A DNA stretch of 42,667 nucleotides. Source: Sphingobacteriaceae bacterium (GTDB lineage: Bacteria > Bacteroidota > Bacteroidia > B-17B0 > Aurantibacillaceae). The stretch lies in NCBI GenBank assembly GCA_023251775.1, contig JAHEYC010000023.1:1-42667 (forward strand). Reading direction: 5' to 3'. A program made the position numbers and the translations under genes. The notes under the pieces were generated by a model. It searched no databases, was not told the DNA's origin, and saw only the letters and a list, made by a program, of their open reading frames with translations. Position 1 is the first letter of the stretch. Each line of letters starts with the position of its first letter. Below are positions 1-42,667 of this stretch, piece by piece.

Positions 1-461
1 AATGAATAGATCCCGAAATTCTTTTCGGCTTTTTGATTTCCTCGATACACTTCAATAACATAACTCAAACTTTGAAACGTGTGAAAGGAAAGTCCGATCG
101 GTAAAATGATACTTAAAGATTCTATCGAATAGCTCCAATGAAAGAACTTTGCGACCCGATCCATGTTTGTATTGAAAAAATTGAAGTATTTAAAAATGAA
201 TAATACCAAACATGTTGAAACAATACTTATAATGAGATAATATTTTTTCTTTTTCCCTTCCGATCGTTCTATCCAAATTCCGGCAAAATAATCAATAATG
301 ATCGTGGTAAATAATACAAGTATATACACCGGAATGAACGCCATGTAAAAATAACAACTGGCGCCAAGCAGTAAAAGCCATCTGAATTTATGCGGTATTG
401 CAAAATAAAGTGATGTTACAATAATAAAGAACCAAATAAAGTCGAACGAATTAAATAGCAT
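1..461 (-). CDS. MBOAT-family O-acyltransferase, N-terminal part (cut by left edge)
   Basis: Reading from ATG at 461 to the edge gives about 153 codons of a hydrophobic protein with at least three membrane segments. Near the edge it has the block LSFHTFQSLSYVIEVYRG, typical of AlgI/DltB-like membrane-bound O-acyltransferases, which carry acyl groups (often acetyl) across the membrane onto exported glycans. The catalytic His of the family would lie beyond the edge and is not visible. The ATG directly follows the TAA of the upstream gene (TAAATG), which suggests translational coupling. Its place at the end of a run of tailoring enzymes fits O-acetylation of the exported polysaccharide, but the acyl donor and acceptor are not shown by the sequence. 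Confidence 0.85.
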   Translation of the reverse strand, partial: MLFNSFDFIWFFIIVTSLYFAIPHKFRWLLLLGASCYFYMAFIPVYILVLFTTIIIDYFAGIWIERSEGKKKKYYLIISIVSTCLVLFIFKYFNFFNTNMDRVAKFFHWSYSIESLSIILPIGLSFHTFQSLSYVIEVYRGNQKAEKNFGIYS

Positions 462-2831
462 TTAAGAAATAACTTTCACTGTTTTATTTAAGCAATCTAG
501 TTCAAGTAATTTGGCGTTGAGCCACATTGTATAATTAGTTTCTCCTGCTCCAATTACAGCAGGAATCCCTAGTTCGGCGCAACGCACGGCCATGTGAGAA
601 TTTGCGCCGCCAAATTGGGTAACTAGTCCGCCTATATTCTTTGTAAATAAAAAATCAAATCCCGGATCGGCCGATTTAATAAAAATGATCTTATTTTCGA
701 GTTTGCCTTCCTTGATCTTTTCCTCAGGAATGATCTGACTGCAAATACTCTTTAATGTAATATAGTTTGGTTCTTCCGAATGCAAAAAATGAAAGTAAAC
801 ATCATCTGCTTTAGTGATCAAGCTTGGAAGTTTTACCGCTTTAGTATATTTATAAGTTCGTTTATTTTTCTCGATATCACGCTCGAATATCTCTTTTACG
901 TCTCTGTAATCCAGTGAAGCATAAAGATCCATGATCGTTTTAATATCCAAATAAGGAAGATCTTCTCTTTTTACTTCATATTTTATGGCCAATTCTTCAA
1001 TTAAAGAAAGTACTTTGCTTAAGGATCTTGTAAAGATAAATTTAACCTGTTCCCTTCCTTCAATAGAAACTTTTATAAAATCAAGGAGTTGGGCAGATGT
1101 GACCTGTAGCTTATATTTTTTAAGCAGATCGTTAATGTTCGCTAATTGTTTTGCGGTAAATGTAAAGTTCCCGTTCTCTGTCTTTAAAGTAGTTTTGTTA
1201 GAAAAATAATTATCAAAATTCTCATCGTATCTTTTTGAGAGGATATCATATGTTCCCGGTCTTAAATGTCCGTACTTTTTTAGAAATTCATCTTTTGAGA
1301 TCAAGGTTTTGGAATATTCTTCCAGATCTGTATTAAGTTCCTTTGTTATGGATGTTAAGGAATTTGTAAAAAGATTGTATTCTTCTTTGGTAAATATAGT
1401 AAGATCAACAAAAGACCTCAAAAATTGTGTCGCTATAAAAGCCGATCTCGCAATACCTGCGAAGGGAAGAGTTCCATAACGTTTGCAATCTTCCAACAAC
1501 CAATAAATTTTATCTACTATTGATAATTGTGAAGAAATTATTTGCTCATACTTTTCGCTTAATTTTTTTGACTGAGCCAGATCCTTTTTATATAAACCTG
1601 TTTCAGGATGAATGATCTTATTGGTAATGGAAAGAAGAGAGCTCTCGATATCACGTATTTCCTTCTCATCAAAACCATTATTCTTAAGATCGTTTTGCAG
1701 TTTTTTAGGCAGGTCGAAATAAAAACATGAATGCACTATTTCAAACTCCACTTTATCATGAAGCACCGGTGATGAAATAAGTTTTTTTAAATAATATTCT
1801 ACTAATTTCTTCGCAATAGCATTATCAAGTTCCTTAGGTATAAATGAATTGAAATCTACCCTCACATCAATATAAGGAACTCCAAGGTATAATAACATCA
1901 ATGGATGCGATCGCAAATTACGGTATCCATAATTATCACGTTGATACGCCCAAATATTATCTGTGATTATTTCTTTATACAGAGATGCTGCCAGATGTTT
2001 TGGCTTTAATCCAATTATTTCAGCCGGATTCCAATCGGGCATTACGCCATAAATAGCATGATCGCCCAATAGATTTGGATGTGGAGAAGATAGCTTGGAT
2101 ATTTTTTTGTGAATTTTTAGTAGTGTTTCTTTCAGATCCGTTCCCGATAGATCCTCTTTTTCTTTAACACTGATAGGTCTTACCTGAAAAATATACAGCT
2201 GTCCATTCTTATCAAAAGCAAACTCAACATCCAAATGAGGAAAATTAAAAAGAAGTTCAAGTTCCTTAAGCGAAACAATAAGTTTTGATAAATGAGGATT
2301 GACACATTTTACCGGAGAGTCTTTAAAATAAATAAAGGTCTTTAAATTTTGTCCTTTACCACCGGTTACAGTTTCTGTACTTCCCCCCTCATCATAATTA
2401 ATAATGTAATAGGGCGATAAGGTATCAAGGTCGGAAGTAAATGCAACACCGGCCATTGAAATATTCTTCAATTGCGGTTGAACAAAAACTTCATCATCCG
2501 AATTACTATTCGTATAAGAAGCAATTACCAGGTCGATCGCATTTTTAATTTTGATCGCATCCTCAACCGGAACATTTAATACACTTTGGTAATGCCCGGC
2601 ATTTGAAACATCTAGCCCGTCCTCATTTTTAGAAGAAGACCGAATAACCAACGCATTAGTTCCAAAGATCTTTTGAATTTCAGAAATGATGCTCTCTTTA
2701 TCTTTTTTGTATTTTATAACTGAAAAAGAAAAAATAGGCAATACTTTTGCCATAGTTATTAGTTTAGATAACTCCAGCAAGGTTTGTGCCTTTGATGAAA
2801 AGTTAATTTTTTTCTTTTCTGTTGATATCAC
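462..2831 (-). CDS. PEP-synthase/rifampin-phosphotransferase-like dikinase
   Basis: About 789 residues. Residues 12-225 form a PPDK-type ATP-grasp domain (VIRSSSKNEDG, FVQPQL, LDVEFAFD, FQVRPISV). A long helical middle (about 230-690) has no motif I know. The C-terminal 90 residues are the swivelling phosphohistidine domain, with FGGANSHMAVR holding the candidate His (about 746) and the ending ELGIPAVIGAG. ATP-grasp, middle, His is the order of rifampin phosphotransferase, where the middle domain binds the phosphate acceptor. PEP synthase itself is organised differently. In this locus the acceptor is probably a sugar or glycan, which is inference. No ATG lies early enough: the candidates are GTG at 2831 (4 bases after the methyltransferase stop) or TTG at 2852 (17-base overlap). 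The ATG at 2753 would cut into the conserved KAQTLLEL segment. Confidence 0.8.
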   Translation of the reverse strand: MISTEKKKINFSSKAQTLLELSKLITMAKVLPIFSFSVIKYKKDKESIISEIQKIFGTNALVIRSSSKNEDGLDVSNAGHYQSVLNVPVEDAIKIKNAIDLVIASYTNSNSDDEVFVQPQLKNISMAGVAFTSDLDTLSPYYIINYDEGGSTETVTGGKGQNLKTFIYFKDSPVKCVNPHLSKLIVSLKELELLFNFPHLDVEFAFDKNGQLYIFQVRPISVKEKEDLSGTDLKETLLKIHKKISKLSSPHPNLLGDHAIYGVMPDWNPAEIIGLKPKHLAASLYKEIITDNIWAYQRDNYGYRNLRSHPLMLLYLGVPYIDVRVDFNSFIPKELDNAIAKKLVEYYLKKLISSPVLHDKVEFEIVHSCFYFDLPKKLQNDLKNNGFDEKEIRDIESSLLSITNKIIHPETGLYKKDLAQSKKLSEKYEQIISSQLSIVDKIYWLLEDCKRYGTLPFAGIARSAFIATQFLRSFVDLTIFTKEEYNLFTNSLTSITKELNTDLEEYSKTLISKDEFLKKYGHLRPGTYDILSKRYDENFDNYFSNKTTLKTENGNFTFTAKQLANINDLLKKYKLQVTSAQLLDFIKVSIEGREQVKFIFTRSLSKVLSLIEELAIKYEVKREDLPYLDIKTIMDLYASLDYRDVKEIFERDIEKNKRTYKYTKAVKLPSLITKADDVYFHFLHSEEPNYITLKSICSQIIPEEKIKEGKLENKIIFIKSADPGFDFLFTKNIGGLVTQFGGANSHMAVRCAELGIPAVIGAGETNYTMWLNAKLLELDCLNKTVKVIS

Positions 2832-2835
2832 TTTG

Positions 2836-3585
2836 TTATTTAAGCTGTGCAACCCAAATACGTGTTGTATATGGGATATCTATTTCCTTTACATTTAAAG
2901 TATTCAGATAGGCCTCGATCTTAGTGATGATAACGCTAAATTTATCTCCGGCTTGTCTTTCCAGTGTAGCATGAGATCTCCAGGCCTCTACACAATCGGC
3001 TATAGTTTGTTTGTGCATCACATTACCTTCCATTTTATACACTTCTTTAAATAGTCCGCTTTTATTTATTTCTTCTGTTTGATCTTCGCGCCTTGTTCCA
3101 TAGCCATAACCATCGATCTCATTTTTTATGATCGATTCAATAGTTGACTGAATTTTTTCATTTACATCGCGGTGATTCCACATACACGCAAACCAACCGC
3201 CCGGTTTTAAGATACGCTTGGTCTCTTTTAAAGCAAGTTGTCGATCGCATACATTGAACGACGAACCAAATGTTACCATGTCGAAGTTACCGGCAGGCTG
3301 TCCGGTATTTTCGCCCGTGCCTTCAAACCAGGCTGAGTGACCATATTTTTTTGTGCGAATAATTCCATTCGCTCTCATAGCATCATTAGGTTCAACTGCT
3401 ACAACATTGTATCCTCTTTCGAGTAACATAAGTGTAAGGTGAGCTACTCCTGCTCCCACATCGCAAATTTTTGCGCCATCTTTAATTCCGGCTCTTTTGA
3501 TCATTGCGTTAATAGCATCTTCTGAATAATCAGGACGTTGTAAATACGCATCGGCTAAGTTTGTGTAATCCCAGTTTGTTTTCAT
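2836..3585 (-). CDS. Class I SAM-dependent methyltransferase
   Basis: A 249-residue soluble protein with a Rossmann methyltransferase core. Motif I is ICDVGAGVAHL (residues 40-50), with the ribose-binding acid at Glu65 in VVAVEPND, and LKPGGWFACMW is the motif after strand 5. It resembles methyltransferase domain 11 (UbiE-like) proteins. The substrate cannot be read from sequence. The ATG at 3585 is 4 bases after the APS-kinase-like stop, and its 3' end touches or nearly touches the phosphotransferase gene. Position suggests methylation of a sugar or of a phosphate on the exported glycan. Confidence 0.85.
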   Translation of the reverse strand: MKTNWDYTNLADAYLQRPDYSEDAINAMIKRAGIKDGAKICDVGAGVAHLTLMLLERGYNVVAVEPNDAMRANGIIRTKKYGHSAWFEGTGENTGQPAGNFDMVTFGSSFNVCDRQLALKETKRILKPGGWFACMWNHRDVNEKIQSTIESIIKNEIDGYGYGTRREDQTEEINKSGLFKEVYKMEGNVMHKQTIADCVEAWRSHATLERQAGDKFSVIITKIEAYLNTLNVKEIDIPYTTRIWVAQLK

Positions 3586-3589
3586 TTGT

Positions 3590-4105
3590 TTATTTTATAT
3601 TTATATGGTTTAAAATTTCTTTGATATTATTTTCCAGTTCAGTTTTCGTATTATTTTTTAAATGCAAGTGACAGGCTTCAGGTTTATCAAAGGCCATGTC
3701 GATTCCAACAACATCTTTAATTTCTCCTTTTATTGCCTTTGAGTAAAGCCCTTTTTGATCTCTTTTTATTAGCACTTCGATATCTGTGTCAATAAATACT
3801 TCCACATAATTTTCATTACTCTCGCGATTAAACGCATGAACTTGTTTGAACAAGGAAATAGTTGAGCAAACAACATTAATGTTTTGGTTGGTCAAGTAGT
3901 GACACATTCTTGCGATCTGCATGGCCACATCTAACCTTGCCTCTTTTGTGTGCGACGATAATTGTCCCGTTATTTCACGATAATTATCACCATCCAAGAA
4001 CACTGTATTTTGATGTGTCTTTTTAAGTTCAGAATAAACTAACTTACCAATGGTAGTTTTTCCGCTTCCGGCTAAGCCGGTGATCCAGATCAATGTTCCT
4101 TTCAT
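3590..4105 (-). CDS. Adenylylsulfate-kinase-like (CysC family) kinase
   Basis: 171 residues from ATG 4105. The P-loop is GLAGSGKTT (10-18), followed by FLDGDNYR (37-43) as in APS kinase. The C-terminal block VEVFIDTDIEVLIKRDQKG...GEIKDVVGID, then a PEACHLHL segment, matches the CysC ending. APS kinase makes PAPS, the donor for sulfotransferases, and the next gene upstream is a sulfotransferase, so a local PAPS supply is plausible. The central helix of true CysC (ERxxNxRR-type) is poorly kept, so the substrate may differ. No ATP sulfurylase is in the window. An ATG at 4123 would overlap the sulfotransferase. The 4105 start lies 4 bases after that stop with GGAAA upstream, and is preferred. Confidence 0.75.
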   Translation of the reverse strand: MKGTLIWITGLAGSGKTTIGKLVYSELKKTHQNTVFLDGDNYREITGQLSSHTKEARLDVAMQIARMCHYLTNQNINVVCSTISLFKQVHAFNRESNENYVEVFIDTDIEVLIKRDQKGLYSKAIKGEIKDVVGIDMAFDKPEACHLHLKNNTKTELENNIKEILNHINIK

Positions 4106-4109
4106 AGTT

Positions 4110-5021
4110 TTATTTCCAGTCATCAACAGAAAAATCGACGATCGATCTTAATTTCTCGATATCGTCTTTAAAAAAGTTTTGTAAATATTTTCGGCAATCA
4201 TCAGGCATTGCTTCTTTTTCACTTTTAATATTCGATCTTAATAAATGAAACATTTTCAGATCATCATCCTTTTCAATATAGTGAATTGGGTCTTCTTCTC
4301 TTCGGGTTGCTTCCACAAACAGATCAAATCTATTTTGAAAATATTTCCTTAACTCCACTTGCAACTTTCTATCATGCACACTTAAACTTGTGAAACTTGG
4401 AGGCATTACAACTTTGTGATCCTCGCTCACGCCTAAAAAACGAAATACACGTTTAAAATCATTTTGCAGATCCTTTCCAAACGTTTCTGATTTAAGCATC
4501 AGCATTTGTTCTTTTGGAAAATATTCGAGGAATTTACTAAGCATTTTGTGATACAATCCTCTACCTGTATAATTATGTGGTTGTATTTCCGCCCAAATGC
4601 CTGTTTGAGCTTTAATGCGTTCTTCTTCCTTTTGTAATACGTCCCAAAAACTCAATTCTTCCAAGCCTTCGATCACTGTGTATCTGTAATTTCCCCAAGC
4701 GCGTTCGATCGGATTCCTGATCATAAAGATCAATTTTATGTCAGGCAAATGTTTATGCATGCGTTCGGCAACCTCGGGACCAAACATATAAGAAGAAGAA
4801 CGTTCGCCGATAGCTTTTTCGTCCTTTACATCTTTAAAATAGGTATCGATGTAATAATTAAAAGGCTTTTCATATTCCCATGACTTATAAAAGTAATGTG
4901 GCTCGGGGCGCATTTTTTTTGGTAAATATATTTCGGGATGATCCATCATTCCGGCCGAAAGAAAAGATGTTCCTCCGGCTGCTGCGCCGCAAATTAAAAA
5001 GTTAGGTGAACGTTTATCCAT
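4110..5021 (-). CDS. Sulfotransferase-domain protein with altered PAPS loops
   Basis: 303 residues with the sulfotransferase fold. The N-terminal 5'-phosphosulfate loop region reads CGAAAGGTSFL (11-21), and the 3'-phosphate motif reads FMIRNPIERAWGNY (99-112). In typical members the loop has a catalytic Lys (GxxKxGT) and the second motif has a Ser (RxxxxRxxS). Here those positions are Ala15 and Gly110. The overall spacing, the following helices and the NYTGRGLYHKML segment are normal for bacterial polysaccharide sulfotransferases. The ATG at 5021 follows the AsnB stop by one base. The adjacent CysC-like gene supports use of PAPS, but loss of the Lys means activity or donor is uncertain. Confidence 0.75.
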   Translation of the reverse strand: MDKRSPNFLICGAAAGGTSFLSAGMMDHPEIYLPKKMRPEPHYFYKSWEYEKPFNYYIDTYFKDVKDEKAIGERSSSYMFGPEVAERMHKHLPDIKLIFMIRNPIERAWGNYRYTVIEGLEELSFWDVLQKEEERIKAQTGIWAEIQPHNYTGRGLYHKMLSKFLEYFPKEQMLMLKSETFGKDLQNDFKRVFRFLGVSEDHKVVMPPSFTSLSVHDRKLQVELRKYFQNRFDLFVEATRREEDPIHYIEKDDDLKMFHLLRSNIKSEKEAMPDDCRKYLQNFFKDDIEKLRSIVDFSVDDWK

Positions 5022-5022
5022 T

Positions 5023-6918
5023 TTAGTTCTCTATTTTTTCGTTATTTAAGAATATCTTACACCACCACTCAAAATTCATGAACGACCAGATCAACAAGCG
5101 GTGATTTATTTTCTGGTTCATATGTTCATCAATGATCTTACTCATGTATTTTTTGCTGATAAATTCAGTGGAAGCTGTTTTTTTGTTCAATAACAATTCT
5201 TTCACGTATTCGGCATTCTCGCCACGGTACCAACTTTCATCAGGAGCCGAAAACCCTTGTTTTTTTCTATTCAATATTTTTTCAGGAATAAAATCCATCA
5301 TGGCTTTACGTAATACTGTTTTGCCATCATTATGTTCGGTATACACCGTTTTTTTATCTCTGAATTCATTCTCATCAACACGTTTCATGAATTCCAAATT
5401 CCCTAATTTATGCTTAACGGGTATTTTTTGGGCAAAATTCACAAGATCGTTATCTAAAAAAGGAAATCTTTCTTCTAGTCCATTTGCCATACTTAATTTA
5501 TCGCCAACAATTAATAAGCCCGGCAAAAATGTTTTTATTTCGAAGTACAACGAATTATTGATGTGTTGTTCGGGCGTATCATATTTTAATTTATTATTGA
5601 ACGTAAATACACGTTCAAATATTTGTCGCGGCTGATCTAATTGGATCTTTTGGTAAACGTTGTCGTTAAATAATTTATTTCTATCTCCATCCGGCACTAA
5701 GCGTTGCCAAAAATCATAATACTGATCAAAAAAATCTTTTTGATCCAAGGATCTAAAAACTCTATAGTAACGCCATGGATATCCTCCATATAATTCATCT
5801 CCACCTGTTCCTTGCAAACATACCTTCACAAATTTTGAAGCCAAACGAGAGATATAATAATTAGGATAACTCATTCCAACACGCAGATCTTCCAAATGAT
5901 TTACAACTCTTGGGAGCGACCAACTTAGATCGCCTGCATTTATTACTTGCTCGTAATGTTCGGTTTTAAAATGGTTAGCCATTAATTCGGCATCTCTTCG
6001 TTCATCATAGTTTGCTTCAACGCCTGTAACTTCACTCATATCAAAACCACATGTGAACGTACTTAATCTATTCACATTCTTAGAAGCTATGGCAGTTATG
6101 GAACCCGAATCCATACCACCTGATAAATACGATCCAACCGGTACATCCGCTATCATTTGTCTTTTTACAGCTTGTTTAAAAAGATGAGCAGTTTCTGACA
6201 CCGCATCCTCATAACTCATATTCGCATCCTCTTGTGTGAAATCAAAATCCCACCATGAATTATGCTCCACGTATTTTGAATTACGATCTATTGTTACTGT
6301 ATTAGCCGGCGGTAACATGTAAACTCCCTTAAATAATGTTTGGAACGTAAATAAATTTTGAAACGTAAAATACTCATTCAATGATTCCTTATTTAGGTCG
6401 ATCGAATAATCGGGATGCTTGATGATTGCCTTTATTTCGGAAGCAAAAACTAATGTAGTGCCATTATGCCAGTAATATAAAGGCTTTACACCATAACGAT
6501 CGCGACTTAAATATAATTTCTTTTCCTCCTTATTATAAGCAGCAATAGCGAACATACCATTCAACTTTTTGAAAAAAGATACACCGTAAGCCGAAAGTCC
6601 TTCCACTATAACTTCCGTATCAGTTGTAGAAATAAATTGGTGCCCTTGCGACATAAGATCTTTCTTCAATTCTAAAAAATTATACGCACAGCCATTAAAA
6701 ACGATCACCCATTTTCCATCTTTAGAATGCATAGGTTGTGCACCTCTGTCAGAAGTATCTAATATTGCCAAACGACGATGCGCTAAAGCAATTCCTCCAT
6801 CAATAAAATAACCTTCGCCATCAGGTCCTCTATGAGCAATAGCATCTGCCATTCGCTTTAGGTCAACCAAAGGAAAAGGTTCTCCGTTCAAATTAAATAC
6901 ACCAATTACACCGCACAT
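5023..6918 (-). CDS. asnB: Asparagine synthase (glutamine-hydrolysing) family amidotransferase
   Basis: 631 residues, normal length for the family. The N-terminal class II glutaminase has the nucleophile Cys2 (MCGVIG), HRGPDG (29-34) and LAHRRLAI (46-52). The C-terminal synthetase domain has the pyrophosphate loop SGGMDS (266-271). The usual FNGEIYN is FNGCAYN here, a variant of the glutamine-binding loop. Within polysaccharide loci such proteins usually amidate a carboxyl group on a sugar or amino-acid substituent rather than make free asparagine. That role is inferred from context. The start ATG overlaps the stop of the aminotransferase by one base (TAATG). Confidence 0.88.
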   Translation of the reverse strand: MCGVIGVFNLNGEPFPLVDLKRMADAIAHRGPDGEGYFIDGGIALAHRRLAILDTSDRGAQPMHSKDGKWVIVFNGCAYNFLELKKDLMSQGHQFISTTDTEVIVEGLSAYGVSFFKKLNGMFAIAAYNKEEKKLYLSRDRYGVKPLYYWHNGTTLVFASEIKAIIKHPDYSIDLNKESLNEYFTFQNLFTFQTLFKGVYMLPPANTVTIDRNSKYVEHNSWWDFDFTQEDANMSYEDAVSETAHLFKQAVKRQMIADVPVGSYLSGGMDSGSITAIASKNVNRLSTFTCGFDMSEVTGVEANYDERRDAELMANHFKTEHYEQVINAGDLSWSLPRVVNHLEDLRVGMSYPNYYISRLASKFVKVCLQGTGGDELYGGYPWRYYRVFRSLDQKDFFDQYYDFWQRLVPDGDRNKLFNDNVYQKIQLDQPRQIFERVFTFNNKLKYDTPEQHINNSLYFEIKTFLPGLLIVGDKLSMANGLEERFPFLDNDLVNFAQKIPVKHKLGNLEFMKRVDENEFRDKKTVYTEHNDGKTVLRKAMMDFIPEKILNRKKQGFSAPDESWYRGENAEYVKELLLNKKTASTEFISKKYMSKIIDEHMNQKINHRLLIWSFMNFEWWCKIFLNNEKIEN

Positions 6919-8060
6919 TATTTTATTGCTTTTATAGTATGTACAACATATTCATAATCCTCTTTCGACATTTTATTATGTAGTGGGATCGACATTGAAT
7001 ATTCATTAGCAGCAAATGCTCCTTGAAAATCGGAAGGTTTGATATTAAACTTCTTTGCGTAAAAACCTAACATGTGAACCGCATGTGTGCCAGGACGCGT
7101 GCTAATTCCATTTTGCTGAAGATATTCCATGAGATCGTTGCGTTTTATGGGAGCTATTGTTTCGTCTACAAATAAAACATACGATTGCCAACCATGCTTA
7201 TATCCATCCGGAATATAAGGCGTGCGTAACCAAGGTAATGAGGCTAATTCTTTTGTATAGTAATCGGCCCATTGCTGACGTTCGTCAATGAACAGATCCA
7301 ACTTTTTAATTTGCACAACGCCAACGGCACCTTGAATATCGGTCATTCTATAATTATATCCCACCATATCAAATTCAGGAAGGATATAAGGTTTTGGTCC
7401 TTTGTGACGTTGCTCTTCCGAAATAGAAGCGCCATGATTACGAAGCATGTTCATTTTCTCTGCTAGTTTATCATCATTGGTGGTTAACATTCCACCTTCG
7501 CCGGTTGTTACCGATTTACGCGGATGAAAAGAAAAACAACCAATGTCGCCCAAACTTCCCGCGGGTCTGTTGCCTATTCCTGCACCTGCTGCGCATGCAC
7601 CATCTTCAACGATCTTTATTCCGGGAGCCATTTTTTTTACTTCATCAATATTTGCACATAAGCCAAACAGATGAACAGGTATGATCACTTTTGTTTTAGA
7701 AGTTATTTTTTTCTTTAATTCGTTCGTATCAATATTAAATGTTCTAATATCTATATCAATAAAAACAGGCGTAGCTCCACAATACATTATCACATTGGCA
7801 GTGCTTACCCAGGTAAAAGCAGGCACAATAACTTCGTCGCCCGGCTTTACATCCAAAGCTACAAGTGCCAAATGTAATGCGGTAGTGCAATTAGAAACCG
7901 CTAAAGCATGTTTTACATTATGCCTTTTTGCAAATAGTTTTTCGAATTCGGCAACTTTAGGACCTTGTGTTACCCAGCCCGAAAAAATAGGTTCCTTGGT
8001 TGCTTCCCATTCTTCTTGTCCCATCATGGGTTGTGATATTTGTATGATGCGCTTTTCCAT
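6918..8060 (-). CDS. DegT/DnrJ/EryC1/StrS sugar aminotransferase
   Basis: 380 residues from ATG 8060. PLP-dependent fold type I: SNCTTALHLAL binds phosphate, VEDGACAAGA (151-160) carries Asp153 for the pyridine ring, and SFHPRKSVTTGEGG carries the Schiff-base Lys182. The family transaminates keto-sugar nucleotides to amino sugars for O-antigen and capsule. Here the keto donor could come from one of the two SDR enzymes in the same operon. A TTG at 8105 extends the frame by 15 codons into the epimerase gene, but ATG 8060 lies one base after that gene's stop and gives the usual family N-terminus. Confidence 0.9.
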   Translation of the reverse strand: MEKRIIQISQPMMGQEEWEATKEPIFSGWVTQGPKVAEFEKLFAKRHNVKHALAVSNCTTALHLALVALDVKPGDEVIVPAFTWVSTANVIMYCGATPVFIDIDIRTFNIDTNELKKKITSKTKVIIPVHLFGLCANIDEVKKMAPGIKIVEDGACAAGAGIGNRPAGSLGDIGCFSFHPRKSVTTGEGGMLTTNDDKLAEKMNMLRNHGASISEEQRHKGPKPYILPEFDMVGYNYRMTDIQGAVGVVQIKKLDLFIDERQQWADYYTKELASLPWLRTPYIPDGYKHGWQSYVLFVDETIAPIKRNDLMEYLQQNGISTRPGTHAVHMLGFYAKKFNIKPSDFQGAFAANEYSMSIPLHNKMSKEDYEYVVHTIKAIK

Positions 8061-8061
8061 T

Positions 8062-9048
8062 TTAACGTGTGAGTTTATTTGATCTGTTCTTATCTCTCCA
8101 TTCAATAAGTCTTAACAGGCCCTCTTTCAATGAATATTTATATGTGAATCCAATTTCTTTTTTTGCTTTTACGGCCGAGCCAATTCTGTTTTGAACTAAA
8201 GCTCTTGCATCATCGGCACTATAAGGTTTATAAGTAACTTTTAAATTAGATCCTTTCAACTCTAAGATCAGATCACATAATTGTTTAATAGTAGTTTGGA
8301 TCTCGGTGCCCACATTATAAAAACCAAAGTCCTTATCACTTTTCAAAGCATCTACATTGGATCTTGCAACATCTTCCACGTAAATAAAATCGTAAGCCTG
8401 ACTTCCATCTCCATTTATGATAGGCGCTTCGTTTGCATCAATTTTATTTAGCATGATCGGCACTACCCCTGTGTACGCAGCCGTTTGATCTTGATGTGGA
8501 CCGTACACGTTCATATAACGCAAACCAATAACTTTTAATCCGTACCTGTCGTTGAACGCAGTTGCCATGGCTTCACCGGCAATTTTTGTTGCTCCATAAA
8601 AATTCTTGTTATTAAATGGGTGCGATTCTGTCATTGGTAATTCAACCGCATCGCCATACACCGAAGCCGATGAGGACCAAATTAATTTTTTGATCTTATG
8701 ATTAACACATGCCTCTAGTATATTAAATGTTCCGGCCATGTTCACTTCAAAAGCAGTTCTTGGAAAATCCTTACAATGCAACAACCACATAGCAGCTAAT
8801 GAAATAACATAGTCCACTCCTTCCATAGCTTTATCCAATATATCAATATCTCTAATATCACCGCCAATAGGAAATATCTTACATCTTGGATCTTTAAGCG
8901 ACTCTTCCAAATATTCTTTTTTTCCGCGAGCAAAATTATCATAAATAATTACTTCGCCCACATCTTCTTTTAGAAGTTCGGCTACCACAAAACTTCCAAT
9001 AAAACCGGCCCCGCCGATCACTAAAATTTTTGAATTCTTTATCTCCAT
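8062..9048 (-). CDS. NAD-dependent epimerase/dehydratase (extended SDR)
   Basis: 328 residues. The Rossmann motif is GGAGFIG (12-18). The active site has Ser near 125-127 and Tyr151-x3-Lys155 (YGATK). The segment YMNVYGPHQ and the downstream FIYVEDVA are typical of UDP-sugar 4-epimerase and decarboxylase members. The exact nucleotide sugar cannot be assigned. It lies one base from the aminotransferase and six from the Wzt gene, so it probably makes or interconverts the activated sugar that the aminotransferase uses. Confidence 0.88.
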   Translation of the reverse strand: MEIKNSKILVIGGAGFIGSFVVAELLKEDVGEVIIYDNFARGKKEYLEESLKDPRCKIFPIGGDIRDIDILDKAMEGVDYVISLAAMWLLHCKDFPRTAFEVNMAGTFNILEACVNHKIKKLIWSSSASVYGDAVELPMTESHPFNNKNFYGATKIAGEAMATAFNDRYGLKVIGLRYMNVYGPHQDQTAAYTGVVPIMLNKIDANEAPIINGDGSQAYDFIYVEDVARSNVDALKSDKDFGFYNVGTEIQTTIKQLCDLILELKGSNLKVTYKPYSADDARALVQNRIGSAVKAKKEIGFTYKYSLKEGLLRLIEWRDKNRSNKLTR

Positions 9049-9054
9049 ATTTTT

Positions 9055-10344
9055 TTAATTATAATTCCAATTCGTATCCGGTTCTATATAACCATGCACA
9101 TCATCCCATGGATAATTCCCCTCCTTAGCATATCCCACTTTATCTACAGAAATAAAATAAACATTTTCAACCCAATCAATAGTAGAACCATTTGCCAAAT
9201 AACTTATACCAATGGTAAATGAATAATTTCCGGGAAGTAATCGTGTATTAAATTTAGCTTCGATTGTATGTTTTCCTTTATTGAGATCTCGGCCGACATA
9301 GACAGGTCCCTTTTTATCAACGGCATAAAGAACAGGTTGCCCCAAGGTTGTTCCAACATTAATATTTATCATCACATTTTTTAGATCCTTGATGGCTTCT
9401 AATTCCAATGCGACTTTAAACGGTTGATTAAATGCAAGTTTGTCGATAATATTTTCGTCGCTATCTTTTATAACTATTTTTCTAAAATACGCTTCGCCAT
9501 TTGTGTACTGTCTGTAAAAATCAGCCGGTATTTCTCCGGTTAGTTGAACATTCTTATTTTCACTTAAATAAGATTCAATTACCTTAGAGGTAGATCCGAT
9601 CTCTTGAATTTGACCATGTTTTAAATACATGCATGTGCTGCACAAATTTTGAACAGCGCTTAAATTATGACTTACAAATAAAACGGTTCTTCCGGAGTTA
9701 GAAACGCTTTTCATTTTACCAATGCATTTATCTTGAAATTCCTGATCACCAACTGCGAGAACCTCATCCACAATTAAAATTTCAGGTTCCAGATGCGCAG
9801 CCACTGCAAATCCTAAACGCACCATCATTCCCGACGAATAACGTTTCACCGGTGTATCAATATATTTTGCAATACCACTGAATTCAATGATCTCATCTAA
9901 TTTATCAACGATTTCCTCTTTGGTCATTCCTAAAATCGCGCCATTCAAAAAAATATTCTCTCTTCCGGTAAGATCCTGATGAAAACCTGTTCCTACTTCA
10001 AGCAAAGCCGCTATTCTCCCTTTTATTTTTACCTCGCCTGTTGTTGGTGATGTGATCTGAGAAAGAATTTTTAAAAGTGTAGACTTTCCTGCGCCATTTT
10101 TTCCAATGATGCCCAACACTTCTCCCTTTTTTACTTCAAAATTTATATCCTTCAGCGACCAAACATAATCACTTCCTCCTGCTTTCGAACGATCGTTCAC
10201 ATCAGCCAATTTCAAATACGGATCTTGTTTACCTCTGATCTTATACCACCAACGATTAAGATCGTGCGAAATAGTTCCCGTACCAAGTTCACCTAAGCGA
10301 TACACTTTTGAAAGATCCTCTATTTTTAAAACAACTTCTTGCAT
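9055..10344 (-). CDS. wzt: Polysaccharide ABC exporter ATPase with C-terminal glycan-binding domain (Wzt type)
   Basis: 429 residues. The ABC domain has Walker A GKNGAGKST (81-89), signature YSSGMMVRL (169-177) and Walker B ILIVDEVLAVGD (189-200), with the extra N-terminal 25-60 insert of the TagH/Wzt group. After about residue 240 comes a roughly 180-residue beta-rich domain typical of long Wzt proteins, which in E. coli O8/O9a recognises the capped non-reducing end of the glycan before export. That implies a chain-terminating modification here. Start ATG and Wzm stop overlap (TAATG), as expected for two subunits of one transporter. Confidence 0.9.
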   Translation of the reverse strand: MQEVVLKIEDLSKVYRLGELGTGTISHDLNRWWYKIRGKQDPYLKLADVNDRSKAGGSDYVWSLKDINFEVKKGEVLGIIGKNGAGKSTLLKILSQITSPTTGEVKIKGRIAALLEVGTGFHQDLTGRENIFLNGAILGMTKEEIVDKLDEIIEFSGIAKYIDTPVKRYSSGMMVRLGFAVAAHLEPEILIVDEVLAVGDQEFQDKCIGKMKSVSNSGRTVLFVSHNLSAVQNLCSTCMYLKHGQIQEIGSTSKVIESYLSENKNVQLTGEIPADFYRQYTNGEAYFRKIVIKDSDENIIDKLAFNQPFKVALELEAIKDLKNVMININVGTTLGQPVLYAVDKKGPVYVGRDLNKGKHTIEAKFNTRLLPGNYSFTIGISYLANGSTIDWVENVYFISVDKVGYAKEGNYPWDDVHGYIEPDTNWNYN

Positions 10345-11192
10345 TATACCGAATCCATGAATGATCTTTCCACTTTATTAAAAATAATAAGACCAATGAT
10401 CAAAAAAATAATTGTAAATACTAAACTGTACGCAAGATGCATCCAATTAAATTCTCCCACGCCAAGAAATGCATATTTAAATGTTTCGATGATGCTTGTA
10501 GTTGGATTTGCCAAGATGATCCATTTATATTTTTGCGGGACCATGGATAAAGGATAAACAATGGGCGATGCATACATGAGTAATTGCACGCCAAACACTA
10601 CTAAAAATTTAAGATCGCGATATTTGGTTGTTAGAGAAGAAATGATAACACCAAATGCTAAACCTAAAAGTCCCATTAGAATGATCAAGAACGGTACGAG
10701 TAGCAAAACACTATTGGGATGAATTTGATCACTTCTCATTAGATAATACACCCATACAAGAATAAAAAGAAAGAACTGAACTCCCATTTTTAAAAGATTT
10801 GAGAACACTACAGAAAGCGGTACGATCATTCGCGGGAAATAAACTTTTCCGAAAATATTGGCATTAGCTGTGAATGTATCGGATGTTTTTGTTAGCGTAT
10901 CCGAAAAATAATTCCAAAGGGTGATACCACTTAAATAAAATAATACTTGCGGAACGCCATCGGTTGGTATGTGCGCCAAATTACCAAAGATCACTGTAAA
11001 TGTAATGGCGGTAATGATGGGTTGTAAAAAGAACCAAAGCGGACCAAGAATAGTTTGTTTGTAAAGCGCCACAAAATCGCGTTTTACAAAAAGGAATAAC
11101 AGATCTTTATAACGCATGATCTCACCTAAGTGCAATTTATGCCAACTTGCTTTTGGTTTAATTATAAGGTCCCAGTTCTGTTTAGCGTTCAT
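10344..11192 (-). CDS. wzm: Polysaccharide ABC exporter permease (Wzm type)
   Basis: 282 residues, an ABC-2 type permease with about six membrane helices. The N-terminal stretch has RYKDLLFLFVKRDFVALYKQ, the amphipathic entry helix of Wzm/TagG/KpsM permeases. The segment TILGPLWFFLQPIITAI and the C-terminal NPTTSIIETFKYAFLG are also standard. It forms the channel with the downstream Wzt. The start ATG overlaps the upstream GT-C-like stop by four bases (ATGA). Confidence 0.92.
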   Translation of the reverse strand: MNAKQNWDLIIKPKASWHKLHLGEIMRYKDLLFLFVKRDFVALYKQTILGPLWFFLQPIITAITFTVIFGNLAHIPTDGVPQVLFYLSGITLWNYFSDTLTKTSDTFTANANIFGKVYFPRMIVPLSVVFSNLLKMGVQFFLFILVWVYYLMRSDQIHPNSVLLLVPFLIILMGLLGLAFGVIISSLTTKYRDLKFLVVFGVQLLMYASPIVYPLSMVPQKYKWIILANPTTSIIETFKYAFLGVGEFNWMHLAYSLVFTIIFLIIGLIIFNKVERSFMDSV

Positions 11193-12682
11193 CTATTTGT
11201 GTGGATAAAAGACTGATCGGTATTTTTACTTCGCAACGCATATAATAATAAAATGGTAGAAGGAATATAACCATAAATAAAATAGCAGTAATGCGCGGCG
11301 TTAATAAAAAATGCGAATGTTATGATCATGCAAACAGGAAAAATAAATAAGAACAGTAAAAATTTGTCTCTCAAGATCGTTCTAAATTTTACGATCGAAA
11401 AAATACCAAACAAAAGAAGCGTGATAAAATAGCCCGCCAACGAAAGTCCTTTTATTCCTTTATTTAAAAGTCCCGACTGGCCAAACGATAAACCAGGCCA
11501 ATCTTGCGTGGTATTCTTGAATAAAAAATTTTTTACCCTATTAAATGGCGCTACAAAATAATAGTAGCTTGAATTGTGTTTCATAAATTCACTACTATAA
11601 GCCTGACTGCTTGTTTCGATCTTAGCTTCAATGGAATCATGTTGCGATTGTGTTAATCCCTGTTTTAGCGAATAAATAATATCTTGTTTTAAACCTTGAA
11701 GTTTTACGGGAGTGATATCGCCCACAAAAACTACCTTTTTAAATTGCTGCTCTGCCGGCACTTTTATATGCTCCGAAACAAACCAACCCATATCAGTTCC
11801 TTTGAAATACCAAAAGTTATCTCCGCCCCAACAGCTGATCATTTCGCGCACTTTCATCATCGAATACTTTGTATTGTTCCCGTAGGCATATTCTGTTCTT
11901 GAATTATTGCCTCCCGGAATAAAATACGTTTGAAGAGGGATGAATTTATGTAACGAGATGAAATTTCTTCCAACCCAAAAAAATTCAACGATCATAAGTG
12001 GTGCTAAAAATATAAATACAAGAGCCGTTGACCGTGAAATAGTATTTCCATTCGTATATAAATAATAAATAAGGAAGATGACTACAGAAGGAATAATAAG
12101 AATGGTAACTCCACGCAACATGAACATCCACATGATGAATGATCCGGTGATGAAAAGATGTTTTTTACTCCCGGCTCTCATAAAGGCGTGCATATGGAAT
12201 ATTGCCAATATTAAGCACGACGCGGCAACTGAGTTAGGATGAATGGACCAATCCCAATGCCAATAATACGGGATAAGTTGAATACAAACTACACCAAGCC
12301 ATGCAAGTTTGCTTGAATTTGCGAACGAAGAAATAAGTTGAAACAGTTTTACCGAAGCGTAAACGGAGAACAACAAAATAAAAATACCTAAACAAAAAAT
12401 GGCGGGTGTTTGCGCAACAAAGCATCTAAAAAGAATATAAGGGAACACAAAACCGGGAAGTCTTCCGGCGTATGGTGGCTCGCTTTCGCTTATAGCATAA
12501 TTTCCATGTTCAACTAAGTTGTCGATCGGACTGAGATACTCATTAATATCTCCCGAATTCAAAAATATGTATCCAACGATCAGATGCTTTTGATCGGGAG
12601 ATGAAAAAAGAACATACATACCGATCTTCATCAAAAGAATGATGGCGAATACCGAAAATTTATTTGAAAAAAGCGACCTCAA
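11189..12682 (-). CDS. Multipass membrane protein, probable GT-C glycosyltransferase
   Basis: About 497 residues with roughly ten hydrophobic helices and one long soluble loop (about 255-395). The first loop has GDINEYLSPIDNLVEHGNY followed by AGRLPGF, which resembles the acidic first periplasmic loop and R-x-P-G of GT-C enzymes that use polyprenyl-phosphate sugars. No family beyond that can be named. It overlaps the GT2 gene, whose product resembles polyprenyl-phosphate sugar synthases, so the two may work in series: one loads the lipid carrier and the other transfers outside the membrane. The start is not ATG. TTG 12682 overlaps the GT2 stop by four bases and has GGGAGAGG upstream (12701-12694). 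GTG 12703 is the alternative. Confidence 0.7.
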   Translation of the reverse strand: MRSLFSNKFSVFAIILLMKIGMYVLFSSPDQKHLIVGYIFLNSGDINEYLSPIDNLVEHGNYAISESEPPYAGRLPGFVFPYILFRCFVAQTPAIFCLGIFILLFSVYASVKLFQLISSFANSSKLAWLGVVCIQLIPYYWHWDWSIHPNSVAASCLILAIFHMHAFMRAGSKKHLFITGSFIMWMFMLRGVTILIIPSVVIFLIYYLYTNGNTISRSTALVFIFLAPLMIVEFFWVGRNFISLHKFIPLQTYFIPGGNNSRTEYAYGNNTKYSMMKVREMISCWGGDNFWYFKGTDMGWFVSEHIKVPAEQQFKKVVFVGDITPVKLQGLKQDIIYSLKQGLTQSQHDSIEAKIETSSQAYSSEFMKHNSSYYYFVAPFNRVKNFLFKNTTQDWPGLSFGQSGLLNKGIKGLSLAGYFITLLLFGIFSIVKFRTILRDKFLLFLFIFPVCMIITFAFFINAAHYCYFIYGYIPSTILLLYALRSKNTDQSFIHTNR

Positions 12683-13425
12683 CTTTTTTTCAACCTCTCC
12701 CACTTTTTTGACACTCTAAAAACAGAAAAATACTTTAAGGATGTTTTAATGATCTTTAATTTGCTTTTTCCTTTTCTGAGCGATGTATCCAAATTCATAG
12801 GCACTTCGCTAACGGAATATTTGAAGATCACAATTTTTTTAAGCAACTCTATCATGCATTCAAATCCGTTGAATTCTAATATGCGCTTACCGTAATGTTT
12901 TTGCAGATCCAATATAACATAACCTTGATATGCTCTGAAAAAAGATGTGAACGTATGAATACCTCTTATGTTCAATGCTATTTTTGTGAGAGCACTACTC
13001 ATATGGCTTAAAAATATCTTGAACCAACCAGTGTTCTCAATTCCTCCACCGTAAGCATGAACAGAAGCTAAAGCAACGTCCACATTCTCTCTCACAATTC
13101 TGCCCAGCATGATCTTCAATGTTTCTAAACGCGATGTATTATCGCCTTCTATGGTCACAACAATATCTTCGGGTTTAAGAATATCGCTTAGGTATTCAAA
13201 TCCGCTTCCAAATGCATAACCAGGACCTTTATTAACGTCGTGAGTGATCACGTGAAGTTTAATTTGTGTTGCTAACTCGCGCGCTTTTTGTGAAGTTCCG
13301 TCTGTACTTCCATCATCAACCAAAATAAAATAAAAATCAAACTCTTTTAATTCAACCGTTAAGTTTTGCCAGCTCACAATTAAATTATCCATGTTTGGTT
13401 CTTCGTTAAGAACCGGGGTTATCAC
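12679..13425 (-). CDS. Family 2 glycosyltransferase, polyprenyl-phosphate sugar synthase-like
   Basis: 248 residues, GT-A fold. ITPVLNEEPN (2-11) is the N-terminal strand, VDDGSTDGT the nucleotide-binding motif and IEGDN the DxD-like metal site. The C-terminal FFRAYQG and VPMNL...RKGKSKLKI segments match the DPM1/GtrB type, which attaches a sugar to polyprenyl phosphate. No C-terminal membrane helices are present, so it is the soluble form. The start is GTG at 13425, because the ATG two bases upstream in another frame reads straight into TGA. It follows the epimerase by 14 bases. Confidence 0.8.
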   Translation of the reverse strand: MITPVLNEEPNMDNLIVSWQNLTVELKEFDFYFILVDDGSTDGTSQKARELATQIKLHVITHDVNKGPGYAFGSGFEYLSDILKPEDIVVTIEGDNTSRLETLKIMLGRIVRENVDVALASVHAYGGGIENTGWFKIFLSHMSSALTKIALNIRGIHTFTSFFRAYQGYVILDLQKHYGKRILEFNGFECMIELLKKIVIFKYSVSEVPMNLDTSLRKGKSKLKIIKTSLKYFSVFRVSKKWERLKKS

Positions 13426-13439
13426 ATATACTTTTCGTG

Positions 13440-14411
13440 TTACGATCCTTTTATTTCTTTAATGGTTAATTGAATTGCTTTCTCTAATCTAACTTTTGGT
13501 TCGTATCCTAAAATTGTTTTGGCTTTTGTAAGATCGGGGATGCGACGCATGATGTCTTTATATTTTCCGAACACTTCGCTCATTGGCACAAATTTTATTT
13601 TCAATTCTTTGCCTGTGTTCGCTACTTTGTGGATCAATTTCGCCGTATCTATCACACTCATCTCTTCATCGTTCCCAATATTTATGATCTCACCAATTGC
13701 TTTTTCACTTTCAATGGCCAATACCGTTCCATTCACAAGATCATCCACAAAACCCATCGAGCGTGTTTGACTTCCATCGCCATGCACAACTACTTCTTCG
13801 TTATTTAAAATTGCTCTGATGAAGATGGGAACATGTCCGCCACTCCACGCAAAACTTGAGCGCGGACTAAATCCTCCAAAATATCTGATCACAACCACAG
13901 GTACTTTATGATCGTGATAATATGCAAATGCCATTTGTTCGCCATATAATTTTGATACTGCATAACTCCAACGGCGGATCATACTCGGACCTAATAAAAG
14001 ATCGCCATTTTCGTTAAGTGGCAGATCGGGCGACATACCATACACATCCGATGTAGATGCAAAAACAACTTTGCAGCCCCACATTTTTGCCACTTCAAAA
14101 ATATTCTCGGTGCCTTTTCCATTAATGGTAAATGTTGGCATGGCCGAATCTTTTTCGCCGATCTTTTTGAACGCAGCTAAGTGAATGATGGTTGAAATAT
14201 CTTTTCCCAAAACTTTTAGTGTATCAAGATCAGTTACATCCACTCTGTAGAATTTAAAATTAGGATGAGACAGATTGTGATTGATATTTTCTAAACTGCC
14301 ATACGACAAATTATCTACACCAATTACATTGTACCCTTTTTGAAGCAGAGCATCCAATAAATGTGAGCCGATCATTCCGGCAATTCCTGTTACTAATACA
14401 TTTTTCGACAT
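13440..14411 (-). CDS. NAD-dependent sugar-nucleotide epimerase/dehydratase (extended SDR)
   Basis: 323 residues. The NAD-binding motif is GIAGMIG (9-15), followed by GVDNLSYG. The catalytic residues are in STSDVYG (119-125) and Tyr150-x3-Lys154 (YAVSK). The RRWSYAVSKLYGE context is seen in UDP-glucuronate decarboxylase and UDP-GlcNAc 4-epimerase relatives, but the substrate cannot be settled. It is the first sugar-modifying gene after the antiterminator, 15 bases downstream of it. It is clearly different in sequence from the second SDR at 8062-9048, so two separate steps of nucleotide-sugar synthesis are likely. Confidence 0.87.
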   Translation of the reverse strand: MSKNVLVTGIAGMIGSHLLDALLQKGYNVIGVDNLSYGSLENINHNLSHPNFKFYRVDVTDLDTLKVLGKDISTIIHLAAFKKIGEKDSAMPTFTINGKGTENIFEVAKMWGCKVVFASTSDVYGMSPDLPLNENGDLLLGPSMIRRWSYAVSKLYGEQMAFAYYHDHKVPVVVIRYFGGFSPRSSFAWSGGHVPIFIRAILNNEEVVVHGDGSQTRSMGFVDDLVNGTVLAIESEKAIGEIINIGNDEEMSVIDTAKLIHKVANTGKELKIKFVPMSEVFGKYKDIMRRIPDLTKAKTILGYEPKVRLEKAIQLTIKEIKGS

Positions 14412-14426
14412 ACGACTTTTTTTATT

Positions 14427-14927
14427 TTATTTATTATTGTTCTTTACCAATACCTCTTCGGGCACTTTAACGGTAAGTGAATATCCAATACTTTCGATGG
14501 TGATACGATACACATTTTCTTTTGCAACCGCTTTTACCGAACCTGTTAGTCCTTTGAATGGTCCGTATTTAATTATCACCTTATCTCCTTTTTGGAGTGA
14601 TTGAGAGAAAGCGCCTTCCACAAAATATCCTTTTTCTTCAATTGATCTTAATGCGGTGATCTCGATATCGCGCACCGATGCGTCGCCACCGTTGTAGCGC
14701 ACATAATTTAAAACACCTTGCGCTTTAAAAACAGTATCGCGTTCTTTGTCGCTCACTTTTACAAATACATAACCATTGATCATGGGTGTGCTCACTGTTT
14801 TTAAACGATCACTCCATCGGCGTTTCTCTGTTCGTAATGGCACATAACTTTCCAATCCAAGATCGGTTAAACGTTGGTTCACTTTTTTTTCGCTGCGTGA
14901 TGCTACATATAATACTCTCCAGTTCAT
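14427..14927 (-). CDS. UpxY/RfaH-like transcription antiterminator (NusG family)
   Basis: 166 residues. The N-terminal NGN domain starts WRVLYVASRSEKKV (3-16) and includes PMINGYVFVKV (48-58). The C-terminal KOW domain reads KGDKVIIKYGPFKGLTGSV (113-131). NusG paralogues of this kind head capsule operons in Bacteroides (UpxY), where they bind paused polymerase in the leader and let it read through the long operon. Here the gene is third in the minus-strand run and directly precedes the sugar and export genes, so it probably controls their full-length transcription. A 113-base structured leader lies just upstream. Confidence 0.88.
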   Translation of the reverse strand: MNWRVLYVASRSEKKVNQRLTDLGLESYVPLRTEKRRWSDRLKTVSTPMINGYVFVKVSDKERDTVFKAQGVLNYVRYNGGDASVRDIEITALRSIEEKGYFVEGAFSQSLQKGDKVIIKYGPFKGLTGSVKAVAKENVYRITIESIGYSLTVKVPEEVLVKNNNK

Positions 14928-15040
14928 TTTGTTTTTGGCACGGCTTCGCCACCTCAGTCACAGCCGAGTTTTATTTTTGTTGAAACAAAACTTTTGCTTC
15001 AACGTTGCCTTAGGTTCATTACAAACCCAAAGGCTTTCAA
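14928..15040 (-). promoter_or_regulatory. Structured leader upstream of the UpxY-type antiterminator gene
   Basis: The gap between the winged-helix stop and the antiterminator ATG can fold on the minus strand. One hairpin spans 15003-14979 (GTTGAAGCAAAA, one-base loop, TTTTGTTTCAAC) with 12 pairs including one G-U. Further on, CGGCT...AGCCG and GGC-GAA-GCC form GC-rich stems between about 14968 and 14938. No U-run follows the first stem, so it is not a simple terminator. UpxY proteins are known to act through 5' leader sequence, so a pause or recruitment role is plausible but inferred. Confidence 0.4.
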
Positions 15041-15571
15041 TTACTTATTCCATATCAACAAGGGATGAAGATCCTTTTGTTGTATGGTTTTAAGATCAAA
15101 TTCGCCTGAGCGGAAACAGCTGAAAGTAATTTTTTTATTCAGTTTTTTCTCGGCCTTACCTATCAATTCTTCCAAGTACGGTATGTTAATATCCCCAACA
15201 AAAACCAACTCAATTGTATCGCTTTCTAAACCCTTTGCTAATTGTCCAACCAAATAAACTTTTTCAAGGTTACCGATGTGTTTCATCACATAATCCACCA
15301 AATGATTGATGCCTGTGATCTTCATCAACATTTGTTGTATATCATTGAATAGGAGATGCTTTTGATTGGCTTTGAAGAGTTTTTTATTGCCCTCTGCATA
15401 GGAGGTTAAAAATCCGGCTTTTTCGAACTTATTGAGTTCCAGTCTAATAGAATTTGTAGAGTCGCCGAATTCTTCTTCAAGTCCCCTAAGATAAGACACT
15501 GAGTTTCCGTTCAAAAAGAATTTTAAGAGGATCTTGATCCTCGTTTTGGAAGATATAAGAATGTCGAACAT
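15041..15571 (-). CDS. Winged-helix regulator with nucleotidyltransferase-like C-terminal domain
   Basis: 176 residues. Residues 1-70 form a winged helix: SSKTRIKILLKFFLNG, then SYLRGLEEEFGDSTNSIRLE as recognition region, and a KAGFLTSYAEGNKKLF wing. Residues 104-160 (VYLVGQLAKGLESDTIELVFVGD and a following LNKKITFSCF strand) resemble the minimal nucleotidyltransferase fold found at the C-terminus of some regulators in polysaccharide loci. The usual GS-x-D catalytic signature is not clear, so it may be a ligand-binding relic. It lies between the kinase gene and the antiterminator, and a 27-base palindrome sits one base upstream of its ATG, pointing to autoregulation. Confidence 0.7.
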   Translation of the reverse strand: MFDILISSKTRIKILLKFFLNGNSVSYLRGLEEEFGDSTNSIRLELNKFEKAGFLTSYAEGNKKLFKANQKHLLFNDIQQMLMKITGINHLVDYVMKHIGNLEKVYLVGQLAKGLESDTIELVFVGDINIPYLEELIGKAEKKLNKKITFSCFRSGEFDLKTIQQKDLHPLLIWNK

Positions 15572-15572
15572 A

Positions 15573-15599
15573 AAATTGAGTAATAAAATTACTCAATTT
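15573..15599. promoter_or_regulatory. Perfect 12-bp palindrome at the start of the winged-helix gene (putative operator)
   Basis: AAATTGAGTAAT, three A residues, then ATTACTCAATTT form a perfect inverted repeat with 12-base arms. It ends one base before the ATG (15571) of the winged-helix gene and lies in the 55-base gap after the kinase stop. Arms this long and exact at a regulator start suggest an operator for that regulator. In RNA it would also form a hairpin over the ribosome-binding region. A terminator is less likely because the stem is AT-rich and only four U residues follow. Confidence 0.55.
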
Positions 15600-15626
15600 G
15601 GACATAACCAACAAATTATTAACAGA

Positions 15627-18002
15627 TTATTTTCGGTAGCCGTAGCCCTTACCATAACCATAACCGTAGCCATAACCATAGCTATAGCCGTAGCCCTTGT
15701 AGTAATAGCGCTTAGATATTTTTCGCACACCGTTAAGCACGAAGAAGAAATTCTGGATCTTATTTGTTTCAATAAGTTCGGTAACAAAGTTAACCGTACG
15801 TTTTGTAGATGTGTTTGCATTCAGAACAAATAATGTAGCATCCACAAATTGTATGAGATAGATCGAATCAGATAATAATCCTGCAGGAGGAGAATCGATG
15901 ATCACATAATCAAAATTATCTTTCGCATATTTCAATGCTTCTTTTAATTTTTCGGAAAGAACAAAGTCAGATGGATTTGGAGGAATTGGTCCTGCAAACA
16001 TACACCATAAATTTTGGATCTTCGTTTGCACAACTGTTTCTTCAACCGCATTTAATCCTGAGATAAATGTGGTGATCCCTTTTTCTGCTAATGTATAACC
16101 TAATGATTTATACACTTTAGGTTTATGAAGATCTAATTCCACAATGATGGTCTTCTTACCGGACTTTGCAAGTGTAGCAGCAAGGTTAACACTGGTAAAA
16201 GTTTTTCCTTCGGCCGGAGAAAAAGATGTCACTAAAAATGTTTGCGCATTTTGTCCTGCATTGGCGTATTGCAAATTCGTTCGAATATTCCTGAACGATT
16301 CGGCAATGCGCGAATTAGGCTGATCCTCCACGATCACCTCTCCGCTCACGCGATCTTTCAAGAAAGGAATAACGCCAAGGGATGGGATCTCAGATAATTC
16401 TTTTAGATGCTCAATTGTTCTGATCTTAGAGAAAATTGTTCTCACCAAAATAATAAAAACGCTTAATGCAAAACCAATGGTGATGAACATTCGCTTTATA
16501 GCGCCTCTATCGGGACTAATGATCCCGGTATTTCTTGGCATCTCAATAACTTTTGCTTCAGCAACTATACTTGCTTTTGCGATACGTGTATTCGCTTTTT
16601 TCTCTAACAAGAAATTATAAATAGCTTCGTTCACATTTAGTTTACGTTGGATCCCCAATAGATCTTGTTGCTTTGGCGGAATAGATTTTGCTTCTGCAAC
16701 ATAGCGTGCGATCTCTGAATTGATATTCTCTATCTTCAACTTGGTTGCACCTCTCACGTTATTGATATAGATCAAAAGATCTTGCTTTATTTTCTTAATA
16801 CTGCTAATGTAATCCTGAATAATGGGATTAACTTCTGTTGCCAAATTGTACAATCTGTTCAACTCAATTTGCTTTGTGTAAAGATCTGAAACTGCTTTCG
16901 ACATGAATCCATCCTTTTCGGTAATGTAAACCGTTGGTGGTAAAAATTGCGGATCTTTATCCTCGATGATATATTTTTCGAGATCATTCAACGCCTTTAC
17001 TTGAAGTTGCGCTTCGGATCGAGAGTTATCGTACATACCGATCTTTGTAAGAAAATCATTTTCTTCCCAGCCAAGATTGATGATAGATTTTTTTTGTTTA
17101 TAGATCTGTAATGTATCAACACTTTGCTTAAGCAAAATGGAAATCTCGTCCAATTGTTTATCAATGAACTCAATTGTTTTTTCGTTAAGGTCGTACTTTG
17201 ATTTTAATTTACTGAACAAATATTCCTGATTCAACGAATCAAGTATCAATACAGCTCTGTCGGGAATGATATCCTTTAATGAAACTTCTAAGATATTGGT
17301 ATAATCAGGATTAAAAACGTTAATATCTTCAATGATCCTTGAGATCAAAAAATCAGTAGAGTGTACTACGAACTGATAATAAATTTCTTTTACCGTGTTG
17401 AGTTTTGCGTTCTTAAAAGTTTCTGACTTGTTCACCGAAAGATTAAAATCAAGATCGATCAAGGCCTTATCGAATTCTCCTTTTTTGATCACTTTCTCAT
17501 TTTGCTTCATGTAAGAAAGTTCATATTCTTTGTCGCTTAAAATGCGAAAATCAATTACGCCTTCATACAGATCAGGATTAATGGTATTAACCACAACGTT
17601 AAATGGTGTTCCGCCAAACTGTTCAGTTCTTCTTACCTTTCCAACAATGAAATACGAAACTTCCAATTTATCGCGCAGTTTATCTACAACACGATTTAGA
17701 AGGTCATACGAAAGTAATACGCGTTTTTCATTGGAATTATCAACGAAACTTTGGGCGCCATAAAATGAAGCATCACTCACCACATTATTCTCGTAATACG
17801 CGTCGTTATTTTGGAGCAATACCTGGGTTGATACTTTGTATACAGAAATGAGGGTGTATGTATAAAAAATTCCGGCGAAATAGAATAACGGGACCACTAT
17901 TAATGGAATCCACCAATTTGATTTAAATACCCTAAGTATTAAGTTAAAATCCTTTGGAGAAATTATGGATTGCTTCTTGGAGCTCACTGTAACATGATAC
18001 AC
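15627..18002 (-). CDS. wzc: Polysaccharide co-polymerase/tyrosine autokinase (Wzc type)
   Basis: Up to 791 residues. A Wzz-like N-terminal part has a membrane helix at about 31-53, a long coiled periplasmic region, and a second helix near 495-515. The cytoplasmic BY-kinase follows: Walker A SPAEGKT, Walker A' VELDLHKPK and Walker B YVIIDSPPAG. The tail from KRYYYKG onward is a Gly-Tyr repeat with 12 Tyr, the expected autophosphorylation cluster. Such proteins control chain length and gate export. Here the partner exporter is Wzm/Wzt, and no outer-membrane Wza is in the window. The start is GTG at 18002 or GTG at 17987. A TAnnTTTG box at 18009-18002 ends on the first GTG and would favour the second. 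It is the first gene of the minus-strand operon. Confidence 0.9.
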   Translation of the reverse strand: MYHVTVSSKKQSIISPKDFNLILRVFKSNWWIPLIVVPLFYFAGIFYTYTLISVYKVSTQVLLQNNDAYYENNVVSDASFYGAQSFVDNSNEKRVLLSYDLLNRVVDKLRDKLEVSYFIVGKVRRTEQFGGTPFNVVVNTINPDLYEGVIDFRILSDKEYELSYMKQNEKVIKKGEFDKALIDLDFNLSVNKSETFKNAKLNTVKEIYYQFVVHSTDFLISRIIEDINVFNPDYTNILEVSLKDIIPDRAVLILDSLNQEYLFSKLKSKYDLNEKTIEFIDKQLDEISILLKQSVDTLQIYKQKKSIINLGWEENDFLTKIGMYDNSRSEAQLQVKALNDLEKYIIEDKDPQFLPPTVYITEKDGFMSKAVSDLYTKQIELNRLYNLATEVNPIIQDYISSIKKIKQDLLIYINNVRGATKLKIENINSEIARYVAEAKSIPPKQQDLLGIQRKLNVNEAIYNFLLEKKANTRIAKASIVAEAKVIEMPRNTGIISPDRGAIKRMFITIGFALSVFIILVRTIFSKIRTIEHLKELSEIPSLGVIPFLKDRVSGEVIVEDQPNSRIAESFRNIRTNLQYANAGQNAQTFLVTSFSPAEGKTFTSVNLAATLAKSGKKTIIVELDLHKPKVYKSLGYTLAEKGITTFISGLNAVEETVVQTKIQNLWCMFAGPIPPNPSDFVLSEKLKEALKYAKDNFDYVIIDSPPAGLLSDSIYLIQFVDATLFVLNANTSTKRTVNFVTELIETNKIQNFFFVLNGVRKISKRYYYKGYGYSYGYGYGYGYGKGYGYRK
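15636..15707 (-). repeat. Hexanucleotide repeat coding the Gly-Tyr tail of the kinase
   Basis: Imperfect tandem six-base units (GGYTAY on the minus strand) encode alternating Gly-Tyr, broken by Lys at two places and Ser at one, with three consecutive Tyr at the start. Twelve Tyr codons lie within 72 bases. TAT and TAC alternate, so the units are not identical. The repeat is in frame and unit changes would add or remove Gly-Tyr pairs without a frameshift. Confidence 0.8.
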
Positions 18003-18009
18003 AAAAATA
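18002..18009 (-). promoter_or_regulatory. Possible -7 box for the kinase operon
   Basis: TATTTTTG on the minus strand matches the Bacteroidota -7 consensus TAnnTTTG. Its last base is the first base of the GTG start at 18002. I find no TTG 17-23 bases upstream, so this is only half a promoter. If real, translation would begin at GTG 17987. Confidence 0.3.
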
Positions 18010-18033
18010 GGGGAAAGTATTGTAAAATCTAGC

Positions 18034-18064
18034 TTGCAGGGTAAAAATAATTATCGTATTTTTG
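18034..18064 (+). promoter_or_regulatory. Promoter of the exosortase operon
   Basis: TTG at 18034-18036, a 20-base spacer, and TATTTTTG at 18057-18064 match the Bacteroidota -33/-7 pattern (TTG, 17-23 bases, TAnnTTTG). The predicted RNA start is about 18070, leaving a leader of about 25 bases before the PID-CTERM ATG at 18095. Confidence 0.6.
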
Positions 18065-18094
18065 GTCCGCTTTCCGAATAGAGTGGCAAGCTAA

Positions 18095-18313
18095 ATGAGC
18101 TTCAAAAAACATATCCTTACTGTATTTCTTGTAATTATCAATCTAATTGCTTTTGCTGCTGCTCCACCACCGCCTCCTGGTGCAGGACCTGGTTGTTGGC
18201 CTCCTCCTTGTATGCCAATTGATGGTGGAATAACTCTACTTATGGCTGCCGGCGCGGCTTACGGCGCTAAGAAGATCTACGATTCCAGAAAAAAAACTGA
18301 AGCGGATCAGTAA
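18095..18313 (+). CDS. PID-CTERM protein, small exosortase substrate
   Basis: 72 residues. A signal peptide covers about 1-22 (two Lys, then a hydrophobic core ending AFA). Next is a short stretch of five consecutive Pro and more Pro/Gly with two Cys (34 and 39) in CWPPPC. Pro41-Ile42-Asp43-Gly-Gly follows, then a hydrophobic helix (about 46-58) and a basic tail with RKK. Motif, helix and basic tail are the tripartite C-terminal signal of exosortase substrates, and the Pro-Ile-Asp form is the PID-CTERM type of Bacteroidota. The exosortase gene starts three bases downstream. If cut near the PID motif, the released chain would be only about 20 residues. The role of that peptide is unknown. Confidence 0.85.
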   Translation: MSFKKHILTVFLVIINLIAFAAAPPPPPGAGPGCWPPPCMPIDGGITLLMAAGAAYGAKKIYDSRKKTEADQ

Positions 18314-18316
18314 ATC

Positions 18317-18841
18317 ATGTGGGCAGATCTTAAAAAAAGTGCCTTATTAAAGTTTCTAGTTTCTTCCGGCGTAACTTACCTCATCCTTTATCTCATTTAT
18401 CAGTTCATTGTACGGCGTTATACGTATTACGATCAAAAATTCATAGGGACCATTATCACGGGGAGTGATTACTTTTTTCAACTATTTGATTATAAGACAT
18501 TTACATCTTTACAAGATAGAGATTTACAGGTGATCGGTATTGATGGTTCCACCGGTGTTTGGGTGGGCTCTAATTGCAATGCTATTTCGCTTTTTATGCT
18601 TTTTATTGTTTTTATTGTTTGGTATCCCGGGCATCAAACGTCAAAATTATGGTTCATTCCTTTTGGATTAGTAACCATACATATTCTAAATATTATTCGT
18701 GTTATTGGATTGGTTTTGATCTCAAAAAACGCACCACAATATCTCGATTTTAATCACACGTATACATTCACTTTTATTGTTTACGCTTACATTTTTTTCC
18801 TTTGGATGTGGTGGGTAAATAAGTTCGCCGATAAGAAATAA
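18317..18841 (+). CDS. Exosortase/archaeosortase family protein (XrtX-like)
   Basis: 174 residues with about five membrane helices. The three expected active-site residues are present in order: Cys87 in GSNCNAI, Arg128 in LNIIRV and His147 in FNHTYTF. The family is a membrane cysteine transpeptidase that cleaves C-terminal sorting signals outside the inner membrane. The compact length and the PID-CTERM neighbour fit the XrtX type of Bacteroidota. That subtype name is from memory and not confirmed by a profile search. It is three bases after the substrate gene and nine before the next membrane gene. The adjacent divergent Wzc gene ties it to polysaccharide export. Confidence 0.85.
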   Translation: MWADLKKSALLKFLVSSGVTYLILYLIYQFIVRRYTYYDQKFIGTIITGSDYFFQLFDYKTFTSLQDRDLQVIGIDGSTGVWVGSNCNAISLFMLFIVFIVWYPGHQTSKLWFIPFGLVTIHILNIIRVIGLVLISKNAPQYLDFNHTYTFTFIVYAYIFFLWMWWVNKFADKK

Positions 18842-18849
18842 TTAAATTT

Positions 18850-19356
18850 ATGAAGATCAATTGGAAATATTTTGTTCTGTTCTTTTTGATGTTCGCCATA
18901 TTAGGTTATTACCGCGAAAAATTCTTTGTCTCCATCAATCACCTTATGTTCATTAAATATTGGGGTCACGATAACGGTCCGCCCCTTGATCCCTTCATTC
19001 ATTTTTTAGATCAATTCAGTTACGACACACTTTATTATTTAAAATACCCTTCTACTGTTCTGTCTATCATTTTGTTTGGTGTATTAAGCTATTTGGCTGT
19101 GCGTTATATTTTAGGGACAAAAAAATTATGGCGTTGGGTTGTTTATTCTTACCTCATTTTGTTAACTTTAGCAGGATTAAGTATGGTGTTCGGATATCTT
19201 GTTAACCAACGTTTACAAGATGACGAATACACTCTTAGCCGATGGTTGGTTGGAATAATTCAATCGCCCATCATAACAATTATCATTATAGCATCGCATC
19301 AATTATTAACGCAACAAAATTTAGCAAGCAATGAAAAAAGATCCGATCATTTTTAA
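18850..19356 (+). CDS. Four-helix membrane protein associated with the exosortase
   Basis: 168 residues with four hydrophobic segments (about 7-22, 68-88, 95-118 and 133-150). Between the first and second lies a conserved-looking extracytoplasmic loop that starts [13 protein letters not shown] and has an Asp/Pro-rich part. I know no enzymatic motif in it. Its position directly after the exosortase suggests a partner in substrate handling, and annotated exosortase-associated membrane proteins of this kind exist in Bacteroidota. The start ATG 18850 is 8 bases after the exosortase stop. The last 26 bases overlap glyA in another frame. Confidence 0.75.
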
Positions 19357-20605
19357 ATTAATAAAAGAAGAACACGAACGCCAAACACACGGCATTGAAT
19401 TAATTGCCAGCGAAAATTACGTGAGCGATCAGGTAATGAAAGCGATGGGAAGTGTGCTAACAAATAAATACGCCGAAGGTTATCCAGGAAGAAGATATTA
19501 TGGCGGATGTGAAGTTGTAGATAAAGTTGAACAACTCGCCATTGATCGCGCTAAAGAATTATTTGGGGCTGAATGGGCAAATGTGCAACCACACTCGGGC
19601 GCGCAAGCAAATGCAGCGGTGATGTTAGGGTGCATTAAACCCGGCGATACTATTTTAGGTTTTGATCTTAGTCACGGTGGACATTTAACGCACGGTTCAC
19701 CCGTGAATTTCTCAGGTAAATTATATCGCGCTACATTTTACGGTGTAGAAGAACATACCGGATTAATTAATTACGATAAAGTAGAAGAAACTGCGAAACG
19801 CGAGAACCCGAAATTAATTATTTGCGGTGCAAGCGCTTACTCGCGCGATTGGGATTATGCCCGTTTAAGAAAAATTGCGGATAGTGTTGGCGCTTTATTG
19901 TTGGCCGACATTTCTCATCCATCGGGATTAATTGCCAAAGGAATTTTAACCGATCCATTACCGCATTGTCATATTGTTACAACAACAACGCACAAAACAT
20001 TGCGTGGACCGCGTGGCGGAATGATCATGATGGGAAAAGATTTTCCGAATCCATGGGGAGAAAAAACACCAAAGGGCGAAACAAAAATGATGAGTGCTAT
20101 TTTAGATGGCGCTGTTTTTCCGGGAACACAAGGTGGTCCGCTTGAACATGTGATCGCTGCAAAAGCAGTTGCATACGGCGAATGCTTAAGTGATGAGTAC
20201 ATGAAATACTGCGTTCAAGTAATTAAGAATGCGCAAACATTAGCAAATGCTTTAGTGAGCAAAGGCTATAAAATAATTAGTGGCGGAACCGATAATCATT
20301 TGATGTTGATCGATCTTCGCAGTAAAAATATCACGGGTAAAGAAGCAGAAAAGGCTTTAGGACATGCCGATATCACCGTGAATAAAAACATGGTGCCTTT
20401 TGATGATAAATCGCCATTTGTTACAAGCGGAATTAGGATTGGCTCTTCGGCAATTACAAGTCGCGGATTAAAAGAAAAAGATTGTCTAAAAATAATTGAG
20501 TTTGTTGATGCTGCTTTAATGAACAAGGACAATGAAAAAGAATTAGCGAAGATCAAGAAGAAGGTAAATACAATGATGACGAAATTCCCTTTGTTCAAGG
20601 CTTAG
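19331..20605 (+). CDS. glyA: Serine hydroxymethyltransferase
   Basis: 424 residues, complete. It interconverts serine and glycine with tetrahydrofolate, in the cytosol. The PLP Lys is Lys222 in [14 protein letters not shown]. Other family blocks are ELIASENY (23-30), [13 protein letters not shown] (47-59) and PHSGAQAN (87-94). The ATG lies inside the last codons of the exosortase-associated membrane gene, so glyA is probably transcribed from the same promoter. A housekeeping gene at the end of a sorting operon is unusual and may only reflect gene order. No separate promoter was seen. Confidence 0.97.
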
Positions 20606-20629
20606 TTATTCGCTCCGCGAATTGCTATA

Positions 20630-20778
20630 TTTTGCCACGAATTTCACTAATTCCACTAATCTATACGCAATTAGATTTCACTAATCTGTGTGTATTGATC
20701 AAATCCTATTTACACATAGATTTGTGTAATTTTAATAAACCTAGATTAGTGAAAATTCGTGTAATTAGTGGCTAAAAA
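20630..20778. repeat. Imperfect inverted-repeat intergenic element
   Basis: The ends are a roughly 35-base inverted pair. The left end begins TTTGCCACGAATTTCAC and the right end, on the complement, begins TTTAGCCACTAATTACAC. Both finish in CACTAATCTA. Each arm is built from short units of the form nAATTnCAC, and the two units occur in swapped order in the two arms. Inside is a smaller hairpin (TTACACA at 20710-20716, TGTGTAA at 20723-20729). There is no reading frame. It fills the gap between glyA and the convergent relA/spoT gene and looks like a non-autonomous or palindromic intergenic element. Confidence 0.6.
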
Positions 20779-20798
20779 AATGTTAGCAGCAAAGCTGC
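20772..20798 (-). terminator. Probable Rho-independent terminator of the RelA/SpoT gene
   Basis: On the minus strand, GCAGC-TTT-GCTGC (20798-20786) lies three bases after the stop codon and is followed by TAACA and a run of seven T residues. The stem is short but GC-rich, and the T-run is shared with the edge of the inverted-repeat element. Confidence 0.5.
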
Positions 20799-20801
20799 GA
20801 T

Positions 20802-23000
20802 CTAATTCTGATCGAAGCGCTCTACTTTATTTACGCCTTTTACTTTTTTAAGATTATCAATTAAATGATTCAAGTGTTTTGTATCGTGCACGTAGATCAT
20901 AATAGTTCCTGTAAAAATTCCATCTTCCGTATCAAAACTTATAGAGCGCATGTTCACATGATTCTCATTGGAAATTACTTTAGTGATATTATTTACCAAT
21001 CCTAATTCATCTGTTCCAATTAATTTTAATCCTGCCAAGAAAGAAATAAGTTGATCGTTGGTCCATTTTGCCTTTACAACCCTATACGCATAATTTGAAA
21101 GTAATTTTATGGCATTAGGACAAGTTACGCGATGAATTTTTATTCCTTCTCCAACGGTTACAAATCCAAAAACGTCATCACCCGGAATTGGATTACAACA
21201 AGGAGATAATTTATAATCGAGTTGCTGAAGATCATCGCCTATCACCAACATATCGTTCCCACCACGAGCACTTGTAACTAGTTGCTCTATTTTTGGCGCC
21301 ACTTTTTGTTTTTTGGCTTTGACCGGATTTTCTTTGTGTTTATGAAAAGCTTTGATCTCTTTCATATCCACATTTCCAACAGCCACGCGATAAAATAATT
21401 CTTGCGAGGATGGCAATTTTAAGAAAGAAATAAAATCATTGATGTTCTGCAAAGTGAATTCTATTTTATTCTTATAGAATTTACGTTCCAACACTTCTCT
21501 TCCACCTTGGGCAACTTTACGCCGCTGTTCTTTTAATGAATTTTTTATTTTTGATTTGGCCCGCGCAGTAACCACCAATTTCAACCAATCATCTTTTGGC
21601 GTTTGTTTATTGCTGGTGAGGATCTCAATTTGATCGCCACTTTTTAATTCATAACTCAGGGGGACTAATTTATGATTTACTTTAGCGCCAATACATTGTT
21701 CGCCAATTTTTGTATGAATATCAAATGCGAAATCCAAAGCCGTTGAACCTAAAGGCAGAGTCTTCATATCGCCTTTTGGTGTGAACACAAATATCTCGTC
21801 GCTAAATAAATTGAGTTTAAAATCATCAATAAATTCTAAGGCATTTGGGTCGGGACTATCCAACATTTCACGCACACGAAGTAACCAAGCCGAGAGTTTA
21901 CTTTCTTTTTCGGCAGCTGAATCTTTATATTTCCAATGTGCAGCGTATCCACTTTCGGCTAATTCATCCATGCGCACCGAACGAATTTGAACTTCTACCC
22001 AATTACCTTCAGGACCCATAACTGTGGTGTGCAAACTCTCGTAACCATTACTTTTTGGTGTACTTATCCAATCGCGTAAGCGTTCGGGACTCGGGTGATA
22101 AAAATCGGTAATAATGGAATATACTTTCCAGCAATCTGATTTTTCATTTTCAGTTGGAGAATCTATCACAATACGAATGGCGAAAAGATCATAGATCTCT
22201 TCAAAGGTTACTCCTTTTGATTTTATCTTATTGTAAATACTAAAAATAGATTTTGGTCGCCCAAAAATTTTGAAATTAAAACCTTGCTCCTGTAATATTT
22301 CCTTAAGAGGATCAATGAATTTTTCAATAAAGCGTTTTCGTTCAGGTTCTGTTTCGGTTAATTTTACGGCGATCTCGTAATACGCTTCGCTATTTGTATA
22401 TTTTAAACCAAGATCCTCTAATTCGGTCTTAATGGTATTTAACCCCAAGCGATGTGCAAGCGGCGCGTATAAAAATAATGTTTCGCTTGCTATTTTCATT
22501 TGCTTATCGCGCTTCATGTGATTAAGCGTGCGCATATTGTGCAAACGATCGGCAAGTTTTATAAGGATCACACGAATATCCTCACTCATGGTGAGTAATA
22601 CTTTCCTAAAATTTTCGGCTTGAATAGAAGATGTATTATCTATCACGCCAGAGATCTTAGTTAATCCATCAATGATCTGCGCTATCTTCTCGCCAAATAA
22701 ACCACGAATATCTTCTAAGGTAAGATCAGTGTCTTCAACAGTATCATGCAACAATGCACACACAATTCCTGTTGCACCCAATCCCATTTCTTCGGCGCAA
22801 ATAGTAGCAACAGCAATTGGATGATAAATATAAGGCTCGCCACTTTTTCGGCGCATTTCTTTATGCGCTTCCACTGCAACTTCAAAAGCTTTGCGAATCA
22901 TTTCCTTATCGCCTTTTTCAAGACGGCGCTTACAGGCCTTTATTAAAAGCTTATAACGGTTAAGGATCTCCTTACGTTCAACTTCGAGGTCGATTTGCAT
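20802..23000 (-). CDS. Bifunctional (p)ppGpp synthetase/hydrolase, RelA/SpoT family
   Basis: 732 residues. The hydrolase HD domain has YIYHP (His60) and LLHDTVED (His85-Asp86), so hydrolysis should be active. The synthetase domain has RPKSIFSIYNKI and the YESLHTT block. TGS follows (VFTPKGDMKTLPLGSTALDFAF), then a helical part, a zinc-finger-like CCNPIPGDDV segment and a C-terminal ACT domain. It sets the stringent-response alarmone level. The ATG at 23000 begins MQIDLEVERK. Because both catalytic domains are intact this is the Rel type rather than synthetase-only RelA. Confidence 0.95.
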   Translation of the reverse strand: MQIDLEVERKEILNRYKLLIKACKRRLEKGDKEMIRKAFEVAVEAHKEMRRKSGEPYIYHPIAVATICAEEMGLGATGIVCALLHDTVEDTDLTLEDIRGLFGEKIAQIIDGLTKISGVIDNTSSIQAENFRKVLLTMSEDIRVILIKLADRLHNMRTLNHMKRDKQMKIASETLFLYAPLAHRLGLNTIKTELEDLGLKYTNSEAYYEIAVKLTETEPERKRFIEKFIDPLKEILQEQGFNFKIFGRPKSIFSIYNKIKSKGVTFEEIYDLFAIRIVIDSPTENEKSDCWKVYSIITDFYHPSPERLRDWISTPKSNGYESLHTTVMGPEGNWVEVQIRSVRMDELAESGYAAHWKYKDSAAEKESKLSAWLLRVREMLDSPDPNALEFIDDFKLNLFSDEIFVFTPKGDMKTLPLGSTALDFAFDIHTKIGEQCIGAKVNHKLVPLSYELKSGDQIEILTSNKQTPKDDWLKLVVTARAKSKIKNSLKEQRRKVAQGGREVLERKFYKNKIEFTLQNINDFISFLKLPSSQELFYRVAVGNVDMKEIKAFHKHKENPVKAKKQKVAPKIEQLVTSARGGNDMLVIGDDLQQLDYKLSPCCNPIPGDDVFGFVTVGEGIKIHRVTCPNAIKLLSNYAYRVVKAKWTNDQLISFLAGLKLIGTDELGLVNNITKVISNENHVNMRSISFDTEDGIFTGTIMIYVHDTKHLNHLIDNLKKVKGVNKVERFDQN

Positions 23001-23107
23001 AACTAAAAAACAGTATGAATTTACTATTTATCTGCAAGAAATAAAAGAGAGGAATGCGAATTTTAAGATGTTTTAGATAAAGTACTTTTAAAATGATCCG
23101 AAAAGAT

Positions 23108-24031
23108 CTATTTTTCCTTTGGCATAAGCTTTTCTTTGTCGGGCTTATCTTTATTATCATTCTTATTTTTGGCGTTACGGGCATCAATATCTTCTTCAAC
23201 TACCCATTTGCCTTTTTTATAGATCATCGAATCAAAACTGCCATCCGGGCCATAATATTGCGGTAAGCCATCCATAACTGTTCCTTCTTCGCGCGGACCT
23301 AAATGACTGTAAACAATTGTATTATTTTTGTGATTGCACTTTATGCTCATTGTTACATCGCTGCTGTATTCGAACATTAAACGTTTTGGATTTTTTTTCG
23401 GGAATTTAAATACATCTTTCCCAAAAACAGGCGTGCCATCGGGTTTAAAATATAATACATCAATGAATTTGCGCTGGATCAATTTATCATTTCCATCCCA
23501 AGCTATCAAGGTATAATAATCTTCGCATTCGATAAGATCCAAATACAACATTCCAAACCATTTATCGGGAGTACCAATGTATGTTTCCGGATTTTTTACG
23601 CTTCCTGATTTATCCACCAATTTAAAATATTCATAATTATTAATGGTCTCATGTTTCATAAAACCCGTCTTGATCCGTTTTGAATTATTCACCAATAAAA
23701 ATCCGAAGAATAAATGTGTTTCATCATCCTTGTGAATATTCCAGGTGATCAATTTGAATTTTTTGTTCTTAGGACTTAGCGTTGAAATATCGTGTAAGCT
23801 GTCAAATGGAAAATCAAGTACTTTTTGATCACCGGCAATTGATTCGATGGCTTTTATGAACTCTTTATTGGCCGCCATTCTATCCGCTTCTTTTTTGCTG
23901 TAAAACACCTCGGTTTGCAGACTCCTTAGTTCAAACAACTTAGCAGCGTATATATTTTTAATAGAATCTCCCTTTTGTGAAAAGGAAAAGTAAGAGATCA
24001 CTAAAAAAAGATAAATGAGTTGTTTTTTCAT
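23108..24031 (-). CDS. Secreted protein of unknown function
   Basis: 307 residues with a signal peptide (about 1-18, MKKQLIYLFLVISYFSFS). The rest is soluble and mixed alpha/beta, with several Trp and Tyr in the middle (for example TPDKWFGMLYLDL) and a highly charged C-terminal tail rich in Lys, Asp and Asn. I recognise no domain. It has its own promoter (24075-24046) and lies 107 bases upstream of relA/spoT on the same strand, so it need not share function with it. Periplasmic or surface location is inferred from the signal peptide. Confidence 0.75.
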   Translation of the reverse strand: MKKQLIYLFLVISYFSFSQKGDSIKNIYAAKLFELRSLQTEVFYSKKEADRMAANKEFIKAIESIAGDQKVLDFPFDSLHDISTLSPKNKKFKLITWNIHKDDETHLFFGFLLVNNSKRIKTGFMKHETINNYEYFKLVDKSGSVKNPETYIGTPDKWFGMLYLDLIECEDYYTLIAWDGNDKLIQRKFIDVLYFKPDGTPVFGKDVFKFPKKNPKRLMFEYSSDVTMSIKCNHKNNTIVYSHLGPREEGTVMDGLPQYYGPDGSFDSMIYKKGKWVVEEDIDARNAKNKNDNKDKPDKEKLMPKEK

Positions 24032-24045
24032 TTGAGCATTACTAC

Positions 24046-24075
24046 CAAATATACTTACATTTGGTATAATACAAA
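24046..24075 (-). promoter_or_regulatory. Promoter of the secreted unknown at 23108-24031
   Basis: On the minus strand TTTG (24075-24072), an 18-base spacer and TATATTTG (24053-24046) match the Bacteroidota promoter, 14 bases before the ATG. The same 100-base divergent gap has TTTG (24060-24063) and a near -7 box (TAATTTG, 24082-24088) facing the aminopeptidase-like gene, which is weaker. Confidence 0.55.
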
Positions 24076-24131
24076 TATCCGTAATTTGTTACAGTATTAA
24101 GCATGAAAATCTGTCTTTTATAAACCTTTAT

Positions 24132-25142
24132 ATGTTATACTTACGCTATACTCGTTTATTTATAAGTTATTTGGTATTTATAGTGCTTTGCGCAGCGGTG
24201 TATAATTACGAATTAAGCATCTATTTATTAAGGCAGGGCAATGGTCAATTACATGTTTTAAATGGCACCGAAAGTTTTGAAGACTATAGAACTACAAATA
24301 CGCTTAACGAAAAAGAAATAACTAATTTAAATTTAATTGATCTTATAAAACAGTATTCGGTGGATAGCTTAGGCTATAAGTCAACCAGTAATTTCACCAC
24401 CATTTATGATCAAAAAAATAAACCGATCCTATGGGTAATCACTGCTTCCGAAAAATATGATCTGAAAGCGGTTGAATGGAAATTCCCGTTAATTGGAAGC
24501 GTGAGTTATAAAGGGTTTTTTAATAAAGAGTTGGCTTTAAATGAAAAAAATAAGTTACAAGCTAATGGTTATGATGTTGGCATTCGCAGCGTTTCGGCGT
24601 GGAGTACTTTGGGTTGGTTTAGCGATCCTTTATTAAGCTCTCACTTAACTAAAACCAAAGGCAATTTTTGTAATTTATTATTTCACGAACTTTTTCACGC
24701 AACGTTTTACGAGGCAAGCAGGATAAATGATAACGAAAATCTCGCGAATTTTATAGCACATAAAGCTACTATACAATTCCTTAAAAAGGATACACTTTCT
24801 TTAAAGGAATATATGTTCGATCATAACGAACGCGAAAAGCTGAATAAATTCCTGAACTCAACTACAAAAACCTATAAATTATTCCTCGATTCGATCTTAA
24901 ACCACAAAAACAAGCTCATTTTAAAACAAAAACAGCTCATTTTTCTAATAAAAAAACTTAAAAATGAGGGAATTAAAAAGGAAAAACTTGTTTTGATCAC
25001 CGAGGAAGAAATTCTGCTTGAGCAGAATGCCTATTTCATTGATTATATGCAGTACAACAGCCGGCAAGATAGCCTCGAAAATGCTTTTAACAAATTTTAT
25101 AGGGGGTCAATAAAAAACATGGTACGGTCTTTGGCTCCATAA
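24132..25142 (+). CDS. Membrane-anchored zinc aminopeptidase-like protein (PF10023 type)
   Basis: 336 residues. One N-terminal membrane helix (about 10-26) anchors the protein. The metal site is HELFH at 185-189 with a downstream Glu202 in NENLANF, forming a gluzincin HExxH...E arrangement. Upstream is GWFSDPLL (161-168). GW-x-SDPLL before HELxH and an NE-x-x-A-x-F after it is the pattern of the predicted aminopeptidase family PF10023 (DUF2265). The C-terminal third is helical and Lys-rich. The substrate is unknown. It is divergent from the secreted unknown and followed by the first thioredoxin paralogue, which has its own promoter. Confidence 0.75.
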   Translation: MLYLRYTRLFISYLVFIVLCAAVYNYELSIYLLRQGNGQLHVLNGTESFEDYRTTNTLNEKEITNLNLIDLIKQYSVDSLGYKSTSNFTTIYDQKNKPILWVITASEKYDLKAVEWKFPLIGSVSYKGFFNKELALNEKNKLQANGYDVGIRSVSAWSTLGWFSDPLLSSHLTKTKGNFCNLLFHELFHATFYEASRINDNENLANFIAHKATIQFLKKDTLSLKEYMFDHNEREKLNKFLNSTTKTYKLFLDSILNHKNKLILKQKQLIFLIKKLKNEGIKKEKLVLITEEEILLEQNAYFIDYMQYNSRQDSLENAFNKFYRGSIKNMVRSLAP

Positions 25143-25162
25143 GGGTGTAATAGTTATATTTG
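25130..25162 (+). promoter_or_regulatory. Promoter of the first thioredoxin-fold paralogue
   Basis: TTTG at 25130-25133, a 21-base spacer and TATATTTG at 25155-25162 fit the Bacteroidota consensus. The ATG at 25182 lies 19 bases after the -7 box. The -33 element is inside the end of the aminopeptidase-like gene. Confidence 0.6.
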
Positions 25163-25181
25163 AAATCAAGACTTAAAAATT

Positions 25182-26699
25182 ATGAGAACCCTTTTATTAT
25201 CGTTTGCACTTCTTTTTTCAATAGCATCCTTTGCTCAAACAGGTTATGATGTAAAATTCCAGATCAAGAATAATACGGATACTATGATGTACTTAGTTCG
25301 TACAATTTTTGATAAACAATACATTTCGGATACCTGTAAAAAAGTAAAAAATGGCTTGGTGCAATTTAAAGGCAAAAAAACATTAGATAAAGGTGTTTAT
25401 ACTTTAGTGAGTCAGGAGAAATCGGTTTACTTTGATTTTTTAATTGATGACTCTTATAGCTTTACCATAAATTTTGATCGTAATGATATTGTGAATACCT
25501 TAAAGTCGAACGGCAGTAAAGAAAATGAAGATATGTTCGCTTACCTTAAATTCATGACCAATAAAAATGCGGAGTTCATGAAAGCCAGAGATCAAACCAA
25601 AAAAATGAGCAAGGCCGACAGCGCTAAATTTGTAGCTGAAAAGTTTGAGGTAATGACAAAGGACGTTCAAAAATTTGAAGAAGCTTTTATGAAAAAAGTG
25701 AAAGGAACTTTTACTTACGACTTTTTGAATATGAAAGCAGAGAAAGAAGCTAAGGAAGTTCCAAAAGCATCAAACGGGAGACCGGATAGCTTATGGCGTT
25801 ATTATTATTACAAGAATCATTTCTTTGAAGGTGTTGATTTTAAAGATAAACGTATTGTTACCATTCCATTCTTTGATGATCGCGTAAAACGTTATTTGGA
25901 TGGTGTGATCTATCAATACTCTCCTGATAGTTTGATAAAAGAATTAGATTGGATGTTGGCTCAATGTGTGCCAAATGAATTAGTGTATAATTTATTGTTG
26001 GGTCATTTTACTTACAAATACGAACAAGATAAACGCATGAGCTTTGATAAAGTGTTTGTGCATTTAGCTGATAATTATATTATAAATGGTAAAGCAACTG
26101 AAGTGTATTCGGAAGAGACCGTTAAGGCCATTAAAAAACGCGTAGATATTTTACGCAATTTATTGATCGATTCAAAAGCGAATGAACTTTACATGATCGA
26201 TACAACGGATGCACGTAAAGTAATTAAAATGGGATTTGATACTGTTATCACAAGCAAAGGCGCAACTGAATTATACTATAAGAATATTGATAAGTTAACT
26301 CCACTCTTTAAAACTCTATACATGGTGAATGCAAAATTCACTGTCTTGGTGTTTTGGGATGTAGATTGCAGTCATTGCCAAACCGAAATTCCAAAATTGC
26401 ACGAAGAGCTTAAAAAAGTAAAAGGTAAGATCGATTATAAAGTAGTTTCGGTTTATACCAAAGAAGAATTTGAAAAATGGCGTAAATACATCATTGACAA
26501 AAAACTTACCGACTTTTATCATTTGTACGATCCTATCCACTTGAATAATATCAAAGATAAATACGATATCATTTCAACTCCCGTGATCTATGTACTCGAT
26601 AAAGATAAATTGATCAAAGGAAAAAAGATCGCGGCCGATCAAGTGGTTGGTCTTTTAGAATATTTGAACAGTATTGATAAAACTCCGGGTAAAAAATAA
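25182..26699 (+). CDS. Secreted thioredoxin-fold protein (TlpA/DUF5106-like), copy 1
   Basis: 505 residues. Signal peptide 1-18 (ending SIASFAQ). The N-terminal third is a beta-rich domain like the DUF4369 domain of Bacteroidota thiol-disulfide proteins (KFQIKNNTDTMMYLVR), the middle is helical, and the C-terminal 130 residues form a thioredoxin fold. The redox motif is Cys396-Ser-His-Cys399 in FWDVDCSHCQTEIPKL, and a cis-Pro follows in STPVIYV. It should act on disulfides in the periplasm or at the outer membrane. It is followed after 10 bases by a paralogue of exactly the same length, so the pair arose by tandem duplication. Confidence 0.85.
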   Translation: MRTLLLSFALLFSIASFAQTGYDVKFQIKNNTDTMMYLVRTIFDKQYISDTCKKVKNGLVQFKGKKTLDKGVYTLVSQEKSVYFDFLIDDSYSFTINFDRNDIVNTLKSNGSKENEDMFAYLKFMTNKNAEFMKARDQTKKMSKADSAKFVAEKFEVMTKDVQKFEEAFMKKVKGTFTYDFLNMKAEKEAKEVPKASNGRPDSLWRYYYYKNHFFEGVDFKDKRIVTIPFFDDRVKRYLDGVIYQYSPDSLIKELDWMLAQCVPNELVYNLLLGHFTYKYEQDKRMSFDKVFVHLADNYIINGKATEVYSEETVKAIKKRVDILRNLLIDSKANELYMIDTTDARKVIKMGFDTVITSKGATELYYKNIDKLTPLFKTLYMVNAKFTVLVFWDVDCSHCQTEIPKLHEELKKVKGKIDYKVVSVYTKEEFEKWRKYIIDKKLTDFYHLYDPIHLNNIKDKYDIISTPVIYVLDKDKLIKGKKIAADQVVGLLEYLNSIDKTPGKK

Positions 26700-26709
26700 A
26701 ATTAAAATT

Positions 26710-28227
26710 ATGATCCGCTCAGCCAAACTTAAATTATCTATCTGTCTTAGTCTTTTGTGTTCATTAGCATTTGCGCAAGGCGGATATGATATTCGTTTCA
26801 ACATGAAAGGCAATAAAGATACCGTGATGTATCTTGTAAAATATGTGTGGGATCAACAATACATTGCCGATACATGTAAAAAAATAAAGAACGGGCAAGT
26901 TGTTTTTAAAGGTAAAACAGATCTTGATAAAGGTGTTTATGTTTTGGTGAGTCAAGGCAAATCCATTTATTTCGACGTGTTTGTGAACGAGAATCAAAAG
27001 TTCACCATCAATTGCGATAATAACGAAATTGTAAGTAGTCTTAAAGTTATTGGAAGTAAAGAGAATGAAACTTTTTTTAGCTATATCAAATTCATCACCG
27101 GAAAGAATCAAGAGTTCGGTAAATTTCAAGCGCAAACAAAAGGGATGAATAAAGCCGATAGCACAAAATTCATATTGGATAAAATAAAATTTATGAATGA
27201 TGGTGTGGTGCAGTTTGAGAAGGACTTTATGGAACAAACAAAAGGCACCTATGTGAATGATGTAATGAACTTAAAAACAGAAAAGAATCCAACAGATATC
27301 CCAAAAGCATCTAATGGCAGACCGGATAGTGTTTATCAGTACTATTGGTATAAAAGTCATTTCTTTGATGGGATCGACTTTACCGATGATCGCACCATTC
27401 GCACACCATTTTTTGACGATCGCGTAAAACGTTATTTTGAAACTGTTATTTTACAAGCGCCTGATACCGTTATTCAGGAAATTGATAAGATACTTGCAAA
27501 ATGTAAACCCGATGGTTTGGTGTATAATTTATTGATCGGACATTTTACCTATAAATACGAACAAGATAAACGCATGGGCTTTGATAAAGTGTTTGTGCAT
27601 TTATGCGATAAATATATCATTAGCGGTAAGGCCAAAAAAGTGTACGATGAAGAAACTGCTAAGAAAATTAAAGAACGCGCGGATATTCTAAGAAATATTT
27701 TGTTGGAAGCCAAAGCGCCCGAGATCTATATGATAGATACTATTCACGGACGAGACGTAATGAAATTAGGATTTGATACAGCAAAAACAAGCGAATCGAT
27801 CACAAAATTATATTACAAACATATTGATAAACTCACGCCATGGTTCAAAACCGTTTATGGTGTAAGCGCAAAATATACAGTATTAGTTTTTTGGTCGGTA
27901 GATTGCGGACATTGCCAAACCGAGATCCCCAAATTAAATGATACTTTAAAGACCTTAAAAGGTAAAATAGATTTTAAAGTGATGGCGATCTATACCAAAG
28001 AGGATTTTGAGGCTTGGAGAAAATTCATCATTGATAAAAAATTAGATTTCATTAATGTGTTCGATCCTGTTCACATCAATGATCTTAAGAATAAATACGA
28101 TATTTATTCAACGCCTGTAATTTATATTCTTGACAGGGATAAAAAGATCAAAGCAAAACGTTTAGGCTCTGAACAAGTAATAGAGATGCTGAAGTACTTT
28201 GAGAAGATGGATAAGGATAAGAAGTAA
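26710..28227 (+). CDS. Secreted thioredoxin-fold protein (TlpA/DUF5106-like), copy 2
   Basis: 505 residues from ATG 26710, the same length as copy 1 and similar along the whole chain. A TTG at 26674 would add a charged 12-residue stretch ahead of the signal peptide and overlap copy 1, so it is not used. The signal peptide ends at SLAFAQ. The redox motif is Cys399-Gly-His-Cys402 in FWSVDCGHCQTEIPKL, with STPVIYI as cis-Pro segment. The two copies differ in the residue inside the CxxC (Ser against Gly), which often tunes redox potential. The stop lies two bases from the stop of the convergent surface-protein gene, with no terminator between them. Confidence 0.85.
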   Translation: MIRSAKLKLSICLSLLCSLAFAQGGYDIRFNMKGNKDTVMYLVKYVWDQQYIADTCKKIKNGQVVFKGKTDLDKGVYVLVSQGKSIYFDVFVNENQKFTINCDNNEIVSSLKVIGSKENETFFSYIKFITGKNQEFGKFQAQTKGMNKADSTKFILDKIKFMNDGVVQFEKDFMEQTKGTYVNDVMNLKTEKNPTDIPKASNGRPDSVYQYYWYKSHFFDGIDFTDDRTIRTPFFDDRVKRYFETVILQAPDTVIQEIDKILAKCKPDGLVYNLLIGHFTYKYEQDKRMGFDKVFVHLCDKYIISGKAKKVYDEETAKKIKERADILRNILLEAKAPEIYMIDTIHGRDVMKLGFDTAKTSESITKLYYKHIDKLTPWFKTVYGVSAKYTVLVFWSVDCGHCQTEIPKLNDTLKTLKGKIDFKVMAIYTKEDFEAWRKFIIDKKLDFINVFDPVHINDLKNKYDIYSTPVIYILDRDKKIKAKRLGSEQVIEMLKYFEKMDKDKK

Positions 28228-28229
28228 TT

Positions 28230-30701
28230 CTATTTATAAAGCGTTACTTGTCCTGTGATAGTTTTTCCTTTCGACTTTGTAGTTGAGTAATCAATGATCC
28301 AAGTATAATTATCATCTTTCAGATCTGCTCCTTTAAAAGTTCCGTCCCAACCATTAGCCATATCATTGGTCTCAAATAATTTCTCGCCCCAACGATCAAA
28401 GATGCGCATTCTAAATTCGCTTACTTGAATTCCTTTGGCAGTGAATTTATCATTTAATCCATCTAAGTTCGGCGTAAAACTATTTGGCACGTAAATAACA
28501 GGACTTTCAGAGATCTTTACTTCTTTGTGAGTTGTATCAGCACAACCATGCGTATTTTGTACAACTAAAAATGCTTTGTAAACCGCTGCTTCATCTCTAT
28601 ATGTATGATCAGGATCTTTTTGCAACGAAAGTGCGCCATCGCCAAAATACCAATACCAATTATTTATGTTATCGGTGCTCTCATCCGTAAATTTTACGGT
28701 TGGCTCATATACATCAAACTCACCGTTCTTCATTTCGCCACCAATACTAAATTGCGCTTTTGGTTTTGCATACGCTTCAAAACTTACACGTGTTTGATTA
28801 CTGCATCCTTTGTTATCTGTAACTTGCAATGCTACGGTGTAAATTCCTGCCTCGGTAAATGTGTGTTTTGAAAAATTAGGATTTTGGTCCGCCAATTTAT
28901 CGTTGATGCTCCAGTTATAATTTGTGATACTCGAATTTGAAGTGCTGTTCATGTTGATCATTAAAGGTGCACAACCATTATTAGGAACATCGGTGATCTG
29001 AATTGATGGTGCTTTATGAACGAACACATTTGTAATTGCCGATGAAGAACAATTTCCATTTGTTCCGATCACAGTATAACTTGTAGTGGCTAAAGGTTTC
29101 ACATCATTAATGGCTCCCCAAGTTCCTGTGCTCCAAAAATAACTATTAGCACCACCGGCATTAAGTTGCGTGTATTGTCCCTCGCAAATACTGTGCGAAG
29201 GTGTAATGGTCATTGTTGGATAACTATAAACAGCAACCGTAAATGGAATACTTACTTTGCAATTATTTGCATCGGTAATAATGAATGCGCTATAAATTAA
29301 TCCTTGATCAACCGGTGCTAAATTTGTGTTTTGAGTTGTGGCTCCATCGTGTAACCATTGAAGTGTGTAAGGTGTAACTCCTCCCGAAAAATTACTTGTT
29401 AATAATGTTGATTGGCCTAAACAAAGAGACGTTGGTGTTTGGATACTTGCATTCAAAAGAGTTGGCTCAGTTATTTGAACTGTTTTTGTTGTGATACAAC
29501 CACCCGCGTTTAAAACTGCTACTGTATAAATTCCCGCACTCAAACTTGTAGCTTGTGCAATATTTTGTCCGCTGCTCCAAGTATAGGTAAATGGTGAAGC
29601 AGTTCCACTTGCTACTGCTAAAGCACTTCCGCTTGGGTTTCCATGACAATCAACATTAATTATATTAGTGATAGTTAATGGAGAGCCCGGATTAACTTTT
29701 ATAGTAAATGTGCTTGTGTTTGGAACAGGGATCCCGCAATTACCATCAAAGTGTGAAAAATTATTTAAGGTTAATGTCACCGTATAATTTCCAACGGTTG
29801 AATAGGTATACGAAGGATTTTGTTGCGTACTTGTATTACCATCTCCAAAATCCCAATGATAACTGATAATAGAATCGGCTATTCCCATTCCCGAAAAATT
29901 AACGGCTAAAGGTGCGCATCCATTTGTAACATTTGCACTTGAAGTAACAACAACTGTTTTTTTAATGAACGAGCACATATCCACATGAGGAATACCAACA
30001 TTTGGAGGCGTTAAAGAATTTGTTAGAAAAGAAACATTTGCATTTGCAAAATTAAGCGACCAAAGATCCGCACCCCCGTCAATACCATATAATCTTCCAT
30101 CTTTTCCATATGCTAAACCATTATTAGGAAAATATGCACTGCATAATTGCGAACTCAAAACTGTTCCGTTAGAATCTAATTGATATAAGGTTGGTTTTTG
30201 ATTAAGAACCACTGTATTCAAACAATAAACAGAACAATTCTTAGGATTAAATATAATATCGCGACAATTGGTTGGAAGATTAAATGTTTTTACAATGCTA
30301 TTTGAATTTACATTATAATAATAAACAACATTACCGATCGAAAAGATCAAACGTCCGTAATTATCAAATGAGGCCGACACACATGTTCCTAAAACGCCCG
30401 ATGCAACAAGTGTATTATTACCGCTGGCATCCATTCTGTAAACATCGCCATTCATATTCCCTTTATAATAGATGTATCCGTCAATTGGATTTGCAGCCAA
30501 ACAATTATAATAATTGTTACCGCTAATATTACAGACAACAGTTGTAGAAAATGAACTTGGATATCCTCCTACCGAGATCAGTTTTTGATTTTGTCCTGCA
30601 ACTCCATTCACATAATATAAATTTCCGGTGAACGGAAACGTTTGAGAGACGCATAAGCTTGCACTCAAAACAGCGAACAGTATTAGTAGAAAATTTTTCA
30701 T
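28230..30701 (-). CDS. PKD/SprB-repeat surface protein with type IX (gliding-type) sorting domain
   Basis: 823 residues from ATG 30701 (an upstream TTG at 30722 is ignored). Signal peptide 1-20. Residues 20-240 resemble repeated strands of a beta-propeller. Next come a PKD domain (YHWDFGDGNTS...YTYSTVGNYTVTL), a SprB-type repeat (CHGNPSGSA...TYTWSSGQ...GIYTV), Ig-like segments, a second PKD-like region (WYWYFGDGA) and a C-terminal domain of about 94 residues. That last part has YVPNSFTPNLDGLND, RIFDRWGEKLFET and WDGTFKG, which define the type B sorting domain for type IX secretion. It should be exported across the outer membrane and kept at or released from the surface. Ligand unknown. Confidence 0.9.
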   Translation of the reverse strand: MKNFLLILFAVLSASLCVSQTFPFTGNLYYVNGVAGQNQKLISVGGYPSSFSTTVVCNISGNNYYNCLAANPIDGYIYYKGNMNGDVYRMDASGNNTLVASGVLGTCVSASFDNYGRLIFSIGNVVYYYNVNSNSIVKTFNLPTNCRDIIFNPKNCSVYCLNTVVLNQKPTLYQLDSNGTVLSSQLCSAYFPNNGLAYGKDGRLYGIDGGADLWSLNFANANVSFLTNSLTPPNVGIPHVDMCSFIKKTVVVTSSANVTNGCAPLAVNFSGMGIADSIISYHWDFGDGNTSTQQNPSYTYSTVGNYTVTLTLNNFSHFDGNCGIPVPNTSTFTIKVNPGSPLTITNIINVDCHGNPSGSALAVASGTASPFTYTWSSGQNIAQATSLSAGIYTVAVLNAGGCITTKTVQITEPTLLNASIQTPTSLCLGQSTLLTSNFSGGVTPYTLQWLHDGATTQNTNLAPVDQGLIYSAFIITDANNCKVSIPFTVAVYSYPTMTITPSHSICEGQYTQLNAGGANSYFWSTGTWGAINDVKPLATTSYTVIGTNGNCSSSAITNVFVHKAPSIQITDVPNNGCAPLMINMNSTSNSSITNYNWSINDKLADQNPNFSKHTFTEAGIYTVALQVTDNKGCSNQTRVSFEAYAKPKAQFSIGGEMKNGEFDVYEPTVKFTDESTDNINNWYWYFGDGALSLQKDPDHTYRDEAAVYKAFLVVQNTHGCADTTHKEVKISESPVIYVPNSFTPNLDGLNDKFTAKGIQVSEFRMRIFDRWGEKLFETNDMANGWDGTFKGADLKDDNYTWIIDYSTTKSKGKTITGQVTLYK

Positions 30702-30935
30702 TTGTAGATTTTTGTTAAACAAAGGTGTACAAGTTTAAAGCCAATGTAAATGCCATATACGGTCACATTCTTTGGAAAGCAAGGTCTTATTTAAATCCTT
30801 TAAGTATTTGTATCTATTTGATAATCATTCATTTATGATAATTAAGTTTTTTACTTTTTTCAATACTCAGCCCTGCCTTAATTTCAATGATTTCTTTTTC
30901 AAAAAGGTTATCTTCGATATAAATTGTGATCCGCA

Positions 30936-32468
30936 ATGCCTTCTAAAGGAGATACATCTTTATTTGATCTTATTCAATCGCTTACCAAGCAAGAAAAAAT
31001 TGAATTGCAAAAACATGTGTTCGCGGGTAAAGAAGACAATCTTAATTATAAGATCTATAAATTATTAGAGAGTACCGAAGAATATGATGAAGATGTTGTG
31101 ATCAAAAAAGCAGACATCAAAAAAGAACGTTTGCCCGAGATAAAGAATTATTTGTATCGCTCCATTTTAAAAACATTAGAGACCATTCACGGAAACAACA
31201 TTAGCGAGATAAAAGCCGCGCAGGAAATTTCGATGATGAATGTACTGGGTTACAAAGGTTTGTTCAAGCAGTTACAAAAAAAGATCAGCGCGGGAATTAC
31301 ACGTTATGAAGAATTGGAAGATTACAACAGTGTTGTTACTCTGAAACAGATGCGCGATGAATTAACGTTTAGATTTATGCCCACCGGAAAAACAGCAGAG
31401 GATGTGGACGATGCTTTTGCTGATCTAATTGTTTCTATAGAAGATCTATACGAACTTAATTACTACCGCTACCTCTTTTTCAAATCCATTTTACCTTTTT
31501 CTGTTTTTGAAAGCAAAACTTTCAAACTCGAGTTCAAACAAAGTATTCTTGACAAAAAAATTGAAGCACCAAGAAAACCCGATACATTCTTTAAATCCAT
31601 TATTCTTTATCGTGCGCAATGTCGCTTAGCCGTGCAGGAAAAGAATTTTGAGTTGGCCGATCAATTAAGCACCATGGCCATTAAATACATGGAGCAATTT
31701 CCCGATAAGGAGAAGAACATTCCATCTTATTTCGCTTACGGATTTTATAATGTAAGGGCTATGAGTTGTTTATACACGGCCGACCATCAAAAATGTTATG
31801 AAGCGCTTCTAAGCATCGATACGCATTTAAATACACGCGGCACACCTTATCAAAACAACATCGACCACGCATTTTTTAGTGTTAACAGAATGAGTTTCTT
31901 TAATCTTGTTGGGAACTTCAATTATTCCATCGAGATCGGGAACCAATTTCGTAAAAAGAACGAGCAACTCCTGGAGAGTTTTCCTGAACACAATCATTCA
32001 TTTAATTACAATATGGGTTACGCTTATTTTGGACAGAATGATCACAAGAGCGCTTTAAAACATTTGAATGAGATCATTCAAAATCAAAAAGAAAATATCT
32101 TGCGTGTCGATCTTTATACAAGAGCTTTATTTTTAGAGATCTTGATCTTTTTTGAAAAGAATGATCTGCTGTTCTGCGAAAATAAGATCCGATCCCTCGA
32201 GCGCTTCTTAAAAAACAAGGATCGACTTGATGACTATGAAAAGCTTTGCCTGTCGCTATTAAAAGCCTGTATCAATTCTGATAAAAGCACAGCCTTCTTT
32301 TTAGACCAAAAAGAAAAATTCATGTCACGTCTCAATTCAATACCCTCGCTTAATTACCAAAAAAGATATTTTGATATTGAATGTTGGTTCGATTCTAAGA
32401 TCAAGAACCTATCACTTGGAAAAGTGTTACAGCAAAAATATGAGGGCGAGAGGTTTAAAATCATTTAG
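30936..32468 (+). CDS. Helical-repeat cytoplasmic protein of unknown function
   Basis: 510 residues with no signal peptide or membrane helix. It is almost entirely alpha-helical, and from about 220 onward has TPR-like helix pairs (for example MGYAYFGQNDHKSALKHLNEI). The N-terminal 120 residues look like a separate helical domain (LFDLIQSLTKQEKIELQKH). I recognise no catalytic motif. TPR-like solenoids usually bind proteins. It is followed by a histidine kinase with its own promoter, so a link is possible but not shown. Confidence 0.75.
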   Translation: MPSKGDTSLFDLIQSLTKQEKIELQKHVFAGKEDNLNYKIYKLLESTEEYDEDVVIKKADIKKERLPEIKNYLYRSILKTLETIHGNNISEIKAAQEISMMNVLGYKGLFKQLQKKISAGITRYEELEDYNSVVTLKQMRDELTFRFMPTGKTAEDVDDAFADLIVSIEDLYELNYYRYLFFKSILPFSVFESKTFKLEFKQSILDKKIEAPRKPDTFFKSIILYRAQCRLAVQEKNFELADQLSTMAIKYMEQFPDKEKNIPSYFAYGFYNVRAMSCLYTADHQKCYEALLSIDTHLNTRGTPYQNNIDHAFFSVNRMSFFNLVGNFNYSIEIGNQFRKKNEQLLESFPEHNHSFNYNMGYAYFGQNDHKSALKHLNEIIQNQKENILRVDLYTRALFLEILIFFEKNDLLFCENKIRSLERFLKNKDRLDDYEKLCLSLLKACINSDKSTAFFLDQKEKFMSRLNSIPSLNYQKRYFDIECWFDSKIKNLSLGKVLQQKYEGERFKII

Positions 32469-32494
32469 TTCGTAAATGTATTCATATATATTTA

Positions 32495-32524
32495 TTGAAG
32501 TATTAAGGAAAAATTGTACTTTCG
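32495..32524 (+). promoter_or_regulatory. Probable promoter of the V4R histidine kinase
   Basis: TTG at 32495-32497, a 19-base spacer and TACTTTCG at 32517-32524 match the Bacteroidota promoter with one mismatch in the -7 box. The TTG start codon lies 25 bases after it. Confidence 0.45.
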
Positions 32525-32548
32525 TAAAGCAAAAAGCAAAGCACATCA

Positions 32549-33976
32549 TTGGAAAAAAAGATCAAAAAATTAGAAGACGAGATCAAGGCTTTACAACTCG
32601 AGAATAGATCCTTAAAAGAAAAGTTCTTTGTAGACGGAAACAAACATACTGTAAAAGTTCCCGAAGCTTTTGCACCTATTTTTAATAAGGCCGAAAAAGT
32701 TGTTGCCAATTATTTCAAAGGTTTAAAATTCAATCCCTCTCAAGGCACCATCTATATTAATAAAGAACGCTATGTGCTTTTAAGAGCTTCAGCCTTATCG
32801 TACGAATTTTTAAAGTCGATCAAAAATTTGTATAAAGACAGAGGCGAAGAAGAGGCCATGAGCATCGGAAAGAATATTTTGTTTGACGTGGCCCACGTAC
32901 TTGGAAATGAAGATGCCATTAATTTTCATAAGAAATTAAAACTGAAAGATCCTATCAGTAAATTATCTGCCGGCCCGGTACATTTTGCTTACACCGGTTG
33001 GGCCTTTGTAGATATTTTACCCGAAAGCCGACCAAGTCCGGATGAGAATTATTACATTAAATACAATCACCCTTTTTCATTTGAAGCGGATTCGTGGTTA
33101 AAGACAAATAAAAAAAGTGATACAACAGTTTGCATCATGAATGCAGGTTATTCAAGCGGTTGGTGCGAGGCAAGTTTTGGAATTCCTTTAACGGCTGTGG
33201 AGATAAGCTGCCGCGCACGTGGAGATAAACACTGTACATTTATCATGGCACCGCCACATAAGATCGATCAATATATTCCTGCACAAAAACATTCAAAACA
33301 ACCTATTTCTGTTCCAACATTCTTGGAGCGAAAAAAAATAGAGGAGAAATTGCAATCGTCGCTGAACGAAAAAGAATTCTTGATCAAAGAGATCCATCAC
33401 CGAGTTAAAAATAATTTGCAGATCATTTCCAGCCTCTTGAATTTACAAGCAGGAAATATCAAGGATAAAGAGGCGCAAGAAAAATACCGCGAAAGTGTTG
33501 GACGTGTAAAATCCATGGCGCTTATTCATGAGATGCTTTACCAAACAAAGAACCTTTCTAATATCAAAGCCGATGAATACCTCAACGAATTGGTGAAATA
33601 CATTGGAAGTACATATAACGTAGGCAAAAAGATAAAAGTTAACCTCAGCATAGATAACGACCTCAAACGAATTGATATGAACCGCGCTGTACCTTGCGGT
33701 TTATTGATCAACGAATTATTATCCAATGCTTTTAAATATGCCTTTGAAAATAAAAAAACAGGATCCATCCATATTGATTTTAAACTTCTAAAAAAACAGG
33801 ATCATAAATTCCAATTAAGCGTTAAAGATGATGGCATTGGTTTGCCCGCAAAAGTAAAACTTGATTCTCCCGATACTTTAGGATTGCAATTGGTTCAAAC
33901 ATTGGTTGAACAACTCGATGGTGTTTTAAAAGTGAATCAGAAAAAAGGGACCGAATTCATTATTCAGTTCTCTTAA
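32549..33976 (+). CDS. Sensor histidine kinase with XylR_N/V4R input and HisKA_2 core
   Basis: 475 residues, no membrane helix. Residues 1-25 are a coiled coil. About 40-235 is a XylR-N plus V4R sensor: [23 protein letters not shown], then [11 protein letters not shown] and [11 protein letters not shown] with Cys206, Cys221 and Cys229 as the usual V4R cysteines. About 262-360 is HisKA_2 with [11 protein letters not shown] (phospho-acceptor probably His284). The ATPase has [20 protein letters not shown] and LGLQLV. V4R sensors bind small hydrophobic or aromatic ligands in XylR/DmpR activators. No response regulator is adjacent. The start is TTG at 32549, as no ATG lies ahead of the conserved sensor. 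Confidence 0.85.
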
Positions 33977-34350
33977 GAAACTAAATATACAGTTAACACA
34001 ATAACTGCATGGTGCATGAATTGATCGGCGCCAAATATCCACCAGTGAAATTTATTTGTAGGATCTTCCAATTCTCTGAACCAAAAACTAAGTTTGCCTT
34101 TTACAAGATCAATTAAAAAATGTGTGATCAGTTGAAATCCCCCTGCAAAAATGGCTTTGTCCATATCGTATAAGATCCAAACGGTAGTAAAAAATAAAAG
34201 CGCATGAACCAGTGCGTGAATAAAAATGGGATACAGAGGCTTTCCATAGCGTTTTGCATTCAACATCCAATCGGTACTTAAGTGCGTAAAATCTGCCGCC
34301 CAATGACAAACATTTAACGCAATTAAAGCTATGAGTGTTCTCTCATTCAT
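33973..34350 (-). CDS. DUF3307 small membrane protein
   Basis: 125 residues with about four hydrophobic segments. Features of DUF3307 are the N-terminal HWAADF, the central [25 protein letters not shown] and the C-terminal [12 protein letters not shown]. The family has conserved His and Asp near the membrane but no known function. ATG 34350 directly abuts the stop of the flavoprotein gene (TAAATG), so the two are cotranscribed. It overlaps the convergent kinase gene by four bases. Confidence 0.8.
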
Positions 34351-35826
34351 TTATACTAATTGTTCTATAGGCGTACAAACACCGTTCTCACAAACATAAC
34401 ATTTTAATCGGTCTTTGAACACATACGGTTTATAAATAGATTTATTCAACAACATTCGTAAACATTCTTGTACGCCTTCAATGATACTTGGATGCGGATG
34501 CATCATATCGGCCAATTCGCGTATTCCTTGATTGGTATGAATCAAATAAGCCACCGCTTGAATAGCCGAACTGGCATGTTCACCAACCGCACGCATTCCT
34601 ATAATGCGCATAGCATTATCGTTTGTTACAATGATCTTAAAGAATCCAACCGTTTTGCGCATGGCAATGGCACGCGCGTTGGTAGCATAATCTAATTTCA
34701 CCACTTTGTGCGGAATTCCTTTTGCTACTAATTCTTGTTCGTTCATTCCTACCGCCGCCACTTCGGGATTAAGGAACATGATGGTAGAAATATTTTTGTA
34801 CGATAATGGTTTTACAATTGGACCAAACATCCGCACAACAGCATGACGCGCTTCGCGTTCGCCTACATTTACCAAAGCAACTTCAGTAGTTACATCTCCC
34901 GCCACATAAATATTACTGATATTGGTTTGCGTATCGTCATCCCAAATACTACCGCGCTCATTTAATTTTATTCCGGCGTTCTCTAAACCTAATCCATTCA
35001 CATTTGCTTCTCTTCCAATACTCACTAAGGCCTTTTCTACTTGAAACACTTCTTTTTTTCCATCCTTATAACTTAATTCATATTCAACGCCACCATTTTT
35101 TATTTCCATGCGCACTAAACTTGCGCCATGATGCAAAAGGCATCCTTTCGATTCTAAATTTCTGCTTATGATGTCAGCTATATCTTTATCCTCAAATGGT
35201 AAAATGCGATCGGCTTTATCAATTAATGATACTTTTGTATTTCCCAACAAAGAAAAAATGGTTGCGAATTCACAACCAATAACACCTGCTCCTAACACTA
35301 CCATGCTTTTTGGGAAGTTGGTTAAATTACGAATACCATTGCTGGTCATAATAGTGTGTTCATCCACATTTATGTTTGCAGGTTTGCGCGGACTGCTTCC
35401 TGTACAAATTAAAATATTATCGGCTTTTACTAGTTTAAATGTTCCATCTTCTTTTGTGATGCGAACCGTATGTTTATCTTCAATATATCCTAAACCTCTT
35501 TCATAGAACATTAATGTGTTCTTATATTTTTGGAGGAATTGCAAATGAACTGTCATTTGCGTTTTACGTTCATATACAGCTTCATTCACAATTCGCGAAA
35601 CATCATTAAAGTCTGGCGTAAAATTTGGAACCAATTCTTTTGTGATCTGAACTTTTAAAGCGTGTTCCCATAAAGTTTTAGATGCTAACACACCGTCATA
35701 AACTCCTGCTCCACCTAATTTGAATTTTTCGACAAGCAGAACTTTTTTACCAAAATCAATAGCACGCATAGCACCGGCATAACCGCTCGGGCCTCCACCA
35801 ATAACTACAAGATCATAATGCTCCAT
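34351..35826 (-). CDS. Flavoprotein disulfide-reductase-family oxidoreductase without redox cysteines
   Basis: 491 residues from ATG 35826 (a TTG at 35847 is ignored). FAD motif VVIGGGPSGYAG (8-19), NAD motif VVLGAGVIGCEFA, the second FAD segment NIYVAGDVT, and the dimerisation domain with HPHPSIIEG. It aligns with lipoamide dehydrogenase and soluble transhydrogenase, but the GGTCxxxGCxPSK site reads GGAGVYDGVLASK, so both cysteines are absent (Gly41 and Val46). A Cys-rich tail CYVCENGVC (Cys476, Cys479, Cys484) sits at the C-terminus. The function may be a transhydrogenase or a different NAD(P)H oxidation. Confidence 0.85.
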   Translation of the reverse strand: MEHYDLVVIGGGPSGYAGAMRAIDFGKKVLLVEKFKLGGAGVYDGVLASKTLWEHALKVQITKELVPNFTPDFNDVSRIVNEAVYERKTQMTVHLQFLQKYKNTLMFYERGLGYIEDKHTVRITKEDGTFKLVKADNILICTGSSPRKPANINVDEHTIMTSNGIRNLTNFPKSMVVLGAGVIGCEFATIFSLLGNTKVSLIDKADRILPFEDKDIADIISRNLESKGCLLHHGASLVRMEIKNGGVEYELSYKDGKKEVFQVEKALVSIGREANVNGLGLENAGIKLNERGSIWDDDTQTNISNIYVAGDVTTEVALVNVGEREARHAVVRMFGPIVKPLSYKNISTIMFLNPEVAAVGMNEQELVAKGIPHKVVKLDYATNARAIAMRKTVGFFKIIVTNDNAMRIIGMRAVGEHASSAIQAVAYLIHTNQGIRELADMMHPHPSIIEGVQECLRMLLNKSIYKPYVFKDRLKCYVCENGVCTPIEQLV

Positions 35827-35848
35827 ATTCACTATATGAAGGTACAAG

Positions 35849-35884
35849 AATTATCATTCCCTTTTTTACAAGAGAATGATAATT
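35849..35884. promoter_or_regulatory. 11-bp inverted repeat upstream of the flavoprotein gene
   Basis: AATTATCATTC (35849-35859) and GAATGATAATT (35874-35884) are perfect inverted arms with a 14-base spacer, in the 71-base gap before the flavoprotein ATG. There is no T-run for a terminator on the minus strand. The arms contain TGATAAT, reminiscent of Fur-family half-sites, but the spacing is not the normal Fur box. An operator or attenuator is possible. Confidence 0.35.
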
Positions 35885-35897
35885 TATTTAAATAAGA

Positions 35898-37442
35898 TCA
35901 ATAGGTTATGATACCAAACTTGAACTTTTTACGCTTGATGGCGTAAAATAAAGACTGATTCTTAGAAAGCTGCATCGCAACCTTAGGACGCGTATAGATC
36001 TTTTCTTCCTTTGCAGAGAACATAGCGGTTTTATTAAAATTCCCATCAGAGATATTCATGGCAACGATCACGGTTACCATTTTTCTTCCGATCCCATTTT
36101 TTGTACGTTTTGGATCTGCATCCGGTTTTAAATTCTTAGGATTATCGTTATAAATAAAATTCAATTTGTCGTTCGTCACCACAAATGAATACGACGAATG
36201 ATAACCGCCATCGTTCGCCGAAACCTGAGTTTTAGGAACATGCTTTATCCATTTCACCGAAGCATCCGGGTTAATACTCACAACAATGATATCGTTATAA
36301 TTATAATAATACGTAGTTGTACAACCTCCTTTTGGCTGACACGTTGTAACTGCATTGATATAAAATTGTTCGGCTACCATGATGGCTCCGCCGTTGGGTT
36401 GACTAATAATATAATCAATACTGTAATTATAAAGTTCTTTGTGTTTATCAGCGCGACGAGCCGACATGAATTCCGTTAAAAAATCGGTAGAAAAATCTTT
36501 TGTTCCTTGCGAAAGTACTTGATTCTTTTCTTTGTCAACCGACATAAAAAATGTTCCCGCTAAACCATCCGAACTTTTATTCGAATAGAATCCGCCTATG
36601 GCAATATTCCCTTTTGGAGTGATCACAAAACTAATATCACTAATATATTTATCTCCCAAAGTAATTGGCATTTCTTTTAAAGCCTTTGTTGCGTTATTAT
36701 AAGAGATCATGTTGTAACTATAACTTGGTTTTTTTCTTTCTCTGTCTTCTTTCTCTTTCATTACACTTGCCAACATATAAACTTTACCCGAATTATCAAC
36801 GCGGTAATTGCTGATCGAGAAATTTTTATCCTTGTAAGGTAATTCCAACGAAGCCGACCAAATAGTATTAGTATTCGCATCCAATAATTTGTAAGAGAAT
36901 TTTTCGTTCGCATATTTCTCGTAAGGATCATTACGTGCGATCAATATCTTTGTACTATCGTTCGACACAATAAAACTGAACGACCCGCTATTGCGTTTTT
37001 TATCGGCCATGATCTGATCAACCTCTTTTGGTTGACCTGCCAAACTACCATCGTTGGTATTTATTTTTTGTACGTATGCTATCTTTTTATTTTGATCGCT
37101 AAAATAAGCCGAAGAGAATACAAGAATCTGTCCATTTAAAATGAACATATCTTCATACTGCAATTCTTTTCCATTTACTTCGGGAAGTCTAAATTCCTTT
37201 ACATACTCAAGTGTCATAGTTTTTCTTGAATATTTTTCAATGGCATTTGCTCTCACACTAAAAAATGAGCGCACATTCCTAACACAATAGAACGAATTCT
37301 TATCGCATCCTATCAATCCTGCAATATCCGTTTTGCGTGGTCTAACTAATTCTGGTCCCCACTCTAATTGCGGAGTTTGAGCATTTACATCAACGTAAAC
37401 GAGATTTAAAATACAAAGGCATGCAATAAGTAACTTTTTCAT
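35898..37442 (-). CDS. Secreted protein of unknown function, probably beta-rich
   Basis: 514 residues from ATG 37442, where MKKLLIACLCIL begins a signal peptide cleaved after about residue 21 (NA then Q). An ATG at 37478 would put 12 residues before it and is not preferred. The mature chain is rich in beta-strand segments, Tyr and Asn and Lys, with blocks such as GKVYMLASV and GNIAIGGFYSN that look like blades of a propeller, though I cannot assign a family. It has four Cys, two in the signal or early region and a CQPKGGC pair. Probably periplasmic or surface-associated. Confidence 0.75.
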   Translation of the reverse strand: MKKLLIACLCILNLVYVDVNAQTPQLEWGPELVRPRKTDIAGLIGCDKNSFYCVRNVRSFFSVRANAIEKYSRKTMTLEYVKEFRLPEVNGKELQYEDMFILNGQILVFSSAYFSDQNKKIAYVQKINTNDGSLAGQPKEVDQIMADKKRNSGSFSFIVSNDSTKILIARNDPYEKYANEKFSYKLLDANTNTIWSASLELPYKDKNFSISNYRVDNSGKVYMLASVMKEKEDRERKKPSYSYNMISYNNATKALKEMPITLGDKYISDISFVITPKGNIAIGGFYSNKSSDGLAGTFFMSVDKEKNQVLSQGTKDFSTDFLTEFMSARRADKHKELYNYSIDYIISQPNGGAIMVAEQFYINAVTTCQPKGGCTTTYYYNYNDIIVVSINPDASVKWIKHVPKTQVSANDGGYHSSYSFVVTNDKLNFIYNDNPKNLKPDADPKRTKNGIGRKMVTVIVAMNISDGNFNKTAMFSAKEEKIYTRPKVAMQLSKNQSLFYAIKRKKFKFGIITY

Positions 37443-37590
37443 AATAGTTTTTGCGTCTAAACTAGCAATAAATTCCATTTAAATGAGGCCTAAAAAGCAT
37501 TAGAAAATAAAAAAGAGAAGATTTCTTCATATTTTTCTCTGTTTATTGATTTTCAATTAGTTACAATTTTTTTATTTCCAACTAAATTCC

Positions 37591-37598
37591 TATTTTTG
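37591..37598 (+). promoter_or_regulatory. -7 box of the pyrophosphatase gene
   Basis: TATTTTTG followed by CACC matches the Bacteroidota -7 box and its common downstream context. No clear TTG lies 17-23 bases upstream. The ATG at 37621 is 22 bases after it. Confidence 0.5.
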
Positions 37599-37620
37599 CA
37601 CCCCTACAAATAGTAAAATT

Positions 37621-40419
37621 ATGAACGAGAGTATCATTTATTTAGTTCCCGTACTTGGGATAGTTGGATTAATAGTAATGGCCATAAAATCGGCCTGGGT
37701 TAGTAAACAAGATGCAGGTGATAAGAACATGCAAGAATTGGCGGGTTACATTGCCGATGGCGCCATGGCATTTTTAAAAGCCGAATGGAAAGTGTTAAGC
37801 ATTTTTGTTGTATTTGCCGCAGCTTTATTAGCGTATTCAGGAACAATTCACGAAGTAAAAGGAGTACATATCCATTCGAGTTGGATCATTTCAGTGGCAT
37901 TTATTATAGGTGCTGTTTTTTCGGCGACCGCAGGATATATTGGAATGAAAGTAGCTACAAAAGCTAACGTTCGTACCACACAAGCGGCGCGCACAAGTTT
38001 AAAACAAGCGTTAAGGGTTTCGTTCACCGGTGGAACAGTAATGGGATTAGGTGTTGCAGGTTTAGCTGTGTTAGGTTTAGGTGGATTATTCATTGCCTTC
38101 TTAGCCATATTTCAAAATTTAGGAGCCGATCAAGTAAAAACGGCGATCGAAGTATTAACAGGATTTTCTTTAGGTGCAGAATCAATTGCATTATTTGCAC
38201 GCGTTGGTGGTGGTATTTATACTAAGGCTGCCGATGTTGGCGCTGATCTTGTTGGAAAAGTGGAAGCAGGAATTCCTGAAGATGATGTTCGTAATCCCGC
38301 AACCATTGCTGATAACGTTGGTGATAATGTAGGCGACGTTGCCGGAATGGGCGCCGATCTTTTTGGATCTTATGTTGCAACAATTTTAGCAACTATGGTA
38401 TTAGGACAAGAAATTACATTGAAAGATAATTTCGGTGGTATGTCGCCAATATTATTACCAATGGTGATCTGTGGTCTTGGAATTATTTTCTCAATTGTTG
38501 GAACTTGGTTTGTAACAATTAAAGATGAAAAGTCGAATGTGCAAAATGCATTGAACATGGGTAACTGGTCGTCGATGATCTTAACTGTGATCGCTTCTTA
38601 TTTTGTTGTGAATTGGATGTTACCCGATGGCGAGATCTTTTTACGCGATACACACTTTACAAAAATGGGAGTTTTCTTAGCCATATTAGTTGGAACAGTT
38701 GTTGGCGCTATTATGAGTATTGTAACTGAATATTACACGGCTATGGGTAAAAAACCTGTATTGTCAATTATTCAACAATCATCTACAGGTCACGCAACAA
38801 ATATCATTGGTGGTTTATCGGTTGGTATGAAATCAACGGTTATTCCAATTCTAACTTTGGCGGGCGGTATCATGGGTTCTTATTATTGCGCAGGATTATA
38901 TGGTGTAGCAATTGCAGCTGCAGGTATGATGGCAACAACAGCAATGCAATTAGCTATTGATGCATTTGGACCAATTGCCGATAACGCAGGTGGAATTGCA
39001 GAGATGAGTCAATTACCTCCCGAAGTTCGTGAACGTACAGATAATTTAGATGCAGTAGGAAATACAACTGCAGCAACCGGAAAAGGTTTTGCTATTGCAT
39101 CTGCAGCCTTAACATCCTTAGCATTGTTTGCAGCGTTTGTTGGTATCGCAGGAATTTCTGCAATTGATATTTACAAAGCGCCTGTACTTGCAGGTTTATT
39201 TGTGGGTGGAATGATCCCGTTTATTTTTTCTGCATTATGTATTCAAGCCGTTGGTAAAGCAGCCATGGATATGGTGCAAGAAGTTCGTCGCCAGTTCCGC
39301 GAAATTCCGGGTATCATGGAATACAAAGCAAAACCTGAATACGAAAAATGTGTAGCCATTTCTACCAAAGCATCTATCCGCGAAATGATGATGCCGGGCG
39401 CTATTGCATTAATTACGCCTGTACTAGTTGGTTTTATTTTTGGTCCTGAAGTATTAGGAGGTTTATTAGCCGGTGTAACTGTGAGTGGTGTGTTGATGGG
39501 AATTTTCCAAAGCAACGCCGGTGGTGCATGGGATAATGCAAAAAAATCATTTGAAAAAGGTGTGATGATCAACGGTGAGATGTTCTACAAAAAATCAGAG
39601 CCGCACAAAGCATCCGTAACAGGAGATACAGTTGGTGATCCTTTTAAAGACACCTCTGGTCCTTCGATGAATATCTTAATTAAATTAATGAGTATCGTTT
39701 CCTTAGTTATTGCGCCTTATATAGCAGTAGTTGGAAGCGGTGCAGGACATGGCGAACAAGTCATAAACAAAGAAGTTGTTGTATTGAATATTAACGGTGA
39801 AGAAATGACATTTACTTCCAAAGCTCAAGCTGATAGCGCCATGGCTGCAAATACAAAGAGCATCGACGAAGTAAAAGGTTTATTTATTGTTGATGGTGCA
39901 CACAGTTCGGTTGACTTTAGCGTGAAACATATCATTACGTATACAAAAGGAACAATTTTGATCGATAGTGGTTTTGTATATATTGATAATCCAAGTGGTT
40001 CAAAAATATATGCACGTTTGGATATGACAACATTAAGAACGCAGAATGATATGCGCGATGAACATTTGAAGAACAAAGAAACATTCTTTAATGCTCCTAA
40101 ATTCCCTAAGGCAATTTTTGAAGCAACCGAGATCGTTAAGAACGAAGCAAATGTAATGTATCCATATATTGCAAAAGGTAAATTAACCATGAAAGGTGTG
40201 ACCAAAGATGTTGAATTGAATTTCAAATACATTGGCACAAACGATATTGAAGAGAATTATGTTGACGACAAAGGAAAACAAATAAACAGAAAAGTTGCTA
40301 TCTCAGGTTTTGAAGGAGAGATGATGATCAACCGTGATGCTTTTGGCATTGGCGGTGGAGGTGCAACAGAAGATGTAAAAGTTGAAATAACACTTGAAGC
40401 GCAACAAGAGAAGAAGTAA
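37621..40419 (+). CDS. hppA: Membrane pyrophosphatase fused to a C-terminal YceI domain
   Basis: 932 residues. Residues 1-705 are a complete 16-helix ion-pumping pyrophosphatase, with the catalytic [35 protein letters not shown] region (205-239, given in family order) and [10 protein letters not shown] (480-489). Ala in the TTAA position marks the K+-dependent type. The Glu usual in DLFESY is Gly249, while Glu187 stands in GAESIALF where Ser is usual. From memory that relocation marks the Flavobacterium-type H+ pump. A linker (706-753) leads to a YceI domain (754-928: [14 protein letters not shown], then [12 protein letters not shown]). Because both pyrophosphatase termini face outward, the YceI part would lie in the periplasm. 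No frameshift was seen at the junction. Confidence 0.93.
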
Positions 40420-40440
40420 GAAAACTAGATCTTATGATAC

Positions 40441-40470
40441 AAAACCCCATCCGAAACGATGGGGTTTTTT
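40441..40470 (+). terminator. Rho-independent terminator of the pyrophosphatase gene
   Basis: CCCCATC (40445-40451) and GATGGGG (40458-40464) form a 7-bp GC-rich stem with a 6-base loop, followed by six T residues (40465-40470). An A-run ahead of the stem extends it. It lies 21 bases after the stop. Confidence 0.85.
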
Positions 40471-40504
40471 GTTTTGATAATTTTCCTATCTTTAATTATA
40501 TTTT

Positions 40505-42667
40505 ATGAAAATGAAAAGAATAATATCTCATCTTGTTTGTTGTGTGATAGTATTAAGTTCCGTTGCACAAAACAACTTCATTACTCCAAGAACCCATGCC
40601 GGATTACGCTTTACTGAAAATAAAGGGCAGTGGGAAAGTAATATCAATTATAAGGTAAGGATGAGCAATGGAAATATTTATTTAGAAAATAATAAACTCA
40701 CCTACTTCCTTTTTGATCAGGAAAAACTAAAGAGTTTTCATATGGGTGGAATTGGTAAATACAATGGGGATGGCAATGTTAAAGGGCATGCGTACCAAAC
40801 TGAATTTATGAATTGTGATAAACCTGAGATGGTTGCAACTGACGCTCTATCCAATTATGAAAATTATTTTATTGGTAACGATCAAAAAAAATGGGCTAGC
40901 GGTGTAAGTAACTTCAAACGAGTTTTGTATTCAAATATCTATTCAAATATCGATGTTGAATTTCTAACTAATGATCATCAACTGAAATACAATTATTATA
41001 TAAAACCCGGAGCTGACGCTTCCAATATCAAACTTAAATACACTGGCGCTTCATCATTAAAAATTGAGAATGGTAAACTAATTATCGAAACAAGTATTGG
41101 AGATGTTATAGAAGAAAAACCGATCGCCTTACAAGTCATTAACTCTCAAACCATACAAATTCCTTGCGTTTATAAATTAATAGGAGATGTGGTTTCTTTT
41201 GAAATAAGTAATTATGATAAGTCGAAAACATTGATCATTGATCCGGTGCTTGCGTTTGCCGCACAAAGCGGAAGTACAGCAGATAATTTTGGGATGACGG
41301 CAACTTACGATTCGCAAGGAAATCTTTATGCGGGAGGAACTGTATTTGCGTTAGGGTATCCAACAACAACCGGGGCTTATTCAAATGTATTTAATGGCCC
41401 TACGGGTGGTGGCACGGATGTGGTGATCACAAAATATAATTCAATTGGAACTGCACAATTATATTCCACATATCTTGGAGGTAATGAAAGCGAAATAGTT
41501 ACAAGCCTCGTTGTTAACTCTAACAATGAACTTTATTTGCATGGCGCAACAGGTTCTTCCAATTTCCCAATACCATCAGGAGGATTTGATAATTCTTATA
41601 ACGGCGGAACTTCTCTTGCTTTTATATTCAATGGCACAACCTTTAATACGGGTACAGATATTTATATTTGTAGATTCAATGCTTCCGGAACCAATTTACT
41701 TGGCTCTACTTACATGGGTGGTACCGATAATGATGGTGTAAATCATGTGAACAGCATTGTGAATTATAATGGATATTCAACATTTGCATGTCCGATTTTA
41801 AATGTTGTACCATATGCCTTAACAGAATATAAAGCGGACTCTTTACAATGGAATTACGGCGATCAATATCGAGGAGAGATCCAACTTGATAAAACAGGCA
41901 ATGTGTATGTTTCAAGCTCAACACGCTCTTCTAATTTTCCAACACTAAATGGTTTTGATATTACTTTGGGCGGAAAACAAGATGCAGTTCTGTTTAAGTT
42001 AGATCCAACTCTTAGTAATTTAATATGGTCAAGTTATCTTGGTGGTTCAGGAAACGATGCCGGATATTCCCTTATTGTAACTGATTCTTCCCACGTATAT
42101 GCAACAGGCGGAACTTTTAGTTCAGATTTTCCTGTAATTCCAGGTTGTTATAGTACCATATATAATGGAGGAAAAGCTGATGGTTATATTGTGAAGATAA
42201 ATTCTGCCGGTAGCGCTATTCTTAAAGGAACTTATATTGGAACAAACGCTTATGATCAATCATATTTTGTTGAAAAAGACAACAGTAATAACATTTATGT
42301 ATTTGGCCAATCAGAAGGTAATATGCCTGTTATTGGCCCTGTTTATTCAAATCCTAACTCACATCAATTTGTTTCAAAGCTAGATAATCAACTTTCTAAT
42401 ATGATCAGATCAACAGTTATTGGCAGCGGACAATCAACCATTGATATATCACCTTCCGCATTTTCGGTTGATCATTGCGGTAATATTTATCTTTCCGGAT
42501 GGGGTGGTAACATTACGTTCACAAATCAGATCAGTGGAATGCCCACAACAGGAAATGCTTTATATCCTTCAGCACCGAATGGTTTCGATTTTTATTTTAT
42601 GTCTCTTACTGCAAATATGTCTGCGATCATTTACGGTTCTTATTTTGGAGGTAACTGCAGCAGTGAA
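40505..42667 (+). CDS. SBBP-repeat surface protein, N-terminal part (cut by right edge)
   Basis: The frame from ATG 40505 stays open for 721 codons to the edge. A signal peptide ends near residue 22 (VLSSVAQ). Next is FTENKGQW, the opening block of a Bacteroidota surface-protein family, and a beta-rich domain to about 250. SBBP-type beta-propeller repeats follow, with DSQGNLYAGGT, YSTYLGGNESE, LWSSYLGGSGND-like and YFGGNCSSE units spaced about 60 residues apart. Such proteins usually end in PKD and type IX sorting domains, which would be past the edge. An in-frame ATG at 40511 is an alternative start. Confidence 0.85.
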   Translation, partial: MKMKRIISHLVCCVIVLSSVAQNNFITPRTHAGLRFTENKGQWESNINYKVRMSNGNIYLENNKLTYFLFDQEKLKSFHMGGIGKYNGDGNVKGHAYQTEFMNCDKPEMVATDALSNYENYFIGNDQKKWASGVSNFKRVLYSNIYSNIDVEFLTNDHQLKYNYYIKPGADASNIKLKYTGASSLKIENGKLIIETSIGDVIEEKPIALQVINSQTIQIPCVYKLIGDVVSFEISNYDKSKTLIIDPVLAFAAQSGSTADNFGMTATYDSQGNLYAGGTVFALGYPTTTGAYSNVFNGPTGGGTDVVITKYNSIGTAQLYSTYLGGNESEIVTSLVVNSNNELYLHGATGSSNFPIPSGGFDNSYNGGTSLAFIFNGTTFNTGTDIYICRFNASGTNLLGSTYMGGTDNDGVNHVNSIVNYNGYSTFACPILNVVPYALTEYKADSLQWNYGDQYRGEIQLDKTGNVYVSSSTRSSNFPTLNGFDITLGGKQDAVLFKLDPTLSNLIWSSYLGGSGNDAGYSLIVTDSSHVYATGGTFSSDFPVIPGCYSTIYNGGKADGYIVKINSAGSAILKGTYIGTNAYDQSYFVEKDNSNNIYVFGQSEGNMPVIGPVYSNPNSHQFVSKLDNQLSNMIRSTVIGSGQSTIDISPSAFSVDHCGNIYLSGWGGNITFTNQISGMPTTGNALYPSAPNGFDFYFMSLTANMSAIIYGSYFGGNCSSE

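Follow-up and report, generated by a model that had tools for sequence, protein, structure and literature searches.

The window, a 42,667-nucleotide stretch of DNA from a Sphingobacteriaceae bacterium of the order B-17B0 (Bacteroidota), encodes a 72-residue PID-CTERM precursor directly ahead of the exosortase XrtX, and in this order every genome with the enzyme carries exactly one such peptide, always with the same pair of cysteines. We propose that the precursor is a dedicated mini-substrate of XrtX, which would be processed into a disulfide-looped, attached peptide of about 20 residues that serves the polysaccharide of the adjacent genes; we judge the chances of this proposal to be about even. 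Here we document the anatomy of the peptide, its conservation, its one-to-one pairing with XrtX and its linkage to a Wzc-like gene. Its predicted export by way of a signal peptide and its predicted recognition by XrtX follow from family membership.

A short PID-CTERM precursor beside an exosortase gene

The open reading frame translates as MSFKKHILTVFLVIINLIAFAAAPPPPPGAGPGCWPPPCMPIDGGITLLMAAGAAYGAKKIYDSRKKTEADQ (Table 1). Its primary sequence holds several landmarks: firstly, a hydrophobic N-terminus with a putative signal-peptidase site of the A19-x-A21 type, which would place the mature start at A22; secondly, a proline-rich stretch that holds Cys34 and Cys39, with four residues between the two; thirdly, Pro41-Ile42-Asp43, after which come GG, a helix and a tail with KK/RKK. 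The NCBIfam profile PID_CTERM (NF046080) matches residues 41–63 at 43.5 bits (cut-off 26, E 2e-11), and a Pfam search of the 72-residue peptide gave no match. The peptide does not fit the MYXO-CTERM description (invariant-Cys signature, arginine-rich tail, myxosortase): it has two cysteines and a Trp-Pro loop, a Lys/Arg tail, an exosortase neighbour and an NCBIfam match to PID_CTERM only. Because the PID_CTERM score exceeds its cut-off and a DNA pattern for CWPPPC lies far above its reversed control in the order (66 occurrences in 76 genomes, against 1 for the control in the same search), sequence comparison confirms the frame as a real, short predicted precursor and not a chance reading. A TAnnTTTG element like that of the putative promoter occurs within 150 nt upstream of the peptide gene in 77 of 129 homologues, as compared to 15.5 in shuffles.

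The XrtX gene starts 3 bp after the peptide frame. NF046081 is the best-scoring exosortase type for its product, at 169.6 bits, 0.4 under the cut-off of 170 (a cut-off passed in 56 of the 76 order genomes); the exosortase/archaeosortase superfamily profile TIGR04178 matches at 46.7 bits, above its cut-off of 23, and no other protein of the window's genome scores above cut-off as an exosortase. C87, R128 and H147 are invariant in 101 of 101 aligned sequences, and these putative catalytic residues are in line with the Cys/Arg/His motifs described for EpsH (PMC1569441). We found no solved structures for XrtX. The XrtX-associated protein matches NF046082 with E 4e-8 at 33.1 bits, well under the cut-off of 75.

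Table 1. Coordinates of the peptide gene, its parts and its neighbours in the window.
Feature	Position	Strand	Basis
PID-CTERM mini-protein, 72 aa, predicted XrtX substrate	18095..18313	+	Sole PID-CTERM match in the genome at E<=10
N-terminal signal peptide, residues 1-21	18095..18157	+	A-F-A site, inferred from sequence reading
Predicted mature peptide AAPPPPPGAGPGCWPPPCMP, ~20 residues	18158..18217	+	Sequence reading and homologue lengths; cut near Pro41 assumed
CWPPPC loop, Cys34-Cys39	18194..18211	+	Invariant positions in homologues
PID-CTERM sorting signal: PIDGG, hydrophobic helix, basic residues	18215..18283	+	NF046080
Putative Bacteroidota promoter, TAnnTTTG type: TTG (18034-18036) and TATTTTTG (18057-18064)	18034..18064	+	Sequence reading
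Exosortase XrtX, 174 aa	18317..18841	+	NF046081, TIGR04178
Putative catalytic residues of XrtX: C87, R128, H147	18575-18577, 18698-18700, 18755-18757	+	
XrtX-associated membrane protein	18850..19356	+	NF046082; position conserved among related loci
Wzc-type polysaccharide co-polymerase / tyrosine autokinase, divergent	15627..18002	-	TIGR01007, Pfam Wzz, GNVR
UpxY-family antiterminator of surface-polysaccharide operon	14427..14927	-	NF033644, 131.8 bits
Wzt/Wzm-type polysaccharide ABC exporter	9055..11192	-	ATPase 9055-10344 with Wzt_C, membrane part 10344-11192

One enzyme and one predicted substrate per XrtX-bearing genome

The window's genome is 98.5% complete, and a search relaxed to E<=10 still returned a single PID-CTERM match. 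Across a sample of 76 genomes of the order, each at least 80% complete, PID_CTERM matched in 62, always exactly once and in a short frame; the CWPPPC pattern added three genomes and a peptide alignment search four, giving 69. The genomes with XrtX also number 69 and are the very same ones, with one peptide each, and both cysteines and the tryptophan are kept in all of them. The peptide set was thus assembled by PID model, DNA pattern or alignment, and it agrees with the independent XrtX list.

Neither peptide nor XrtX was found in the other 7 of the 76. We considered the joint loss of peptide, XrtX and orthologous Wzc in these seven as evidence and dropped it: all seven also lack a match at E<=1e-60 to glyA, a housekeeping gene that adjoins the peptide locus, so that a contig absent from the assembly accounts for the gap no less well than co-loss does. 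The seven are probably assembly gaps, not losses.

Conservation of the cysteine loop

Among 127 distinct homologous peptides of canonical spacing, C-W-P-P-P-C, the next proline and the aspartate are invariant, while the remainder of the mature region varies among P, G, A and S; this set was chosen by motif and is hence circular for loop conservation, and two less circular checks were used, namely the order set described above and the search from the tryptophan described below. CWPPPC is encoded with every synonymous codon form among homologues, which indicates that selection acts on the protein. A pattern search starting at the tryptophan (WPPPC-PIDGG) found 117 further genomes or metagenome-assembled genomes across Bacteroidota lineages, and a cysteine precedes WPPPC in 117 of 117 true matches though it was absent from the search pattern. 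The lone remaining match, in Ligilactobacillus, holds no such peptide and was taken as chance. CWPPPC by itself, outside the order, gave 41 matches in 26 of 394 phylum genomes (a sample that includes the window's own genome), near the level of the reversed control, and no PID motif followed these matches in the loci fetched outside the window's genome. The relatives bearing named hits are all uncultured, known from metagenome or single-cell assemblies.

Within the order, the loop reads CWPPGTC in one genome (G044) and CWP[MV]C in three (G053, G055 and G056), the cysteine pair being kept in each, and the sorting motif changes from PIDGG to PADNG in two (G017 and G033), where CWPPPC is unchanged. 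The preliminary description had given meaning to the two cysteines and proposed an alignment of homologues to see if they and the proline run are kept; the cysteine pair is well supported, both being invariant together with the tryptophan, and loop length is variable. Because the loop is kept nearly letter for letter in relatives beside its own processing enzyme, the peptide probably has a job at the cell surface and is not just a remnant.

A near-constant motif beside a cleavage site also looks like a recognition sequence, and CWPPPC stands directly before PID in all relatives. It might thus belong to an XrtX recognition site that is enlarged in this lineage, on a peptide with no activity beyond marking processing. 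We consider this improbable: XrtX in other families is paired with Cys-less PID peptides; the loop persists unaltered where the sorting motif changes, and both cysteines stay where loop length varies; and there would be little to keep a dedicated enzyme in the genome if its only substrate were inert.

A second alternative is that one cysteine receives a lipid, either ahead of the cut or following it, as has been suggested for MYXO-CTERM, and forms a lipid anchor with no disulfide loop. It draws on the position of Cys39, two residues ahead of the presumed cut, and on the invariant Cys next to the site that is required for myxosortase cleavage (PMC11980579). This alternative seems quite unlikely here. 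A lipid site needs one cysteine, whereas both cysteines and the tryptophan are invariant at fixed or nearly fixed spacing; myxosortase, moreover, belongs to a different enzyme family, and Cys-less PID peptides are found where the genome encodes an exosortase of the window's type. A disulfide would be the simplest reading, because two cysteines are kept despite a variable loop length.

Tiny substrates are the rule for PID-CTERM

The precursors of Cys-loop homologues are 55–83 residues long (median 72), and a simple signal-peptide heuristic puts their mature length at ~22 residues (range 11–35). These lengths support the earlier claim of a mature part of only about 20 residues, and among the homologues, which we examined for long ectodomains without conserved cysteines, there were none of that kind. 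Shortness had also been presented as an exception to usually large exosortase substrates. This does not hold for PID-CTERM: in a phylum-wide sample of 150 open frames (median 80 residues), 149 do not exceed 200 residues, so that tiny substrates are the rule for this class. The sole long candidate is a 995-residue frame ending in VPIDGEVWVLLAGG (genome G241, locus L331, C1:2167132-2167203).

Most PID-CTERM peptides sampled elsewhere in the phylum are Cys-less (for example QPGLPSAPSQAPIDGG); the class therefore does not need a cysteine loop for its basic function, which counts against our proposal. Other Bacteroidota families (loci L034-L061) have up to 9 PID-CTERM mini-proteins per genome (for example QPGLPSAPSQAP-IDGG), mostly away from XrtX and with a predicted Cys-less mature part of ~12–16 residues; they would be a second kind of tiny exosortase substrate. 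One genome of a different family (G120, locus L302, ~4626-5064) encodes a PID-CTERM peptide with CGPPFGPPC-PIDGG, again a cysteine pair flanking a proline-rich loop with an aromatic residue, and this peptide gene adjoins genes for XrtX, the XrtX-associated protein and a Wzc-like protein.

Polysaccharide genes around the peptide

We counted neighbours in 125 distinct loci, taking as denominators the loci with enough sequence. The gene immediately after that of the peptide is XrtX in 100 of 113, a divergent Wzc-like gene precedes the peptide gene in 70 of the 92 testable loci, and Wzm/Wzt-type exporter genes stand farther along in 12 of the 25 with at least 6 kb upstream. The roles suggested in the preliminary description (anchor, primer, cap or signal) are conjectural; among possible functions, this context favours a polysaccharide role for the predicted peptide, although linkage to Wzc by itself is no proof of shared function.

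In genus g9 the peptide gene is separated from XrtX yet still beside Wzc, which is in favour of our proposal. This arrangement would also suit an uncleaved peptide that remains in the membrane, a small protein whose periplasmic Pro/Cys head is a regulatory partner of Wzc or the exporter, and small membrane proteins often regulate their neighbours. The peptide bears a curated exosortase sorting signal, however, and XrtX is present in every order genome with the peptide even when the two are unlinked, which makes this reading very unlikely. A secreted pheromone is barely credible: the peptide is short, secreted and disulfide-capable by sequence, but its motif is near-identical across many genera and families, which argues against a species-specific signal and is unlike strain-specific pheromones, and no receptor gene was recognised beside the peptide gene.

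The Wzc-like kinase of the window ends in a Tyr/Gly-rich tail, YYYKGYGYSYGYGYGYGYGKGYGYRK (15627-15710, minus strand), presumably an autophosphorylation cluster. A 176-residue protein (15041-15571, minus strand), whose gene recurs next to Wzc or UpxY in many related loci, has no significant Pfam match and a weak ArsR-like resemblance; it is a possible regulator of the locus.

Proposed role and relation to known systems

In the course that we propose, signal peptidase would remove about 21 residues after export and XrtX would cut near Pro-Ile-Asp, yielding a Pro/Gly-rich peptide of ~20 residues that ends in Cys-Trp-Pro-Pro-Pro-Cys-x-Pro. Its cysteines would most likely form a small disulfide loop displaying the tryptophan and prolines, and its new C-terminus would probably be linked to an envelope acceptor, as in proposals for other sortase-like systems. 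The peptide would then serve the polysaccharide of the adjacent Wzc and Wzm/Wzt, most likely by holding or organising the polymer at the surface. A bolder version, which we regard as doubtful, is that XrtX joins the Cys-loop peptide covalently to the polysaccharide or to its lipid carrier. The product would be a surface glycan capped or anchored by a peptide, general in the order and found in further Bacteroidota lineages as well, with the loop as a redox-dependent clasp or sugar-binding head. With one enzyme and one product of ~20 residues, the whole mature molecule plus its attachment could be weighed by mass spectrometer, which would bear on the question of what exosortases of bacteria add where they have cut a substrate.

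The polysaccharide link draws on gene order and on two analogies: the PEP-CTERM protein PepA turns exopolysaccharide that was soluble into a polymer bound to the cell (PMC9850573), and Flavobacterium johnsoniae without xrtF forms much less biofilm (PMC10936215). Both concern exosortases of other types, whose substrates differ, so the function they suggest for the peptide is by analogy.

PID-CTERM and XrtX are already known as computational families, and the sorting signal, enzyme and associated protein described here resemble all three of their profiles (NF046080, NF046081 and NF046082), with the enzyme just under its cut-off and the associated protein well under; short substrates are usual in that class, as here. 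Compared with PID-CTERM elsewhere, where sampled peptides are mostly Cys-less and sometimes present in several copies, the order has an invariant Cys-Trp-Pro-Cys loop and one substrate per genome, with XrtX and Wzc adjacent. PEP-CTERM/EpsH systems (Haft et al., 2006; PMC1569441) share the tripartite C-terminal signal, the Cys/Arg/His membrane enzyme and the link to exopolysaccharide loci, but in some lineages a single genome encodes many of their substrates, as against one tiny substrate with a PID motif. XrtF of F. johnsoniae, which is needed for biofilm and colonisation, is likewise a related Bacteroidota exosortase with an associated membrane protein (PMC10936215); no PID-CTERM peptide was seen beside an XrtF-like gene in the Flavobacterium-like loci inspected. 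MYXO-CTERM shares an invariant cysteine beside a C-terminal processing signal and differs in its protease family, its large surface receptor client and its cysteine, a presumed lipid site (PMC11980579).

We found no papers on CWPPPC or PID-CTERM in the open-licence literature searched, where the conserved Cys-loop clade, its presence wherever the order's locus is assembled, the pairing of one enzyme with one mini-substrate and the tie to Wzc appear undescribed. If our proposal is true, the polysaccharide locus of an uncultured group gains a conserved protein component, and the peptide pattern may guide the search for substrates of XrtF.

Other genes in the window

Two consecutive genes at 25182-28227 (plus strand) encode proteins that resemble each other, each with a thioredoxin-like domain at its C-terminus, the first matching Pfam Thioredoxin_8 and the second judged by eye; they are likely a tandem duplication. 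Beside them, a PKD-repeat protein (28230-30722, minus strand) carries a CHU_C type IX secretion signal, so that another route for sorting proteins to the surface probably exists in this organism.
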